Of a DNA stretch of 64,000 bases, positions 1 through 64,000 are shown in pieces (position 1 is the first letter of the stretch; each line of letters begins with the position of its first letter). The notes under the pieces are model-generated. The model saw only the letters and a list, made by a program, of their open reading frames with translations. It did not search any database and was not told the origin of the DNA. The translations under genes and the position numbers were made by a program. This stretch comes from Gammaproteobacteria bacterium. GTDB lineage: Bacteria > Pseudomonadota > Gammaproteobacteria > SZUA-229. The stretch spans positions 1-64,000 of the forward strand of contig JAOUKV010000003.1 of the NCBI GenBank assembly GCA_029882355.1, given 5' to 3'.

Positions 1-1
1 C

Positions 2-1264
2 ACGCCCGATGTATTCAGCTTTATCGATCAGACTGATGTCACGCTCAGCACCCTCACCGAATCAGCGCCCATCACTGTAGCCGGCATTAACAGTGCCTCC
101 GCCATCAGCATCACCGGGGGTGAATACAGAATTGATGGTGGCGCTTACACCAGCGTCGACGGCACGGTCAGCAATGGCCAGAGCGTAACAGTACGCCACA
201 CCAGTTCGGCTGGTTTTGTAACCGCGACCGACACCACCCTCACCATTGGTGGCGTGAGTGATCTCTTTACTACCACAACAGTAAATATTGCAGCTCCTAC
301 CGGTCTCACTGTCGTCGCAGGTCAATATGCGGGTCAGGCCGAGCTTAGCTGGAGCAGCGTCACCGACGCTACGGAATATTCGCTCTATTACGCCACCGAG
401 AGCTTCGCCAGCCTGGCTGACATTGCCAACTACGCCAGCCTTGCCAATGGGGTTATGCTCAGCAATCAAACCAGCCCCGCTACCATTCGCAACCTTAACA
501 ACAATACGACCTACTACTTTGTCATCACCTCCGGGAATGGCAGTACCGAAAGTTCGGCCAGTAGCGAGGTTTCTGTTTTAGTTTACGCGCCGCTCAACGA
601 CACCGGCATTACCACCTGTTCCGATGCGGCTAACAACGGCCTTGCCTGTCCACAAACCGGCTTTGAGGGGCAGGATGCCGAGTACGGTCGTGACGTTACC
701 GCCAACGACGATACCGACGGACATACCGGCTTTAGCTTCACCAAGCTCAACAGCGCCGGCACCCCGCTCGCTGACCAAACGGTCGCCTACGCCACTACCC
801 CCTGGTCTTGTGTGCAGGACAATGTCACCGGCCTGATGTGGGAGGTAAAAACCACCAGCGGACTGCAAAGCAGCGCCCACACCTACACCTGGTACAACAG
901 CGACACCGCCAGCAACGGCGGCAATCTCGGAATCACCAATGGCGGAACCTGTTTTGATGTCATTAACTGTGATACTGAGAAATTTGTCGCGGCTGTCAAT
1001 GCGGCTGCTTTGTGTGGAGCGAGTGACTGGCGTCTTCCGGACAAAGAAGAGCTCTCATCCCTGGTAGACAGCAGTGTCGCCTTTCCCGGTCCCGCCATTG
1101 ATACAGGCTGGTTTCCCAATACGGCTGCTTTTCTTTACTGGTCGGCCTCGCCATTTGCCAGCTATTCGTTCGACGCGTGGCGCGTGAGTTTCAACACTGG
1201 CAGTGTCCTAAACTTCAATAAGAACAATGCCTTCTCTGTTCGTCTCGTGCGCGGCGGACAGTGA
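2..1264 (+). CDS. Fibronectin-III/DUF1566 surface protein, 5' end outside window (probable DGR variable protein 1)
   Basis: The reading frame is open from base 2, so the N-terminus lies to the left; the GTG at 254 is internal. Visible order: a bacterial surface-protein repeat with G-G-E-Y and V-R-H-T-S-S signatures (bases 2-250), a fibronectin type III-like segment (about 290-580), then a DUF1566 (Lcl C-terminal) domain with G-L-M-W, D-W-R-L-P and Y-W-S-A-S-P motifs. It ends V-R-L-V-R-G-G-Q. The domain has a C-type-lectin-like fold in related DGR target proteins. The last ~45 codons align gap-free with the next gene and vary mainly in the first two codon bases (see VR1). Role is inferred to be ligand display at the cell surface. 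The domain call is solid; function is not known. Confidence 0.85.
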   Translation, partial: TPDVFSFIDQTDVTLSTLTESAPITVAGINSASAISITGGEYRIDGGAYTSVDGTVSNGQSVTVRHTSSAGFVTATDTTLTIGGVSDLFTTTTVNIAAPTGLTVVAGQYAGQAELSWSSVTDATEYSLYYATESFASLADIANYASLANGVMLSNQTSPATIRNLNNNTTYYFVITSGNGSTESSASSEVSVLVYAPLNDTGITTCSDAANNGLACPQTGFEGQDAEYGRDVTANDDTDGHTGFSFTKLNSAGTPLADQTVAYATTPWSCVQDNVTGLMWEVKTTSGLQSSAHTYTWYNSDTASNGGNLGITNGGTCFDVINCDTEKFVAAVNAAALCGASDWRLPDKEELSSLVDSSVAFPGPAIDTGWFPNTAAFLYWSASPFASYSFDAWRVSFNTGSVLNFNKNNAFSVRLVRGGQ

Positions 1265-1270
1265 TTTTTG
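1133..1270 (+). repeat. Putative DGR variable repeat VR1
   Basis: This is the 3' end of the first DUF1566 gene. It aligns without a gap to 1728-1865 (offset 595). At 17 codons (for example 1154 TTT versus CAT, 1163 TAT versus CTT, 1181 CGC versus TAC, 1202 AGT versus TTT) the first two bases differ while 14 of 17 third bases are the same. The intervening codons (GCG-TGG, GTG-AGT, GGC, GTC, AAT-AAG) are constant. A 33-bp block, 1238-1270, is identical to 1833-1865 and runs past the stop codon, as expected for an IMH-like element. Calling it a VR is inference, because no template repeat is in view. Confidence 0.75.
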
Positions 1271-1328
1271 ACATTGGCTTGTTGCCGTGCAACGTGACAG
1301 ATAAATGAACGAATACAGGAGATAATAT

Positions 1329-1859
1329 ATGAACAAGACACACTTTATGCGACTGTTACTGGCTACACTGCTGCTGGGCGCTCAACCGTTGTTGGCTCAG
1401 ACTTGTAGCAACAGTGTTACCGCTACCGCCCCCGATAGCCGTTATACCGATAACCTTGATGGTACGGTTACCGATAACCAAACCGGCCTGATGTGGCGTC
1501 AGTGTTCGGAAGGGCTGAGCACCACGGACACGGCATGTGATACTGGCAGTGCCGTACCCTACACCTGGCAGGTTGCTTTGCAACAGGTGCAGACTATCAA
1601 TGTCACTGGTTTTGCGGGTTATACCGACTGGCGCCTGCCCAACCATAATGAACTCACCTCTCTTTTAGAAAATAGTTGCTTCAGTCCAGCCATTAATACG
1701 ACAGCCTTCCCCGTTACACCTGCTTTTAATTACTGGTCGGCATCGCCGCATGCCAACCTTCCGGGCAGCGCGTGGTACGTGAGTTTTAACCATGGCTTTG
1801 TCGACAGTAGCAATAAGACCCTTGCCTACAGAGTTCGTCTCGTGCGCGGCGGACAGTGA
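1329..1859 (+). CDS. Secreted DUF1566 protein (probable DGR variable protein 2)
   Basis: A 176-aa protein with a Sec signal peptide (about residues 1-24, ending L-L-A-Q) followed directly by one DUF1566 domain: G-L-M-W near residue 56, D-W-R-L-P near 101, Y-W-S-A-S-P near 136, end V-R-L-V-R-G-G-Q. The start is supported by AGGAGA (1317-1322) upstream of the ATG. It lies 64 bp behind the larger DUF1566 gene, so it is probably co-transcribed. The C-terminal 45 codons match the first gene's in length and framework but differ at A-mutable positions. It is thus a compact, probably exported binding protein. The ligand is unknown. Confidence 0.85.
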   Translation: MNKTHFMRLLLATLLLGAQPLLAQTCSNSVTATAPDSRYTDNLDGTVTDNQTGLMWRQCSEGLSTTDTACDTGSAVPYTWQVALQQVQTINVTGFAGYTDWRLPNHNELTSLLENSCFSPAINTTAFPVTPAFNYWSASPHANLPGSAWYVSFNHGFVDSSNKTLAYRVRLVRGGQ

Positions 1860-1865
1860 TTTTTG
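1728..1865 (+). repeat. Putative DGR variable repeat VR2
   Basis: Partner of VR1 at 1133-1270. Variable codons here are mostly NNY (AAT, CAT, AAC, CTT, GGC, AGC, TAC, CAT, TTT, GAC, AGT, AGC, ACC, CTT, TAC). That is what adenine-specific mutagenesis of a template rich in AAY codons produces. After base 1865 the two loci lose all similarity, so homology stops just past the stop codon, as in DGR retrohoming. Confidence 0.75.
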
Positions 1866-2341
1866 GCGCGAAGCGATTGGGCGTAATGGCGTTGGCGAAT
1901 TGTAGGGGAGGGAGGGCACGCTCTCCCTTACATTTTAAGGCGGGGGTTAGCGGATGGTTTTCAGATCGGCAGCTCGACGCTTTTTGGCCTCCTGGTAGAA
2001 GTTTTCATAGTGGCTTAAGGGGTCAGATACTGTCTTAATTAAAGGGGTCAAAGCCCTTTAACCAAGTTTTAGTAATTGCGCAAAAGCCTAAACGTGGATT
2101 CCCGCCCGCGCGGGAATGACGGGTGTTTTTTAGCACCGTAGGTACGATTAGCCCAGCGTAATCGTACGCATGTCAATCCCCTCCCGAAACCTCAACATCC
2201 AAATCTCCACTCCAATCTATCAGTAAACACCCAATTCCACATAACGGTGAAAAACCAAGTAGGGTGTGCTCACGCGTACCCCACCTCTTCCATCAACAAC
2301 CACGTAGGCACAAACAACGTCCCCACCCTACAAAACTAAAA
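1866..2341. other. Intergenic region with hairpin repeats and a coding relic
   Basis: No convincing intact gene. On the minus strand a frame ending at a TAA at 1947-1949 reads ...F-Y-Q-E-A-K-K-R-R-A-A-D-L-K-T-I-R, which looks like the tail of a lost gene. It is followed (plus-strand direction) by two copies of a GGGGTCA motif near 2020-2050. Then come a GGATTCCCGCCC-type inverted repeat (2096-2119), a GTACGATTA hairpin repeat (2131-2173) and AT-rich sequence to the end of phnA. A possible 60-aa frame at 1856-2038 overlaps these and has no ribosome-binding site or recognisable family. Confidence 0.5.
2131..2173. repeat. Dispersed hairpin repeat, copy 1
   Basis: 43 bp nearly identical to 4742-4784. 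Arms GTACGATTA and TAATCGTAC form a perfect 9-bp inverted repeat around an 8-nt loop. A partial copy (AGCGTAATCGTA) lies near 7363-7375. It is REP-like and intergenic. Confidence 0.7.
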
Positions 2342-2680
2342 CTATGCTTTTTTAACATGCTTGGATTTAAGCTTTAATCCACCCAAGCCAGGCACTTTGC
2401 AATCAATATCATGATCCGCATTTTCCACGGGATCAATCAGGCGAATATTTTTAACCTTGGTGCCAACCTTAACAACAGATGACGATCCCTTTATCTTTAA
2501 ATCTTTAGTCACAATAATCGAATCACCATTATTCAGAATATGGCCATTCATATCACGTACCAGTGACTCATCTAATGAGGCATCTTGTGACCACTCATGT
2601 CCGCAAGCTGGACAGACAAACATCTCACCATCTTCGTAGGTATATTCAGAATTACATTCGGGGCAATTGGGCATGCTCAT
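2342..2680 (-). CDS. yjdM: PhnA/YjdM-family zinc-ribbon protein
   Basis: Cytosolic 112-aa protein of the PhnA (YjdM) family. An N-terminal zinc ribbon carries C-P-E-C near residue 6-9 and C-P-A-C near residue 23-26, and the C-terminal PhnA domain includes K-D-L-K-I-K-G-S-S and K-V-K-N-I-R-L. The start is set at the ATG at 2680, which aligns with the M-S-x-P-x-C-P start usual in this family. A longer frame to 2782 runs through a dispersed hairpin repeat and is unlikely to be coding. Despite its historical name, the family is not required for phosphonate use and its role is unsettled. No phn genes are nearby. Confidence 0.93.
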   Translation of the reverse strand: MSMPNCPECNSEYTYEDGEMFVCPACGHEWSQDASLDESLVRDMNGHILNNGDSIIVTKDLKIKGSSSVVKVGTKVKNIRLIDPVENADHDIDCKVPGLGGLKLKSKHVKKA

Positions 2681-2734
2681 AATTTTAATCGTTGTTACTA
2701 ATGAGGTCTTATTATACTTAATGAAGCCCGGTAC

Positions 2735-2780
2735 GATGCGGTAAATGTCTTTTATGAACCGCATCGTTCGCGTAATTACC
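2735..2780. repeat. Hairpin repeat (GATGCGGT / ACCGCATC), copy 1
   Basis: The arms GATGCGGT and ACCGCATC pair around about 16 nt, followed by GTTCGCG. A second copy is at 2893-2938. It lies upstream of phnA and would be in its 5' untranslated region or promoter. Confidence 0.65.
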
Positions 2781-2846
2781 ACAACACTCTATAAAAAACT
2801 CGACAGATGCGGTTCGCAAGTTCACCACATCCTACTCACAACAAAA

Positions 2847-2892
2847 ACTGGATTCCCACCCACGCTGGAATGACAGAGATAAGCACGCCAGG
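2847..2892. repeat. GGATTCCC-type dispersed repeat
   Basis: The sequence beginning ACTGGATTCCC and continuing through AGAGATAAGCACG recurs at 4693-4735, and its first part at 2096-2119. It contains an imperfect inverted repeat (GATTCCC with GGAATGA). It looks like a degraded non-autonomous intergenic element. Confidence 0.6.
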
Positions 2893-2938
2893 ATGCAGTA
2901 AATGTTTCTTATAAACCGCATCGTTCGCGCTCATTACT
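2893..2938. repeat. Hairpin repeat (GATGCAGT / ACCGCATC), copy 2
   Basis: Second copy of the element at 2735-2780 with a few substitutions; GCATCGTTCGCG is retained. It sits between phnA and the YjdF-like gene, so the two copies flank about 110 bp. Confidence 0.65.
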
Positions 2939-3001
2939 ACCACCAAGCCCCAAACTGGTGCTATTGTTAACCAAGGACAGTCATTCGAGGTTAATTCATT
3001 G

Positions 3002-3631
3002 ATGAGCAGGCCATTCCGATCAAACCGCCCTTTACAGCTTTTGTCTGCCTGGCTGCTCGTTCTCTGGGTGGTCACGGCGATTGGGCCGCTTTATCCCCGT
3101 GACTGGTTCCTGGAAAACATTCTGGTCATTGTCTGGGTCGTTTTGCTCGCGGCGACCTATCGTCGGTTTCAGTTCTCTAATTTTTCCTATGCCCTGTTTG
3201 TTATCTTTTTGAGCATGCACCTGGTGGGTGCGCACTACACCTATACTGAAACGCCTTTTGGTTTCTGGATGCAGGACTGGTTTGGTTTTGAACGTAATCA
3301 TTATGATCGCCTGGTGCATTTTGCTTTCGGGCTGCTCATCGCCTGCCCGTTCCGCGAACTGCTGATGCGCAGGTCGGGCATCAAGGCGACGTGGTCGTAT
3401 TCCCTGACCGTGGCAATCGTGCTGTCCTTCAGTTCCCTTTACGAAGTGATCGAAGGTATGGTGGCGATGATCGTCAGCCCGGATCTTGGCAGTGCCTACC
3501 TCGGCACGCAGGGCGATGAGTGGGATGCGCAAAAAGATGCTTTCCTGGCCTTTGCCGGTTCGGTTATCGCCATGGCGCTGGTATGGCTGCGGATCAATGC
3601 GGTCAAACTCCTTGATCTTCTGGGCGGCTAA
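3002..3631 (+). CDS. YjdF-like DUF2238 inner-membrane protein
   Basis: A 209-aa polytopic membrane protein with about six hydrophobic segments. The family-typical H-Y-D-R-L-V-H-F-A-F-G and S-S-L-Y-E-V-I-E motifs place it in DUF2238 (E. coli YjdF). The histidine, aspartate and glutamate residues within membrane segments suggest ion binding or an enzymatic site, but the function is unknown. GAGG at 2987-2990 precedes a TTG (2999) and an ATG (3002); either could start translation. The neighbour is the divergent phnA/yjdM. Confidence 0.88.
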   Translation: MSRPFRSNRPLQLLSAWLLVLWVVTAIGPLYPRDWFLENILVIVWVVLLAATYRRFQFSNFSYALFVIFLSMHLVGAHYTYTETPFGFWMQDWFGFERNHYDRLVHFAFGLLIACPFRELLMRRSGIKATWSYSLTVAIVLSFSSLYEVIEGMVAMIVSPDLGSAYLGTQGDEWDAQKDAFLAFAGSVIAMALVWLRINAVKLLDLLGG

Positions 3632-3729
3632 TCCAAACGACGCGTTGGCAAAGTTGGAAGCTGAGGCTTGTCCTTCAGGGCAGGTTGTAATGGGGCGATT
3701 TTTTTACAAAACACGTCCTGTGTTTTGCC

Positions 3730-4203
3730 CTACGGCAAAGTAATAACTACATACCCCATGTCAATATAAGTTCTTATTTGTGCGGGGCCGGTGGCGGCGA
3801 CATTGACATAATCCGGAAAATCTTCCGGTGACTTGTTGCGCCAGCCAGCATGTACATTGCAGACGTGTAAATTGACCTCATCCGCGTTGACCAGTTCTTT
3901 GGCCAGCGTATGTGCGGCGGCTTCGGTATCGCGGTTTTCTGTTAACAGGTCAAACTGCTCGTTGCCGTGCGTGACGATGGCGACGGGCAGTTCTGGAAAG
4001 CGCTCGCGCAGTTTTTTGATGTCAGCTTTGACTGCAGGCAACAAGCGACTGAGCAGGCCTTCTTCACCACTAACAATTTCGAACACAACGCCGTCGGGCG
4101 CTTCCTCTGCGGCCAGCACTGTCTCGACATCCGTCGCCCAGACCGACGTCAGGACCAGCAGCGCCGTAAGAAAAGTGGCTATTTTTACTAATTTGCGTTT
4201 CAT
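3730..4203 (-). CDS. Secreted DsrE-like protein
   Basis: 157 aa. A signal peptide (about residues 1-23, V-W-A-T) precedes a DsrE/DsrF-like fold of about 130 residues, with the pattern V-A-I-V-T-H-G and a conserved-looking cysteine in N-L-H-V-C-N-V-H. Most DsrE-fold proteins are cytosolic sulfur carriers. Periplasmic single-domain versions are common near redox genes but are functionally undefined. The gene stands alone, with divergent or convergent space on both sides. Fold call is fairly sure; sulfur transfer is inference from the fold and the cysteine. Confidence 0.78.
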   Translation of the reverse strand: MKRKLVKIATFLTALLVLTSVWATDVETVLAAEEAPDGVVFEIVSGEEGLLSRLLPAVKADIKKLRERFPELPVAIVTHGNEQFDLLTENRDTEAAAHTLAKELVNADEVNLHVCNVHAGWRNKSPEDFPDYVNVAATGPAQIRTYIDMGYVVITLP

Positions 4204-4352
4204 ACGTTTCGTTATGTCTCATGCGGCACCAACAGTATATGACAGCCAGCCTGACTGTCTATTGTTTTTAAGAGTTAATACGCGGGAGATGGGCGCGTCG
4301 AAATGCGCTCGATAACAACCCAGTATGGCAGCCTAAAGGCACCGTGACGTAT

Positions 4353-4517
4353 CTATGCAAAGTACGCCCAGACGGCCACGAAAGCCAAGGTGAGCAGAAA
4401 TCCTTTGATCAGGTCTGAGGTTTCGGGAACAGCGTTTTTAGAATAACAGTCACCCGCACCCGTATTACTGGATAATTTAATCATGTTTTCGTAGTGTTTG
4501 ATATTTGTGTAGTACAT
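4353..4517 (-). CDS. 54-aa small membrane protein, unrecognised
   Basis: This frame begins at an ATG (4517) preceded by a strong GGAGGGA ribosome-binding site (4526-4532) at 8-nt spacing, and ends at a TAG (4353-4355). The protein starts M-Y-Y-T-N-I-K-H-Y-E, has a polar middle with one cysteine (C24), and ends in a single hydrophobic helix (about residues 36-54: G-F-L-L-T-L-A-F-V-A-V-W-A-Y-F-A). It would be a tail-anchored inner-membrane peptide. I recognise no family. The ribosome-binding site and the clean soluble/helix layout argue for a real gene. Confidence 0.65.
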   Translation of the reverse strand: MYYTNIKHYENMIKLSSNTGAGDCYSKNAVPETSDLIKGFLLTLAFVAVWAYFA

Positions 4518-4846
4518 TTCAAATTTCCCTCCGTGTCAGATATCAAGAATAGTCATCTACACAGGATTTGATGTTACCCAGTTCACATTTCAGATTTATC
4601 TCTTCAAGGAGCGTGACGCGGTTCTCATTTTGGGCGAGTTTTCTATTAAGCCAGGCAGGTTGGGCAACAAACGACGTTCCACCCCACAGAAAACTGGATT
4701 CCCGCCAACGCGTGAATGGCAGAGATAAGCACGGCAAGATGTAGCACCGTAGGTACGATTAGCTCACCGTAATCGTACGAATGTTATCCTTCTCCCGAAA
4801 CAGCAATTAGCCCGGATGCGGCTACACTTGATCCGGGCTATTCACT
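4518..4846. other. Intergenic region with dispersed repeats
   Basis: It contains the small gene's ribosome-binding site, a GGATTCCC-type repeat (4693-4735), the GTACGATTA hairpin repeat (4742-4784), and a CCCGGATGCGG / ATCCGGGCTA hairpin near 4809-4842 that also occurs at 7252-7285. No gene is evident. Confidence 0.5.
4742..4784. repeat. Dispersed hairpin repeat, copy 2
   Basis: Near-identical to 2131-2173 over 43 bp, with differences in the loop and at the 3' end. The GTACGATTA/TAATCGTAC stem is intact. Confidence 0.7.
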
Positions 4847-5350
4847 TCAAATCCCAAACGCATCAACCATCCAGATTGCGCCATCGAGTCTTGCTTCTGG
4901 GTGCTGGCTTTCAACATACCTTACCGTTTCGGCGACTCTATACAGCGGTACATCTACCATCAATAATATTTCGCCGTGTGCCAGTGCACTGGTGAATTCT
5001 GTCAGGTGGTCATGGGGCACGTGCTCTACAAAAAACTTGCCGCCAATATAGCTGATTAGCATTACCGCCAGCGCCAGCCCCGCCCAAAGCAATTTGCCTG
5101 CTGGCAGGCTGACTATCAAAACGATTAAAGCTGCTGCGAATAGCATCAAATTCGTTTTCCATAAAAACTGTTCGATCTGGTAGGCGGTGTCATTTTTTTG
5201 CCGCTCTGTGGCTTTCGGTAAGGTTTTTAGCGCAACCCCTTTTGCAATGGCATGCATTTTTTTTAACGGGATGTTTTTAAACAATAATTGATTAACCGCA
5301 ATCTGGGCATGTTTTTCATCGGGGAATAAAAAATATAGTCTTCGTAACAT
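4847..5350 (-). CDS. Uncharacterised two-helix membrane protein
   Basis: 167 aa with an excellent AGGAGG ribosome-binding site 6 nt before the ATG. A soluble N-terminal stretch (about 1-65) with M-L-R-R-L-Y-F-L-F-P-D resembles the fold start of stress-type DUF1269-like proteins. Two transmembrane helices follow (about 66-106, L-M-L-F-A-A-A-L-I-V-L-I-V then L-A-L-A-V-M-L-I-S-Y), then a soluble C-terminus. No firm family assignment. Its last ~20 codons and 3' flank are duplicated at 7245-7350, so this is the intact copy of a partly duplicated gene. Confidence 0.75.
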   Translation of the reverse strand: MLRRLYFLFPDEKHAQIAVNQLLFKNIPLKKMHAIAKGVALKTLPKATERQKNDTAYQIEQFLWKTNLMLFAAALIVLIVSLPAGKLLWAGLALAVMLISYIGGKFFVEHVPHDHLTEFTSALAHGEILLMVDVPLYRVAETVRYVESQHPEARLDGAIWMVDAFGI

Positions 5351-5578
5351 GATGCACCTCCTGAGGTGTGCTGACCCGGTGAGCCAACGTCCATGTATGC
5401 AAACGAGCCAGATTGACTGATTCAGAATTACAAGAGTAAGACTCTAATTCTCAATATCAATATAGAAAGCTTGTGGTTATTAGAACCAGTAAGTAGCCCG
5501 AACGTAAAAGCCAAGCACGGTGGGGCGCAATATACGCAGAACATTGCGCCGCTTGAAAAAGTGTTTTTAACACTCCTC

Positions 5579-5700
5579 TTACAGCCAACCCACTATTGAA
5601 ACAATCCGCCCCAACATTTTCACGTATTTCGATATGCAGATGGCCGTGATGCGCCTTCTGGAAGTTAGGAGGCGATTGCTTGAAGCGGATCTGGGTGAGG
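5579..5700 (-). pseudogene. Remnant of the 3' end of an extensin-like gene
   Basis: On the minus strand this encodes A-H-H-G-H-L-H-I-E-I-R-E-N-V-G-A-D, matching the C-terminus of the intact lipoprotein gene at 7428-8849 (A-H-H-D-H-L-H-I-E-I-R-E-N-V-G-G-G). DNA similarity is clear over about 60 bp (5593-5655 against 7429-7495). Upstream similarity fades and the frame has no matching N-terminal domains. It is a decayed fragment of a duplicated copy. Confidence 0.75.
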
Positions 5701-5779
5701 GGTTTTGTAGAATTAAAGTGATTGAGATGCATAACTTTTTTACCAAGTTCCTGATAGATGTAGTCATCAGTGGTAAGGC

Positions 5780-5983
5780 ATGCTGGTCACTATTGGATTT
5801 GTTGTGACTGGTACAGGATTTATTTCAATGCTGTTTTGCTGGCATTATGTGATCGTTACATCGGCGGTGTTATCATCGCTTATCTTTATTCTGTTCTGGG
5901 CTGGAAAATTACATCAGCTCGATAATCAGGGTGGATACGGCATTCTAATTAATTTCGTAATTATCGTTATGGTATCGATTTAA
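5780..5983 (+). CDS. Small membrane protein (67 aa)
   Basis: A short hydrophobic protein with two predicted helices (about residues 3-40, and 53-67 at the extreme C-terminus). The ribosome-binding site is poor: AAGG sits only 1 nt from the ATG at 5780. It is 17 bp upstream of the next membrane-protein gene on the same strand, so it may be its operon partner. It begins immediately after a pseudogene fragment. No family recognised; it could be a truncated gene. Confidence 0.45.
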   Translation: MLVTIGFVVTGTGFISMLFCWHYVIVTSAVLSSLIFILFWAGKLHQLDNQGGYGILINFVIIVMVSI

Positions 5984-6000
5984 ACATAGGGTGAGCTAGC

Positions 6001-6672
6001 ATGGACCTTAAAAATACACTCCACAGGATTTGCGCGGCTAAAGCGATAGCTTCAGTTTTTGGTGTTCTTGGCGGCTTAGGCGGCATAGTTCATGGTGTCG
6101 GGGAAGTGCTTCAAGGCAACATTAAGCCAGATGGGATGCTCTTTAGTTCGTGGGCTCAGGGGCCAATCGCCCTGTACCTGGATGGCGACCCAGCGTTCAC
6201 CATCATCCCTAATTTTTTAATCACAGGAATTCTTACCCTGCTTATTTCTACTCTTGTTGTTTCATGGTCATGCATATTTATAGAAAAGAAACACGGCGGG
6301 TTCATTCTGATTTTGCTCTCAATTGCAATGTTACTTGTCGGAGGTGGTATCGGCCCACCCACGCTTGCTTTACTTGCAGGTATTTCGGGGCTTGGAATCA
6401 ATGCATCATATCTCTGGTGGCGCGTGCATCTTAACGAAAATATCCGCCTCATTCTTGCCGCATCATGGCCCTGGGTTTTTGGCGTCTGCGTAGTCAATGG
6501 CGTGTTTCTGGTGATTGGGCATGTCATAGCCGTATATTTCTTTGCGCCGGTTAAAGCTGAGATATTTCAGTACAGCTTTTTCTTTGCTGTTTTATCTTTA
6601 GTCATAAGTATTGTCGCTGGAGTTGGCTTTGATATGTCAAGGCGCGAACCGAAAGCCGAAATGTCAGGCTGA
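6001..6672 (+). CDS. Uncharacterised polytopic membrane protein
   Basis: 223 aa with about six transmembrane segments. A glycine-rich first helix (G-V-L-G-G-L-G-G-I-V-H-G-V-G-E) is followed by an extracytoplasmic loop, and a conserved-looking G-G-G-I-G-P-P turn lies near residue 115. AGGGTGAG precedes the ATG. This pattern (H-G-x-G-E, L-I-P-N-like loop, G-G-G-x-G-P-P) recurs in unnamed membrane proteins of several phyla, as far as I recall. I can assign no function. The short membrane protein at 5780-5983 is probably co-transcribed. Confidence 0.75.
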   Translation: MDLKNTLHRICAAKAIASVFGVLGGLGGIVHGVGEVLQGNIKPDGMLFSSWAQGPIALYLDGDPAFTIIPNFLITGILTLLISTLVVSWSCIFIEKKHGGFILILLSIAMLLVGGGIGPPTLALLAGISGLGINASYLWWRVHLNENIRLILAASWPWVFGVCVVNGVFLVIGHVIAVYFFAPVKAEIFQYSFFFAVLSLVISIVAGVGFDMSRREPKAEMSG

Positions 6673-6873
6673 TACAATTTTGATAGAACTGGCTAACAAG
6701 CGACTGTGGCGTCAACCCCCAAATAAATAATAGTTCCAGGGACACAATACCCAACCAATACTACTTTTTATAAATAATCCACCGGGCATACAATTGCCGG
6801 CATAGCTCCACGCTGGTTGGTTTTCTCTGGATTTCAACCAGTTCATTCAAACCACTTTTGACAGGAGATTATT

Positions 6874-7245
6874 ATGAAACATCGATTAATTATACCTTCG
6901 CTGGTTGCGGCTTTATTTTTGTCTACCGGGCTCACCGTCTCGGCTGAGCCTCAATCGGGTTACATTGAGCCGCTGATGTCACAGCAGGAGATGTTCCAGT
7001 TTCATGAACGTATGCGTTATGCCCGAACCCCACAGGAGCGTGAGCAGATACGTCAGGAGCATCACCAGTTAATGCAGCAAAGAGCAAACGCGCGCGGGTT
7101 TTCAATTCCTGATTTATCGCCAATGAATGATGCATGCAGACACATGGGACCGGGATATATGGGTCCTGGCTACATGGGACCTGGACATATGAACCCCGGC
7201 TATATGGGCCCGGGTTATATGGGCCCTGGATATATGCACCGGTGA
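6874..7245 (+). CDS. Secreted protein with C-terminal M-G-P-G-Y repeats
   Basis: 123 aa with a clear AGGAGA ribosome-binding site and signal peptide (cleavage near V-S-A-E, residue 24). The mature part has a charged helical region with repeated arginine/glutamate and histidine (F-H-E-R-M-R-Y-A-R-T-P-Q-E-R-E), then six tandem pentapeptides of the type M-G-P-G-Y (residues 91-120, bases 7144-7233). The Met- and His-rich composition resembles periplasmic metal-binding proteins. That role is inference. The 3' end abuts a duplicated gene fragment. Confidence 0.8.
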   Translation: MKHRLIIPSLVAALFLSTGLTVSAEPQSGYIEPLMSQQEMFQFHERMRYARTPQEREQIRQEHHQLMQQRANARGFSIPDLSPMNDACRHMGPGYMGPGYMGPGHMNPGYMGPGYMGPGYMHR

Positions 7246-7350
7246 GCAATTAGCCCGGATGCGGCTATGCTGGATCCGGGCTATTCACTTCAAATCCCAA
7301 ACGCATCAACCATCCAGGTTGCGCCATCGAGTCTTGCTTCTGGGTTCTGC
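7245..7350 (-). pseudogene. Remnant of the 3' end of the 4847-5350 gene
   Basis: About 106 bp with only a few mismatches to 4802-4907, covering the CCCGGATGCGG hairpin and the last ~20 codons (on the minus strand, ...W-M-V-D-A-F-G-I) of the intact gene. The rest of the gene is gone. Together with 5579-5700 it shows a duplicated block with reciprocal loss. Confidence 0.8.
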
Positions 7351-7427
7351 TCGTAAATACAATTGGTCTAGCGTAATCGTAGCTACATAACTACTTTTGA
7401 TTTTTATGCCACACCCCACAAGACACA

Positions 7428-8849
7428 CTATTGAAACAAACCGCCACCAACATTTTCACGTATTTCAATATGCAGATGGTCGTGATGTGCCTTGTTGTAA
7501 TGCGGCGTTAATATCCAGTGGAAAATACCCTGCTCTGCTATTTTGCAGGTGATTTTACGCAGGCTTGTTTGTTTATCCGAATCGTCTTCACCCTCAAGAC
7601 ACGGATCGACATTTTTTCTTCGATCGCCCCAGTCCTTTTTTATTTCCATGACTTCGCCATCGGCGGTGACCAGTCGTGCAATATCCAGCGCGAGTGCATA
7701 GTGGTGGCCACTGGTTCGGCCCTTGCCGCCGACGCGGGCACCGTGACTATGGGCGCGCATGTGATAAATATTGCTAATACCAAATTCTTTTAATACCGGT
7801 CCAATACCTGCCATGGCGACGACCAGCCGGCAGTCCATAACAGAATGTTTTTTTGAACCGGCGACGTGCTTGTAATGAATGCCTGCGATGGGTGAGAGTA
7901 CCTGCACAGGGTATTTGACAGCGCCGGTTGCAGCGATACGTTTGTACTCGATATTATTTTTATCGAGAAATTCAAAGCACTGCGCCTCGGTCATATCAAT
8001 AAGACGCAGACCGTTCATACCAAGGCTGTTGTCGGCCAGGTAGCGCGGGTCCTGCCAGCGCTCTTCGGGGTCTACACCCTTGCTAATCAGGTAGGCGAGA
8101 AAGGCTTCATACTTTGCCATGTCCTTTTCTTCGGCATATCCCATGCTGGAAAACACCTGCATATATGGCGTGCGCCCATGCTTGTTCTTTTCAGTGAAGT
8201 TCATACCGGCCTCGATCAGCAACCGTGCATTATTCAGGTGCCCATTGTTGATAGCGATTTCCAGTAAGGTTTTAAAACTACTACCGCTGTTATTTATATC
8301 GGCGCCGTGCTCAAGCAATAATTCAATCATTGCTTCGTTGTCTTCTTTGCCTACGGCAATGCTTAATGGTGTGCTCCAGGTTGAATCACCGTTGATATCA
8401 GCACCCTGCTCAAGCAGTTCTTCGACTGTTTCGATGTCACCGGCACGCACGGCATCATTCAATTGTGCTGTTGCTTTTCGTTGCTGCTTTACCTGTTCGC
8501 CTTCTTCGATGAAGTAGATTTTTACTACGGTTTCGTAAGACAGTGACCTATAACTGGAATGATTACCTTCTTTGCTAAGTAGCAAACTTAACCTGTCAGG
8601 TTGAATCGAATAATTATCGAATCCACCTTCATGAAAACTATCAGGACCGGTCTGAACAATAATTCGGTCACCGATACTCACACCTTTATCGTCCAGCATA
8701 TCAACAACACGCGCCTTATCTGGCGAGTCAAGCTGGCTGGATTGAAAGTCAGCTAATCCGGGGGCTTTTGATGGTGCTGGTGAGCAACCAGCCAGCATTA
8801 ATATTAAAGTGACCAGTACAGCACGGCGGGTAAATAGCGGGCTTTTCAT
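7428..8849 (-). CDS. Ankyrin-repeat lipoprotein with extensin-like (LAS-type peptidase) C-terminal domain
   Basis: 473 aa. A lipoprotein signal with lipobox L-A-G-C places C22 as the lipidated residue. About three ankyrin repeats follow near residues 125-240 (A-V-R-A-G-D-I-E-T-V-E-E-L-L; T-P-L-S-I-A-V). The C-terminal half is an extensin-like/DD-carboxypeptidase-type domain with zinc-ligand motifs S-G-H-H-Y-A-L-A-L-D-I and H-H-D-H-L-H-I-E. By family analogy it cleaves peptidoglycan or anchors to it, with ankyrins mediating protein contact. The 3' end is duplicated as a fragment at 5579-5700. Ankyrin plus extensin in one lipoprotein is an uncommon combination. Confidence 0.85.
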   Translation of the reverse strand: MKSPLFTRRAVLVTLILMLAGCSPAPSKAPGLADFQSSQLDSPDKARVVDMLDDKGVSIGDRIIVQTGPDSFHEGGFDNYSIQPDRLSLLLSKEGNHSSYRSLSYETVVKIYFIEEGEQVKQQRKATAQLNDAVRAGDIETVEELLEQGADINGDSTWSTPLSIAVGKEDNEAMIELLLEHGADINNSGSSFKTLLEIAINNGHLNNARLLIEAGMNFTEKNKHGRTPYMQVFSSMGYAEEKDMAKYEAFLAYLISKGVDPEERWQDPRYLADNSLGMNGLRLIDMTEAQCFEFLDKNNIEYKRIAATGAVKYPVQVLSPIAGIHYKHVAGSKKHSVMDCRLVVAMAGIGPVLKEFGISNIYHMRAHSHGARVGGKGRTSGHHYALALDIARLVTADGEVMEIKKDWGDRRKNVDPCLEGEDDSDKQTSLRKITCKIAEQGIFHWILTPHYNKAHHDHLHIEIRENVGGGLFQ

Positions 8850-8978
8850 TAAGATTGCGTTCCTTTCTATTCTTTGTAATACATTACAGCTTATATGGAT
8901 ATCACCTGCAATCTAATCACTAAATAATAATTAAAACAAACACGAAGAGAACAAATTGAGCAAAAACCCAAATGTGGA

Positions 8979-10193
8979 TTACAAAATTTCAGCAGTCTCG
9001 TAACAGTTCTTACCCCTTGCCTTGGCACGGTACATAGCAGCATCGGCAAGATCAATAAGTGTTCCGGCATTTGATGCGGCTCTCGGATAACAGGCGATAC
9101 CAATACTGGTACTCACACTGTGTGCATGTCCTCCGAACTCTATCGGTTGAGCTACCTTTTCTAACAAATTTTCCGCGACCTGAATGACAGATTCTGGTGT
9201 ATTGGCACCCGGCATTAATAAAGCGAATTCATCACCACCGACCCGATACACCATATCGGTCTCACGTACAGTATTCTTAAGTCTCTGCCCTACCTCAGCG
9301 AGGATCGCATCGCCAGTACCATGACCGTGATCATCATTGATGACCTTAAATCCATCAAGATCAAGATACAACAGGGAAAAGCCCTCATTATGACGCCGAC
9401 AGTGCTGGATATGCTCCTCAAGGGCCTGATCGAAACGATGGCGATTAGGTAGTTGAGTGACAGCATCGGTATAGGCCAGGCGTGAAATCTCCACATTGGC
9501 ATCAGCCAGTGCATCATGTTGGCGACGGATGTGCAGGTCGGCGCGCACTATCAGTATATACAGCAACCCCAGCAACAAACTCAAACAAACAATCGCGCCA
9601 AAGATAACCTGATTGCGAACACGATGAATGTGAGCCACTAGATTAGTGACGTCTGAGTACAGTTCTACCACTGCAATCACTTCCCGTGTGTGTGTATCGT
9701 ACAGCGGCAGGTAAGATGACACTACATCCCTGTCCATAACAATCTTTTCAAAAGCATGAAACTCATTTCGCCATGTCAGGTTGCTACGCACACTGCCATT
9801 ACTCGCAGATATGAAACCGGGATTGTTAGATTTGTCTGCGCCTATCTGTGATTGCTGCGACGAATACACGGTTAAACCGTCAAGATTATAGAGTTTTACT
9901 TTAATAACGTTAGAGCCCCGAAACAGATCCACCACTATTTCATCAATTTCTGCCACCGCTTGTGCAGCATTTAAGGATATCGCATCCTGATCTTTGCTCC
10001 ATATTATGTGAGACTGAAATCGTGGCCACAGCAGCTGGCCCATAAGGCGAGTTTGTTGCTGGTTAGCGTGCGATTCCTGCTCAACCATAATACTCGTGGC
10101 AAAATTAATATAACCATAAGCGCTAAGCAGGGTAATGATTACTACGACTGGTAAACTGGTCAATAGAAAGTAACGACGCAATCTGAATTTCAT
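8979..10193 (-). CDS. Membrane-bound diguanylate cyclase (GGDEF)
   Basis: 404 aa. TM1 (about 10-30), a periplasmic sensor region of about 160 residues, TM2 (about 196-216), then a GGDEF domain. The active-site G-G-D-E-F is intact and an R-E-T-D inhibitory-site motif lies five residues before it, so c-di-GMP synthesis with product inhibition is expected. No EAL domain. A PilZ effector candidate is encoded at 32107-32583. The signal sensed is unknown. Confidence 0.93.
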   Translation of the reverse strand: MKFRLRRYFLLTSLPVVVIITLLSAYGYINFATSIMVEQESHANQQQTRLMGQLLWPRFQSHIIWSKDQDAISLNAAQAVAEIDEIVVDLFRGSNVIKVKLYNLDGLTVYSSQQSQIGADKSNNPGFISASNGSVRSNLTWRNEFHAFEKIVMDRDVVSSYLPLYDTHTREVIAVVELYSDVTNLVAHIHRVRNQVIFGAIVCLSLLLGLLYILIVRADLHIRRQHDALADANVEISRLAYTDAVTQLPNRHRFDQALEEHIQHCRRHNEGFSLLYLDLDGFKVINDDHGHGTGDAILAEVGQRLKNTVRETDMVYRVGGDEFALLMPGANTPESVIQVAENLLEKVAQPIEFGGHAHSVSTSIGIACYPRAASNAGTLIDLADAAMYRAKARGKNCYETAEIL

Positions 10194-10370
10194 AAATACA
10201 TGCTTTTATTGATGTGATTATTAACCAACTAGAATAAAAGTAACTCTCCTTATAATCCAACCATATGGCGTTGTGCAGATACCTTTCATCAGATAATCTA
10301 AAAATATCAGATCACTCTCAGGAGGCTATCGATATAACTGTTGGCCAGGATATCTTGACCACGCGTATAC

Positions 10371-10730
10371 TCACTCAACCGCAACACCTACCAACAAATC
10401 CAGCATCATCTCTGATGCACCCAGATGTGCTGCAATATTTATTTCAACGTCTGCGTTTTGTTTAAACGCTTCAACTATTTCTGGAATATCCTCTGCCACG
10501 TGCCGGCCGGTGTTGAGAAAATAAGGCAGTACGGTTATTTTACTGGCGCCAGCATCAATACATTTTTGCAGGCCTGCCGGTATTAGCGGATTGGCGATTT
10601 CAAGAAATGCGGCATGAATGACTGGATAGTTTTCGCCACAACGGTGTTTGAGTTTTTCGGCGAGCAGCCTAACTTCTTCATTCGATTGTTCACGTCGGCT
10701 ACCGTGCGCTACCAGGAGTAATGAGTTCAT
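10371..10730 (-). CDS. CbiX/SirB-type short chelatase
   Basis: 119 aa, the length of single-domain CbiX-like proteins that insert Co2+ or Fe2+ into sirohydrochlorin. The metal-binding histidine is in L-L-V-A-H-G-S-R near the N-terminus, and a second is in the F-L-N-T-G-R-H-V-A-E-D-I-P segment. No other sirohaem or cobalamin genes are adjacent, so which tetrapyrrole it serves cannot be told; iron chelation for sirohaem is equally plausible. The divergent gene is the lipocalin. Confidence 0.88.
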   Translation of the reverse strand: MNSLLLVAHGSRREQSNEEVRLLAEKLKHRCGENYPVIHAAFLEIANPLIPAGLQKCIDAGASKITVLPYFLNTGRHVAEDIPEIVEAFKQNADVEINIAAHLGASEMMLDLLVGVAVE

Positions 10731-10851
10731 TTTTTACCTCAATTTTTTCATGCTTTATGATGCTTCTAACTGACATATGATTGGCACTATAATGCTTAAT
10801 TCACAAAAAATTACCCTGCTCAACGCAAGTGTTGTTGATCTAATCAGCATT

Positions 10852-11379
10852 ATGCGCAAAGCAACACTTTTATTTTTACTCCTGTTTTTAAACGGCTGCA
10901 CTGGCTTGCCCGATGGCGTTAAGCCTGTTGTTAATTTTGAGCTAAACCGTTATCTGGGAAAGTGGTATGAAATCGCGCGACTCGACCATTCGTTTGAGCG
11001 TGGCATGGATAATGTTTCTGCTGAATATTCTTTACGCGAAGACGGTGGTGTGAAAGTTATCAACCGGGGATTTTTAGTTGAAGATAAAGAATGGCGTCAG
11101 GCTGAAGGCAAGGCCTATTTTGTTGAGACAACAGATAAGGGCTATCTTAAAGTTTCTTTTTTTGGCCCGTTTTATGGCACGTATGCGGTGTTCGAACTGG
11201 ACAGGGAAAATTATCAGCATGCTTTTGTCGCTGGCCCCGATACCTCATACCTCTGGCTGCTGGCAAGAAAACCCGAGGTTAACGATGGGCTGATCAACCA
11301 GTTTATTCAACGTGCAGATAGTCTTGGCTTTAACACGGATGATTTAATCTTCGTAAAACATGACCCGATGAAGCCATGA
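10852..11379 (+). CDS. blc: Outer-membrane lipocalin (Blc-like)
   Basis: 175-aa bacterial lipocalin. The start is set at the ATG at 10852 because it gives a lipoprotein signal (M-R-K-A-T-L-L-F-L-L-L-F-L-N-G-C); a longer frame from 10777 would bury it. Lipocalin signatures are present: Y-L-G-K-W-Y-E-I-A-R near the N-terminus of the mature protein and Y-L-W-L-L-A-R-K-P near the end. Blc proteins bind lysophospholipids or fatty acids at the outer membrane. The gene overlaps the next one by 4 bp (ATGA), indicating translational coupling. Confidence 0.92.
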   Translation: MRKATLLFLLLFLNGCTGLPDGVKPVVNFELNRYLGKWYEIARLDHSFERGMDNVSAEYSLREDGGVKVINRGFLVEDKEWRQAEGKAYFVETTDKGYLKVSFFGPFYGTYAVFELDRENYQHAFVAGPDTSYLWLLARKPEVNDGLINQFIQRADSLGFNTDDLIFVKHDPMKP

Positions 11380-12074
11380 GGATCTGGGACGTTAATCCGG
11401 GTTATTTAAATCGTCAGAGTCTGCTCGGTGAGCACCGGGAGCTGCACGGCATTGTCTCGATTATTAGCAATAACAAAAAAGGCTATTCAAAGCACCCCGA
11501 AACATTGCGCTGGGTCGGTTATGGCTGGGCATTAAAACAGCGGCACAAGTTACTGGTCGCTGAAATGAATCTCAGAGGCTATAACGATAAATCACCAGTG
11601 TGGTTGCGATCAAAGCCTGAGGCCTGGCCTGAGAACTATATCGACCCGCCAGCCACTCAGTTATCGATACTCGAACGGAAATATGAAAATCTTGTGCAGG
11701 GCCGAATACCGCTGCCCAAAAATGCACAGCAACTCTGGGCACAGCATAAGTATTCGGTAATGGCGCGCGACATTGCCAGTTATCAACGCATGGGAAAACG
11801 GCTGGCAAGACAAACCGGTGCTAATCAATTTAACGATGTTGCTCTTGAGCTGAATACACTGTTACGCCAGCCACCAGATGAAAAATTAATTAAAAATGCG
11901 CTGCTGCATATGTGGGGTTATGTTTCTGGCTATTCGCCGGTTTCAGCTGAAGCCGTGATCGCTTTGCCAAAACACCAATTGTTACCAACCATTCAACAAC
12001 TCGCTTTGGCTAACAAGGTTAGCTATCTGCTTGAGTCAACGGCACTGGCGGAGCTTTGTGCCTGGGGGGTTTAG
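11376..12074 (+). CDS. Pyrimidine-dimer DNA glycosylase domain fused to DUF1722-like domain
   Basis: 232 aa. The N-terminal ~120 residues match the Pyr_excise family (T4 endonuclease V-like proteins): M-R-I-W-D-V, L-L-G-E-H-R-E-L-H, K-K-G-Y-S-K-H-P-E-T, Y-N-D-K-S-P. The C-terminal part (about 120-200) has the DUF1722 pattern L-W-A-Q-H-K-Y-S-V-M-A-R-D and H-M-W-G-Y. Expected role is base excision at UV dimers. The DUF1722 part is also found with YbgA and photolyase-linked proteins. Coupled to the lipocalin by overlap; its 3' end overlaps the convergent kinase gene by 4 bp. Confidence 0.82.
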   Translation: MRIWDVNPGYLNRQSLLGEHRELHGIVSIISNNKKGYSKHPETLRWVGYGWALKQRHKLLVAEMNLRGYNDKSPVWLRSKPEAWPENYIDPPATQLSILERKYENLVQGRIPLPKNAQQLWAQHKYSVMARDIASYQRMGKRLARQTGANQFNDVALELNTLLRQPPDEKLIKNALLHMWGYVSGYSPVSAEAVIALPKHQLLPTIQQLALANKVSYLLESTALAELCAWGV

Positions 12075-13618
12075 AAATCAAGATTAATACCTTTTACTAA
12101 CGCATCCATTTCAAATGCATCCCCGGTGTTTACGGAAATGGCGTTATTTTTTTCATCCTGGTGTAGCGGCTGCCAGTTAGCTAGCTGGTGCTCGAGTACT
12201 ACGAGATCTGCATCTGAAACATCACGCCTTCTTTCGATAATGCGTTGTCTCAACACGTTTTCAGGTGCGGTTATTTCTAAAATGATATAAGCAACACCCA
12301 AACGCTCAGCGAGCTGTTGGAAAGGTTCACGCTGTTCATATTTTAAAAATGCCGCATCAACAATGACACTGTAACCAGCACCAATTACCTGTGATGTAAG
12401 TTCAGCCAGTTTTGCATAGGTTTGTTGTGATGCCTGGGTTGAATAAATACCGGCGTTAATTTCATTTGAAGTTTTGTCGGTTAATGCGGCTGCGAATAAT
12501 CGTTTGCGCTCTACATCTGAACGTATGCGGATCATGCCCATGGCATCGATTAATTGCTGGGATACGGTGCTTTTGCCCGATGCAGATAAGCCGCGCGTAA
12601 TTATTAATTTCGGTGTTGTTACATGCGTATAAGTTTTTGCCAGTTGAAGGTAGGACTCGAACTCTGCGAGTGATTGTTGCCCGTCCTGCTGTGTGCTATT
12701 TTTCTGTTCGACTAGTAAGGCATCCACTTTGGCACGCACTAATGCGCGATAACAAAGATAAAAGGGCAATACAGAGAGCCCGGTATAATCACCGGTAACT
12801 TCGAGGTAACTGTTCAGAAAACGATTGGCCAGTTGATATTGCTGCCGTGCCTGCAAGTCCATGACCAGAAAAGCCATATCACTGATGACATCAATCCAGC
12901 GTAAATGTGCATTAAATTCAATGCAGTCGAAGGCTGTGGGGCCGGTATCCAGCCACATCAGATTACGCAGATGCATGTCACCATGACATTCACGAACAAA
13001 GCCGTTACTTTTGCGCTGTTTAAATACTGATTCCAGTTTTACAAAAGTGGCATTGCTCCACGACCGAAGTGAAACCAGCGTTTTGGCATACGGCCTTATA
13101 TCCAGGTGCGCTCTTATCTGGTTGAAGTTTTCTTCGACTGGCTGGTAAATGACATCATTATTTCCATAATCCATTGAGTCATCGGCAATATCGATATCCT
13201 GATGAAAATTAGCAACCATGCGGGCAATGGCGTCCATGTGTCCAACATCCAGTTCACCCGCAGCCAGCATAAAATCAAGCTGGGCAGATTGCGGGAACTG
13301 GTTCATTTTTACTGCATACTCAAAGGCTTCACCGTCGGCATTGATCGTCGGCTTGTCACGTGTACCTGTGATGGGAACGACACTAAGATATATAGCGGCT
13401 GCCAGCCTGCGGTTCAAGCGCAGTTCATTCATGCAGCAGGTGTGTCTTTTTTCCAGTGTCGAGAAATCCAGAAAACCAAAGTCCACCGGCTTTTTAATCT
13501 TGTAGGCAAAATCACCGGTGAGTATTACCCAGGAGATATGAGTTTCAATGAGCTCTATGTTTTTAACCGGATGGTCAAAAACCTCCGGCCTCAGCATATT
13601 TTTTATATTAAATTTCAT
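12071..13618 (-). CDS. Aminoglycoside-phosphotransferase-like / P-loop kinase fusion
   Basis: 515 aa, the known two-domain architecture. The N-terminal ~330 residues are APH-like, with the catalytic loop H-G-D-M-H-L-R-N and the metal-binding D in F-D-C-I-E-F-N. The C-terminal ~180 residues are an AAA_33-type P-loop kinase with Walker A G-L-S-A-S-G-K-S-T. Such fusions are widespread in proteobacteria and their substrate is unknown; they are not evidence of antibiotic resistance. Convergent, with a 4-bp overlap, to the glycosylase fusion. Confidence 0.88.
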   Translation of the reverse strand: MKFNIKNMLRPEVFDHPVKNIELIETHISWVILTGDFAYKIKKPVDFGFLDFSTLEKRHTCCMNELRLNRRLAAAIYLSVVPITGTRDKPTINADGEAFEYAVKMNQFPQSAQLDFMLAAGELDVGHMDAIARMVANFHQDIDIADDSMDYGNNDVIYQPVEENFNQIRAHLDIRPYAKTLVSLRSWSNATFVKLESVFKQRKSNGFVRECHGDMHLRNLMWLDTGPTAFDCIEFNAHLRWIDVISDMAFLVMDLQARQQYQLANRFLNSYLEVTGDYTGLSVLPFYLCYRALVRAKVDALLVEQKNSTQQDGQQSLAEFESYLQLAKTYTHVTTPKLIITRGLSASGKSTVSQQLIDAMGMIRIRSDVERKRLFAAALTDKTSNEINAGIYSTQASQQTYAKLAELTSQVIGAGYSVIVDAAFLKYEQREPFQQLAERLGVAYIILEITAPENVLRQRIIERRRDVSDADLVVLEHQLANWQPLHQDEKNNAISVNTGDAFEMDALVKGINLDF

Positions 13619-13861
13619 TAAAAACCCGGTTCAATTAAAGGGGGCAGACCCACTGCTGAATACCCATGCCTCCCACCAGTGCCAGCTACCGGCCGGCCAC
13701 ATTAGTGCAATAGCAAATAAAGTCATGCGTACGGCGAATTGCAGCCACAGCTTAATATTATTCTGTATTTGAATTTACTTATTCATTAGTTTAATTTCTG
13801 TATAAATACTACATCCACCCCCTATAATCGGGTAACCAGCAACTATAACCCAGAGCATACC

Positions 13862-14443
13862 ATGAGTAACATCATCCCCTACCGTGTACTGATTCGTGGA
13901 ATAGAAAAACTCTTTGTCAAGATTTCTCTGATCATATTGCACAATCGCATGAATAGTTATCACCGCAAAATCAATCGTATCGAAACCTCCTATGACCAGG
14001 ACATTAAAACACCCTTGATGGAATTCATTGAAACCACCGTTGCCTACGCGATTAAAACAAACAATACTGAGCACAACAATCAGCACAATATACCCAATAC
14101 CTTTTCACAATCCAATCAACCATTGCCACCACTGCAACAGCATCACAAAATAAATCCACAACACGTTGGTGAATTATCAAGATATTTTAAAGAAAGAAGT
14201 AATGGCGGCGAGACGCATCCTCCGATCAAGGATAAACTCGAACACAGTGTCTGGGAACATATCCACGCCACTACCCGATGCGCAAGACAGGGAGACAAAC
14301 GCAAGGCAAAATTACACCTTAATATTGCCAGCAGTGCCCACAGGGAACTCGCTCACTATATGAGCGACAAGGAACAGCTTGCATTTGCCGAGAAGGTTGA
14401 CCGCTATATGGCTCTTTTAAAAACTGACAACCAAATCGAATAG
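13862..14443 (+). CDS. Hypothetical protein (193 aa)
   Basis: No family recognised. The N-terminus has an amphipathic hydrophobic stretch (I-E-K-L-F-V-K-I-S-L-I-I-L), the middle is Asn/Gln/His-rich low complexity, and the C-terminal ~70 residues look like a compact helical domain (W-E-H-I-H-A-T-T-R-C-A-R-Q-G-D and A-H-R-E-L-A-H-Y-M). The ribosome-binding site before the ATG is weak. Codon usage and length support a gene, but flanking intergenic space leaves context uninformative. Confidence 0.55.
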   Translation: MSNIIPYRVLIRGIEKLFVKISLIILHNRMNSYHRKINRIETSYDQDIKTPLMEFIETTVAYAIKTNNTEHNNQHNIPNTFSQSNQPLPPLQQHHKINPQHVGELSRYFKERSNGGETHPPIKDKLEHSVWEHIHATTRCARQGDKRKAKLHLNIASSAHRELAHYMSDKEQLAFAEKVDRYMALLKTDNQIE

Positions 14444-14985
14444 CTAAAGGGCGTCAGACTCGATTGATTTTCCATGTGCCAGCATGGACTAAATAAACGC
14501 TTTTCAAACCTCGGTTGTTTTCTGCCTGTATTTACCCTCATTGACGAATCGTGTTTTTGCTGTATGCTTAGCGGACTTTCCATTAGCTTTCCCTTGGTCA
14601 TTCTTTGGCTTTTCTTTAGCTTTTCTTTAGTTTTAAAGCAGTTGTAACCCTTTCTAGAGATGCTTATTGGCATTGATATGGCCCGCCATGATGGGCTCGT
14701 TGCGCATTTCATGCGCAGCCTGTGTCGTCTCTATTGAATCTTGCATAGATCGAAATTTCACATCTACGATGATGGACTCAATGGCGTTTTGCCGTGGTTA
14801 TTTGTTGTATTGATTAAATGCTGGCGCTGGCGTTGATGACGTTTACGGCAACAGCGATTGAAAATATCTACTCTGCAAGTGGCTTCCCTTAGGATGTTTG
14901 CCAACCAGTGCTGACGACTTATCTGTCTATCTTGATTCAGGTGAGCTGCATTCCGCATCAGCCAACCCATTTAGGAGTATTGATC
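14444..14985. other. Intergenic region with possible gene relics
   Basis: No intact gene seen. The minus strand of 14510-14630 carries a lysine-rich frame without a start codon, ending K-Y-R-Q-K-T-T-E-V, and 14764-14970 has another open minus-strand frame without a ribosome-binding site. Both look like decayed coding sequence. The AGGAG at 14973-14977 belongs to the next gene. Confidence 0.4.
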
Positions 14986-15867
14986 ATTAATAATCGTGTA
15001 ACTACTGCACTTCTTTTAGCCGCAGGTACTGGATCACGCCTGCGCCCTTTAACCCTTGATGCACCCAAATGTCTCACCGAGGTGGGTGGCGAACCTATCC
15101 TGGGTCGTCTGGTTGAAAATCTACGCTCACAGGGCATCAAACGGCTGGTCGTGGTCACCGGTTATCTGGATCATTGTGTTCGTGAATTTCTTGAAGAAAA
15201 CGCGGCCGATTTTCAGCTCGATTATGTTTTCAACCCTGTTTACAAAACGACCAATAATATCTACTCACTTTGGTTGGCGCGACAAATGATCGATGAGCCG
15301 TTTATCCTGATTGAAAGTGATCTGGTTTTTGAACCTTCATTGCTTGACGGTATGATGACCGCTGACAAAATTGCAGTTTCGAATTTTCTGCCATGGATGA
15401 ATGGCACAGTCGTGGAACTCAATAATCAGAAAAAAGTAAGCGCCTTTCGTGTGTCGCATAGTGTTGATGATGCGCGTCAGTACAAAACCGTTAATATCTA
15501 TAGTTTTTCTATGCGGAGCTGGAGAAAGGTCGTTGAGCAATTAGATAACTACATCGCTGATGAACGTGTTAATGAATATTACGAAACAGTATTTGCCGAT
15601 ATGGTCACTGATGGCTCACTAAAATTAGAGGCCATTTTCTTCGATGAGAGCAAATGGTATGAGATTGATACCTTAATCGATTTGAATCAGGCGGAGTTAA
15701 TGTTTCCTCGCATTCCACAACCGGTCGTCGCTGGTCGTTATACAGGCGTCGCTAGTCGCCCAGCTAAAAACGTTATAGCGGTGGCAGCATCAAATAAAAC
15801 ATTGGCGACTGATACCACGACCGTTGCCATCAAAACCGCAGTGCCAGAGAAAACGATATGTCATTAG
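14986..15867 (+). CDS. Phosphocholine-cytidylyltransferase-like nucleotidyltransferase
   Basis: 293 aa from the chosen start. An N-terminal nucleotidyltransferase signature L-L-L-A-A-G-T-G-S-R-L-R-P is followed by D-A-P-K-C-L. T-N-N-I-Y-S-L-W-L-A-R near residue 95 is typical of LicC-like phosphocholine or aminoethylphosphonate cytidylyltransferases. The only well-spaced ribosome-binding site is AGGAG at 14973-14977, 8 nt before an ATT codon (14986) that begins I-N-N-R-V-T-T-A-L. TTG 14980 is too close and GTG 14908 has no site. The last ~45 residues are a low-complexity extension. Product is inferred to be a CDP-activated headgroup used by the next gene, which overlaps it by 10 bp. Confidence 0.8.
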   Translation: MNNRVTTALLLAAGTGSRLRPLTLDAPKCLTEVGGEPILGRLVENLRSQGIKRLVVVTGYLDHCVREFLEENAADFQLDYVFNPVYKTTNNIYSLWLARQMIDEPFILIESDLVFEPSLLDGMMTADKIAVSNFLPWMNGTVVELNNQKKVSAFRVSHSVDDARQYKTVNIYSFSMRSWRKVVEQLDNYIADERVNEYYETVFADMVTDGSLKLEAIFFDESKWYEIDTLIDLNQAELMFPRIPQPVVAGRYTGVASRPAKNVIAVAASNKTLATDTTTVAIKTAVPEKTICH

Positions 15868-16514
15868 AAAACAATTCAGCAACACCACAACCATCAATAC
15901 TGTCATTCGTTAATGACTGGGCAAACCTGTGCTCACTGGCGGGACTTTTTTCTGCTGTGCTGGCAATCTACTTCGCCATTTTGGGTATTTTTCCTGCTGC
16001 CATGATCGGACTTGTCTGGGCTGTTTTCTTTGACTGGAGCGATGGCAACATCGCCCGGCGCATGAAAGGCAGAACAGACGAACAACGTTCGTTCGGTGGT
16101 CAGATGGACTCGTTGATTGATATTGTCAGCTTTGGCATTTGCCCTGCTGTAGTTTTACTGAGCTACGGTGATTTTAGTCCCTGGTTTATTCCAGGCGCTT
16201 TTATTATTGCTGCAGCAGGTGTACTTCGATTGAGCTACTTTAATGTTTACGGCTTAGCAGGAAAAACCAGCTTTCAGGGCCTGGCCATTGATAACAACGG
16301 TATTTTCCTGGTTCTGATTTTTGTTATTAATAGTTTTGTCAGCACATCTAATTTCACACTATTACTCTATGTCACAATAGTGTCATTGGCCGTCTTAAAC
16401 GTGGCTCCAATTAGAACACCAAAACTGAGTAGTGGACGCTGGTATTACGCCATTGCTCTATATACTTTCGTCATGACTTTATTTTTTGGCTGGCAGCTAA
16501 CACAGATCTTATAA
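15858..16514 (+). CDS. CDP-alcohol phosphatidyltransferase, PssA-like
   Basis: 218-aa integral membrane enzyme with about six helices. The CDP-alcohol transferase motif is present (D-W-S-D-G-N-I-A-R then G-G-Q-M-D-S-L-I-D), but the spacing between A-R and the G is 12 residues rather than the canonical 8. S-F-G and R-L-S-Y-F-N-V resemble phosphatidylserine synthases. It joins a CDP-linked unit to an alcohol to make a phospholipid or phospholipid-like product. Its overlap with the cytidylyltransferase suggests that gene supplies the CDP-headgroup. The actual substrate is not readable from sequence. Confidence 0.82.
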   Translation: MSLENNSATPQPSILSFVNDWANLCSLAGLFSAVLAIYFAILGIFPAAMIGLVWAVFFDWSDGNIARRMKGRTDEQRSFGGQMDSLIDIVSFGICPAVVLLSYGDFSPWFIPGAFIIAAAGVLRLSYFNVYGLAGKTSFQGLAIDNNGIFLVLIFVINSFVSTSNFTLLLYVTIVSLAVLNVAPIRTPKLSSGRWYYAIALYTFVMTLFFGWQLTQIL

Positions 16515-16561
16515 GCACAGAGCCAGGCTCTACAATTCATATATGAAAAAGATCAATGGGA

Positions 16562-18076
16562 TCATGGTCTTCCATGCCATAACCCTGGCGACAAATCATC
16601 CTTCAGCTCGATTAACAACTGACGAGCGATGTTGGTCAGACTCCAGTAGGGCGTGGCGTAGCCATGTTCCGTCTGGTATTTCGTATCGGCGATGGTGATA
16701 GCTGCGCGCAGTTCAGGGTGGACTTTCTTAATGAGAGAACGAACGCGTAGAGCAGTGTCAACGCTCATGCCCGCCGGAATTGTCGGGGTTAAACCCACTA
16801 CTGATTTTAGCTTCGACCAGAGTTTAATTGCGCCACCCGGCAGGGCCGCGAGTGGCGCGTAACTCAGGCGGTCGCCGCGTTCACCAGCCTCCAGCAATAC
16901 ATCCAGTGTGACGTTATCGAGCCGTTCGCTACGTAATGTCTCAAGGTTGCGCCATTCTGCCACTGGCGCTAACCGCGGATCGTACTCGATATCGGAAGGC
17001 AGGATTGTAGTGAAGTGTTGCATGCCGACGTCACCCAACCAGCGGATCAATCCGGGTGATTCAAGTTTGGATTTTCTGGCCCATAGATCGATGCCGGTGG
17101 AGCGGTAGGCATGGTACGCCACCTCGGAACAAAACATTTCTGAAGCATCATTCCAGTTCATACTGAAGTCGTAGGCAATGCGACCTTGCTTGATGTGATC
17201 GAGCATGTAACTTGCCGCGTGATGTGGTGCCAGCGGATCCAGTTCCAGTACCCCGTTGCCGGGACGCAATCGCAACAGCAGTAGTCGATGGCGTTTTTCT
17301 TTTAGAAACTCTGTCACTGATTTAGACACGACACCATGCTCGATCAACGATTCGACGACGGTGACGGTGCCAGTGAGCTCGTCGACGTGCACGAGAGCAA
17401 CGTGCGAGAAGTTTGCCGGATAGGGATTGCCGCGCGCGATCATCGCCGAGGTAGGCGCGTCGCCACGAGTCAGGATGATGTCACCGCTGTGCACACGCAC
17501 GCCTTCAACAACAACCGAGGGTGTCGCCGATGGAACATCTTCGAGCAAGGTGAGCGCCGGTAAGTCTGTACCTTTATGCTGCACCAGTGCTTCCTCGATA
17601 GCAGCCCGTCCGCCATAGACCACTCGATAAATCGCATCGTGTACATCGGCATTAGCAGTAGGCCAGTGTACGGCAGCACTCAGCACCGTTAAGCGGGCAT
17701 CAGTAAGAAACCCGTGCGCCTCAATCATCAATGATTCATGTGCGGCAGCCAGAGTGGCTATGTAAAACTGCGCCTCTTCCAGCCTCTTCAACTCTCCGAA
17801 TGGCACCCCATCCGTAGCCAGTCGTATCGCGTTCAGCAAACGCTTACCTTGCGCCAGTTGTATTACAAACTGCGTGCGCACCCGTGACAGCGGTTGCTGA
17901 CGAGCCTGCTCAAACGTTTGCTCAATTGTTTGAAAGAACGAATCACGCTGCCAGGAAAATAATCCCGCAGTATCCGCCGCAGACAGTGGCGAGATCAGGC
18001 AGCACATCACCAACACCAATGAACGACAGCGCGCAAAGCAGGAATTCAGCAATATCGTAAACACTGTTTTTATCAT
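16562..18076 (-). CDS. YiiX/YebB-like NlpC/P60-type cysteine hydrolase
   Basis: 504 aa with a signal peptide (about residues 1-34, P-L-S-A-A-D). The circularly permuted papain-like core lies in the middle: G-D-I-I-L-T-R-G, the catalytic histidine in F-S-H-V-A-L-V-H, and the catalytic cysteine in M-F-C-S-E-V-A-Y-H. The first ~180 residues are helical and may be a recognition domain. Family members act on peptidoglycan or lipid/acyl substrates, so the reaction is not certain. It is convergent with the CDP-alcohol transferase gene, 47 bp away. Confidence 0.85.
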   Translation of the reverse strand: MIKTVFTILLNSCFARCRSLVLVMCCLISPLSAADTAGLFSWQRDSFFQTIEQTFEQARQQPLSRVRTQFVIQLAQGKRLLNAIRLATDGVPFGELKRLEEAQFYIATLAAAHESLMIEAHGFLTDARLTVLSAAVHWPTANADVHDAIYRVVYGGRAAIEEALVQHKGTDLPALTLLEDVPSATPSVVVEGVRVHSGDIILTRGDAPTSAMIARGNPYPANFSHVALVHVDELTGTVTVVESLIEHGVVSKSVTEFLKEKRHRLLLLRLRPGNGVLELDPLAPHHAASYMLDHIKQGRIAYDFSMNWNDASEMFCSEVAYHAYRSTGIDLWARKSKLESPGLIRWLGDVGMQHFTTILPSDIEYDPRLAPVAEWRNLETLRSERLDNVTLDVLLEAGERGDRLSYAPLAALPGGAIKLWSKLKSVVGLTPTIPAGMSVDTALRVRSLIKKVHPELRAAITIADTKYQTEHGYATPYWSLTNIARQLLIELKDDLSPGLWHGRP

Positions 18077-18199
18077 ACGGCATCAATTCCATTTCTAAGT
18101 TTGAACAATAGTAACGCAGATTCCATTCCCTGGGAAAGGACAAGACAGCACAGCCAATTTCAGTTATCTTTCACCTCCCAATAACAAAATATACACAAC

Positions 18200-19069
18200 G
18201 TGAAAACCAATACCCGAATCGATGCTATGGTGCCATGGAGCCCCGATTTCGACAGTGGCAAGACACTGTTCGAACCTCTGCGCCCACTGCTCACCCCGTT
18301 CCGTAACTTTGCCGACTGGCCGGGTCTTGAGACTTATCAGCAACTACTCGATAGTGTAGCCTCACCACTACGTACTCAACACGGAGCCAGATTGAAGATC
18401 GTCGCGCAAGAAGGCAGACCTAACCACTTCGAGCAGCATTACGCACCACGAATTTATCTTCACGGAGAGATCCAGACTCGCACAAAAAACTGGCACGACT
18501 TCTTTCAACTTCTGACCTGGTTCATCTTTCCCAAAACCAAGGCCGTGATCAACTCCATCCACATACCCAAAGCAAAACAACGACTCGAAAACGGCGATGC
18601 TGGACGGCGCAGCCCGGTAGAGAACATGCTATCGCTTTTTGACGAAGGCGGTGCAGTAATCACCAGCTGCGAGCCAGCACTACTGCAACTAATCAGGGAC
18701 TTTAAATGGAAGCATCTGTTCTGGCAGCGTCGCGATGAGCTGGCCGGTAAATTCGAGTGCACGACCTTCGGCCATGCGATGTACGAAAAGGCACTCGCCC
18801 CATACATCGGCATGACCGCCAATGCGATTCTGTTGATCGTGGATGAAAGCCACTTTGCCAAACCCATGAATGAGCGACTCGCTTATATTGATGAGCAGCT
18901 AGCGGCAATTTTTACTACCGGAGATCAGTACAACCAACCGCACGACCTTAATCCATTTCCGATACTCGGTATGCCGGGCTGGCATGAAGATAATGGTGTT
19001 GAGGCTTATTACGACAACAGCAATTATTTTCGATCAGGCAGACGTTCACGAAGCTGTAAGATTACTTAA
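18200..19069 (+). CDS. DUF3025 domain protein
   Basis: 289 aa, soluble. It matches the DUF3025 pattern: W-H-D-F-F-Q-L-L-T-W-F-I-F-P-K-T-K near residue 98, then D-E-G-G-A, F-G-H-A-M-Y-E, and a C-terminal P-x-P-I-L-G-M-P-G-W. Function unknown. A GTG at 18200 opens the frame without a clear ribosome-binding site; an ATG at 18227 is an alternative. Confidence 0.82.
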   Translation: MKTNTRIDAMVPWSPDFDSGKTLFEPLRPLLTPFRNFADWPGLETYQQLLDSVASPLRTQHGARLKIVAQEGRPNHFEQHYAPRIYLHGEIQTRTKNWHDFFQLLTWFIFPKTKAVINSIHIPKAKQRLENGDAGRRSPVENMLSLFDEGGAVITSCEPALLQLIRDFKWKHLFWQRRDELAGKFECTTFGHAMYEKALAPYIGMTANAILLIVDESHFAKPMNERLAYIDEQLAAIFTTGDQYNQPHDLNPFPILGMPGWHEDNGVEAYYDNSNYFRSGRRSRSCKIT

Positions 19070-19173
19070 TAGTCTCGACTTAGCGCCGAGCTCTCACAAC
19101 ACTTGCGATATAGATTACTAAGTGGAGTACGATATCTTTTTCACTTTCTCAGTATAAATTGAGACTAGAAAGC

Positions 19174-19392
19174 ATGACAGAATACATCTATCAATCTACC
19201 TTGACCTGCCCGCATTGTGGACACAAGAAAACTGAAACTATGCCTGATGATGCATGCCAATGGTTTTATGAATGTGAAAGCTGCAAAACACTGTTAAAAC
19301 CTCTCAAAGGGGACTGCTGTGTTTTCTGTTCCTACGGTACTGTGCCCTGCCCACCTGTCCAGCAGAAAAATTATTCTTGCTGTGACGATTAA
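19174..19392 (+). CDS. Small cysteine-rich G-D-C-C-V-F-C-S-Y-G protein
   Basis: 72 aa starting M-T-E-Y-I-Y-Q-S-T-L-T-C-P-H-C-G-H. It has two zinc-ribbon-like C-x-x-C pairs (C-P-H-C, C-E-S-C) and the diagnostic G-D-C-C-V-F-C-S-Y-G-x-x-x-C-P-P segment found in a small family often seen near heavy-metal resistance genes. It ends C-C-D-D. The ATG at 19174 is chosen over an upstream TTG because it gives the usual family N-terminus. Metal binding is likely; no metal-resistance genes are adjacent here. Confidence 0.8.
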   Translation: MTEYIYQSTLTCPHCGHKKTETMPDDACQWFYECESCKTLLKPLKGDCCVFCSYGTVPCPPVQQKNYSCCDD

Positions 19393-19401
19393 TTCACAAT
19401 A

Positions 19402-20181
19402 TTATTTTTGTGGTTGCGGCCTTATAAAAGTCCATTGTTTATCATCAGAGTCGGCTTTGGAATATTTATAACCACCTTCTTTGAATTTTTTCATATCTTC
19501 AGGGTTTTCTATCCTGTTTCGTAATATGTAATCGGTCATCATGCCACGCGCACGTTTAGCGTAGATAGCGACGATTCTTGTTTTGCCGTCTTTGGTTTCT
19601 TTGAAATTGATATTGAGCAATCGGCCTTTTAATAATTTCGGCTTAACCGATTTAAAATATTCGTTGGAAGCCAGATTCACCAATACTGGCTCTTGTTGCT
19701 TGACCAGTTCTTTATTTAGGCTATCAGTAATGCGCTCATCCCAGAATTGATATAAATTATCGCCACGTGGATTTTTTAATTTTGTTTTCATTTCCAGACG
19801 ATACGGTTGAATCAAATCCAGAGGTCGCAAGCAGCCGTACAAGCCAGAAAGCATGCGCAGATGTTTTTGCGCGTACGCCAGATCATCGGCGCTGAAGTTT
19901 TCAATATTGATACCGCTATAGACGTCCCCCTTAAAGGCAAAGATGGCCTGTTTGGCATTGCTGATGGTAAAAGGTGTTTTGAAATCTTTAACACGACCGA
20001 CATTCAGCTTTGCGATATTCTCGCTGATGTCCATCAGCGCCTGCAGCTCCTCGGTTTTGATTTTGCGCAATTCCTTAATCAATAATTGCGAATCTTCTAG
20101 CGCATCCGGCGTTGTGTGTTTCTTTGTTTTTGCCGGTTCTGAAAAATCCTGGCCTTTTGAAGGCGAAAGGGTAATGATCAT
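19402..20181 (-). CDS. yaaA: YaaA family peroxide-stress protein
   Basis: 259 aa, full length. It begins M-I-I-T-L-S-P-S-K-G and contains F-K-G-D-V-Y-x-G and L-S-G-L-Y-G-x-L-x-P, hallmarks of DUF328/YaaA. E. coli YaaA limits free iron and DNA damage under H2O2. 18 bp downstream of folK, so it is probably transcribed with folB-folK. Confidence 0.95.
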   Translation of the reverse strand: MIITLSPSKGQDFSEPAKTKKHTTPDALEDSQLLIKELRKIKTEELQALMDISENIAKLNVGRVKDFKTPFTISNAKQAIFAFKGDVYSGINIENFSADDLAYAQKHLRMLSGLYGCLRPLDLIQPYRLEMKTKLKNPRGDNLYQFWDERITDSLNKELVKQQEPVLVNLASNEYFKSVKPKLLKGRLLNINFKETKDGKTRIVAIYAKRARGMMTDYILRNRIENPEDMKKFKEGGYKYSKADSDDKQWTFIRPQPQK

Positions 20182-20199
20182 ACTTATAGTATCTCTATC

Positions 20200-20691
20200 T
20201 TATTCAAACTCAAATTCAATGGGCTGAAGGTTTTCTTTGGTCTTGTCGAAAGCCTGCCATAATTCAGCATAACTTTTCCCTACCTCGGGATGCACTAAAT
20301 CTGGCGCGACCTCAGCCAATGGCCAGAGCACAAAAGCATTATGCAGAATTTCTTCACGCGGCAGCTTGAGGGAATCTTCTTTCAGGACAAGATCATCATA
20401 GAGCAATAGATCAAGATCCAGCGTTCGTGAGGAAAATTTTGGACCGGTACGCTCGCGGCCATTAGCATCTTCGATATCGCGCAACCCTTGATTAGCACTG
20501 TGCACGTCTTCATCGACATCACAGGCGATCACCATATTATAGAAAGCATCACCATTAAAGCCGACAGCCTCACTTTCGTAGACGGCAGAGAGCTTCAGTT
20601 CGCCAAATCGCTCGCGTAGCGCTTTGATGCCTTCGCGAGTATTGAGCTCACGCTCTATATTGCTGCCCAGGCTGATATAGATTCTAGCCAT
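20200..20691 (-). CDS. folK: 2-amino-4-hydroxy-6-hydroxymethyldihydropteridine pyrophosphokinase
   Basis: 163 aa. Folate pathway step transferring pyrophosphate from ATP to hydroxymethyldihydropterin. It has the N-terminal Y-I-S-L-G-S-N and the signature R-T-L-D-L-D-L-L-L-Y. The ATG at 20691 is chosen: it follows folB's stop by 1 nt, GAGG lies just upstream, and the longer frame is not conserved. It forms an operon with folB and possibly yaaA. Confidence 0.95.
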   Translation of the reverse strand: MARIYISLGSNIERELNTREGIKALRERFGELKLSAVYESEAVGFNGDAFYNMVIACDVDEDVHSANQGLRDIEDANGRERTGPKFSSRTLDLDLLLYDDLVLKEDSLKLPREEILHNAFVLWPLAEVAPDLVHPEVGKSYAELWQAFDKTKENLQPIEFEFE

Positions 20692-20692
20692 A

Positions 20693-21055
20693 TCAGCCTC
20701 GATCTCCACGTTCAATAATGACACCTACCGCCCTTGAACCTGATACAGCGCCCGGTTTACCGAGCTTCAGCCTCATCCAGGGCACGTTGAATTCGTTCAG
20801 CACGATCTCTGCAATACGCTCAGCCATGGTTTCCACCAGCTGGAACTCGCTTTCTTCAACAAACTGGATCAGGCGTTTTGCCACTGCCTTATAGTTAATG
20901 GCGTCATCAATGCTCTCGGTAGCCGCTGCTTTCCTGTTATCAGAGGCCATTTCCAGATCAATGCTGACAATCTGCCTGATTTCGCGCTCCCAATCATAGA
21001 TACCTATGATGGTTTCGATGCGTAGGTCTTCGATAAATACTGTATCTGCTACCAT
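20693..21055 (-). CDS. folB: Dihydroneopterin aldolase
   Basis: 120 aa starting M-V-A-D-T-V-F-I-E-D-L; a GTG two codons earlier is a less likely start. Catalyses dihydroneopterin to hydroxymethyldihydropterin. Typical features are I-G-I-Y-D-W-E-R, the catalytic-lysine region N-Y-K-A-V-A-K-R and the C-terminal K-P-G-A-V motif. Tightly linked to folK, the next enzyme in the pathway. Confidence 0.95.
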   Translation of the reverse strand: MVADTVFIEDLRIETIIGIYDWEREIRQIVSIDLEMASDNRKAAATESIDDAINYKAVAKRLIQFVEESEFQLVETMAERIAEIVLNEFNVPWMRLKLGKPGAVSGSRAVGVIIERGDRG

Positions 21056-21226
21056 AATCACTAAAATTCGCTAATTAATTAAGGCGCAACTATACCACTA
21101 CAGACATGCCAGCTAAATGCCGTTGATTGTGGCTTGTCATATCCTGCTTTCTCCGATAGAATTGCCGGCTGTTTTAGTCGCCTGCCGTTTGCAGCGACAT
21201 TTAATACCTTATTTGGAGTTATAGAG

Positions 21227-21463
21227 ATGTCTAAAGTATGCCAAGTCACCGGTAAACGTCCCATGTCCGGCAACAATGTGTCGCATGCTCACAACAGAAC
21301 AAGACGCCGTTTCCTGCCTAATTTGCAGATCCATCGTTTCTGGGTAGAAAGTGAAAAACGTTTCGTTAAGCTTCGCCTTGCAGTTAGTGCTATGCGTCTT
21401 ATCGACAAAAAAGGCATCGACGTTGTGCTCGCAGAAATGCGTGCTCGCGGCGAAAAAGTTTAA
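21227..21463 (+). CDS. rpmB: 50S ribosomal protein L28
   Basis: 78 aa starting [12 protein letters not shown] and ending A-R-G-E-K-V. It closely follows gammaproteobacterial L28 and has only one cysteine, so it is the zinc-free form. TTTGGAG lies 6-10 nt before the ATG. The longer open frame from 21134 has no support. Paired with rpmG, the standard arrangement. Confidence 0.97.
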
Positions 21464-21485
21464 ACCACTTAATTAGGAGATTCTC

Positions 21486-21641
21486 ATGCGCGATAAAATT
21501 AAAATGGTTTCATCTGCTGAAACTGGTCACTTTTACACGACCACAAAGAACAAACGTACTATGCCTGAAAAACTGGAAATGAAGAAATTCGACCCAGTTG
21601 TTCGTAAGCACGTCATGTACAAAGAAGCTAAGATCAAATAA
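21486..21641 (+). CDS. rpmG: 50S ribosomal protein L33
   Basis: 51 aa starting [11 protein letters not shown] and ending K-E-A-K-I-K. TTAGGAGA precedes the ATG. The zinc-binding cysteines of the other L33 type are absent. Lies 22 bp after rpmB and is followed by a strong terminator. Confidence 0.97.
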
Positions 21642-21666
21642 GTCTAACTTATCTTTTCAAGCTCGT

Positions 21667-21695
21667 AAAAAAACCCGGTTAACCCGGGTTTTTTT
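21667..21695. terminator. Bidirectional rho-independent terminator
   Basis: AAACCCGG-TTAAC-CCGGGTTT stem-loop with A-rich and T-rich flanks. It ends rpmB-rpmG on the plus strand and can end the DsrC-like gene on the minus strand. Confidence 0.9.
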
Positions 21696-21724
21696 CTGCC
21701 TGTTCAAAAGACCGACTTATTCAA

Positions 21725-22096
21725 TTAAGCAGTACTACCAAATGAGGGATCGACTGATCCTGCAGGCACTTTCAGGCCCGCCAGCCTGCACCCCTGAGCA
21801 ATCGGGCCTTTTTGCATTAATTGGTGCAAATATTTCATGCCGCCTTTCTTGTGGAAGTTTTCATCCAGTGCATCGGTCACCTGACGCAGTCTGGGGAAAT
21901 CTGTCTTGCTATAGTACTCCTGCAGACACCGTATTAGTTCCCAGTGGTCATCATCAAGCGTCAGACCATCTTGCTCAGCGATAGACTCTGCGTCGCTGGG
22001 CCTCCAGTCTTTTGGCGCATACGGAAAATGCCTGCCTGGAGCCATTTTGGCTGCAGCTGTCCCAGTTGATCCTGTCATCGTTGTAGCGGTCATCAT
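21725..22096 (-). CDS. DsrC/TusE-family protein lacking the C-terminal cysteine
   Basis: 123 aa. The DsrC/TusE fold is clear: D-W-R-P-S-D-A, D-H-W-E-L-I-R-C-L-Q-E-Y-Y, P-x-L-R-Q-V, K-Y-L-H-Q-L-M-Q-K-G-P-I-A-Q-G-C-R-L-A-G-L. The cysteine equivalent to CysB is kept (C103), but the otherwise conserved penultimate CysA position reads P-A-G-S-V-D (S114), followed by a nine-residue extension. It also has a 25-residue Ala/Thr-rich N-terminal extension. GGGGAG precedes the ATG. DsrC works by a CysA-CysB disulfide or trisulfide and TusE by CysA, so neither chemistry is possible here. A regulatory paralogue is more likely (inference). Confidence 0.88.
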   Translation of the reverse strand: MMTATTMTGSTGTAAAKMAPGRHFPYAPKDWRPSDAESIAEQDGLTLDDDHWELIRCLQEYYSKTDFPRLRQVTDALDENFHKKGGMKYLHQLMQKGPIAQGCRLAGLKVPAGSVDPSFGSTA

Positions 22097-22274
22097 TCAC
22101 ATCTCCCCATAAGAAATTAAAATCACAATACCAACGATAATGATTTTGAATTATCAATACAGCAACTAAACACAGGGGAATTATTGAATAATTCTGCGCC
22201 GAGATTCTGTGTAAAATGCGACCTCAATACATAATAAAAAACCAGCCCGCTTCGGAAACCAGAAAACGCCAACT

Positions 22275-23771
22275 ATGGCCGATATCCTACTCACCACGCT
22301 CAACGCCCGTTATATCCATACTGCCTTTGGTTTGCGTTATCTGTACGCCAATCTGGGCGATTTGCAGCCCCGTGCCAAAATAGAAGAATTCACAATTCAT
22401 CAGCGGCCGACAGATATCGCTGAGAATCTGTTACAAACGAATCCTGTCATTATTAGCTTTGGGGTTTATATCTGGAATGTGGAGGAAGTCAGCGAAACGG
22501 TTGCTCTCATTAAACAAATATCTCCCAATACCATCATCGTTCTAGGTGGCCCTGAAGTTAGCCACTACCCTGATCATCCCGTTTTTGTTGAGCTGGCCGA
22601 TTACGTTATTCAGGGTGCCGGTGAAATCAGTTTCAGAAAACTCTGTGAACAATTACTCTCAGGTGAGAAGCCCCCGGGGGAAATCATTGAAGGTAAAACT
22701 GTCGAGCTCGACCGGCTCGAACTACCCTACGCCTACTATACTGATGAAGATATTCGTAACCGGATGATTTATGTCGAAGCGTCACGAGGCTGTCCTTTTA
22801 AATGCGAGTTTTGCCTGTCTTCACTGGATAAAACTTCCAAACCATTTGAGCTTGGCAAGTTTCTTGAAGCCATGGATAAACTACACCAACGCGGCGCACG
22901 TAATTTCAAATTTATCGACCGGACATTCAACCTAAAAGTCAGCACCAGCGTCGCCATCATGGAATTTTTTCTTGAACGCATGAGCGATGATTTATATCTA
23001 CACTTTGAGGTAGTGCCCGACAACCTGCCCGATAAACTCAAAGATACTATCAAAAAATTCCCCAGGCATTCTTTGCAGTTTGAAATAGGCATCCAGACTT
23101 TTGACCCCGTATTACAGGATTTAATCAGCCGTAAACAGGATAATCAAAAATCCTGTGACAATTTACTGTGGTTAAGAGAAGAAACCCAGGCCTACATTCA
23201 TGCTGACCTGATATTTGGTTTACCCGGCGACACGCTGGAAAATTTCGCCAAAAGTTTTGATCAACTGGTTTCGCTAAAACCTCATGAAATCCAGCTCGGT
23301 ATACTCAAACGCTTACGCGGTGCACCAATCAATCGCCATACCGAAATTTACCAGCTACGTTACAATCCAAAAGCACCCTACAACATACTCAGCACACGCA
23401 ACATTGATTTCTACACCATGCAGGCGGTGAATCGATTCGCCCGCTACTGGGACATGATCGGCAACTCGGGTCGCTTCAAAAATACTTTACCGCTTATTCT
23501 CGGCCAATCGGCTTTCGACAATTTCTTTCAACTCAGCACCTTTATCTACCAGCGGGAAGGCAGCTCCTGGAAGATTTCACAGAAGCGATTATTTTCTCTG
23601 CTCTACAGCATACTAACGACTGAAATGAATTTGCCCACCCAAAAAATCTTCAATAGCTTGAGAATGGATTACGAGAATTCAAGTGAAAAAGGCAACTTCG
23701 AAAGCCTTATACAACAACAAAAAGAAGCAAAAACAGGTATCGCGAATAAGCGACAGGCCAATCGAATCTAA
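22275..23771 (+). CDS. B12-binding radical SAM protein with DUF4080
   Basis: 498 aa. An N-terminal cobalamin-binding-type domain (about 1-150; P-V-I-I-S-F-G-V-Y-I-W-N and G-G-P-E-V-S) is followed by a radical SAM core with the [4Fe-4S] motif C-P-F-K-C-E-F-C near residue 178 and a C-terminal DUF4080 region. Related proteins are B12-dependent methyltransferase-like radical SAM enzymes of unknown substrate. No peptide or natural-product genes are adjacent. Confidence 0.92.
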   Translation: MADILLTTLNARYIHTAFGLRYLYANLGDLQPRAKIEEFTIHQRPTDIAENLLQTNPVIISFGVYIWNVEEVSETVALIKQISPNTIIVLGGPEVSHYPDHPVFVELADYVIQGAGEISFRKLCEQLLSGEKPPGEIIEGKTVELDRLELPYAYYTDEDIRNRMIYVEASRGCPFKCEFCLSSLDKTSKPFELGKFLEAMDKLHQRGARNFKFIDRTFNLKVSTSVAIMEFFLERMSDDLYLHFEVVPDNLPDKLKDTIKKFPRHSLQFEIGIQTFDPVLQDLISRKQDNQKSCDNLLWLREETQAYIHADLIFGLPGDTLENFAKSFDQLVSLKPHEIQLGILKRLRGAPINRHTEIYQLRYNPKAPYNILSTRNIDFYTMQAVNRFARYWDMIGNSGRFKNTLPLILGQSAFDNFFQLSTFIYQREGSSWKISQKRLFSLLYSILTTEMNLPTQKIFNSLRMDYENSSEKGNFESLIQQQKEAKTGIANKRQANRI

Positions 23772-23865
23772 TTTAGCCATACACTGGCCGCGTTTTTGCT
23801 AATATACTTCATCTTTGATAAATTTTACTTGCCAGCCACATCTAATCGGGAATAGCAGCAATAAT

Positions 23866-24801
23866 ATGCCACTCATTACTGCCAATAATCTTGTTCGCTA
23901 TTATGGCGACCATCGTGCCGTTGACGACATCAGTTTCACGCTGAAAACAGGCGATATTCTCGGATTTCTCGGTCCTAACGGTGCAGGCAAATCAACCACC
24001 ATGAAAATGCTTAGCGGTAATCTCGCTCCCAATGAGGGTGAAATCAATATTAATGGTTTTGATTTATTAGATGATCCAAAACGAGCCAAAGCACTAATTG
24101 GTTATCTGCCAGAGCAGCCGCCACTCTATAAAGAAATGACTGTCGATGAATATCTTGCCTACTGCGCAAAACTACATCGCATTGATAAAAATCGAATTAT
24201 TGAAGCCCTAGAATTGGCTAAGACTCGTTGCGGCTTGGAGGAATCCGGTGATCGCTTGATTGGTAATCTATCCAAGGGCTATCAACAACGTGTTGGTATT
24301 GCACAGGCTATTATTCATTCACCTGAAATCATTATCCTTGACGAGCCAACGGTCGGTCTCGATCCAAATCAAATTCGTGAAATTCGAGAATTAATTATTG
24401 AATTAGGCAAGCATCATGGAATTATTTTATGCACACATATTTTGCCCGAGGTAGAAGCGGTATGTAATCGCGTACAGATCATTAATAAAGGAAAGTTAGT
24501 ATACGAAGCTGATATGGATGATTTGCTCGATAAACACTCGAATGGTTTTTACGAAATCACTCTACTGCGCCCACCCAGCATTAATCAGTTATACGAAATA
24601 GCAGACATAAACAATGTTGAATCTATAAACGACAACACTTTTCTTGTGCACACATCTAATGTTAACGCTGAAAATATTGCCAATGCGGCCGTTACCAACA
24701 ACTGGGGACTGGTTAAGCTAATCCCTCATGAACACACTCTGGAACAGATTTTTATCGATCTCACACTGGGTGACGATAAAAATAAGGAGGCGAAATCATG
24801 A
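23866..24801 (+). CDS. ABC transporter ATP-binding protein (GldA-like)
   Basis: 311 aa from the ATG at 23866 (M-P-L-I-T-A-N-N-L-V). Walker A G-P-N-G-A-G-K-S-T, signature L-S-K-G-Y-Q-Q-R, Walker B I-I-I-L-D-E-P and H-loop C-T-H-I-L are all intact. The C-terminal ~90 residues resemble GldA/CcmA-type extensions. First gene of a four-gene unit; overlaps the permease gene by 4 bp. Confidence 0.93.
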   Translation: MPLITANNLVRYYGDHRAVDDISFTLKTGDILGFLGPNGAGKSTTMKMLSGNLAPNEGEININGFDLLDDPKRAKALIGYLPEQPPLYKEMTVDEYLAYCAKLHRIDKNRIIEALELAKTRCGLEESGDRLIGNLSKGYQQRVGIAQAIIHSPEIIILDEPTVGLDPNQIREIRELIIELGKHHGIILCTHILPEVEAVCNRVQIINKGKLVYEADMDDLLDKHSNGFYEITLLRPPSINQLYEIADINNVESINDNTFLVHTSNVNAENIANAAVTNNWGLVKLIPHEHTLEQIFIDLTLGDDKNKEAKS

Positions 24802-25541
24802 TACTAAATATTGCCCTACGCGAATTACGCGGCATGTTTTTATCACCACTGGCCTGGACGGTACTAGCAGTATCACAATTAATTTTATGCTGGATTTTTT
24901 TTGCTCAGATAGACGTATTCTTTTCTGTTCAGAAAGAACTGACTACCATGCCAAATGCTCCAGGCGTTTCCGACCTGATCACAGCTCCGGTACTGGAAAT
25001 TGCCAGTGTGATGTTACTCATGATATCGCCATTACTAACTATGCGATTAATCAGTGAAGAACGTCGCAATGGTACACTAACGCTTTTACTATCTTCGCCT
25101 ATTAGCATCAGTGAAATAGTACTCGGTAAATTTTTTGGCATCGTATTTTTCTATCTTATTCTTATTGGCATGATTAGTTTAATGCCATTGTCACTAATGA
25201 TGGGCACGGATCTTGATCTAGGTAAATTGGCCGCTGGCCTGCTTGGTTTGTTACTTTTATTGTGTGCTTTCGCTGCAGCAGGTTTATTTTTATCATCACT
25301 CACCGCTAATCCGGTAGTTGCTGCTATCAGCACTTTTGGTTTATTGCTTATGTTATGGATGATTGAACGCAGTGGTAATGGCGCAGACAGTATATTTAAT
25401 TATGCGTCACTCACCAGCCATGTCACGCCTTTTCTAAGAGGTATGCTAAACAGTGTCGATCTGATTTATTTCGCATTATTCATTATCACTTTTTTGCTAC
25501 TCACCATCCGTCATATGGATGCAGAACGTCTACAGGGTTAA
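24798..25541 (+). CDS. ABC transporter permease (GldF-like)
   Basis: 247 aa, six transmembrane segments, ABC-2 type. N-I-A-L-R-E-L-R-G and S-E-E-R-R-N-G-T-L motifs match GldF-type permeases. Translationally coupled to the ATPase (ATGA overlap) and followed 15 bp later by the auxiliary subunit. In most non-gliding bacteria the substrate is unknown. Confidence 0.92.
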   Translation: MILNIALRELRGMFLSPLAWTVLAVSQLILCWIFFAQIDVFFSVQKELTTMPNAPGVSDLITAPVLEIASVMLLMISPLLTMRLISEERRNGTLTLLLSSPISISEIVLGKFFGIVFFYLILIGMISLMPLSLMMGTDLDLGKLAAGLLGLLLLLCAFAAAGLFLSSLTANPVVAAISTFGLLLMLWMIERSGNGADSIFNYASLTSHVTPFLRGMLNSVDLIYFALFIITFLLLTIRHMDAERLQG

Positions 25542-25556
25542 GGACAAGTATTACGC

Positions 25557-26930
25557 ATGAAAACCTCAAAAAGTATTCGCTTCCAATTACAGATACAAAA
25601 GATTATTTTCATCATTTTATTACTCAGCGTAGTTGGTCTACTCGCCTGGGCAAGCCAGAAATACAGTGTTCAGTACGACTGGACAGCAGGTCAACGTAAT
25701 ACCATTTCACAAAGCAGCATCGAATTACTCCACAGTATGGATGATCCAGTAGTCGTTAATGTTTACCTGCAGGATGACCCTACCGTAAAAGCAGCGGTTG
25801 CTGAAATACTTAAACGATATAAACGCGAAAAGAATAACTTTAACTTTAAGTTAATCAACCCCGATATTGATATTGAATTAGCACAACTTGATAAAGTAAC
25901 CCGATATGGACAGGTTGTTATTAAATACCAGGGGCGCAGTGAAATAGTAGCATCATTGAGTGAGAGCACACTCAGTAGCTCACTTCAGAGACTCAGTTAT
26001 AGCGGCAGGCGCTCACTGGTATATATAGCTGGTCATGACGAACGTAACCCTTCCAGCAGTGACAATACTGATTTCAGTCAATTTACCGACAAGCTTGCGA
26101 CCAAGGGCATCATCAGTACTCAGCATCATTTGTTAAAAGCATCTTTGCCAGATGACACCGATATTCTCGTGATTGCCTCCCCTAACAAAACACTTCTTAA
26201 AGGTGAACTCGAACATATCAAAAAACACATCGAACAAGGTGGTAATTTATTGTGGATGATGGATCCCGGCGCTAACAGCAAGACACTCAATGGTCTTAAT
26301 GAATTAGCTATGCTACTAAATATTAATTTTATTGATGGCATTATTGTCGATAACAACACCAATTTACGTAAGACTCTGGGCATTCAACACCCTGCAATGA
26401 TTCCTGTGCTGGATTATTATCCGCATGCGATCACAAAAAACCTGAGCTATAACACATTATTTCCTATCAGCCGTGGCATCACCATTGGGGATGATAGCGA
26501 TTGGCAAAAAACAATTATTGCCCAGTCTTTACCTCAAAGCTGGTCTGAAAGCAGTGACCTGGTAGATGGCATCGTATTTGATTCAAATTCAGGTGACATT
26601 GCAGGCCCATTGCCAATAGTGATTGCTCTTGAACGCACACTAACAAATAACAATAAATCATCACAACGCATTATTATCACTGGTGATAGTGATTTCCTAG
26701 CCAATAGTTATGTCGGTATTGGCGCTAATCTAACCTTGGGATTAAGCATTATTGACTGGTTAAATGGTGATGATGATTTAATCTCCATCGAAATAAAGAA
26801 TGCCCCAGATACAAATCTTCAACTTGATGATACCGAGATAATGGTCATCGGCTTTGGTTTCTTTATTCTGCTTCCTTTCGGTCTATTACTTACTGGCCTA
26901 CTTATCTGGTTTAAACGTCGTAAACGCTAA
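25557..26930 (+). CDS. ABC-associated auxiliary protein (GldG-like)
   Basis: 457 aa, with an N-terminal membrane anchor (about 18-36), a large extracytoplasmic domain of the ABC_transp_aux family (D-W-T-A-G-Q-R-N-T-I-S near the start; G-G-N-L-L-W-M-M-D-P-G; I-T-G-D-S-D-F) and a C-terminal helix before basic R-R-K-R. Completes an ATPase-permease-GldG set. Expected to act in the periplasm with the permease. Confidence 0.9.
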   Translation: MKTSKSIRFQLQIQKIIFIILLLSVVGLLAWASQKYSVQYDWTAGQRNTISQSSIELLHSMDDPVVVNVYLQDDPTVKAAVAEILKRYKREKNNFNFKLINPDIDIELAQLDKVTRYGQVVIKYQGRSEIVASLSESTLSSSLQRLSYSGRRSLVYIAGHDERNPSSSDNTDFSQFTDKLATKGIISTQHHLLKASLPDDTDILVIASPNKTLLKGELEHIKKHIEQGGNLLWMMDPGANSKTLNGLNELAMLLNINFIDGIIVDNNTNLRKTLGIQHPAMIPVLDYYPHAITKNLSYNTLFPISRGITIGDDSDWQKTIIAQSLPQSWSESSDLVDGIVFDSNSGDIAGPLPIVIALERTLTNNNKSSQRIIITGDSDFLANSYVGIGANLTLGLSIIDWLNGDDDLISIEIKNAPDTNLQLDDTEIMVIGFGFFILLPFGLLLTGLLIWFKRRKR

Positions 26931-26932
26931 TC

Positions 26933-27850
26933 ATGCGATCGCACCTACTCACTAATTTATTTTTATTCCTACTCGCCATTGGTCTTGGCATGTTCCTCTT
27001 CATCGATGAAATCGATCAGAATGGGACAAAAAAACTCAGCGACATTAGCGCTGACAGCATTACTCGAGTTTCTATTCGCCACCAGCAACGTGAAATAATT
27101 ATAAACAAGAATGATCAGCAATGGCATATGATAAAACCTGTTGAGGTTTCTGCAAATCAGTTCCGCATGAAAACACTACTGAATTTACTTAGCACCATCA
27201 GTCATGCCCAATATAATACTGACGATCTTGATCTTAAGAAATACGGGCTTGATAAGGCAGTCACATACATCAGATTCAATGATACGAAAATTGTCTTTGG
27301 CATTATAAATCCAATTAATAATTTACGATATGTAACAATAAATAATGAACTTCATTTAATTGATGATCATTATTACCCTTTATTAAGTTCACAAATGGGC
27401 ACATTGGTCGCCCGCGAATTATTACCGGCCAGGACAAAGATCAACAAGCTTGTTTTACCTGAACAGACGCTAGCACGTGACGAAAATGATCTTTGGAAAA
27501 GCACTACTGATATCTCTAGCGATGCCATCGTAGAGGCAGTCCAGAACTGGACTCATAAGCAGGCATTTGCAGTACATGATTATGTTGAAAGAGAATCACT
27601 GGGGGAAATTCAGGTCTATATTGTAAATAAAGATACCCCTGTTCTTTTCAATATCACCGATGTTGATCCATGGCTAATTATTGCACGACCTGATATCAAT
27701 CTGGAATATCACTTCAACCTTGAAGACTACGACACCCTGTTAAGACCAGGCTCTGTCAAACCTACACCTGATAATCTGCAGAACGAATCCACTACTGAAT
27801 CACTTCAGGTATCACCCGATGAATTCATGAAGGCTATCCAGTCTCAATAA
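26933..27850 (+). CDS. DUF4340 protein
   Basis: 305 aa with an N-terminal signal anchor (L-F-L-F-L-L-A-I-G-L-G-M-F-L-F) and an extracytoplasmic domain of DUF4340 type (W-H-M-I-K-P-V near residue 64; Y-G-L-D near 103). It begins 2 bp after the GldG-like gene; DUF4340 proteins are regular companions of this transporter type. Function undefined. Confidence 0.87.
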   Translation: MRSHLLTNLFLFLLAIGLGMFLFIDEIDQNGTKKLSDISADSITRVSIRHQQREIIINKNDQQWHMIKPVEVSANQFRMKTLLNLLSTISHAQYNTDDLDLKKYGLDKAVTYIRFNDTKIVFGIINPINNLRYVTINNELHLIDDHYYPLLSSQMGTLVARELLPARTKINKLVLPEQTLARDENDLWKSTTDISSDAIVEAVQNWTHKQAFAVHDYVERESLGEIQVYIVNKDTPVLFNITDVDPWLIIARPDINLEYHFNLEDYDTLLRPGSVKPTPDNLQNESTTESLQVSPDEFMKAIQSQ

Positions 27851-27867
27851 CAGCACTTCAAACTATC

Positions 27868-28686
27868 ATGCCTGAATTACCAGAAGTAGAAACTAGCCGT
27901 CGTGGTATTGAACCGCATATTCTCAACAAAAAAGTGAGCAGTGTAATCATACGACAGCACAAGCTACGCTGGCCTATTCCAAAATCACTACCCGATAAAA
28001 TAAATGACCATAAACTCACTCAGATAGATCGTCGTGGAAAATATTTGTTACTTAACTTCGCCAGGTCCGGCACAGTCATCATTCACCTCGGCATGTCCGG
28101 TAGCTTAAGAATCTGCACACCCTCAACACCAGTAGGAAAACATGATCACATTGACTTTGTTTTCAGCAATAAAAAAATACTGCGTTTAACCGATCCAAGA
28201 AAATTTGGCTGTGTGTTATGGACCAAGCAAGCTATTGAAGAACATAAACTACTCAGCAAACTCGGCCCCGAACCACTGACTGACGAATTTGATGCCGCAT
28301 ATTTATATGCACAATCCCGTAAGCGTAGCTGCTCAATTAAAGCATTTATTATGAATAGTCACGTAGTAGTTGGTGTGGGCAATATCTACGCCAGTGAATC
28401 TTTATTTATGGCTGGTATCAATCCCAATCGTAAAGCAGGAAGTATATCTAAACCTCGTTGTGAAAAACTGGTTGCAGCCATTAAGACAATACTTGATGCA
28501 GCGATTAAACAGGGCGGTACCACCTTACGTGATTTCACCCGCGAGAATGGTCAACCCGGTTACTTCGCACAACAGTTACAGGTATATGGTCGTGCAGGAG
28601 AAGCCTGCCCTGAATGTGCTAAACCGATCAAACTAATAAGCCAGCAGAATCGTTCTACTTTTTACTGTACTCAATGCCAAAAATGA
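27868..28686 (+). CDS. mutM: Formamidopyrimidine-DNA glycosylase
   Basis: 272 aa, full length. Removes 8-oxoguanine and formamidopyrimidines. It has the catalytic N-terminal proline and glutamates in M-P-E-L-P-E-V-E-T, the beta-turn lysine in R-R-G-K-Y, N-I-Y-A-S-E, and the C-terminal zinc finger (C-P-E-C ... C-T-Q-C). Downstream of the Gld-like operon by 17 bp, probably co-transcribed. Confidence 0.97.
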   Translation: MPELPEVETSRRGIEPHILNKKVSSVIIRQHKLRWPIPKSLPDKINDHKLTQIDRRGKYLLLNFARSGTVIIHLGMSGSLRICTPSTPVGKHDHIDFVFSNKKILRLTDPRKFGCVLWTKQAIEEHKLLSKLGPEPLTDEFDAAYLYAQSRKRSCSIKAFIMNSHVVVGVGNIYASESLFMAGINPNRKAGSISKPRCEKLVAAIKTILDAAIKQGGTTLRDFTRENGQPGYFAQQLQVYGRAGEACPECAKPIKLISQQNRSTFYCTQCQK

Positions 28687-28698
28687 ATAGTTCACGCT

Positions 28699-30213
28699 AT
28701 GAAAAAAATTAAATCCAGTTTTGAAAATTATGGTTTCTGGCTAGGTCTGGTTGTTTTTCTGATCGTGCTCTGGCTGCCGATATTTCCCAGTCCAGCAATA
28801 CAAAACATGTGCGCCGTAGCCTTGTTGATGGTGACCTGGTGGATTACCGAGGCACTGCCACTGGCAGCAACAGCATTATTACCGCTGGTTTTATTTCCCC
28901 TCCTGGGCATTACATCAGGCAAGGAGGTTGCTTCTGTTTATATGAACTCCACCATTTTTTTGTTCATTGGTGGTTTTGTACTGGCACTGTCTATGCAACG
29001 CTGGGAACTACATACCCGCATCGCCTTACGCATTATCAGCTGGTTTCACGGCAGTTCTCGATTAATGGTATTTGGCTTCATGTTGACCGGCGCAGGTCTG
29101 TCCATGTGGATTTCCAATACTGCCACAGCAACCATGCTGCTACCCATCGGTCTGGCCGTTTATGCACGCTCATCGAACCAGCTCAACGAAAGTGATCGCC
29201 AGGCATTGCTGACTGCACTGATGCTCGGCATTGCCTATTCCTGTTCGATTGGTGGTACCAGTACGCTGATCGGAACGCCGCCCAACATGGCCATGCAACG
29301 GATTTTCGAAATCACTTTCCCTTCTGCGCCTGAGATTTCTTTTTCACAATGGCTAATGTTTGCACTACCGCTTTCAGCATGCATGCTGTTGACCACCTGG
29401 TACATCATCACCTCGCGCTATACCGGAAAACACTTTCCTTCATTATCTCAGGCAAATAGGGCTGTCGGCTCTAAAAAGCAGGCCATGTCATATGAGGAAA
29501 AGGTTGTTGCTGCAGTTTTTACCGCCACCGCTTTCTGCTGGATATTCAGACAGGATATTATTGTCGGTGATTTCATTATTCCCGGCTGGTCACGCCTGCT
29601 CGAACATGCCAGCCTGATTAACGATGGCACCGTTGCGATTGCCTCCGCATTGTTACTGTTTTCGATCCCCGCAAAAAACCAGAAGAAATTCAAAAAAATC
29701 GCTGATGTCGATACCATTAGCGAACTTCCATGGAAAATTGTTTTACTGTTTGGTGGTGGTTTTGCTTTAGCCAGAGGCTTCACTGCCAGCGGTCTATCAG
29801 AATTTATCGGTCAGCAATTTATTGGCCTGCAGGACACCAGTATTATTTCATTGATCGCTGCCACCTCTGCAATGGTGGTTTTTCTGACAGAAGTAACTTC
29901 TAACACAGCGACTGCGGAAATGTTATTACCACTGGTAGCCTCTATCGCCAAAGCTATTGAAGTTAACCCGCTGCTATTAATGCTACCAGTTACCCTGTCT
30001 GCATCTATGGCATTTATGATGCCCGTAGCAACACCGCCCAATGCCATTGTTTTTGCCTCGGGTCAGTTAAAAATACGTGATATGGTTATTACAGGTTTCA
30101 TCATTAACTTAATTGTTATCGTCATGATAACACTCGCCACTTATTTCTGGGGAACGCAAATATTCTCAATTGATGAAAACGTTATCCCTGCATGGGCCAC
30201 GGAGGCATTTTAG
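28699..30213 (+). CDS. SLC13/DASS-family anion symporter
   Basis: 504 aa with 11-12 transmembrane segments. The family helical-hairpin motifs are S-N-T-A-T-A-T-M-L-L-P near residue 144 and S-N-T-A-T-A-E-M-L-L-P-L near residue 400; V-A-T-P-P-N-A-I-V-F follows. Members take up dicarboxylates, sulfate or related anions with sodium. Substrate not determinable. Followed by a terminator. Confidence 0.92.
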   Translation: MKKIKSSFENYGFWLGLVVFLIVLWLPIFPSPAIQNMCAVALLMVTWWITEALPLAATALLPLVLFPLLGITSGKEVASVYMNSTIFLFIGGFVLALSMQRWELHTRIALRIISWFHGSSRLMVFGFMLTGAGLSMWISNTATATMLLPIGLAVYARSSNQLNESDRQALLTALMLGIAYSCSIGGTSTLIGTPPNMAMQRIFEITFPSAPEISFSQWLMFALPLSACMLLTTWYIITSRYTGKHFPSLSQANRAVGSKKQAMSYEEKVVAAVFTATAFCWIFRQDIIVGDFIIPGWSRLLEHASLINDGTVAIASALLLFSIPAKNQKKFKKIADVDTISELPWKIVLLFGGGFALARGFTASGLSEFIGQQFIGLQDTSIISLIAATSAMVVFLTEVTSNTATAEMLLPLVASIAKAIEVNPLLLMLPVTLSASMAFMMPVATPPNAIVFASGQLKIRDMVITGFIINLIVIVMITLATYFWGTQIFSIDENVIPAWATEAF

Positions 30214-30226
30214 TTGATACATAAAA

Positions 30227-30256
30227 AATCCGTGCTTGAAAACTCGTGCACGGATT
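30227..30256 (+). terminator. Rho-independent-type hairpin
   Basis: AATCCGTGC pairs with GCACGGATT around a 12-nt loop, directly after the SLC13 gene. The following tract is only modestly T-rich. Confidence 0.65.
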
Positions 30257-30288
30257 ATATTCAACAGCCATTTGTTATAAAAAATTGC

Positions 30289-31077
30289 TCAGAAGGTAAA
30301 TACCAGTGTCACGGCTGTTTCTCTGTCAAAGTTATTACTACCTGCTGGTACGACTTCCAGATGCTTAACGGTGTGAGAGATCTTCATCGCTAAAGTACTA
30401 TTAATTTTTGCCGTTAATGCGGAGACTGATTTCCATTCATCCTGATCCTGACCCGCTTCATAGGTCAGATCTTCTTTAAATGTTGAAGTTCCTGATATTT
30501 TCCAGATATAACCAGCATTTACACGCAGCAAACTATCATCCTGTGTTTCTTCGAGTGGTGCAGGAGGAGCTTGCTGCACCAGCCTGTAAGAACGATAACC
30601 AGGACCTGCTTCAATATTCAAATTATGAATGTCTGATTTTATCAACCAACGACCATAACCAAGTCCAAGTTTTGCCTGATAATCAAAGCCACTAAATCGA
30701 TCATCTTCGTAACTCAATAAGCCAAAGAAATAATCAACATCGGTGAATTTATAATCCATTTGCCCTGCTGCCAGCCATTTTGCTGCGGTACGCTCTTCAG
30801 TTACCAGCGATGGACTTACTGTTGTATCCGTTGTTTTAGTTTTAGATGACAAAGCATCTGCATGTACTTTATATTTCCAATTTTCGATCTCATACGAAAG
30901 CTCGAACGCTGCTTTGGTCGTTTCAGTATTGGTATTACCGGAGACATTTACGTAACCCAGTTCAGCAGAACTTTCCCATGGCGACTTTGCTTTTTCTGCG
31001 GCCACGTTGCTTGATGAAAATGCCAGCAGGCTCGCAATACTCACTACTTTTATAAGATTCATATTTCTATTTTTCAT
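30289..31077 (-). CDS. DUF481 outer-membrane protein (YdiY-like)
   Basis: 262 aa with a signal peptide (cleavage near V-A-A-E, residue 28) and a DUF481 barrel: W-E-S-S-A-E-L-G-Y-V-N-V-S-G-N-T-N-T near the mature N-terminus, ending in V-T-L-V-F-T-F with a terminal phenylalanine as in outer-membrane barrels. AAGGTG sits 5 nt before the ATG. Lies 9 bp behind the MscS gene, so probably the same transcript. Confidence 0.9.
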   Translation of the reverse strand: MKNRNMNLIKVVSIASLLAFSSSNVAAEKAKSPWESSAELGYVNVSGNTNTETTKAAFELSYEIENWKYKVHADALSSKTKTTDTTVSPSLVTEERTAAKWLAAGQMDYKFTDVDYFFGLLSYEDDRFSGFDYQAKLGLGYGRWLIKSDIHNLNIEAGPGYRSYRLVQQAPPAPLEETQDDSLLRVNAGYIWKISGTSTFKEDLTYEAGQDQDEWKSVSALTAKINSTLAMKISHTVKHLEVVPAGSNNFDRETAVTLVFTF

Positions 31078-31086
31078 TTATTCACC

Positions 31087-31905
31087 TTAATTATTTTTTT
31101 GCATGTGCACATCCATCTGCGGATATGGAATAGAGACACCCGCCTCATCAAAGGCCAGCTTAATATTTTCATGGGTGTCAAAATATACATTCCAGTAATC
31201 ACCCGATTTACACCAGGGGCGCACATTAAAATTCACACTACTATCAGCCAGTTCTGCCACCGCCACCAATGGTTCAGGCTCCGCAAGGACACGTTCATCA
31301 TTATCTAAAATTTGCTTGATAATGCCTTTTGCCTTACGTAGATCATCGTTATACCCAATACTGAAAACCATATCCACTCTCCTTGTCTCACGTGCCGAGT
31401 AATTAGTTATGGTTCCGCCATATATAGACCCATTAGGCACGATGATTTCACGATTATCACCTGTACGCATCACCGTATTGAAGATATTTATCTTCTCTAC
31501 CGTCCCCATTACGCCGCCTGCATCTATAAAATCACCGCTTTTAAATGGCCGAAAAATAACCAGCATGACACCAGCAGCAAGATTCTGCAGCGTGCTCTGT
31601 AAGGACAAACCAATGGCAAGACCTGCCGCACCAATTAGGGCAATGAGTGAGGTTGTATCGACACCAAGCTGATTCAGGGAGGCGATAACAACAAACAGCA
31701 ATAAAACTGTTTTAATTATCGAACTAATAAAATTAACCAGAATATTATCTAGCCTGGCCTTCAACATCAGCTTTTTCACCAATCTGGTGATTACACCAAT
31801 AACAAACTTACCGACAACAAATATAAGCAGTGCCATGGTGATATTAATCGCCCATGGAATCACGTAGGTATCGGTCATTTCCTGAATATTAAATGCTTCA
31901 ATCAT
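31087..31905 (-). CDS. MscS-family mechanosensitive channel
   Basis: 272 aa, the length of E. coli MscS. Three N-terminal helices; the pore helix has L-I-A-L-I-G-A-A-G-L-A-I-G-L-S-L-Q, followed by the MscS beta domain (R-P-F-K-S-G-D-F-I; V-P-N-G). Releases solutes on hypo-osmotic shock. Co-directional with the DUF481 gene. Confidence 0.95.
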   Translation of the reverse strand: MIEAFNIQEMTDTYVIPWAINITMALLIFVVGKFVIGVITRLVKKLMLKARLDNILVNFISSIIKTVLLLFVVIASLNQLGVDTTSLIALIGAAGLAIGLSLQSTLQNLAAGVMLVIFRPFKSGDFIDAGGVMGTVEKINIFNTVMRTGDNREIIVPNGSIYGGTITNYSARETRRVDMVFSIGYNDDLRKAKGIIKQILDNDERVLAEPEPLVAVAELADSSVNFNVRPWCKSGDYWNVYFDTHENIKLAFDEAGVSIPYPQMDVHMQKNN

Positions 31906-32106
31906 CGATATTTCTCCCTGTTTAAATTTATTTTATTACGCACACCATTCCTATACTTTTATGTTCCAAACCCATTTTTTCGTATGTTAGCATAGGCAAA
32001 TACAGCAATATCACACTATAACTGCGTGATATAAAACGTTCTAGAGACTTTCATGATGGGCATCACACATATATTTTCTTATAGATAACTTGTACGTCCT
32101 GCAGGC

Positions 32107-32583
32107 ATGTCTTCTAACGTAATATTGCACGATAAACAATTCACCTTTTACCTGAATTTGTACTACAATCCAAGAAACCAAGCACATTCCATAATGCCTA
32201 TGTCCATTGAACGCCGCAAAGTAGTACGATATATGACCATGATTGATATTGATCTTGTTTTAGAAAATGACAGTATACTATCTGTCCAGACACATGATAT
32301 TTCTCTGAATGGCATTCAATTCAAATGTGATAGTTTCATTGCGAACGAAATAGAGCCCCGCGGGCTACAGAGTTACTCTCTTGATCGCATCAAGGTGAAG
32401 GTAATTACCCGGTTCCCGACTGAAGATAAACAGAAGTTTTATGCTTCCTGCAAAGTTATTGCTGCGCGTCGTCTGTCACAGGAAGAATACCTGCTCGGCC
32501 TCGAATTTGTCGATTTCGAAAAAAACAGTGAAAAAATTCTTCAGAACTACATCCAAAAACTAGCGCTGGATGAACTAGGGTAA
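32107..32583 (+). CDS. PilZ-domain protein
   Basis: Up to 158 aa; the PilZ domain itself is the last ~125 residues. R-R-K-V-V-R and D-I-S-L-N-G-I match the c-di-GMP-binding R-x-x-x-R and (D/N)-x-S-x-x-G signatures approximately. No good ribosome-binding site marks the start, and ATGs at 32194 or 32200 would give a protein beginning just before the domain. It is a candidate receptor for the GGDEF protein at 8979-10193 (inference). Its 3' end overlaps convergent gltD by 9 bp. Confidence 0.8.
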
Positions 32584-34053
32584 AGAACTGCTGCCCATCA
32601 AAAAAGCATCGATTTCACGCGCAGCCTCACGACCCTCATTGATACCCCATACCACCAGTGACTGACCACGGCGACAATCACCTGCGGTAAAAACACCTTC
32701 TACGCTGGTTTTGTATTGACCATAGTCGGCTTTGTAGTTAGCACGCTCATCGTAATCAATATTTAAGGCATCACTGACGTATTGCTCAGGACCGGTGAAG
32801 CCCATTGATAACATGACCAGATCAGCTGGCCATACTTTCTCAGAACCTGTCACTTCTTGCATATTCCAGCGACCGTCTTCTGACTTAGTCCATTTCGCTT
32901 CGACAGTTTTAACACCAGCAACATTACCGTTATCGTCACCAATAAACTCTTTGGTCAAAACACAGTAATCACGTGGGTCACGACCAAAACGCTCTTTACC
33001 TTCTTCGTGGCCATAATCTACACGATAGATTAGCGGCCAAAGCGGCCAGGGATTATCTTCTGCGCGTTGTTCAGGTGGTTGCGGCATCAACTCAAAGTTT
33101 TCTATCGATGCACAACCGTGGCGAATTGAAGTACCAATACAATCAGTACCGGTATCGCCACCACCAATGACAATGACATTTTTGTCTTTGGCAGAAATAT
33201 AGTTACCGTCTTGTAAATTGGAATCGAGTAAACTTTTTGTATTGGCGGTCAAAAAATCCATGGCCAGATGAATGCCTTTTAAACCACGACCGGGTACGTC
33301 CATATCTCGCGCCCTGGTCGAACCAGTGGCAAGCAAAACAGCATCATTTTCTTTTAGCAAATTCTTAACATCAATGGCATTTTCACCTGTGCCACCGACA
33401 TCAGCATTGGTCACAAATTCGATACCTTCGGCGTGTAATAAATCCACGCGGCGTTGAATAACATCCTTGCCAAGTTTCATATTTGGGATGCCGTACATCA
33501 GCAAACCTCCAATACGATCAGCGCGTTCGTAAACTGTCACTGAGTGACCCGCTTTATTCAGTTGCGCCGCAGCGGCTAAACCTGCTGGCCCCGAGCCGAC
33601 AACAGCGATAGTTTTACCGGTACGCGATTCAGGCACTTGTGCTGTAATCCAGCCTTCTACAAAACCTCGATCGACAATCGCGTGCTCAATATTTTTAATG
33701 GTTACCGCTGGGTCATTAATACCCAGCACACATGAACCTTCGCACGGAGCAGGACATACACGACCAGTAAACTCTGGAAAATTATTAGTTTTATGTAAAC
33801 GATTCAGGGCTTTCCGCCAATCGCCAGTATAAACCAGATGATTCCATTCAGGAATTAAGTTGCTTATCGGGCAACCTGTGCTCGACTGACAAAACGGCAC
33901 GCCACAGTCCATGCAACGCGCACCCTGAGTTTGCAAATGCGCCTCATCATGCGAACCGGAGAAAATCTCACCGTAATCGCCTAACCTGACCGTAACATCA
34001 CGATACGCTTCGGTCTTGCGTTCATATTCTTTAAAGCCAGTAGGTTTGCCCAT
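32575..34053 (-). CDS. gltD: Glutamate synthase (NADPH) small subunit
   Basis: 492 aa. N-terminal Fe-S cysteines (C-M-D-C-G-V-P-F-C and C-P-A-P-C-E-G-S-C), FAD-binding [10 protein letters not shown] and NADPH-binding G-G-G-D-T-G-T-D-C are intact. Passes electrons to GltB. 49 bp downstream of gltB. Confidence 0.96.
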
Positions 34054-34102
34054 TACATCTTCTCTAAAATTTTATTTTTGATGGCCAACAATTAACGACT
34101 AT

Positions 34103-37100
34103 TTACGCTGCCGCTTCCTGTTTTTTTAATTCTGCAAGTACACGCTTGTAATCAGTCGGCATCACTTTGATAAATTGTTTGAGTGCATCATCCCAGTTCT
34201 CCAGAATGCCACGTGCCACGGTTGAGCCGGTATATCTCAGGTGGTTTTCAATCAAAACCTTTAGCTCCTCAACATCTTCTTCAATTTCTACCGCTTCCAG
34301 CTCGACCATGCCAGGGTTACATTGCTCAGTGAACCTGTCGTTTCGATCCCAGATATAAGCAACACCGCCACTCATACCAGCGGCAAAGTTACGACCGGTT
34401 TCACCCAGTACCACCACGCGACCACCAGTCATATATTCACAACCGTGATCACCAACACCTTCAACAACAGTCGTTGCACCACTGTTACGCACACAGAAAC
34501 GCTCGGCAGCAATACCTCGGAAATATGCCTCACCACTGGTTGCGCCGTAAAGTACAACGTTACCGGCGATGATATTTTCTTCCGCAATAAAACTGCTATT
34601 ACCCGGAGGGTAAACAATAATGCGTCCGCCCGACAAACCCTTACCAACATAATCATTGGTATCGCCTTCAAGCTCAATAGTGACACCCTCGTATAACCAT
34701 GCACCTAAACTTTGTCCGGCGGAACCGTTCAATTTAATATGCACTGTATTATCGGGTAGTGGCTCGCCTTTACGTGCTTTGGCTAATTCGTGCGACAACA
34801 TAGTACCGACAACACGATTTATATTAACTACCGGCAATTCCATCTGCACTTTCTCGCCATTTTTAATAGCGACTTGTGCCAATTCGATAATCTGATTATC
34901 CAGTGCCTTATCTAAACCATGATCCTGTTTCATGGTGCAATACACATCAACCTCATTGTATGGTTTAACCGCTGGTGCCAGAATCATGGAAAGATCGATG
35001 CCTTTCATCTTCCAGTGATCAAGCGCGATATCAGTTTCTAAAACATCAACACGTCCAATCATTTCATTGATGGTTCTGAAACCAAGCTCTGCCATAATCT
35101 CGCGCATTTCTTCTGCGACCATGAACAAGTAGTTGACTACATGTTCAGGCTTGCCTTTAAATTTTTTACGCAGCTCTTTATCCTGTGTCGCGATGCCCAC
35201 GGGGCAGGTATTCAGATGACACTTACGCATCATGATACAACCCAGAGTAATCAGCGGCGCGGTAGCAAAACCATATTCTTCTGCTCCCAATAAAGCGGCC
35301 ATAGCCAAATCGCGACCAGTCTTCAGCTGGCCATCGGTTTGCAGAACCACGCGTGAACGTAAATCGTTCATTACCAAAGTCTGGTGAGTTTCTGCCAGAC
35401 CTAACTCCCAGGGCAGGCCTGCGTGTTTAACCGACGTTAACGGTGACGCACCAGTACCACCATCGTGACCGGCAATAACAATATGATCAGAAAAAGCTTT
35501 AGCCACACCGGAAGCAATTGTGCCGACACCGATTTCCGAAACCAATTTCACACTGATCCGTGCTGAAGGATTTGAGTTTTTCAAATCGTGAATCAACTGT
35601 GACAAATCTTCAATCGAATAAATATCGTGATGTGGTGGAGGACTGATTAAACCCACACCCGGAGTTGAATGACGCAATCTTGCAATATGATCATCCACCT
35701 TGGCACCAGGCAGTTCACCACCCTCACCTGGTTTCGCACCCTGCGCAACTTTAATCTGTAATTCATCGGCGTTGGTGAGATACCAGTTGGTCACACCAAA
35801 ACGACCAGAGGCAATTTGTTTAATCGCTGAACGCTTGGAATCGCCATTGGCCATAGCAGTGAAACGCTCCGCATCTTCACCACCTTCACCGGTATTCGAT
35901 TTACCACCCATACGGTTCATGGCAATAGCCATGGCTTCATGACTCTCGGCTGAAATAGAACCAAAACTCATCGCGCCTGTAGCAAAACGTTTTACAATTT
36001 CTTTCGCCGGTTCAACTTCATCGATAGCAATAGGGCCGCCGTTGACATTTTTCTTGAAGGTTAATAAGCCACGCAAGGTTGATTTACGGGTGGCTTCTTC
36101 ATTTGAGAATTTAGCAAACTTTATGTAAGCATCTTTATCATTGGTGCGCGCAGCCAGTTGGATATTGGCAATCGTATCCGGATTCCACATGTGCGTTTCA
36201 CCACCGGAACGCCAGTGATAATCACCGGGATTAGGTAGCTCGGCAATGGCAACCACTTCACGACCTGGATAGCCGATTTCGTGGCGACGCAAAGACTCTT
36301 CTGCCAGCACCTCAAAACCAACACCCTTAATACGACTGGCGGTGCCCTTGAAACAACGTTCAATAACTTCCTCAGCCAAACCCACGGCCTCAAAAATCTG
36401 CGCACCTTTATAAGACTGCAAGGTTGAAATACCCATCTTTGCCATGACTTTGAGCATGCCTTTTGCCACGCCTTTGCGATAATCGTAAACGATGGAATCA
36501 TCGTTTGGATATTCCTTTTCTTCCAGCAAGCCATCACGCTTGGCCTGGAATAAAGACTCAAACGCAACGTAAGGATTAATCGCATCCGCGCCATAGCCGA
36601 CCAGCAAACAATGATGATGGACTTCTCGTGCTTCACCGGTTTCTAACACGATGCCAATGCGTGTACGTTGCTGCTCGTTCACTAGATGATGGTGCACTGC
36701 ACTACTGGCTAACAGGGTGCTAACCGCAATACGTTCTGGACCGATGTTTCGATCAGATAAGATAATTAGACTATAGCCATCTTCAATCGCCTGCGAAGCC
36801 TGCGCACAAGCGGCATCCAGACATTTTGCCAAACCGTCGGTACCTTCCGATTGATCATAAGTAATATCAATCGTCATGGTGCGCCAGCCACGGTGGTTCA
36901 TGTGCTTCAGCGCAGCCAGTTCTTCATTGGTTAGAATCGGGTGCGGCACGCGTAAACGATGCACGTTCTTTGCCGTGGTTTCCAGCAAATTCGCTTCGGG
37001 GCCAATGTAACATTCCAGTGACATCACCACTTCTTCACGAATCGAATCAATGGGTGGATTAGTCACCTGCGCAAATAACTGTTTGAAGTAGTCGTAAATC

Positions 37101-38698
37101 ATGCGTGGGCGATCTGACAAACAGGCCAGCGCCGAGTCGTTACCCATGGAACCGACCGGGTCTCTTAATTCACGTACTAACGGCAGCAACATAAACTGCA
37201 TGGTTTCAACGGTGTAACCGAATGCCTGCATACGCGGCAGTAAAGTCTCAGGATAAAAACCGTGCGGTTCTTCGTTGGGGGACAGTTCTGATAATTTAAT
37301 TTCTTCTTTTTCCAGCCACTCGCCATAAGGTCGCTGTGCCGCAAAATCAGCTTTCAATTGCTCATCAGGAATCAAACAACCTTTCTCAAAATCGATCAAA
37401 AACATTTTGCCAGGTTGCAAACGTCCTTTAAATTTCACATTGCTCGGCTCGATTTCAACCACACCAACTTCTGATGCCATGATAACGCGATCATCGTGTG
37501 TGATGTAATAGCGGCTAGGGCGCAAACCATTTCGGTCTAAGGTAGCACCAATGTAATGACCGTCGGTGAAAGCAATTGATGCGGGACCATCCCATGGCTC
37601 CATCAATGCGGAGTTGTAACGATAAAACGCTTTTTTCTCTTTATCCATGTTCTCATCAGACTGCCATGCTTCTGGCACCATCATCATTACTGCTTCCTGC
37701 AAGGTACGGCCGGACATCAGCAGGAATTCGAGCACGTTGTCGAAATTACCGGAATCAGAACAATCATTTTCAGCAATCGGGAATAGCTTTTCGATGTCGT
37801 CACCAAACAAATCACTGCTGACCATACCCTGGCGCGCAGTCATCCAGCTCTTGTTGCCCAACAGCGTATTAATCTCACCGTTATGACTCATGAAACGATT
37901 AGGCTGAGCGCGATCCCATGATGGGAAGGTGTTGGTGCTGAAACGTGAATGCACCATCGCCAAATGTGTTTTGTAATCTTCATCAACTAGATCAGGGAAG
38001 AATGCTTTTACCTGTAGCGCATTCAACATACCCTTATAGATAATTATTCGTGGTGACAGCGAACAGATATAAAACAGCGTGCGCTGGCTCATGCTCTTAT
38101 CGGCACGCAATGAATTCGTGCTGCGCTTGCGAATAATATAAAGCTGGCGCTCAAAATCGCTGTCAGCCAGATCGTCAGCCGCCGCAATAAACAGCTGCTT
38201 AATATAAGGTTGAGAATTTCGCGCGGTCGGGCCGACATCAGCACCCTCGGTATCCACCGGCAGATCACGCCAGCCAATCAGACGCTGCCCCTGTTCTTCG
38301 ATAATTTTTTCTATGGTCTGCTTGCAATGTGCGCGCTGTGTTTCATCCCGAGGGAAAAACACGTTACCCGCCGCATATTTTCCAACGCCTGGCAGCACCT
38401 CGCCAAGATCATTACGCGCGACTTTGACCATAAATTCGTGTGGCATTCCGGTGAGAATACCCGCGCCATCACCGGTGTTAGATTCACAACCACAACCACC
38501 GCGATGCTCCATGCGCTGCAGCATATGGTCAGCATCCAGAACGATCTGATGACTAGGCTCGCCTTTGATGTGCGCGACAAAGCCGACGCCACAGCTGTCT
38601 TTTTCAAATGCGGGGTCGTATAAACCCTGTTTCTCTGGCAGACCTAATTTAATTTGTTCTTGTAATGTTGAGCTCATATTTGATCCAAAACCACCCAT
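34103..38698 (-). CDS. gltB: Glutamate synthase large subunit
   Basis: Up to 1531 aa. The order is: type II glutaminase domain with nucleophile in K-D-S-C-G-V-G-F (the cysteine is normally exposed by processing), central domain, FMN-binding synthase domain with the [3Fe-4S] cluster C-I-M-M-R-K-C-H-L-N-T-C, and the beta-helix GXGXG domain near the C-terminus. The ATG at 38698 has GGGG 4 nt upstream; an ATG at 38677 is an alternative start. Makes two glutamates from glutamine and 2-oxoglutarate. Operon with gltD. Confidence 0.97.
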   Translation of the reverse strand: MGGFGSNMSSTLQEQIKLGLPEKQGLYDPAFEKDSCGVGFVAHIKGEPSHQIVLDADHMLQRMEHRGGCGCESNTGDGAGILTGMPHEFMVKVARNDLGEVLPGVGKYAAGNVFFPRDETQRAHCKQTIEKIIEEQGQRLIGWRDLPVDTEGADVGPTARNSQPYIKQLFIAAADDLADSDFERQLYIIRKRSTNSLRADKSMSQRTLFYICSLSPRIIIYKGMLNALQVKAFFPDLVDEDYKTHLAMVHSRFSTNTFPSWDRAQPNRFMSHNGEINTLLGNKSWMTARQGMVSSDLFGDDIEKLFPIAENDCSDSGNFDNVLEFLLMSGRTLQEAVMMMVPEAWQSDENMDKEKKAFYRYNSALMEPWDGPASIAFTDGHYIGATLDRNGLRPSRYYITHDDRVIMASEVGVVEIEPSNVKFKGRLQPGKMFLIDFEKGCLIPDEQLKADFAAQRPYGEWLEKEEIKLSELSPNEEPHGFYPETLLPRMQAFGYTVETMQFMLLPLVRELRDPVGSMGNDSALACLSDRPRMIYDYFKQLFAQVTNPPIDSIREEVVMSLECYIGPEANLLETTAKNVHRLRVPHPILTNEELAALKHMNHRGWRTMTIDITYDQSEGTDGLAKCLDAACAQASQAIEDGYSLIILSDRNIGPERIAVSTLLASSAVHHHLVNEQQRTRIGIVLETGEAREVHHHCLLVGYGADAINPYVAFESLFQAKRDGLLEEKEYPNDDSIVYDYRKGVAKGMLKVMAKMGISTLQSYKGAQIFEAVGLAEEVIERCFKGTASRIKGVGFEVLAEESLRRHEIGYPGREVVAIAELPNPGDYHWRSGGETHMWNPDTIANIQLAARTNDKDAYIKFAKFSNEEATRKSTLRGLLTFKKNVNGGPIAIDEVEPAKEIVKRFATGAMSFGSISAESHEAMAIAMNRMGGKSNTGEGGEDAERFTAMANGDSKRSAIKQIASGRFGVTNWYLTNADELQIKVAQGAKPGEGGELPGAKVDDHIARLRHSTPGVGLISPPPHHDIYSIEDLSQLIHDLKNSNPSARISVKLVSEIGVGTIASGVAKAFSDHIVIAGHDGGTGASPLTSVKHAGLPWELGLAETHQTLVMNDLRSRVVLQTDGQLKTGRDLAMAALLGAEEYGFATAPLITLGCIMMRKCHLNTCPVGIATQDKELRKKFKGKPEHVVNYLFMVAEEMREIMAELGFRTINEMIGRVDVLETDIALDHWKMKGIDLSMILAPAVKPYNEVDVYCTMKQDHGLDKALDNQIIELAQVAIKNGEKVQMELPVVNINRVVGTMLSHELAKARKGEPLPDNTVHIKLNGSAGQSLGAWLYEGVTIELEGDTNDYVGKGLSGGRIIVYPPGNSSFIAEENIIAGNVVLYGATSGEAYFRGIAAERFCVRNSGATTVVEGVGDHGCEYMTGGRVVVLGETGRNFAAGMSGGVAYIWDRNDRFTEQCNPGMVELEAVEIEEDVEELKVLIENHLRYTGSTVARGILENWDDALKQFIKVMPTDYKRVLAELKKQEAAA

Positions 38699-38995
38699 AT
38701 AACCCCTGTAAATCGGTTATATCAGGCTTTTTTTATACTGAAACCGGTAATCGGTGCTCTGTTGAACTGATACCGCATAAATCACAGGCAAGGCCGCGTA
38801 TTTTAGCTAAATATTTGGGTAAAGCAAAGGAGCAGCGTGTGATTTGTGGTTAGATCACAACCTAAAGCCTTACCGCAGAGGAAACGGAGAATGCAGAGAA
38901 TAACCCTATAATGTCATGGGCTTAATAGATCTATATCCATACAATGAAAAAAGAAAGTAAATAAAACAAGCAACAACCGTAGCGAACAACATAAA
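38699..38995. other. Intergenic region upstream of gltB
   Basis: No gene seen. It holds the gltB leader and promoter on the minus strand; a short open frame on the plus strand here lacks a ribosome-binding site and any family likeness. Confidence 0.4.
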
Positions 38996-39026
38996 AAAAG
39001 CCCACATACACTGTATATGGGCTTTT
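38996..39026 (-). terminator. Terminator of the cytochrome operon
   Basis: AAAAGCCCAxATACA pairs with its complement around a short loop. Read on the minus strand the stem is followed by a run of Ts, directly after the dihaem cytochrome gene. Confidence 0.85.
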
Positions 39027-39078
39027 CAACCGGCAAATCAAATCTTGTTACAATTTTTTTACCTGGTACTACATAATA

Positions 39079-39738
39079 TTAGTGTGCTGCTATCAATCGT
39101 ATGTAGCTCATTACATCATCAATTTCTTCCTTGCTTAGAATTCCTTTCCAGCCTGGCATCATGCTGGCACCAGCACCACCATTTGTAATAATTGCACGCA
39201 TTTTTTCATTACTTATTTTATCCATACGCTCAGCATCAGAATGATTGGCAGGCTTCATTGAATATACACGAGTAAGAACGCCATCACCTTCACCATCATC
39301 ACCATGACACTGAACACATGAGCCCTCATAAACTTTCTTGCCTGCAGTAGGATTGCCAGTCAGTCCGTTCTTTCCTCTGTGTAAATAACGAACATAAGAA
39401 GCCAGTGAACGAATTTGCGTATAAGAAAGCGCAACATTCCATGCAGGCATATCAGATGATACTGTGCCGTGTGGTGCACTACCTTCTATAATACGAGTCA
39501 GGTCTTTGTCTGTCCTTTTACTCATGCGAGTATCATCAGTTAGATCTGCAGGTGGCGTGTCTATCTTCTTGGCTAAAGGGCCATCACCCTTGCCTTCTGC
39601 GCCATGACAGATGAAGCAATATTTACTAAAAACTTCATAACCCTCAAAAGTTTTCGAAAAGTCAGCTGCTGCATTCGTCGAGAACAGCATACTGAATATA
39701 CTGATAATAATTAATTTGTATTGTGATAACTGTTTCAT
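39079..39738 (-). CDS. Periplasmic dihaem cytochrome c (c4/Cyc1-like layout)
   Basis: 219 aa with a signal peptide (cleavage near A-A-A-D, residue 25) and two c-type haem motifs exactly 100 residues apart, C-F-I-C-H (41-45) and C-V-Q-C-H (141-145). Each domain has a candidate distal methionine (S-D-M-P-A-W and S-M-M-P-G-W). This tandem layout is that of c4-type electron shuttles. It follows the cytochrome-porin gene by 89 bp on the same strand, as cyc1 follows cyc2 in Acidithiobacillus ferrooxidans. Role inferred: accept electrons from the outer-membrane cytochrome. Confidence 0.9.
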   Translation of the reverse strand: MKQLSQYKLIIISIFSMLFSTNAAADFSKTFEGYEVFSKYCFICHGAEGKGDGPLAKKIDTPPADLTDDTRMSKRTDKDLTRIIEGSAPHGTVSSDMPAWNVALSYTQIRSLASYVRYLHRGKNGLTGNPTAGKKVYEGSCVQCHGDDGEGDGVLTRVYSMKPANHSDAERMDKISNEKMRAIITNGGAGASMMPGWKGILSKEEIDDVMSYIRLIAAH

Positions 39739-39758
39739 AACCTTATTCTCCGGTTAAT

Positions 39759-39802
39759 TTATGTAACAAATGTGAGTTAAAACCCAATATTTTGTTACAT
39801 AA
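39759..39802. promoter_or_regulatory. 12-bp perfect inverted repeat upstream of the dihaem cytochrome
   Basis: TTATGTAACAAA (39759-39770) and TTTGTTACATAA (39791-39802) are separated by 20 bp, in the gap between the two cytochrome genes. Either an operator for two protein dimers spaced about three helical turns apart or an AT-rich RNA hairpin. The decamer ATGTAACAAA also begins the direct-repeat array at 61821. Confidence 0.55.
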
Positions 39803-39827
39803 TTTTTAAATATAGTTGTATGCCGAT

Positions 39828-41189
39828 TTAGAAACCCGCAAATAACATGAGCATGGTGTAGTCCTTAGACTTATCATCAGCACCAGCACCATCTTCAGCA
39901 TCTGAACTTACGTTAAACAGCTCAATTTTGATGTTCTGATCAACCATATGCTGCACACCAATGGTTGCCTCATTAACTGAGATCATCTTTGCCACACCTG
40001 CCGGATCTTCATCAAAATCATGTGAACCATAACCCAGATAGATCTGGGTCTTGCCAGGAATCACACCTAGCTTGAGCAAAAAGCCCAATGCTGTTGCGTC
40101 ATCAAGGGTGCTTGCATTATAGGTATTTGCGGCACTACCAGCCGTACTCTTTGGCGCTGCGCCATAACTCAGGTAGATACCAAGCGGCATTTCACCTACT
40201 GTACCCTGAGCCTGAGCATCAACACCCCAGCTATCTACCATAACCTCTGCCGCTGGATCATTTGCACCCACATCAATAGTTCCCGACATCATGGAGAAAC
40301 CAACACCCATATCCCAGCCACCCATCGAAGGCATATAAGCTGCTCGCAGGTAATGAGCTAAACCGCCCAGAGGATCAGCATCCACATTACCCCAGGTAGG
40401 CGCCCAGTGTGAGTAGTTCACGAACAGATCATCAGTGTGATAAACAACAGCGATACCAGTCGCTTCGCCCGATGCAGTTCCTAACATTTGAGCAGCACCA
40501 AACCCTTTACGGTTTTCGATAGGACGCTGTGAACGCTGCACACCTGTGTTCAATAATTCAAAGCCATAACCCACACCCAGACCATCGGTTGAGAAAGGAA
40601 TAATGGCCAGACTATCCATCACATTAAAATGAAGTTTGGTGGACAGGAAGTTGCCAGTGACGTCACCGCCACCTTCACCGGTACCAGTGTTAACTGTACA
40701 GGTTGTAGCATCTGCTGGATTTGTACAGGTTAATGAACCATCACCCGTATCAACAGCTACTTCTGCTTCTTGGGGCCCCATACCTAATTCCATCAAAAAA
40801 CCTGTATCTTCAGAAAGACGACCGCCAACTAAAAGTGCCGCCTCATCTGGCCACTGGACCTCACCACGGTCATCACTGCCCTGTTGCTGATAGCGAAGCT
40901 TGGTAATAATCGAAGCATTCAATGTTGCTGGTAATGAAATGTTATCGCCTTCTATTTTCTTCTGCGAGCCAGTTAATGTGTAACCGTTTGCTCTGAAGTG
41001 ACGACCAAAAGTGTTCAGCGCCGGGAAGTTCTGGAAGTGACAGCCTGCACAGGGCACATCTGTCTGCCTGGCAAAAGACGGTACCGCATTGGCCAGCTGT
41101 GAGAAAAAAGTACTGCCGAGTAACAGCATGGTTGTAAGTACACACGAAGACCCTATCAGGGACTTCGTGCCTGCTTTTTTATTTATCAT
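39828..41189 (-). CDS. Outer-membrane monohaem cytochrome-porin, Cyc2-like
   Basis: 453 aa. A signal peptide (ends L-A-N-A, residue 35) is followed at once by a short cytochrome segment V-P-S-F-A-R-Q-T-D-V-P-C-A-G-C-H (haem cysteines 47 and 50, H51), then F-P-A-L-N-T-F-G-R-H-F-R-A-N-G-Y. About 390 residues of alternating beta pattern follow, ending in A-G-F as outer-membrane barrels do. Known Cyc2 Fe(II) oxidases have this exact layout: one N-terminal haem plugging a 16-strand porin, with F-A-R-Q-T and F-G-R-x-F-K-x-N-G-Y-like motifs. Iron oxidation is an inference; related fused cytochrome-porins occur in bacteria not known to oxidise iron. Confidence 0.8.
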   Translation of the reverse strand: MINKKAGTKSLIGSSCVLTTMLLLGSTFFSQLANAVPSFARQTDVPCAGCHFQNFPALNTFGRHFRANGYTLTGSQKKIEGDNISLPATLNASIITKLRYQQQGSDDRGEVQWPDEAALLVGGRLSEDTGFLMELGMGPQEAEVAVDTGDGSLTCTNPADATTCTVNTGTGEGGGDVTGNFLSTKLHFNVMDSLAIIPFSTDGLGVGYGFELLNTGVQRSQRPIENRKGFGAAQMLGTASGEATGIAVVYHTDDLFVNYSHWAPTWGNVDADPLGGLAHYLRAAYMPSMGGWDMGVGFSMMSGTIDVGANDPAAEVMVDSWGVDAQAQGTVGEMPLGIYLSYGAAPKSTAGSAANTYNASTLDDATALGFLLKLGVIPGKTQIYLGYGSHDFDEDPAGVAKMISVNEATIGVQHMVDQNIKIELFNVSSDAEDGAGADDKSKDYTMLMLFAGF

Positions 41190-41436
41190 TATTCTTCTAC
41201 TCCGGGTGTTTATTTTAGATTTTCGTTCCCTTTAGTTTTATTTTTATAATCCTTGCGTAATCATAAACTATTCTCGGTCTAAAAGTACCTATAAAAACAA
41301 TATAATCAAATACTTATATATCATTATTCATATTATGGTATTTTAATACTTTATCACCCGGAACCTGATCCCTGAACTCGCTTAGAAATCTTTTGACGGG
41401 TAGAATATACCCGCTTGAATTAAAGGTACTAATAAC

Positions 41437-42318
41437 ATGGCAAACCTACATACCAGCAATATAAAAAGCCTGCCTCTACTACATAAGGGCAAGGTTCGCG
41501 ATATTTATGATATCGATGAAGATCACATGTTAATTGTGACAACAGATCGTATTTCTGCTTTTGATGTAGTGATGCCCAATGCTATTACCGGTAAAGGAAG
41601 CATTCTCAATGACGTGACTACTTTCTGGCTAAATAAGCTTTCTCACATCATCCCTAACCAACTCAGTGATCTAGCGCTTGAAGATGTACTACCAGACTCA
41701 AATGAAAGAGCTGAAGTTACTGATCACGCCATGATTGTCAAAAAACTCAAAGCTTTACCGGTTGAAGCGATTGTCCGTGGTTATCTGATCGGTTCTGGCT
41801 GGAAAGATTATCAGGCAACAGGTTCAGTTTGCGGTATCAAGCTACCTGCTGGATTACAGCTTGCCGATAAATTACCAGAGGCAATTTACACACCCTCATC
41901 TAAAGCCGCCGTTGGTGAACACGATGAAAATATTAACTTTGCTACAACTGAAGCTTTAGTCGGTAGCGATATCGCCGCACAGATTCGCGACGTTAGTCTT
42001 CAACTATATAAAGAAGCATCAGCTTACGCGCTTGAGCGTGGCATCATCATCGCCGACACCAAATTTGAATTTGGTCTGGATAAAAATGGTCAACTAACGT
42101 TGATCGATGAAGTTTTGACACCTGATTCATCACGTTTCTGGCCTGCCGATCAATATCAGCCAGGCATTAGCCCGCCCAGCTTCGACAAACAGTTCGTACG
42201 AGATTACCTCGAAACTTTGGACTGGAACAAAACAGCCCCCGGACCTACTTTGCCTGATGAAGTTATTCAGAAAACTTCTGAAAAATATCAGCAGGCCAAA
42301 AATCTGCTTACCCAATAG
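41437..42318 (+). CDS. purC: SAICAR synthase
   Basis: 293 aa, phosphoribosylaminoimidazole-succinocarboxamide synthase of the longer type. G-K-V-R-D-I-Y-D near the N-terminus, [13 protein letters not shown], and D-T-K-F-E-F-G then [12 protein letters not shown]. Purine synthesis. The start ATG follows TAAAGG. bioD starts 2 bp after it. Confidence 0.96.
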
Positions 42319-42320
42319 TT

Positions 42321-42983
42321 ATGCGCGGTATTTTTGTTACCGGCACGGATACGGACGTTGGCAAAACTTATGTCGCCACCCTGCTGGCGGCACAATTAGT
42401 CAAAAACAGCATCAGGGTTATTCCCAAAAAACCTATCGAGTCTGGCTGCCAAAATAAAGACAGTAAAATCATTCCCGCTGACGCAACCGCTCTCAAACAG
42501 GCCGCTACTTATGAGGGTGATTTATCTGATGTCTGTGCCTACCGATTTGTGGCGGCACTATCACCGGTACGAGCAGCCCGCATGGAAAACCAAAAAATCA
42601 CTATCAGGCAATTAGATCAAGCCTGCAAATATACGGGAGACGGTTTTGCATTGATCGAAGGTGCTGGTGGATTTTATTCACCACTGGCCGCTGATGGGCT
42701 CAATGCAGATTTGGCTGAAGCACTTCAGCTGCCGGTGCTGCTGGTTGCTAATGACCGGCTTGGATGTATAAACCAAATCTTACTTACAGTTGAAGCGATT
42801 TCCAATCGTGGGCTACAACTTGTAGCGATTGTTCTTAATGCTAAAGAATCACAAGAAAATAGTGATATGAATAATGAAGAAGATTTACGTGAATATATTG
42901 ATACTCCCATTTATGCAATTTCGCATACACAAAATAATAATGACGTTATTGAAGACCTAGGTAATTATTTACTATCGCTATAA
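42321..42983 (+). CDS. bioD: Dethiobiotin synthetase
   Basis: 220 aa. Begins M-R-G-I-F-V-T-G-T-D-T-D-V-G-K-T (P-loop), with K-P-I-E-S-G and the E-G-A-G-G motif. ATP-dependent closure of the ureido ring in biotin synthesis. Placed behind purC rather than in a bio operon. Confidence 0.94.
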   Translation: MRGIFVTGTDTDVGKTYVATLLAAQLVKNSIRVIPKKPIESGCQNKDSKIIPADATALKQAATYEGDLSDVCAYRFVAALSPVRAARMENQKITIRQLDQACKYTGDGFALIEGAGGFYSPLAADGLNADLAEALQLPVLLVANDRLGCINQILLTVEAISNRGLQLVAIVLNAKESQENSDMNNEEDLREYIDTPIYAISHTQNNNDVIEDLGNYLLSL

Positions 42984-42985
42984 AC

Positions 42986-43016
42986 AAAAAAGCCACGAGC
43001 AAGGCTCATGGCTTTT
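42986..43016. terminator. Bidirectional terminator between bioD and the FKBP gene
   Basis: AAAAAGCCA-stem with GCTC closing, followed by a T run on the plus strand and preceded by an A run. Lies between convergent genes and can serve both. Confidence 0.85.
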
Positions 43017-43038
43017 TCTTATCCACTAACTACAAAAC

Positions 43039-43368
43039 TTAGCTGACAGATATTAACTCCACTTTAAATATCAGTGTCGCATTTGGTGGAATCACACCAC
43101 CGGCACCTGCAGCACCGTAGCCCATACCGGGTGGAATAGTCAGTTTACGTGTACCGCCAACTTTCATACCGGCAACGCCCTGATCCCAACCTTGTATAAC
43201 CTGCCCACCACCTAGTTTGAAACTAAAAGTTTCATCGCGATCCAGGCTTGAATCGAACTTGGCACCATCAGTTAACCAACCTGTGTAATGAACTTCAACG
43301 TTCATACCGGCAGTTGCTTCTTTACCTTCACCTACCACCTGATCTTCAATTTGTAATTCTTCAGACAT
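43039..43368 (-). CDS. FKBP-type peptidyl-prolyl isomerase
   Basis: 109 aa, a single cytosolic FKBP domain without signal peptide: [28 protein letters not shown]-x-x-G-Y-G-A and A-T-L-I-F-K-V-E-L. Accelerates prolyl isomerisation in folding. Ribosome-binding site AGGAG upstream. Confidence 0.95.
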
Positions 43369-43395
43369 GTTTATCTCCTGTCATTATCTATAAAC

Positions 43396-43425
43396 AAAAA
43401 AGGGGAGACAAAGCTCCCCTTTTTA
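43396..43425 (-). terminator. Terminator of the pgk-pyk-fba transcript
   Basis: AAAAAGGGGAG / CTCCCCTTTTT stem-loop 20 bp beyond the fba stop; on the minus strand it ends in a T tract. Confidence 0.9.
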
Positions 43426-43444
43426 TCGAGCTCAAACGATCAGC

Positions 43445-44482
43445 TTATTTATAAAAATCAATCATAGTCTCTAGAGACTTAGCTTTGATTTTAGATGCAT
43501 TACCCGCAGCACCAAATGATTCAAAACGTGCTTTACAGATTTCTTTCATTGCATTCGTAGCTTCTTTGTAGAATTTACGAGGATCAAAGTTAGATGGGTT
43601 CTCATGCAAGTGACGACGGATTGAACCGGTAGATGCCATACGCAAATCAGTATCAATATTAACTTTACGAACACCAGACTTAATACCTTTAACAATTTCT
43701 TCAACAGGTACGCCATATGTTTGCTTCATGTCACCACCGAAGTTGTTGATGATTTGCAACCATTCCTGAGGTACTGATGATGAACCGTGCATAACTAAAT
43801 GAGTATTAGGTAGTTTTGCATGAATTTCTTCGATGCGGTCAATACGTAAAACTTCACCAGTAGGTTCCTGAGTAAATTTGTAAGCGCCATGTGAAGTACC
43901 GATAGCGATAGCCAAAGCGTCAACATTAGTTTGATCAACAAAGTCAGCTGCCTCTTGAACACCTGTTAGCAACTGCTCCATATCAAGCTTGCCTTCAGCA
44001 CCGTGGCCGTCTTCTTCGCCCATTTCACCGGTTTCAAGTGAACCTAAGCAACCCAGCTCGCCTTCAACAGATACACCGCCAGCATGAGCCATTTTTACAA
44101 CTTCTTTAGTTACATTAACGTTGTACTCAAAAGATGAAGGTGTTTTCATGTCAGCTTCTAGTGAACCGTCCATCATTACTGATGAAAAACCAGACTGAAT
44201 AGAACGCAAGCATACTGCTGGTTCTGAACCGTGATCCTGATGCATAACAACAGGAATGTGTGGGTACATTTCAATCGCTGCTGAAATCAGGTGACGCAGG
44301 AATGGTTCGCCTGCATATGAACGAGCACCAGCAGAACCCTGCATGATCACAGGGCTGTTAGCTTCGTCAGCAGCTTGCATGATAGCTTGAACCTGCTCCA
44401 TATTATTCACATTAAAAGCGGGCATACCGTAATCATTTTCTGCGGCATGGTCGAGTAGTTGGCGTAATGAAATTAAAGCCAT
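43445..44482 (-). CDS. fba: Class II fructose-1,6-bisphosphate aldolase
   Basis: 345 aa, zinc-dependent aldolase. Zinc ligands in V-M-H-Q-D-H-G, E-G-E-L-G, and H-G-S-S-S-V-P; substrate loop N-I-D-T-D-L-R. The length and the E-E-D-G-H-G-A-E insertion fit the Calvin-cycle-type subgroup. Last gene of the central-carbon cluster. Confidence 0.96.
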
Positions 44483-44511
44483 GGTTATTTCCTCACTAAT
44501 TAAATTAAAAA

Positions 44512-45957
44512 CTAATTTTTTGAAACACGTACGTCGCCAATGGTTACAATTTTCATTGCATTGGTGCCGCCCGCCTCTTCGCCCAGGAAATCCCCCCGGG
44601 TGATAATAATTTGATCGTCTTTATCTACAATACCTTTTTCACTCAATAGAGATGCTACCTTTGAGCTAATATTGTATTTGCCAATCCGTTCAAAATCGAT
44701 ACTAAGTGGATAAACACCCCGGTACAGACTCACCTTACGGCGTGTTTTTTCCAGTGGTGAAATCGCATAAATAGGTATACCCGAACTAATACGAGACATC
44801 CATAATACGGTTGAGCCCGATTCAGTCAAGGCACCAATGGCATCAACATTCAAATGATTCGCCGTGTACATGGTTGCCATAGCCACTGCTTCATCAACAC
44901 GCTCGAACATTAGATTTGAGCGGTGATCTGATTTCATTACTCGTGGATGCTTCTCCGCAGATTCACATATACGACTCATCGACTCAACCACTTTCACCGG
45001 GTAATTTCCGGCTGCAGTTTCACCTGACAACATCACTGCATCGGTTCCGTCGTGAACTGCATTCGCCACATCAAAAACTTCGGCTCGAGTTGGAATTGGA
45101 TTTTCAATCATCGACTCCATCATCTGCGTTGCTGTAATAACAACACGATCCTTGGCACGTGCGCGTCGAATCAAATCTTTTTGAATAGCAGGCAATTCGG
45201 CATCACCGACTTCAACACCCAGATCACCACGCGCTACCATTATCACATCAGAGGCATCAATGATTTCATCGATAACATCAAGCGCTTCAGCTCTTTCTAT
45301 TTTTGAAACAATACAGCCATAACCACCGGCGTCACGTAAAAGTTGGCGTGCTTCGATAACATCGGCAGCACTACTGACAAATGAAATCGCCACATAGTCA
45401 GCCTGAATAGCCGCTGCCGCTTTCATATCTTCTCTGTCTTTGTCTGTCAACGCAGGCGCGGACAAACCGCCACCCAACAAATTAATGCCTTTTTTATCTG
45501 AAAGCACACCGGTTTGTAACACCAAACAATGTATCTTCGATCCTTCGACACTTTCTACTTCCAGCGTCATGCGCCCATCATCAAGCAACAAAGTATTGCC
45601 GGGTTTAACATCGTCAACCAGACTTTTGTAAGTAATACCTACGGCATCTTTAGTCCCAGCCAATGAATCCATGGCGGCATCAAGAATAAATTTATCACCT
45701 TTAATGAGTGTGATTTTTTTATCTATAAAACGCTCAGTGCGAATTTTTGGCCCCTGTAAGTCAGCCAATACACCAACAACACGCCCCTGTCTTTCTGCAC
45801 TTTCACGTACCATTTCTGCACGTTTTGCTTGCTCCTCATGTGAACCATGAGAATAATTCAATCGAACAACATCAACACCAGCGCGTATCAGCTCATCAAC
45901 GACCTCAATGTCATCGGTAGCTGGACCCAGCGTTGCAACTATTTTTGTTCTGCGCAT
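44512..45957 (-). CDS. pyk: Pyruvate kinase
   Basis: 481 aa. [12 protein letters not shown] start, A-D-L-Q-G-P-K-I-R, active-site motif [18 protein letters not shown], and a C-terminal allosteric domain. Phosphoenolpyruvate to pyruvate with ATP gain. Between pgk and fba, 29 bp from fba. Confidence 0.96.
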
Positions 45958-46011
45958 TATTACCTCTTAAAACGAACAGGGAACACTTCGAGCATCCCCT
46001 ATTCTATGTTT

Positions 46012-47199
46012 CTATTTCTTCTCTGCTGCTCGCGCTTCTAACATAGCGACTGCTGGTAAAGTTTTACCTTCAAGATACTCAAGGAAAGCACCGCCAGCAG
46101 TAGAGATATATGACACCTTGTCATAGATATCATATTTCTGAATCGCCGCGATAGTGTCGCCACCACCTGCCAGACTGAAACCAGCTGCATCAGCAATTGC
46201 CATAGATACTGTTTTTGTACCTTCACCGAACTGATCAAACTCAAATACGCCGACTGGGCCATTCCAGATAATAGTGCCAGCTTTGGAAATAATTTCTGCC
46301 AGTTCTTTTGCTGAATCAGGACCAATATCAAAAATCATATCGTCATCAGCAACATCATCAGCATTTTTCAAAGTCGCTTCTGCATTTTCAGCAAACTCTT
46401 TTGCACAAACTACATCAGTCGCGATTGGAATGATGGCACCACGTGCTTTCATTTTTTCTACTAGCGCTTTTGCAGTATCAACCAGATCATCTTCACATAA
46501 AGATTTACCGACGTTGTGACCCATAGCTTTCAGGAATGTATTAGCGATACCACCGCCAACAACCATCTGATCCACTTTTTCCGACAGCGCTTCAAGCACC
46601 GTCAGTTTAGTTGAAACTTTAGAACCACCGACAATCGCCACCATCGGGCGAGCAGGTTCAGCCAAAGCTTTAGCCAGACTATCTAGCTCATTTGAAAGCA
46701 ACAAACCTGCGCAGGCAACGGGCGCGTAAACACCAGCGCCGTGTGTAGAAGCCTGCGCACGATGAGCAGTTCCAAATGCATCCATAACAAAGATGTCACA
46801 CAAGGCTGCGTATTTTTTCGATAGTGTTTCGTCGTCTTTTTTCTCACCCGCATTGAAGCGAACATTTTCCAGAAGAACGACTTCGCCATCTGCAACTTCA
46901 GGCGCGTTATCAAGATAATCTTTTACCAAACGAACGTCTTTGCCCAGTTTCTCAGCCATGACATCAGCAATGGGAGCCATTGAATTTTCTTCATCAACCT
47001 TGCCTTCTTCAGGACGCCCACGATGAGACATCACCATGACTTTTGCGCCCGCATTTGCACACATCGTAATGGTTGGCATAGATGCAGTAATACGCGCATC
47101 CGATGTTACTTTACCGTCTTTAACAGGTACGTTCATATCTGCACGAATCAAAATACGTTTTCCTGCAAGATCAAGATCAGTCAACTTAATGAAAGACAT
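46012..47199 (-). CDS. pgk: Phosphoglycerate kinase
   Basis: 395 aa. [22 protein letters not shown] and the C-terminal G-G-G-D-T motif are present. Serves glycolysis or the reductive pentose phosphate cycle. First gene after the internal terminator at 47281-47311. Confidence 0.97.
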
Positions 47200-47280
47200 G
47201 TTTAACTCCTAAAATTTTCTATATATTTAAAAATTGTTTATTAAAAATTATTTAACGTTTAACAAACAACTCTTTAGAGC

Positions 47281-47311
47281 AAAAAACCAGTCCGGAAAAA
47301 ACCGGACTGGT
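47281..47311 (-). terminator. Internal terminator between gap and pgk
   Basis: A perfect 10-bp stem ACCAGTCCGG / CCGGACTGGT with a six-base loop. On the minus strand it is followed by TTTTTT. It separates tkt-gap from pgk-pyk-fba, so the two halves can be expressed at different levels. Confidence 0.9.
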
Positions 47312-47340
47312 AATTTGAATACCAGGTAAACGATTAACGT

Positions 47341-48372
<1,032 letters not shown>

Positions 48373-48393
48373 TTAATAGTTAAAAATGAATTC

Positions 48394-50367
48394 TTACAGT
48401 ACTGACTCAACAGTCTTCACAACGTTTTCAACGGTGAAGCCAAATTCTTTGAACAGTTGGTCAGCAGGTGCAGACTCACCGAAGTGATCGATACCCACTA
48501 CCGCATCTGCGTATTTGTACCAGCCATCGGTAACAGCCGCTTCAACTGCAACAGTTGGCACGCCTTTGATCAATACCGAAGCTTTATAAGCAGCGTCTTG
48601 TGCATCAAACAAGTTAGTTGAAGGCATAGATACAACGCGAACTTTCTTACCAGACATAGCTTCAGCTGCACCTGTTGCCAGTGCAACCTCAGAACCGGTA
48701 CCGATGATGATTACATCAGGTGTACCTTCACAATCTTTCAGGATGTAACCACCTTTAGCGATATCAGCGATCTGTGCAGCTGTACGTTCGTTATGCGGCA
48801 AGTTTTGACGTGAGAAGATCAAACATGAAGGACCGTCTTTACGCTCAATGGCCTGCGCCCAGCATACTGCAGACTCAACGGCATCACAGGGACGCCATAC
48901 AGCCATATTAGGAATCATACGTAGTGTAGGAATCTGCTCGATTGGCTGATGCGTAGGACCATCTTCACCCAGACCGATTGAGTCATGAGAGAAAACGAAG
49001 ATGCTTTGAATTTTCATCAGAGCAGCCATACGCAATGCGTTACGCGCGTACTCAGAGAACATCAGGAAGGTTGCACCGAAAGGAATCAGGCCGCCATGTA
49101 AAACCATGCCGTTCATGATTGCAGACATACCGAATTCACGTACACCGTAATTCAGGTAGTTAGCCTCGATGTTATTGATCATAGGTTTGTAACCAGACCA
49201 TTCAGTCAGGTTAGAACAACCCAGATCCGCAGAACCACCAAACATTTCAGGAACCATGGGTGAGTAAGCTTCGATAGCCGCTAGTGAAGCCTGGCGTGTA
49301 GCAGGGCTCTTCGCATCAGCATTAACAGATGCAATGTATTCAGCAGACTTAGCCGCCCAGTCAGCAGGCAGATCACCCGCCATACGACGTTCGTATTCAG
49401 CAGCCAACTCAGGGTATGCTGCTTTATAAGCTGCGAATTTTTCATTCCATGCAGCTTCAGCTTTAGCGCCTGACTCTTTGCAATCCCAACCAGCATAAAC
49501 ATCAGCAGGTACTTCAAATGCAGCGTGATCCCAACCTAAAGCAGCTTTAGTCAGGTTAATTTCTTCTTCACCTAATGGTGCACCGTGACAGGCATGTGAA
49601 CCCGCTTTGTTTGGTGAACCGAAACCAATCGTTGTTTTACAACAAATCATGGTGGGCTTGTCAGTCATGGCTTTAGCCATATCAATCGCTTTTTGCAGTG
49701 CATCAGCATCGTGACCATCAACATCAGCAATAACGTGCCAGCCGTAAGACTCGAAACGCTTAGGTGTATCGTCAGTGAACCAGCCTTCAACGTGTCCATC
49801 AATAGAAATACCGTTGTCATCCCAGAACGCAATCAGTTTACCCAGGCCTAAAGTACCCGCCAGTGAACAGGCTTCGTGAGAGATGCCTTCCATCAAACAG
49901 CCATCACCTAAAAATACATAAGTATTGTGATCAACGATGTCGTGACCTTTCTGGTTGAACTGGCCAGCCAATGCTTTTTCAGCAATCGCCATACCAACAC
50001 CATTAGTAATACCCTGACCCAAAGGACCGGTAGTAGTCTCAACACCTGGCGCATAACCGTACTCAGGATGACCTGGAGTTTTAGAATGCAGCTGACGGAA
50101 ATTTTTCAGATCATCGATAGATAGATCGTAACCAGTCAGATGTAACAGCGAGTAGATCAGCATTGAGCCATGGCCGTTGGACAGAATAAAACGGTCGCGG
50201 TTGCTCCAGTTAGGATTAGCTGGGTTGTGGCTCAGGTTGTGATTCCACAATACTTCAGCGATATCCGCCATACCCATAGGTGCGCCAGGATGGCCTGAAT
50301 TAGCTTTTTGTACTGCATCCATACTTAATGCGCGTACGGCGTTTGCAAGGTCTTTACGTGAAGACAT
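48394..50367 (-). CDS. tkt: Transketolase
   Basis: 657 aa, full length. Thiamine-diphosphate binding G-D-G-C-L-M-E-G with D-D-N-G-I-S-I, plus S-N-G-H-G-S-M and the pyrimidine-domain motif [11 protein letters not shown]. First gene of the cluster, consistent with Calvin-cycle-style organisation, though no RuBisCO or phosphoribulokinase gene is in the window. Confidence 0.97.
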
Positions 50368-50447
50368 TATGCTCTCCGATTAAGTTTAATAACTGTTGAG
50401 TCGCAGCATAAAGGTCTATAAAACCCCTGCACCACAACGAAAATTCT

Positions 50448-50476
50448 ATATAAATCAATGACCTGGAATGAAACAA
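50448..50476 (-). promoter_or_regulatory. Candidate promoter of tkt
   Basis: On the minus strand TTGTTT (50476-50471) and TTATAT (50453-50448) at 17-bp spacing, about 80 bp before the tkt start. Only a consensus-based guess. Confidence 0.35.
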
Positions 50477-50583
50477 TGACCGCTACACGGCATTAGTCTT
50501 GGTCAAAGAAAAGCGCGTATTTTCCCCTAAATCAGCGCAATGGGCAAGCTAGCCGTTTTTATGGTGCTATCCAGAAAAACCTG

Positions 50584-51153
50584 TCAATTTGACTCATCTT
50601 TCCATTTGATCGAACAGCCCATGCTGGGAATTTGATTATCTGGGCCACAACCCGTTTCTGACACCTGCTTCATCGCTTCAAATAAATCACGATTCACATC
50701 CTCTGCCGCAGTTTCTTTACGACTGGCATCCAGGCGTCCACGGTACTGCAATTTCAAATCCGCGTTATAACCAAAAAAATCAGGCGTACATACTGCGCCA
50801 TAGGCTTTTGCCACTTCCTGACTCTCATCGATTAAATAGGGGAATGGGAAATCGAACTGATCCGCCACTGCCTTCATATTCTCGAAAGAATCCTCCTCAT
50901 ACTCAGACGGATCATTCGACATGATCGCCACGCTATTAATACCCAACACCATGAGTTCACGCGTATCCCTGACAATGCGCTCACGTATTGACTTCACATA
51001 GGGACAATGGTTGCAAATAAACATTACCAATAGACCCTTTTTGCCCTTGATCAACTCAGGCGTCCAAACATTGCCATCAACACCTGGCAATGAAAAATTA
51101 ATAATATCCTGACCAAAATCACATACTGGCGTCTCTAAACTCACCATTATCAA
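50584..51153 (-). CDS. Thioredoxin-fold AhpC/TSA-like protein
   Basis: 189 aa, cytosolic, no signal peptide. Redox motif C-N-H-C-P-Y-V-K near residue 48 and a TlpA/peroxiredoxin-like fold with Y-G-A-V-C-T-P-D (the cis-proline region). Similar proteins are annotated as thiol-disulfide isomerases. The partner protein is unknown. A second ATG at codon 3 could also be the start. Confidence 0.9.
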   Translation of the reverse strand: MIMVSLETPVCDFGQDIINFSLPGVDGNVWTPELIKGKKGLLVMFICNHCPYVKSIRERIVRDTRELMVLGINSVAIMSNDPSEYEEDSFENMKAVADQFDFPFPYLIDESQEVAKAYGAVCTPDFFGYNADLKLQYRGRLDASRKETAAEDVNRDLFEAMKQVSETGCGPDNQIPSMGCSIKWKDESN

Positions 51154-51299
51154 CTCCTCCCACTGATACTCGACCGCGCCCTGACAATCAACTTATATCT
51201 ATTAATTGCACATATTAATCATATCAGCGCAAATATATTCAATAAAAAATCCATGAATACACCCTAAAACCCTCAATCATCAAAATCCTTTCCTATACT

Positions 51300-51329
51300 T
51301 TGTACCCTATAGCCGAGACAGTGTATAAA
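51300..51329 (+). promoter_or_regulatory. Candidate sigma-70 promoter of rpoD
   Basis: TTGTAC (51300-51305), 18 bp, TATAAA (51324-51329), 54 bp before the rpoD start. Confidence 0.45.
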
Positions 51330-51383
51330 TGGTAAAATACACGGCTCGGTTAGTTTTCTAAAGAATATTCAACAGGCGCAGCA

Positions 51384-53234
51384 ATGGCAGAGCAAGAAAA
51401 AGGTAGCGGACAAGAATCACAATCACAGCTTAAGGTGTTGATTGCAAAAGGTAAAGAACAGGGCTACCTAACGTACGCCGAGGTCAACGATCACTTGCCC
51501 GAAGGCATTGTCGACCCTACCCAGGTCGAAGATATTATAAATACGATCAACGATATGGGTATCCAGGTTTGCGAAGTCGCACCTGAAGGAGAGTCTCGCG
51601 TTCTGACTGATGGAGCTGTCAGTGAGGCCGACGAAGAGGTCACCGAAGAAGCCGTTGCCGCACTCACCTCGATTGAAACTGAGCTTGGCCGCACCACCGA
51701 CCCTGTCCGCATGTACATGCGCGAAATGGGCACTGTTGAGTTACTGACTCGTGAAGGCGAAATTGAAATCGCTAAACGCATCGAAGAAGGCCTGAAACAG
51801 ATTTTGGGTGCTCTGGCGACCAATCCACGTACCATAAAACTAACACTTCAAACCTGGGAAAAAATTGAAGCGGGCGAGACACGCCTGACCGATCTAGTTG
51901 CAGATTTCCATAAAAGCGATGAAGAACTTGATCAACTGGCCGCACTAGCACTTGCCAACGCTGCCCGTGAAGCCGAGCTAGCTGCCGCCGGAAAACCTAG
52001 CGAAAAAGAAGAAGTGGTAAGCACTGCTCTTGATGCAGATAAGGTCAAAAAGATCTTTACCAAAATCAAACGTGCCTACACGCGCGCTGTAAATGCCGTT
52101 GAAAAAGACGATAAGGACGAAATAAAAAAAGCACGTACTGCATTAGCTACAGCCTTCCTTGGCTTCAAATACCAGCCAGCAGCCGTTATTAAACTAACTC
52201 AAGATCTACACGCCACCATAGACCGTGTACGCAAACTTGAGCGACATATTCTGGATCTTGCCGTTAATCAGGCTCGCATGCCACGCAAGATTATGATCAC
52301 CACGTTCCCGGATAATGAAACCAATACCAAATGGATCGATAAATACTGCAAAGGTCACGAATATTCCGACAAATTAAAAGAGCTATCGCCTGAAATCAAA
52401 ATGACTCAGCAAAAACTGGCCTTGCTGGAAAAAGACTACGGTCTTGGTATTGTCGAAATCAAAGAGATTAATCGCAAAATATCCATCGGTGAAGCCAAGG
52501 CTCGCCGTGCCAAGAAAGAAATGGTGGAAGCTAATCTTCGACTGGTTATTTCAATTGCCAAAAAATACACCAATCGCGGCCTGCAATTCCTCGATTTAAT
52601 TCAGGAAGGCAACATCGGCCTGATGAAAGCCGTTGACAAGTTTGAATACCGTCGTGGTTACAAATTCTCGACTTATGCTACCTGGTGGATTCGTCAGGCC
52701 ATTACCCGCTCGATTGCTGATCAGGCACGCACTATTCGTATCCCTGTACACATGATCGAAACCATCAACAAACTGAACCGTATTTTCCGTCAGATGCTTC
52801 AGGAAATGGGACGCGAGCCCACACCTGAAGAGTTAGCTATAAAAATGGAAATGCCTGAAGATAAAGTTCGTAAGGTACTGAAAATTGCCAAAGAGCCTAT
52901 CTCCATGGAAACCCCCATTGGTGATGATGAAGATTCACACCTGGGTGATTTTATCGAAGATACCAATATACTGGCTCCTATGGACTCAGCGACTGGCGAA
53001 TCTTTGTGTGAATCAACCAAAGACATCCTAACCACGCTGACGGCACGCGAATCAAAAGTACTACGCATGCGCTTCGGTATCGATATGAACACCGATCACA
53101 CATTAGAAGAAGTCGGCAAGCAATTCGATGTCACCCGTGAACGCATTCGCCAAATCGAAGCCAAAGCACTACGCAAACTTCGCCACCCTAGCCGCGCTGA
53201 ACATTTGCGCAGTTTCTTATCCGACGATAGCTAA
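51384..53234 (+). CDS. rpoD: Primary sigma factor (sigma-70)
   Basis: 616 aa, as usual for gammaproteobacterial RpoD. Region 1.1 at the N-terminus, region 1.2 with [11 protein letters not shown], a long acidic non-conserved region, region 2 with [15 protein letters not shown], and region 4.2 with [16 protein letters not shown]. Directs housekeeping transcription. Followed by a tRNA gene, a common arrangement. Confidence 0.98.
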
Positions 53235-53331
53235 AAATCATTTATTCTTAATCTATTTAATTGGCGCGAAGTTTTCTATATACTTCGTTGCCAGTTAAAT
53301 GTGTCATCACACACTAACAACACCCTCTTCA

Positions 53332-53408
53332 GGGCCTGTAGCTCAGTTGGTTAGAGCGCTCGACTCATAATCGATCGGTCGAAGGTTCGAGTCCTTCCAG
53401 GCCCACCA
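53332..53408 (+). tRNA. tRNA with CAU anticodon (probably tRNA-Ile2, else elongator tRNA-Met)
   Basis: 77 nt with encoded CCA. Acceptor stem GGGCCTG/CAGGCCC is perfect, D-arm GCTC/GAGC, T-arm GAAGG/CCTTC with TTCGAGT loop, anticodon CAT at 53366-53368. The G-A-C-T-C-A-T-A-A-T-C anticodon arm and the GGTCG variable region resemble the lysidine-modified tRNA-Ile2 more than elongator Met. Identity depends on TilS recognition. Confidence 0.93.
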
Positions 53409-53438
53409 TTTATTCTTTTGAAGTCTTTCACTTACCCA

Positions 53439-54365
53439 TCAATACATTGGTTTCTTAAGACAACAATCCCAATAAGGCGTACCCTCAAATCTCTTCACCA
53501 GAAAATCCACAAAGGCTCTAACGCGTTGTGAAAGATGGCGCGTTTGTGGATAAATGGCGTAGGCATCAATCTGCGGCGTTTTGTAATCCTCAAGCACAGG
53601 AACCAGAGTGCCACTTTCAATTTCTTTATAGGCAATGAACGATGGCACGAGAACAATTCCCCTGCCTTCTACGGCCGCGTCTTTAAGAAACTCCCCGGTA
53701 CTGGCTTTTAAGCATGGATGTATTTTTACTTTGATATCTCTGTCGCTACTATCCGTTAAGTGCCAGTATTCAAAATCACGCAACAGACTATAAACAAGAC
53801 ATTCGTGCTCTTTTAAATCATCCGGTGATTGCGGCTTGCCCATCTGTTCAAGATAATCTGGACTGGCACACATAACCATGCGAATTGGCGCAAGATGGCG
53901 CGCGATCAAACTTGAGTCAGGCAGCTTTGCAATACGAATCGCCAGATCAAAGCCTTCCTGAATTAAATCGACTTCACGGTCATTAAAATCCAGGTCAAAT
54001 TCAATCTGTGGGTGCGCTTTTGAAAATTCATTAATGGCAGGCCCCATATGCATGAGACCAAAAGTGGACGGTAAGGCTATTTTTAAACTGCCTTTTAATG
54101 TGCCATGAGCCTGCGATGTGGCCAGTTCAGCTTCGAGCACATCATCCAGTATGCGCACCGATTGATGATAAAAAGCACGCCCGCTGTCGGTCAGATTCAT
54201 ACTTCGGGTGGTTCGATGAAAAAGCTCTACGCCCAGATGCGCTTCCAGTTCTTTTAGACGTCGACTAACGGCGGACTTTGCCACGCCAAGCCTGTCCGCA
54301 GCGCCACTGATGCTACCGGTTTCAACGACGCGAATGAAAGCCCTCATATTCTCAAAGCGATCCAT
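53439..54365 (-). CDS. LysR-family transcriptional regulator
   Basis: 308 aa. N-terminal winged helix (F-I-R-V-V-E-T-G-S-I-S-G-A-A-D-R-L-G, K-S-A-V-S-R-R-L-K-E-L-E) and a substrate-binding domain. Divergent from the pirin gene with a 137-bp gap, so it probably controls pirin and the glutathionyl-hydroquinone reductase; the inducer may be a quinone-type stressor (inference from neighbours). Confidence 0.94.
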   Translation of the reverse strand: MDRFENMRAFIRVVETGSISGAADRLGVAKSAVSRRLKELEAHLGVELFHRTTRSMNLTDSGRAFYHQSVRILDDVLEAELATSQAHGTLKGSLKIALPSTFGLMHMGPAINEFSKAHPQIEFDLDFNDREVDLIQEGFDLAIRIAKLPDSSLIARHLAPIRMVMCASPDYLEQMGKPQSPDDLKEHECLVYSLLRDFEYWHLTDSSDRDIKVKIHPCLKASTGEFLKDAAVEGRGIVLVPSFIAYKEIESGTLVPVLEDYKTPQIDAYAIYPQTRHLSQRVRAFVDFLVKRFEGTPYWDCCLKKPMY

Positions 54366-54502
54366 TTCAGCCTCCCATTGTTGCGATTATAAGAACAATA
54401 ATTTCTGATTATCACTGTTTATTCTTTGTTGAGCAATGACAATAATACCGCCAACGACAAGATTTAATACGCCGCGCATTTCTTTAGAAAAAGGTGAACA
54501 TC

Positions 54503-55366
54503 ATGAATACACAGGCAAACCCAACACGATTCATACCGGCGATGGCCACCTCTGAAGGTGCCGGTGTTACTGTGCACCGCACCATCGGTACACCGGCTTT
54601 ACGCAATTACGACCCGTTCGTGATGCTGGATTATTTCAGTAGCGATAACCCGGATGAGTATATTGCGGGTTTTCCCTCTCACCCACACCGTGGTTTCAAT
54701 ACCTTCACCTATATGATCGAAGGCCACATGGAGCATAAAGACAGCATGGGTAATACCGGTGATCTCGGTCCCGGTAGTGCTCAATGGATGAAGGCGGCCA
54801 GCGGGGTTATCCATTCAGAAATGCCCAAACAGGAAAACGGTTTGATGCGCGGCTTTCAGTTGTGGGTCAACCTGCCAGCGGCAAACAAGATGGATACGCC
54901 TGAATACCAGGAATATGACGCCGATGCTTTTCCCGTCGTTGAAACATCAGGCTACAAAGTCAAAGTGGTTATAGGTCAATTTGCTGAAGCCTTGTCGCCT
55001 ATCGTGGATGACATCACCAACGTCTGTTACTTCGATATTCAGGTGAAAGCAGGCAAAGGTTTTCAACATGAACTGCCCGCAAAGAACAACAGCTTTCTAT
55101 ATATATTTGAAGGTGATGGTCAGCTCAATGGGCGGAAGGTGCCATTGAATACTATGGTTGTGCTGGGCACAGAGGATCAAACACCTAACTTTACTGCAGG
55201 CGCACAGGGTGCGCGCTTTGTTGTCATTAGTGGCAAACCGATTAATGAACCCATCGTTCAATACGGTCCATTTGTGATGAACACTCGCGATGAGATCGAC
55301 CAGGCGATGCGAGATTTCCAGTCGAATAATTTCGTCTCTGATCGTGCATGGGTCAATCATAAGTAA
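54503..55366 (+). CDS. Pirin-family protein
   Basis: 287 aa. Two-cupin fold with the iron-binding H-P-H-R-G-F-x-T and M-E-H-K-D-S in the N-terminal domain, and Q-W-M-x-A-x-S-G-V-I-H-S-E-M. Bacterial pirins such as YhhW oxidise quercetin-like flavonols. ATG at 54503 has AAGGTG at 6-nt spacing; a GTG nine bases earlier lies inside that site. Adjacent to a quinone-active enzyme. Confidence 0.94.
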   Translation: MNTQANPTRFIPAMATSEGAGVTVHRTIGTPALRNYDPFVMLDYFSSDNPDEYIAGFPSHPHRGFNTFTYMIEGHMEHKDSMGNTGDLGPGSAQWMKAASGVIHSEMPKQENGLMRGFQLWVNLPAANKMDTPEYQEYDADAFPVVETSGYKVKVVIGQFAEALSPIVDDITNVCYFDIQVKAGKGFQHELPAKNNSFLYIFEGDGQLNGRKVPLNTMVVLGTEDQTPNFTAGAQGARFVVISGKPINEPIVQYGPFVMNTRDEIDQAMRDFQSNNFVSDRAWVNHK

Positions 55367-55403
55367 GCGTTTTATTTCATCTAATAAATAAAAGAGAATC
55401 AAC

Positions 55404-56357
55404 ATGATCAATGCAGAATTAAGCACAGTAAACGGTGAGTTTGTTCGATCAGAATCGGGCTTCAGGAACTGGATAACCAAAGATGGCAGCGCAGGCCCAA
55501 CCGGCAAAGCAGGTTTTGCTGCTGAACCGGGACGCTATCATCTCTATATTTCACATGCCTGCCCCTGGGCGCATCGCACCATGATCTTTCGTACATTAAA
55601 AGGACTGGAAGATGTGATATCCGTCTCCGTGGTGCATCCACTAATGCCAGCGGAAAGCTGGGTGTTCGGTGAATATCCGGGCGCGACAGAAGACCATATA
55701 AACCATGCTCATTATTTGGCCGAAAACTATTTAAACGTCGACCCTAATTTTGATGGGCTGGTGACGGTGCCGCTATTATGGGATAAAAAACAGCAGACGA
55801 TAGTTAACAACGAATCATCTGAAATTATTCGCATGTTAAATTCTGCCTTTGATACGTTTACAAATAATACTGTGGATTTTTATCCCGAAGCCCTAAGAAC
55901 AGAGATAGATAAAATCAACGAGCCGATTTATAACAATGTAAACAACGGCGTCTATCGTTGTGGTTTTGCAAAAACACAAAAAGCCTACAACAAAGCCTAT
56001 GATCGTTTGTTTAATACCATGGACGAACTAGAAGAAAAATTATCAAAACAACGCTACCTGATCGACGAGCAAATCACTGAAGCCGACTGGCGATTGTTTA
56101 CCACGCTGGTGCGTTTTGATGCGGTGTACTACAACCACTTTAAAACCAATAAAAAACGTTTAATGGATTACCCGAATTTATGGGGCTACACGTGCGAGCT
56201 TTATCAAATTCCCGGCATTGCAGAAACGGTCAACATGGATCATATCAAGTACCACTATTTTGCCAGCCATAAATCGATTAATCCCACGGGCATTGTACCC
56301 AAAGGACCGGACATTGATTTTATGAGACCACATCAACGTGAACATCTTTCGTCATAA
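55404..56357 (+). CDS. yqjG: Glutathionyl-hydroquinone reductase (Xi-class GST, YqjG-like)
   Basis: 317 aa. N-terminal thioredoxin-fold domain with the catalytic cysteine in S-H-A-C-P-W-A-H-R-T, and a helical C-terminal domain with D-W-R-L-F-T-T-L-V-R-F-D. Reduces glutathionyl-hydroquinones. 37 bp after pirin, likely co-transcribed. Confidence 0.94.
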   Translation: MINAELSTVNGEFVRSESGFRNWITKDGSAGPTGKAGFAAEPGRYHLYISHACPWAHRTMIFRTLKGLEDVISVSVVHPLMPAESWVFGEYPGATEDHINHAHYLAENYLNVDPNFDGLVTVPLLWDKKQQTIVNNESSEIIRMLNSAFDTFTNNTVDFYPEALRTEIDKINEPIYNNVNNGVYRCGFAKTQKAYNKAYDRLFNTMDELEEKLSKQRYLIDEQITEADWRLFTTLVRFDAVYYNHFKTNKKRLMDYPNLWGYTCELYQIPGIAETVNMDHIKYHYFASHKSINPTGIVPKGPDIDFMRPHQREHLSS

Positions 56358-56394
56358 ATTGTTTGAAGGCTTTAGCCTTGTTTTTGAAGCGAAT

Positions 56395-56472
56395 AACCCG
56401 GATGAAGCTTCGCGAAATCCGGGGTTGTTTGCCATGGTTTAACCCGGATTATGTTGCTCTTCTTCCGGGCTA
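56395..56472. repeat. CCCGGAT hairpin repeats
   Basis: AACCCGGAT pairs with ATCCGGGG (56395-56425), followed by a second AACCCGGAT...TCCGGGCT pair to 56472. Related to the CCCGGATGCGG hairpins at 4809 and 7252; probably REP-type elements or terminators of the preceding gene. Confidence 0.6.
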
Positions 56473-56544
56473 CGGCACTGATATTTAAGATGTGGCAATA
56501 TACAAAATCACTAAATCAACAACACCCAGAAAAGATCCAAAAAA

Positions 56545-57138
56545 ATGACAACCACCCCCCATTTCATCGACCTACTCCGTCATGGTCAACCCGCTGGTGG
56601 TGACCGCTTTCGAGGTGTGCAGGATGATCCGCTGAGCGAAACCGGTTGGCAGCAAATGCGCGAAAGCGTTCATGGGATGTCTGACTGGGATGTGGTGGTA
56701 ACCTCGCCATTACGACGCTGTGCGGATTTTGCCGCAGAGCTTTCTGAACGTCTTGGTCTAACGGTCGAAACAGAGCCTCGTCTGGCAGAACTGGCGTTTG
56801 GCGAGTGGGAAGGCAAGTCTTACGATGAGGTAAAACAGGCTGACCCTGCCGCGTGGCAGGCATTCTTTGAAGATCCTATCAATAATACGCCGCCGGGTGG
56901 TGAGAATATGACGGACTTTTGTGAGCGCATTGATGCTGTCTGGGATGCACTTGTCGAGCGACTAGCGGGGAAACATGTCCTCGTTGTAAGTCATGGCGCG
57001 GTGATGAGGGTAATCTATCGGCGCATTCTAAACATGCCGATGAGCTCTTTGTTTTCGATTGAGGTGCCGTATGCAAGCCTGACGCGGATTCGACGCCACC
57101 CTGAGGGCGACAGACTGGTATTCCATCGTTCTCCATAA
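56545..57138 (+). CDS. Histidine phosphatase family protein (CobC-like)
   Basis: 197 aa. Phosphohistidine motif L-L-R-H-G-Q, T-S-P-L-R-R-C, E-L-A-F-G-E-W-E-G and the second catalytic histidine in V-V-S-H-G-A-V. This resembles alpha-ribazole phosphatase or phosphoglycerate mutase-like phosphatases. No cobalamin genes alongside, so the substrate is open. Confidence 0.9.
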   Translation: MTTTPHFIDLLRHGQPAGGDRFRGVQDDPLSETGWQQMRESVHGMSDWDVVVTSPLRRCADFAAELSERLGLTVETEPRLAELAFGEWEGKSYDEVKQADPAAWQAFFEDPINNTPPGGENMTDFCERIDAVWDALVERLAGKHVLVVSHGAVMRVIYRRILNMPMSSLFSIEVPYASLTRIRRHPEGDRLVFHRSP

Positions 57139-57202
57139 CGTAAGCACGGTAAACACTCCACCCCAGACTGCTATAATCCCCCCAAACTAATCTGGAAGCA
57201 CC

Positions 57203-58402
57203 ATGATCAACATTACCGAACCTAATCCCGAACAAAAATCCAGCATCGCCCTGTGGCAACTCGGTTTTCGCCCGTTTTTTCTCGCCACAGCTATTTTTTC
57301 TGTTATCGCAATGACGCTATGGATGGGCATTTACCAGTTTAACTGGCCAATGCCTTTGCTCGGGATCAATTCTATAGTCTGGCATGGCCATGAAATGTTG
57401 TTTGGTTACGCACTGGCCGTGATCGCAGGTTTCTTACTCGCTGCGGTAAAGAACTGGACCGGGCAACAAACCATTACCGGCTTGAAACTGTTCCTGCTGT
57501 TTTTACTGTGGGCTTGCGCACGACTTTTACCCTTGTTCAATATTGGCTCAATAGAAATCGTCGCCCTGCTCGATTGTCTGTTTATTTTATTAACGGCTAT
57601 TGCAGTCGCTTCCCCAATCATAAAAGTAAAACAATGGGCACAAGTTGGCGTGCTTGCCATTCTGGCCCTGATGTTCACCGCCAATCTGTTTTATTACGCT
57701 GGCCTGATGGGCCTGGTAGAAAATGGTGAGCGCATTGGCATCTATTCATGCCTCTACCTTGTACTCACCATGATTTTTGTTATGGGACGACGCGTCATTC
57801 CCTTCTTCATCGAAAGAGGTGTTAACGAAAACGTTTCGCTGCGCAATAGAAAATGGCTGGATATCAGCAGCCTGATCTTATTGATCGCATTATGGTTTTT
57901 CGATGTAATTTATCTGCAAAGCGAAATAGCTGGTGCACTGGCTGGCCTTCTTTTTGTGCTGCACGCTATTCGTCTATTTGACTGGCACACCAAAGCGCTG
58001 TGGAAATCATCCATGCTTTGGGTACTGTATACCGCTTATAGTTTTCTCACACTGGGTTTTGCGCTCAAGACCGCTTCAGTCTGGTTCGATGTATCGCCTT
58101 TTTTATCGGTACATGCTTTCACCGTTGGCGGCATCGGCACATTAACACTGGGTATGATGTCGCGTGTCACACTCGGCCATACCGGTCGTAATGTGCTACA
58201 ACCACCACGCGGACTATCGATAGCATTCATATTATTACTGATTGCCACATTTACTCGGGTTATTCTGCCACTACTTCTACCTGACTTATACAACATGTGG
58301 ATTGTCATCTCACAGATACTCTGGATTGCCGGTTTTGGACTTTTTGTTACACTGTTCGCACCTATACTAATCAAACCACGCATTGATGGGCAACCGGGAT
58401 AA
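57203..58402 (+). CDS. nnrS: NnrS family membrane protein
   Basis: 399 aa with about 12 transmembrane helices. L-G-F-R-P-F-F-L near the N-terminus, W-H-G-H-E-M-L-F-G-Y and M-S-R-V-T-L-G-H-T-G-R near the C-terminus are family signatures; the histidines probably bind haem or copper. NnrS helps cells cope with nitric oxide. No denitrification genes are in view. Confidence 0.95.
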   Translation: MINITEPNPEQKSSIALWQLGFRPFFLATAIFSVIAMTLWMGIYQFNWPMPLLGINSIVWHGHEMLFGYALAVIAGFLLAAVKNWTGQQTITGLKLFLLFLLWACARLLPLFNIGSIEIVALLDCLFILLTAIAVASPIIKVKQWAQVGVLAILALMFTANLFYYAGLMGLVENGERIGIYSCLYLVLTMIFVMGRRVIPFFIERGVNENVSLRNRKWLDISSLILLIALWFFDVIYLQSEIAGALAGLLFVLHAIRLFDWHTKALWKSSMLWVLYTAYSFLTLGFALKTASVWFDVSPFLSVHAFTVGGIGTLTLGMMSRVTLGHTGRNVLQPPRGLSIAFILLLIATFTRVILPLLLPDLYNMWIVISQILWIAGFGLFVTLFAPILIKPRIDGQPG

Positions 58403-58472
58403 ATAAGACAAAACTAATATCTAGCCATACAATTCAGTCACATTAATAACCAAAAAATAAAAGAGAGCAATC

Positions 58473-58754
58473 ATGTTAAAAGTTAACGAATATTTCGATG
58501 GAAAGATCAAATCGATCGGCTTCAAAACTGACACCTTACCCGCAACCGTGGGCGTCATGCTGCCAGGTGATTATGTCTTCAACACCGATGACAAAGAAAA
58601 AATGACCGTTATCAGTGGCGCCCTAACCATAAAGCGCCCCGCCGACAGCGACTTCATTACTTTTAACTCCGGCGAATCTTTTGATGTTGATGACAATAGC
58701 GCTTTCGATGTCAAAGTTGAAACCGAAACGGCCTACCTCTGCCTGTACGGCTAA
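58473..58754 (+). CDS. ppnP: Pyrimidine/purine nucleoside phosphorylase
   Basis: 93 aa of the DUF1255 cupin family. N-E-Y-F-D-G-K-I-K-S-I and T-V-G-V-M-L-P-G-D-Y are conserved. E. coli PpnP phosphorolyses several nucleosides. GAGAGC lies before the ATG. Next gene starts 14 bp on. Confidence 0.95.
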   Translation: MLKVNEYFDGKIKSIGFKTDTLPATVGVMLPGDYVFNTDDKEKMTVISGALTIKRPADSDFITFNSGESFDVDDNSAFDVKVETETAYLCLYG

Positions 58755-58768
58755 TAAACCTGTGTACC

Positions 58769-59182
58769 GTGTTAAGAATTAGCAACAGCGTCAGTATTGA
58801 AGATAATGAAATAGAACTCAGCGCTATCCGCTCGCAAGGAGCGGGTGGTCAAAATGTGAATAAAGTGTCAACCGCGATTCATTTACGCTTTGATATCAAA
58901 GCCTCCTCACTGCCCGAAGTATACAAACAACGCCTATTAGCACTGCATGACCACCGCATCACCAAAGATGGCGTAGTCATAATCAAAGCCCAGCAAACAC
59001 GCAGTCAGGACAAAAACAAAGAAGCGGCACTCGAACGACTAAAAACTTTAATCCAGAAAGCTTTAATCACACCTAAAAAACGCAGAGCCACCAGTCCCAG
59101 CAAAAACTCTCAAAAGAAGCGAATGGACAGCAAAACCAAACATGGCCGTACTAAAGATATGCGCAAGAAAGTTATTGACTAA
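58769..59182 (+). CDS. arfB: Ribosome rescue hydrolase ArfB
   Basis: 137 aa. Catalytic G-G-Q in S-Q-G-A-G-G-Q-N-V-N-K, R-F-D, and a basic C-terminal tail (K-K-R-R, K-T-K-H-G-R) that inserts in the empty mRNA channel. Releases peptides from stalled ribosomes. The frame opens with GTG-like context near 58763; the assigned TTG/ATG is not certain. Confidence 0.93.
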   Translation: MLRISNSVSIEDNEIELSAIRSQGAGGQNVNKVSTAIHLRFDIKASSLPEVYKQRLLALHDHRITKDGVVIIKAQQTRSQDKNKEAALERLKTLIQKALITPKKRRATSPSKNSQKKRMDSKTKHGRTKDMRKKVID

Positions 59183-59304
59183 AATCAAATCAAACGAGAA
59201 GCAATCTTGCAACCTCGGAACTAAACGAGAATAATGTGCCATTATCCTAAATTAGAGCTATTCGAATTTAAGCTCATCACCCACCGTCATATCCGGAACA
59301 ATAT

Positions 59305-59772
59305 ATGTGTAAATTAAGCTGGTCCATTTCTGCCGTACTTCTAATTGCATTAATCGCAATGAGCTATAAGTTTATTGTAGTTGGCTCAGTAGAGCCCAGT
59401 GATGATGGGCGCCAGCTATTAGTACTTGAACCCACTGAACGTAATTTTGTACTAGCTGAAATGCGCACATTCCTATCCAGTGTTCAGGCAATTACGGATG
59501 GTATTAGCAAAGAAGATATGACTCAAGTAGCAGAAGCTGCTCTCATGGTAGGCAATCAGGCGCAAAAAATAATGCCTGGTTCACTCATAGGCAAACTACC
59601 CTTACCCTTCAAAAAACTCGGTGGTGATACCCATAATAAATTTGATGAGTTAGCGCTTAATGCAGAACAGCTAGGCGATCCTGATCACAGCCTGAGGCAG
59701 CTTACTGAATTATTAAATAATTGCGTCGAATGTCATTCAATATATAAAATTGACGCTGCACAAATCAATTAA
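59305..59772 (+). CDS. Membrane-anchored monohaem cytochrome c with C-terminal haem
   Basis: 155 aa. One N-terminal hydrophobic segment (about 5-27) exports the rest. The only haem motif, C-V-E-C-H, is at residues 140-144, close to the C-terminus, and the preceding region is helical: the layout of cytochrome c'-type four-helix proteins. It lacks an obvious full c' consensus. 53 bp upstream of the Na/Pi cotransporter on the same strand. Partner unknown. Confidence 0.78.
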   Translation: MCKLSWSISAVLLIALIAMSYKFIVVGSVEPSDDGRQLLVLEPTERNFVLAEMRTFLSSVQAITDGISKEDMTQVAEAALMVGNQAQKIMPGSLIGKLPLPFKKLGGDTHNKFDELALNAEQLGDPDHSLRQLTELLNNCVECHSIYKIDAAQIN

Positions 59773-59825
59773 CACTCACTATCTTTGATTCTATAAGATG
59801 ATATTTCACAAACAACCATGATGTT

Positions 59826-61598
59826 ATGGACTTTGGTTTTACCGACCTTTTAACACTACTGGGATCGCTTGGACTCTTCCTTTACGGGATGAAAGTTATG
59901 AGTGATTCTTTAGTGATGTTGGCTGGCGACCGGATGCGAAGCATTCTCGCTTCTACTACCTCAAACCGATTTTTTGCCTTATTAACCGGTTTTTTTATTA
60001 CCGCCGTAATTCAATCTTCTTCTGCAACAACTCTAATGGTGGTCAGCTTTGTTAATGCCAGTTTACTGACGCTCACCGAAGCCGTCGGCATCATTATGGG
60101 CGCCAATATTGGCACAACAGTAACCGCCTGGTTAATTACTATTCTCGGCTTTAAAGTAAAAATGAGTGCCATTGCACTGCCACTGGTCGCGGCTGGATTT
60201 TTACTGACAATTTCAAAAAACGAAAAAGCCAGGCAGTGGGGGTATTTTACTGTTGGCTTTGCCCTGCTGTTCATTGGTTTACAGTTTCTGAAAGAGTCAG
60301 TACCAAATATTGGCGATCATCCTGAGGCTCTAGCCTTTCTGGCTGAATACACCTCCAGAGGGTTTCTGTCGATACTTATGTTCCTGGTTATCGGAACAAT
60401 ATTGACGCTCGTTATACAATCATCCAGCGCCGCCATGGCGCTGACACTGTTGATGTGTTTTGAAGGCTGGATTGCTTTTGATATAGCCGCAGCGATGGTT
60501 GTAGGTCAGAACATAGGCACAACCATCACCGCTAACCTTGCCGCCATAATTGGTAACTATCACGCCAAGCGCGCAGCACGAGCACATCTGATTTTTAATG
60601 TCCTTGGCTCCATCTGGATCTTAATACTGTTCTACCCTTTTCTTCGCGCAGTGGGACAAGTAGTTGAACAGATCGAGGGGGTTTCACCATTTTTGAACGC
60701 TGCAGCTGTTCCAGTCGCTATTTCAATTTTTCACACCGTCTTTAATATTTTAAACGCCGTTATACTGATTGGATTTATAAAAATTATTGTTAATCTGGCG
60801 GAACGCATGGTTCCCGCTGTTGAAGAAAAAGAAGTGGAAATTGATCAGCCACAGTTTCTAACTGAATCATCATTGAAATACAGTCAAACGGGTATCAAGG
60901 CATTGACTGATGAATCAGTTCGATTGCTCGAAAATGCTGCCTACAAAATTTTTGCCCATGGCCTTGGTGTGCATCGGCATGACCTTGAATCTGAGCAGGA
61001 CATGTTGAAATTCCTCAACATATCACCCAAGACCATCAGGATAGATATTGACCTGGTTTACGCCACGCAAATCAAAATCATCTACAGCCGGATTCTTGAT
61101 TATGCGACCAGGCTACAAAAACAGACCAAGCCCACGCATGAACAAATCGAGACTATTCGCAACATTTTGGTCGCGGACAGACTGCTGGTACAGATAGTCA
61201 AACGAATGAAACCATTGCAGGAGAACCTTGAGCGTTACATGGCTTCCGATAATGAAACACTCCGCCGAGAGTACAACGTATTAAGACGGCGTATACTCAA
61301 AGTAGTTCGTGAAATAAAACGCATCGGTCCAGCCGAGAATCTGGAAGAGCACCTCGATAAAATCAACAAACAAAGAAGCAAAGCCGAAAAAATGGATGTA
61401 CTGTTAACTGGTCATGTTGAAGAACTGCTGGCTAATGGTGACATCACCGACGAAATGGCCAGCTCCTTAATCAACGATAGTTCTAATGCCGCAAGAATTA
61501 CCAAGAACCTGATCGACATCGCTGTGATTCTTTACAAACCAGAAGACAAACTTATCGAAAGTATTGATGAGCAGAATGCAGAAGATTATCATGCATAA
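59826..61598 (+). CDS. Na/Pi cotransporter with PhoU-like C-terminus
   Basis: 590 aa. Two Na_Pi_cotrans repeats carry V-I-Q-S-S-S-A-T and V-I-Q-S-S-S-A-A with paired G-x-N-I-G-T-T motifs; about nine helices reach residue 325. The remaining ~260 residues are a charged, helical PhoU-like domain. Sodium-driven phosphate movement is expected. Confidence 0.93.
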   Translation: MDFGFTDLLTLLGSLGLFLYGMKVMSDSLVMLAGDRMRSILASTTSNRFFALLTGFFITAVIQSSSATTLMVVSFVNASLLTLTEAVGIIMGANIGTTVTAWLITILGFKVKMSAIALPLVAAGFLLTISKNEKARQWGYFTVGFALLFIGLQFLKESVPNIGDHPEALAFLAEYTSRGFLSILMFLVIGTILTLVIQSSSAAMALTLLMCFEGWIAFDIAAAMVVGQNIGTTITANLAAIIGNYHAKRAARAHLIFNVLGSIWILILFYPFLRAVGQVVEQIEGVSPFLNAAAVPVAISIFHTVFNILNAVILIGFIKIIVNLAERMVPAVEEKEVEIDQPQFLTESSLKYSQTGIKALTDESVRLLENAAYKIFAHGLGVHRHDLESEQDMLKFLNISPKTIRIDIDLVYATQIKIIYSRILDYATRLQKQTKPTHEQIETIRNILVADRLLVQIVKRMKPLQENLERYMASDNETLRREYNVLRRRILKVVREIKRIGPAENLEEHLDKINKQRSKAEKMDVLLTGHVEELLANGDITDEMASSLINDSSNAARITKNLIDIAVILYKPEDKLIESIDEQNAEDYHA

Positions 61599-62105
61599 AC
61601 GAACTTAAACTGTTAGCCGCTTTTATTACTTTCATACCACTCAAGAAGATCAGGCACCGCTGCTGGTTTAATACTAACGTCAACCAGTATGAAACGTAAA
61701 TTTCAATATAATTTAAAATCACCAAGTTTTTGAGAACGCAACTTATTATCAAACAATTTGTCGACATTCTTTACTACTCACTGATTCTTATTATCATTCA
61801 CGCATGGGTTTTCCTTCTTTATGTAACAAACATCACATCTAATAAGTAACAATTATCACGCAATATTTGTAACATCTATCACATATAATTTTCTTGCGAA
61901 AATTTTTCAAAAATAATGACGGGATAATTAACATATTTGCTTAACTTTACCCATATTTACTTACAAAAAAATTCATTTAATCATCTAAAACCTCGGTATC
62001 ACTGTGCATCTTATAATTTGGCACGATTACTGCTCTACGTAACAGCAGACGCACTAAATGCGTATACATCAACTTTATTAAACAATGGAAATGAGGATTT
62101 TATAA
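61599..62105. other. Long AT-rich intergenic region
   Basis: No intact gene. On the minus strand 61613-61702 reads L-R-F-I-L-V-D-V-S-I-K-P-A-A-V-P-D-L-L-E-W-Y-E before a TAA, which looks like a lost gene's tail. 61824-61883 holds a three-fold direct repeat; beyond it about 200 AT-rich bases lead to the secreted protein gene. Confidence 0.5.
61824..61883. promoter_or_regulatory. Three 14-bp direct repeats at 23-bp period
   Basis: TAACAAACATCACA (61824), TAACAATTATCACG (61847) and TAACATCTATCACA (61870) share TAACAnnnATCAC, each start exactly 23 bp after the previous. This is about two helical turns, as for cooperative activator sites. Lies 222 bp before the next gene's start. Confidence 0.6.
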
Positions 62106-62783
62106 ATGAATAAATCACTAGTAGCACTTGCAGTAGTAACAGCAGCATCATTCATGTCGAGCACTGCCTTTGCAGGCAAATACAGTATGCCATCTCTTTC
62201 TAACCCAAACCCAGCGCCCTTGACTGTAACTAATTCAATTTCTGAAGTTAATGGTCATGTTGGTGGTTTTGTAGATTCCGCTGGCAATGTTAATGGTGAC
62301 ATGATGAACCCTGACAATGTAACCATTCTTTACCCTGTTGCAGGCGTTGTTAATGCCACTGTTACAGATATGCGCACAGGTGTAACTATAGGCACAGTAG
62401 CAGAAACAGGCGACATTGCCGCCACAGTAAAATTTCCTACTAGCTTCTTTGGTCTGATGGGTGACTGGAGCGCACTGCCAGAAACTATGGCATGGACTAT
62501 GGATGATTTTGCTATGAACCTTAATGGTTCAACCTTTAATTTTGCAGAAGAATTAACTGGTCGTGCTTTTCCACACCTAGGCCCTGTTGAAAACCCAATG
62601 GTTACTGGCACAATGGCTCTACGCATGGCTGGTTGTGCAGGCGTCCGCGAAGTAAGTGGCGAAGGTGATTACGCTGGTCAAGTTGGCACTCTGTGCATGA
62701 ACGGCACATTTACTTTTGACCAGAACTTCAATGGTGTTGGTGTATCAAATTGCACTGTTGCACTACATACACCAATTCAATAA
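62106..62783 (+). CDS. Secreted protein of unknown family
   Basis: 225 aa with a signal peptide (cleavage near A-F-A-G, residue 23). The mature protein is rich in Gly, Asn, Thr and Met, mostly beta by pattern, with three cysteines only in the last ~60 residues (A-G-C-A-G; L-C-M-N-G; S-N-C-T-V), so disulfides are possible. GGAGG-like GAGG precedes the ATG. No family recognised. Isolated, with its own long regulatory region and strong terminator, so it is probably a highly regulated single-gene unit. Confidence 0.8.
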   Translation: MNKSLVALAVVTAASFMSSTAFAGKYSMPSLSNPNPAPLTVTNSISEVNGHVGGFVDSAGNVNGDMMNPDNVTILYPVAGVVNATVTDMRTGVTIGTVAETGDIAATVKFPTSFFGLMGDWSALPETMAWTMDDFAMNLNGSTFNFAEELTGRAFPHLGPVENPMVTGTMALRMAGCAGVREVSGEGDYAGQVGTLCMNGTFTFDQNFNGVGVSNCTVALHTPIQ

Positions 62784-62833
62784 GAAAGACAGATTTATTG
62801 TTCTCTTAGAACATAAATTAAAATCAGAAGTCA

Positions 62834-62865
62834 AAAGAGGTGAGCAATGCTCGCCTCTTTTTTTT
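62834..62865 (+). terminator. Strong rho-independent terminator
   Basis: AAAGAGGTGAGC / GCTCGCCTCTTT stem (one G-T pair) with three-base loop and an eight-T tract, 50 bp after the secreted protein gene. Confidence 0.92.
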
Positions 62866-62917
62866 CATACTAAATTCAGGTTAAGCAATAATAAAATATA
62901 AGTCCTCAACAGACTAT

Positions 62918-63724
62918 CTAAACAACTTCTACTTTCATACCTACTTGCAGCAACCCTGCTCCATCAGCAACCGCGTTCTGTCCAAAAAATACTTTGTGAT
63001 CTCGTTTCCGATAATTCACCAGAGTCATTATTGGCTCTTTACATCGTTCAGCAGTGTTTATATCTACATTAGGAATAGTACAACGACTACAAGGCTTAAC
63101 AATGCGTAAAGTAATACCGCCCACTTTTAACTGTTTCCAGTCATCTTCCGCAAATGCTTCACAACCACTAATAACAATATTGGGACGAAAACGTGCCATG
63201 GGAATATCTTCATGCAGACGTGAATTCAAATCATCCAGTGAAGCTTGTGAGGTTAGTAGAATAGGAAATCCATCACTGAAGGCTGTCTGATCTTTAGGCT
63301 GCGCAAATGTCTGATCAACAATGCGTATTTCATCATCAGGAAAATAAACCAGACGACATTCCAGACCAAGAAATTGCGACAACCATTTCGCGGCTTCGTC
63401 ACCAGCATCACGCGCATTGCAGTAATCATCCCAAACTTTTACACGGCGTGTTATGAGATTTTCTGGAACAACTATTTTTAGTTCCGTCATACCTGGTGCA
63501 TTGATTGACAGACCGCAATCTATTTCGGGGTTGATCAGTTCGGGCTGAATTAAACACAGGCGTGCGACTGTGCGCTGGGTTAGCATTTCGCCCTGATGAT
63601 CAATCACCATCCATCGACGATCGTACTTTAGACCACCCATGTGCATGTTTGATGCTTTCAATTGTACCTGTCGCATGGATTTGACTGGGTAGATGGCGAG
63701 TTCAGATATAATTAAATTAGTCAT
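62918..63724 (-). CDS. MOSC domain protein
   Basis: 268 aa. N-terminal MOSC beta-barrel domain (I-Y-P-V-K-S-M near residue 12) followed by a MOSC domain with the cysteine of K-P-C-S-R-C-T-I-P-N-V-D. Related to YcbX/mARC molybdenum enzymes that reduce N-hydroxylated compounds, without the ferredoxin domain. Cofactor binding inferred from family. Confidence 0.92.
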   Translation of the reverse strand: MTNLIISELAIYPVKSMRQVQLKASNMHMGGLKYDRRWMVIDHQGEMLTQRTVARLCLIQPELINPEIDCGLSINAPGMTELKIVVPENLITRRVKVWDDYCNARDAGDEAAKWLSQFLGLECRLVYFPDDEIRIVDQTFAQPKDQTAFSDGFPILLTSQASLDDLNSRLHEDIPMARFRPNIVISGCEAFAEDDWKQLKVGGITLRIVKPCSRCTIPNVDINTAERCKEPIMTLVNYRKRDHKVFFGQNAVADGAGLLQVGMKVEVV

Positions 63725-63938
63725 TATTTGCCCATATTACAATACGACCGATGCCATGTTTCATTTTGGCCGAATCCATTTTCCTGTATGAGCAGGGCTT
63801 CAATGAATACGATTGACGACAAACATATCACTTACACTTACCTCTTGTTTACAATCGGCATAAATCGCCATATATGCTACTATTCGAGCGGTTATTATCT
63901 TTCTATACCGAACGAATTGTTATATTAGGCTTATCTAA

Positions 63939-64000
63939 TGGAAAACAAACCATTACTAAAATCTGATGCCAGTATTTCTGCGCACAGCCAGTTATATAAA
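63939..64000 (+). CDS. Start of a gene running off the window
   Basis: ATG at 63939 with TTAGG upstream (9-nt spacing); the frame M-E-N-K-P-L-L is open to the last base. Too short to identify, and the frame choice is not certain. Confidence 0.35.

Follow-up and report, generated by a model that had tools for sequence, protein, structure and literature searches.

Tandem DUF1566 genes at a gammaproteobacterial contig end as probable relict targets of a diversity-generating retroelement

The window, a 64,000-nucleotide stretch of a gammaproteobacterial assembly (GCA_029882355.1; 62 contigs, 2.88 Mb, 98.46% complete), opens with two tandem genes, T1 and T2, both with open reading frames and both ending in an Lcl_C domain that carries a variable repeat at its C-terminus. 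Window base 1 is the first base of the contig that carries the window (C29; JAOUKV010000003.1), and because the contig starts within T1 the locus is only partly assembled; comparison of the T1 5′ part with the other contig ends of the assembly gave no match and hence no join for the left end. The features of the locus are as follows.

2..1264, + strand: target gene 1 (T1), open reading frame truncated 5′ by the contig boundary; Lcl_C/DUF1566 domain at the C-terminus, also an fn3-like domain
1139..1261, + strand: variable repeat 1 (VR1), C-terminus of T1; matches a relative's template repeat, 5′ boundary approximate
1238..1270, + strand: identical 33-bp block, copy 1; IMH-like 3′ boundary, stop codon and 6 further bases
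1265..1328, + strand: spacer between T1 and T2, 64 bp; the site of avd-TR-RT in complete relatives, with no remnant detected
1329..1859, + strand: target gene 2 (T2), open reading frame of 176 aa; Lcl_C/DUF1566 domain and hydrophobic N-terminus, signal-peptide-like by eye
1734..1856, + strand: variable repeat 2 (VR2), C-terminus of T2; matches a relative's template repeat, 5′ boundary approximate
1833..1865, + strand: identical 33-bp block, copy 2; IMH-like

The Lcl_C family (PF07603, equivalent to DUF1566) was matched by T2 at an E value of 4.1e-40 and by T1 at 1.3e-29, with a further match in T1 to fn3 (5e-5) falling just short of the fn3 cut-off. As to whether the variable residues share one face of a C-type-lectin fold, the AlphaFold2 model obtained was of very low confidence (mean pLDDT 39.9, from 7 sequences). 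Third-codon G+C is 0.63 in T1 and 0.56 in T2, against a median of 0.42 over 32 other long reading frames, and none of the congeners searched carries the repeat, which together suggest that the pair was acquired by horizontal transfer. The right-flank gene is DUF2238-like; the congeners G006 and G003 each have an ortholog, but neither T1/T2 nor any other window neighbour lies beside it there, so that synteny gives no position for the lost part of the locus. Further 3′ of T2, at 2016-2055, lie paired GGGGTCAGA / GGGGTCAAA motifs that may be the scar of a mobile element. These are presumably of the kind that flanks REP-associated transposase genes.

The original prediction, that the 3′ ends of the two genes are variable repeats of a diversity-generating retroelement (DGR), rested on their resemblance to each other, and most of that description held when they were compared codon by codon at an offset of 595. 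The alignment runs without gaps over about 45 codons, the 33-bp block across the stop codon is identical and similarity between the genes ends directly after it. Of 17 codons said to have changed at their first two bases, all 17 differ at base 1 and/or base 2, but only 12 differ at both; the third base is the same in 14 of the 17, as first described, and in 10 of those 12. In the 45 codons that precede the stop, T1 and T2 differ at 13, 16 and 6 first, second and third positions, respectively. On their 3′ side, VR1 is followed by no more than a 5-bp stem and VR2 by no stem, so a DGR-type cruciform is not claimed.

The first 24 bases of the 33-bp block were searched for exact matches in 84,980 species genomes, returning 22 stretches, mostly gammaproteobacterial. 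Several of these (L031, L040/L036, L047/L030 and L051) are DGR loci with a reverse transcriptase (RT) containing GNLTSQ and YVDD motifs and a flanking pair of DUF1566 genes that have VRLVRGGQ at their ends, and the 24-mer itself is exact in the complete cassettes L031, L047 and L051. In all complete relatives examined the order is T1 - avd - TR - RT - T2, with the cassette between the targets. Between the template repeat (TR) of L051 and the two variable repeats of that locus there are 20 and 16 differences, every one at a template adenine, and TR-VR mismatches at non-adenine sites across the complete cassettes number 0/54, 0/54, 0/51 and 0/51. The T2 of the window is 52-54% identical to the T2 of the RT-bearing loci L031, L051 and L047, and to that of L045, a locus that lacks an intact RT. 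Two further features of these cassettes were observed. In the Thiodictyon cassette (L031:5091-5250) the TR lacks its 3′ half and runs straight into an RT that lacks its start, through either deletion or assembly collapse. The L051 RT (L051:700-2301) has a C-terminal extension of ~170 residues (residues ~365-534) that Pfam does not recognise.

The template repeat of L047, from a Thiocystis MAG (hereafter TR47), was used as reference over the 87 bases that precede the IMH core (51 non-adenine and 36 adenine sites), and being a relative's template it may differ in sequence from the native one. VR1 matched TR47 at 47/51 non-adenine and 18/36 adenine sites (Fisher 1.1e-5) and VR2 at 45/51 and 17/36 (Fisher 7.1e-5), although the sites are not strictly independent and selection could place variable surface residues on template adenines, for which reason retention of third bases and the match at non-adenine sites weigh most. 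At the 15 AAY codons of TR47 the third base is kept at 13/15 in each window repeat, compared with 4/15 in the ordinary DUF1566 gene that this genome carries on contig C49. Values similar to those of the window repeats were obtained for the variable repeats of the sister cassette L031 (44-45/51 non-adenine, 17-18/36 adenine), and the repeats of G059, a genome of the window's own family, differ at template adenines in 20/29 cases (P 2.6e-4). Differences between VR1 and VR2 also fall on TR47 adenines, at 23 of 29 in an 87-bp interval with adenine at 36/87 sites (hypergeometric P 4e-7), a pattern beyond chance as scored against the template of an independent relative.

These comparisons bear on whether T1 and T2 could be ordinary tandem paralogs shaped by diversifying selection or gene conversion, with a DGR never involved. 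Many DUF1566 genes are indeed not DGR targets, and C49 (G000:C49:2616-3056, L017), the third DUF1566 gene of the genome, is one such gene, with other codons at the RLVR motif and no adenine-specific pattern (24/51 non-adenine and 17/36 adenine sites matched to TR47, with no clear contrast). However, in T1 and T2 third bases are kept while bases 1 and 2 change, the template of a distant genome is matched at non-adenine sites only, and 24 bp of the 3′ block are exactly identical to complete DGR cassettes; the contrast between adenine and non-adenine sites largely refutes an ordinary paralogous origin, which we regard as barely credible. A tandem DUF1566 pair in another genome (G014) was dropped as a candidate DGR target pair, having no simple DGR pattern in an ungapped comparison. 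On the evidence of these alignments, the repeats of T1 and T2 are genuine DGR variable repeats whose 3′ boundary is IMH-like, as originally predicted, and the prediction's appeal to DUF1566 proteins as established DGR targets agrees with the literature (PMC4159848, PMC6642488).

The machinery for such a system was not detected. No RVT_1 domain was found in the assembly with a Pfam model that picks up the relatives' DGR RTs, and a similarity search of the genome with DGR RTs returned no match other than the repeats themselves. Chance matches of 18 bp apart, no third copy of the repeat, and hence no native template, came up in the genome at E <= 10, nor any Avd in a search that recovered two complete cassettes and L045 as positive controls. 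A profile built from four DGR RTs, which detects the relatives, found no DGR RT in 54 genomes of the order; the strongest RVT_1 matches scanned in the family and order were of group II intron type and were rejected as DGR RTs. The original prediction held that the lack of any template or DGR RT in the genome would refute it; none of TR, DGR RT or Avd was found, so in that respect the assembly contradicts it. Their absence speaks against a DGR that still works, but it does not speak against a DGR origin of the repeats.

A complete working DGR could nevertheless exist in the species, with avd-TR-RT unassembled (either 5′ of the truncated T1 or at another site from which it acts in trans) or present in only part of the population. 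The contig does terminate within T1 and the assembly is 98.5% rather than 100% complete, and in Thiohalocapsa PB-PSB1 target loci without an RT either underwent diversification in trans or occurred alongside intact variants (PMC10907252). Against this, all complete relatives have the cassette between their two targets, a place occupied here by 64 bp, so the original suggestion of a template and RT to the left or in trans was not borne out; RT, Avd and TR are all missing from the assembly, the RT is missing from all 54 genomes of the order that were searched, and non-adenine changes have accumulated in the window repeats (see below). This alternative is considered rather unlikely, but it carries more weight than the others.

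Diversification in trans by an RT visiting on a phage or plasmid was also considered, and is judged highly improbable. In its favour, the 21-bp IMH core recurs in an Lcl_C gene of a phage contig that also has a terminase gene (L074), and phage and plasmid records contain DGR-like RTs of 30-43% identity. However, no phage or plasmid record searched contained the repeat, no confirmed relative of this RT family was encoded on the viral contigs searched and no template partner is known. The gene on the phage contig (L074:12226-12858; IMG/VR UViG 3300000151_000012, terminase large subunit at 7217-8824) has the IMH core inside its reading frame, not at the end, and matches TR47 at 43/51 non-adenine sites. 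As a separate observation, the C-terminal extension of the L051-type RT was not covered by any phage or plasmid DGR-like RT match among those listed.

Partial cassettes were observed at the same place in several relatives. L045 has avd joined to RT residues 428-514, L043 has kept avd and a C-terminal piece of the RT, and L050 has kept avd together with RT residues 202-214 and 469-509. In G059 only an avd stub of ~30-36 codons with an in-frame TGA is left, joined directly to T2, and a second locus of that genome has kept avd 16-45. As the breakpoints differ, several of these deletions look independent, with the qualification that three of the deletion loci (among L043, L045, L050 and G059) are short MAG contigs in which chimeric assembly is possible. 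The arrangement of avd followed by or fused to the RT C-terminal part (residues ~400-530; L045:4763-5356, L043:708-1157, L050:1747-2228) may represent deletion scars or, alternatively, a retained small protein of Avd and the C-terminal domain. The exact 24-mer was also found in DUF1566 genes of two isolate genomes, Marinobacterium iners DSM 11526 (L039), with three such genes in tandem, and Lamprocystis purpurea DSM 4197 (L037); neither matched the DGR RT profile, making these further candidate targets without an RT. No similarity to Avd or RT was found in the 64-bp spacer of the window, and because it holds no such remnant the deletion there is inferred from the relatives and not from a scar.

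The repeats themselves show signs of ageing. Non-adenine changes private to one repeat occupy 6/102 sites in the window pair compared with 0/210 in four repeats of complete cassettes (P 0.001), as scored against a relative's template, such that two of the six (1161 and 1166) might be adenine, or otherwise differ, in the native one. Third-position differences number 5/32 in the window pair compared with 0/12, 0/13 and 0/22 in complete cassettes (P 0.009). An accumulation of random mutations is expected after DGR inactivation (PMC3521204). The RT-less pair of L045 shows 0/24 third-position differences, however, so a locus without an RT can look fresh, which favours the possibility of a working DGR outside the assembly; the still identical 33-bp block and the two intact reading frames also fit recent activity.

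What the comparisons establish is an adenine-specific divergence from a relative's template, the same IMH core as in complete cassettes, an orthologous target pair, and the lack of RT, TR and Avd in the assembly. The explanation we favour, with reasonable though far from full confidence, is that T1 and T2 are relict DGR targets whose cassette was deleted and whose diversification has stopped. They would be the paralogous target pair of a DGR arranged as T1 - avd - TR - RT - T2, which is seen in Chromatiaceae purple sulfur bacteria (Thiocystis, Lamprocystis and Thiodictyon) and some other gammaproteobacteria. Adenine-mutagenised cDNA of one AAY-rich template repeat would have replaced both 3′ ends up to the shared IMH, after which the avd-TR-RT block, which probably once lay between T1 and T2, would have been removed by deletion, given that the block is absent here and that relatives have lost it stepwise at the corresponding place. 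With that loss diversification would have ended, and because it had stopped, ordinary mutations would have begun to gather at non-adenine sites of both repeats. Two lectin-like surface proteins would have been kept with their binding surfaces fixed; from the family, the hydrophobic N-terminus of T2 and the fn3-like domain of T1, the products may be fixed lectin-like surface receptors or adhesins.

A wider trend is possible, but is put forward tentatively and with less confidence than the relict state of this locus. Within the DUF1566 DGR lineage, the mutagenic core (TR and RT, with more or less of avd) may have been deleted repeatedly while both targets were kept, such that 'diversify, then freeze' would be a recurrent route from a hypermutation system to a fixed receptor pair, with the window as its scarless end state. 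Such loss, if it does recur, is relevant to the question of whether accelerated evolution is maintained or turned off after a useful binding surface has been found. DGR surveys seeded by an RT or by a TR-VR pair would miss the window locus, and an IMH-seeded search scored by third-base retention detects such RT-less targets; the pair of repeats in T1 and T2 also offers a simple two-repeat clock for the time since the last diversification.

Among known systems, the closest are the DGRs of an uncultured Thiocystis (NZ_CAIPNF010000144.1; L030/L047) and of Lamprocystis (NZ_CAIZIZ010000155.1; L051), which share with the window the two DUF1566 targets and their order, the IMH core, the length of the variable repeats, the places of the AAY codons and a T2 of 52-54% identity, but which have avd, TR and RT between their targets where the window has 64 bp, with none of these in its assembly. 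Both inactivated DGRs (PMC3521204) and RT-less or remote targets (PMC10907252, PMC7517822) are already known. The inactivated DGRs of the DiGReF survey have likewise lost a functional RT, but through a nonsense mutation, frameshift or insertion beside an intact VR and TR, whereas the window is without RT, TR or avd (PMC3521204). The remote variable proteins of cyanobacteria are also targets away from any RT, but have a matching TR elsewhere in those genomes (PMC7517822). In Thiohalocapsa PB-PSB1, DGR loci that are incomplete or invaded by MITEs resemble the window in having targets without an RT or TR of their own, but there another genomic TR or intact population variants explain continued diversity, whereas no TR or RT was found here (PMC10907252). 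A literature search found no description of such a recurrent core deletion, most subscription journals being outside its reach, and the part that may be new is the repeated deletion of the core with both targets kept in this lineage.
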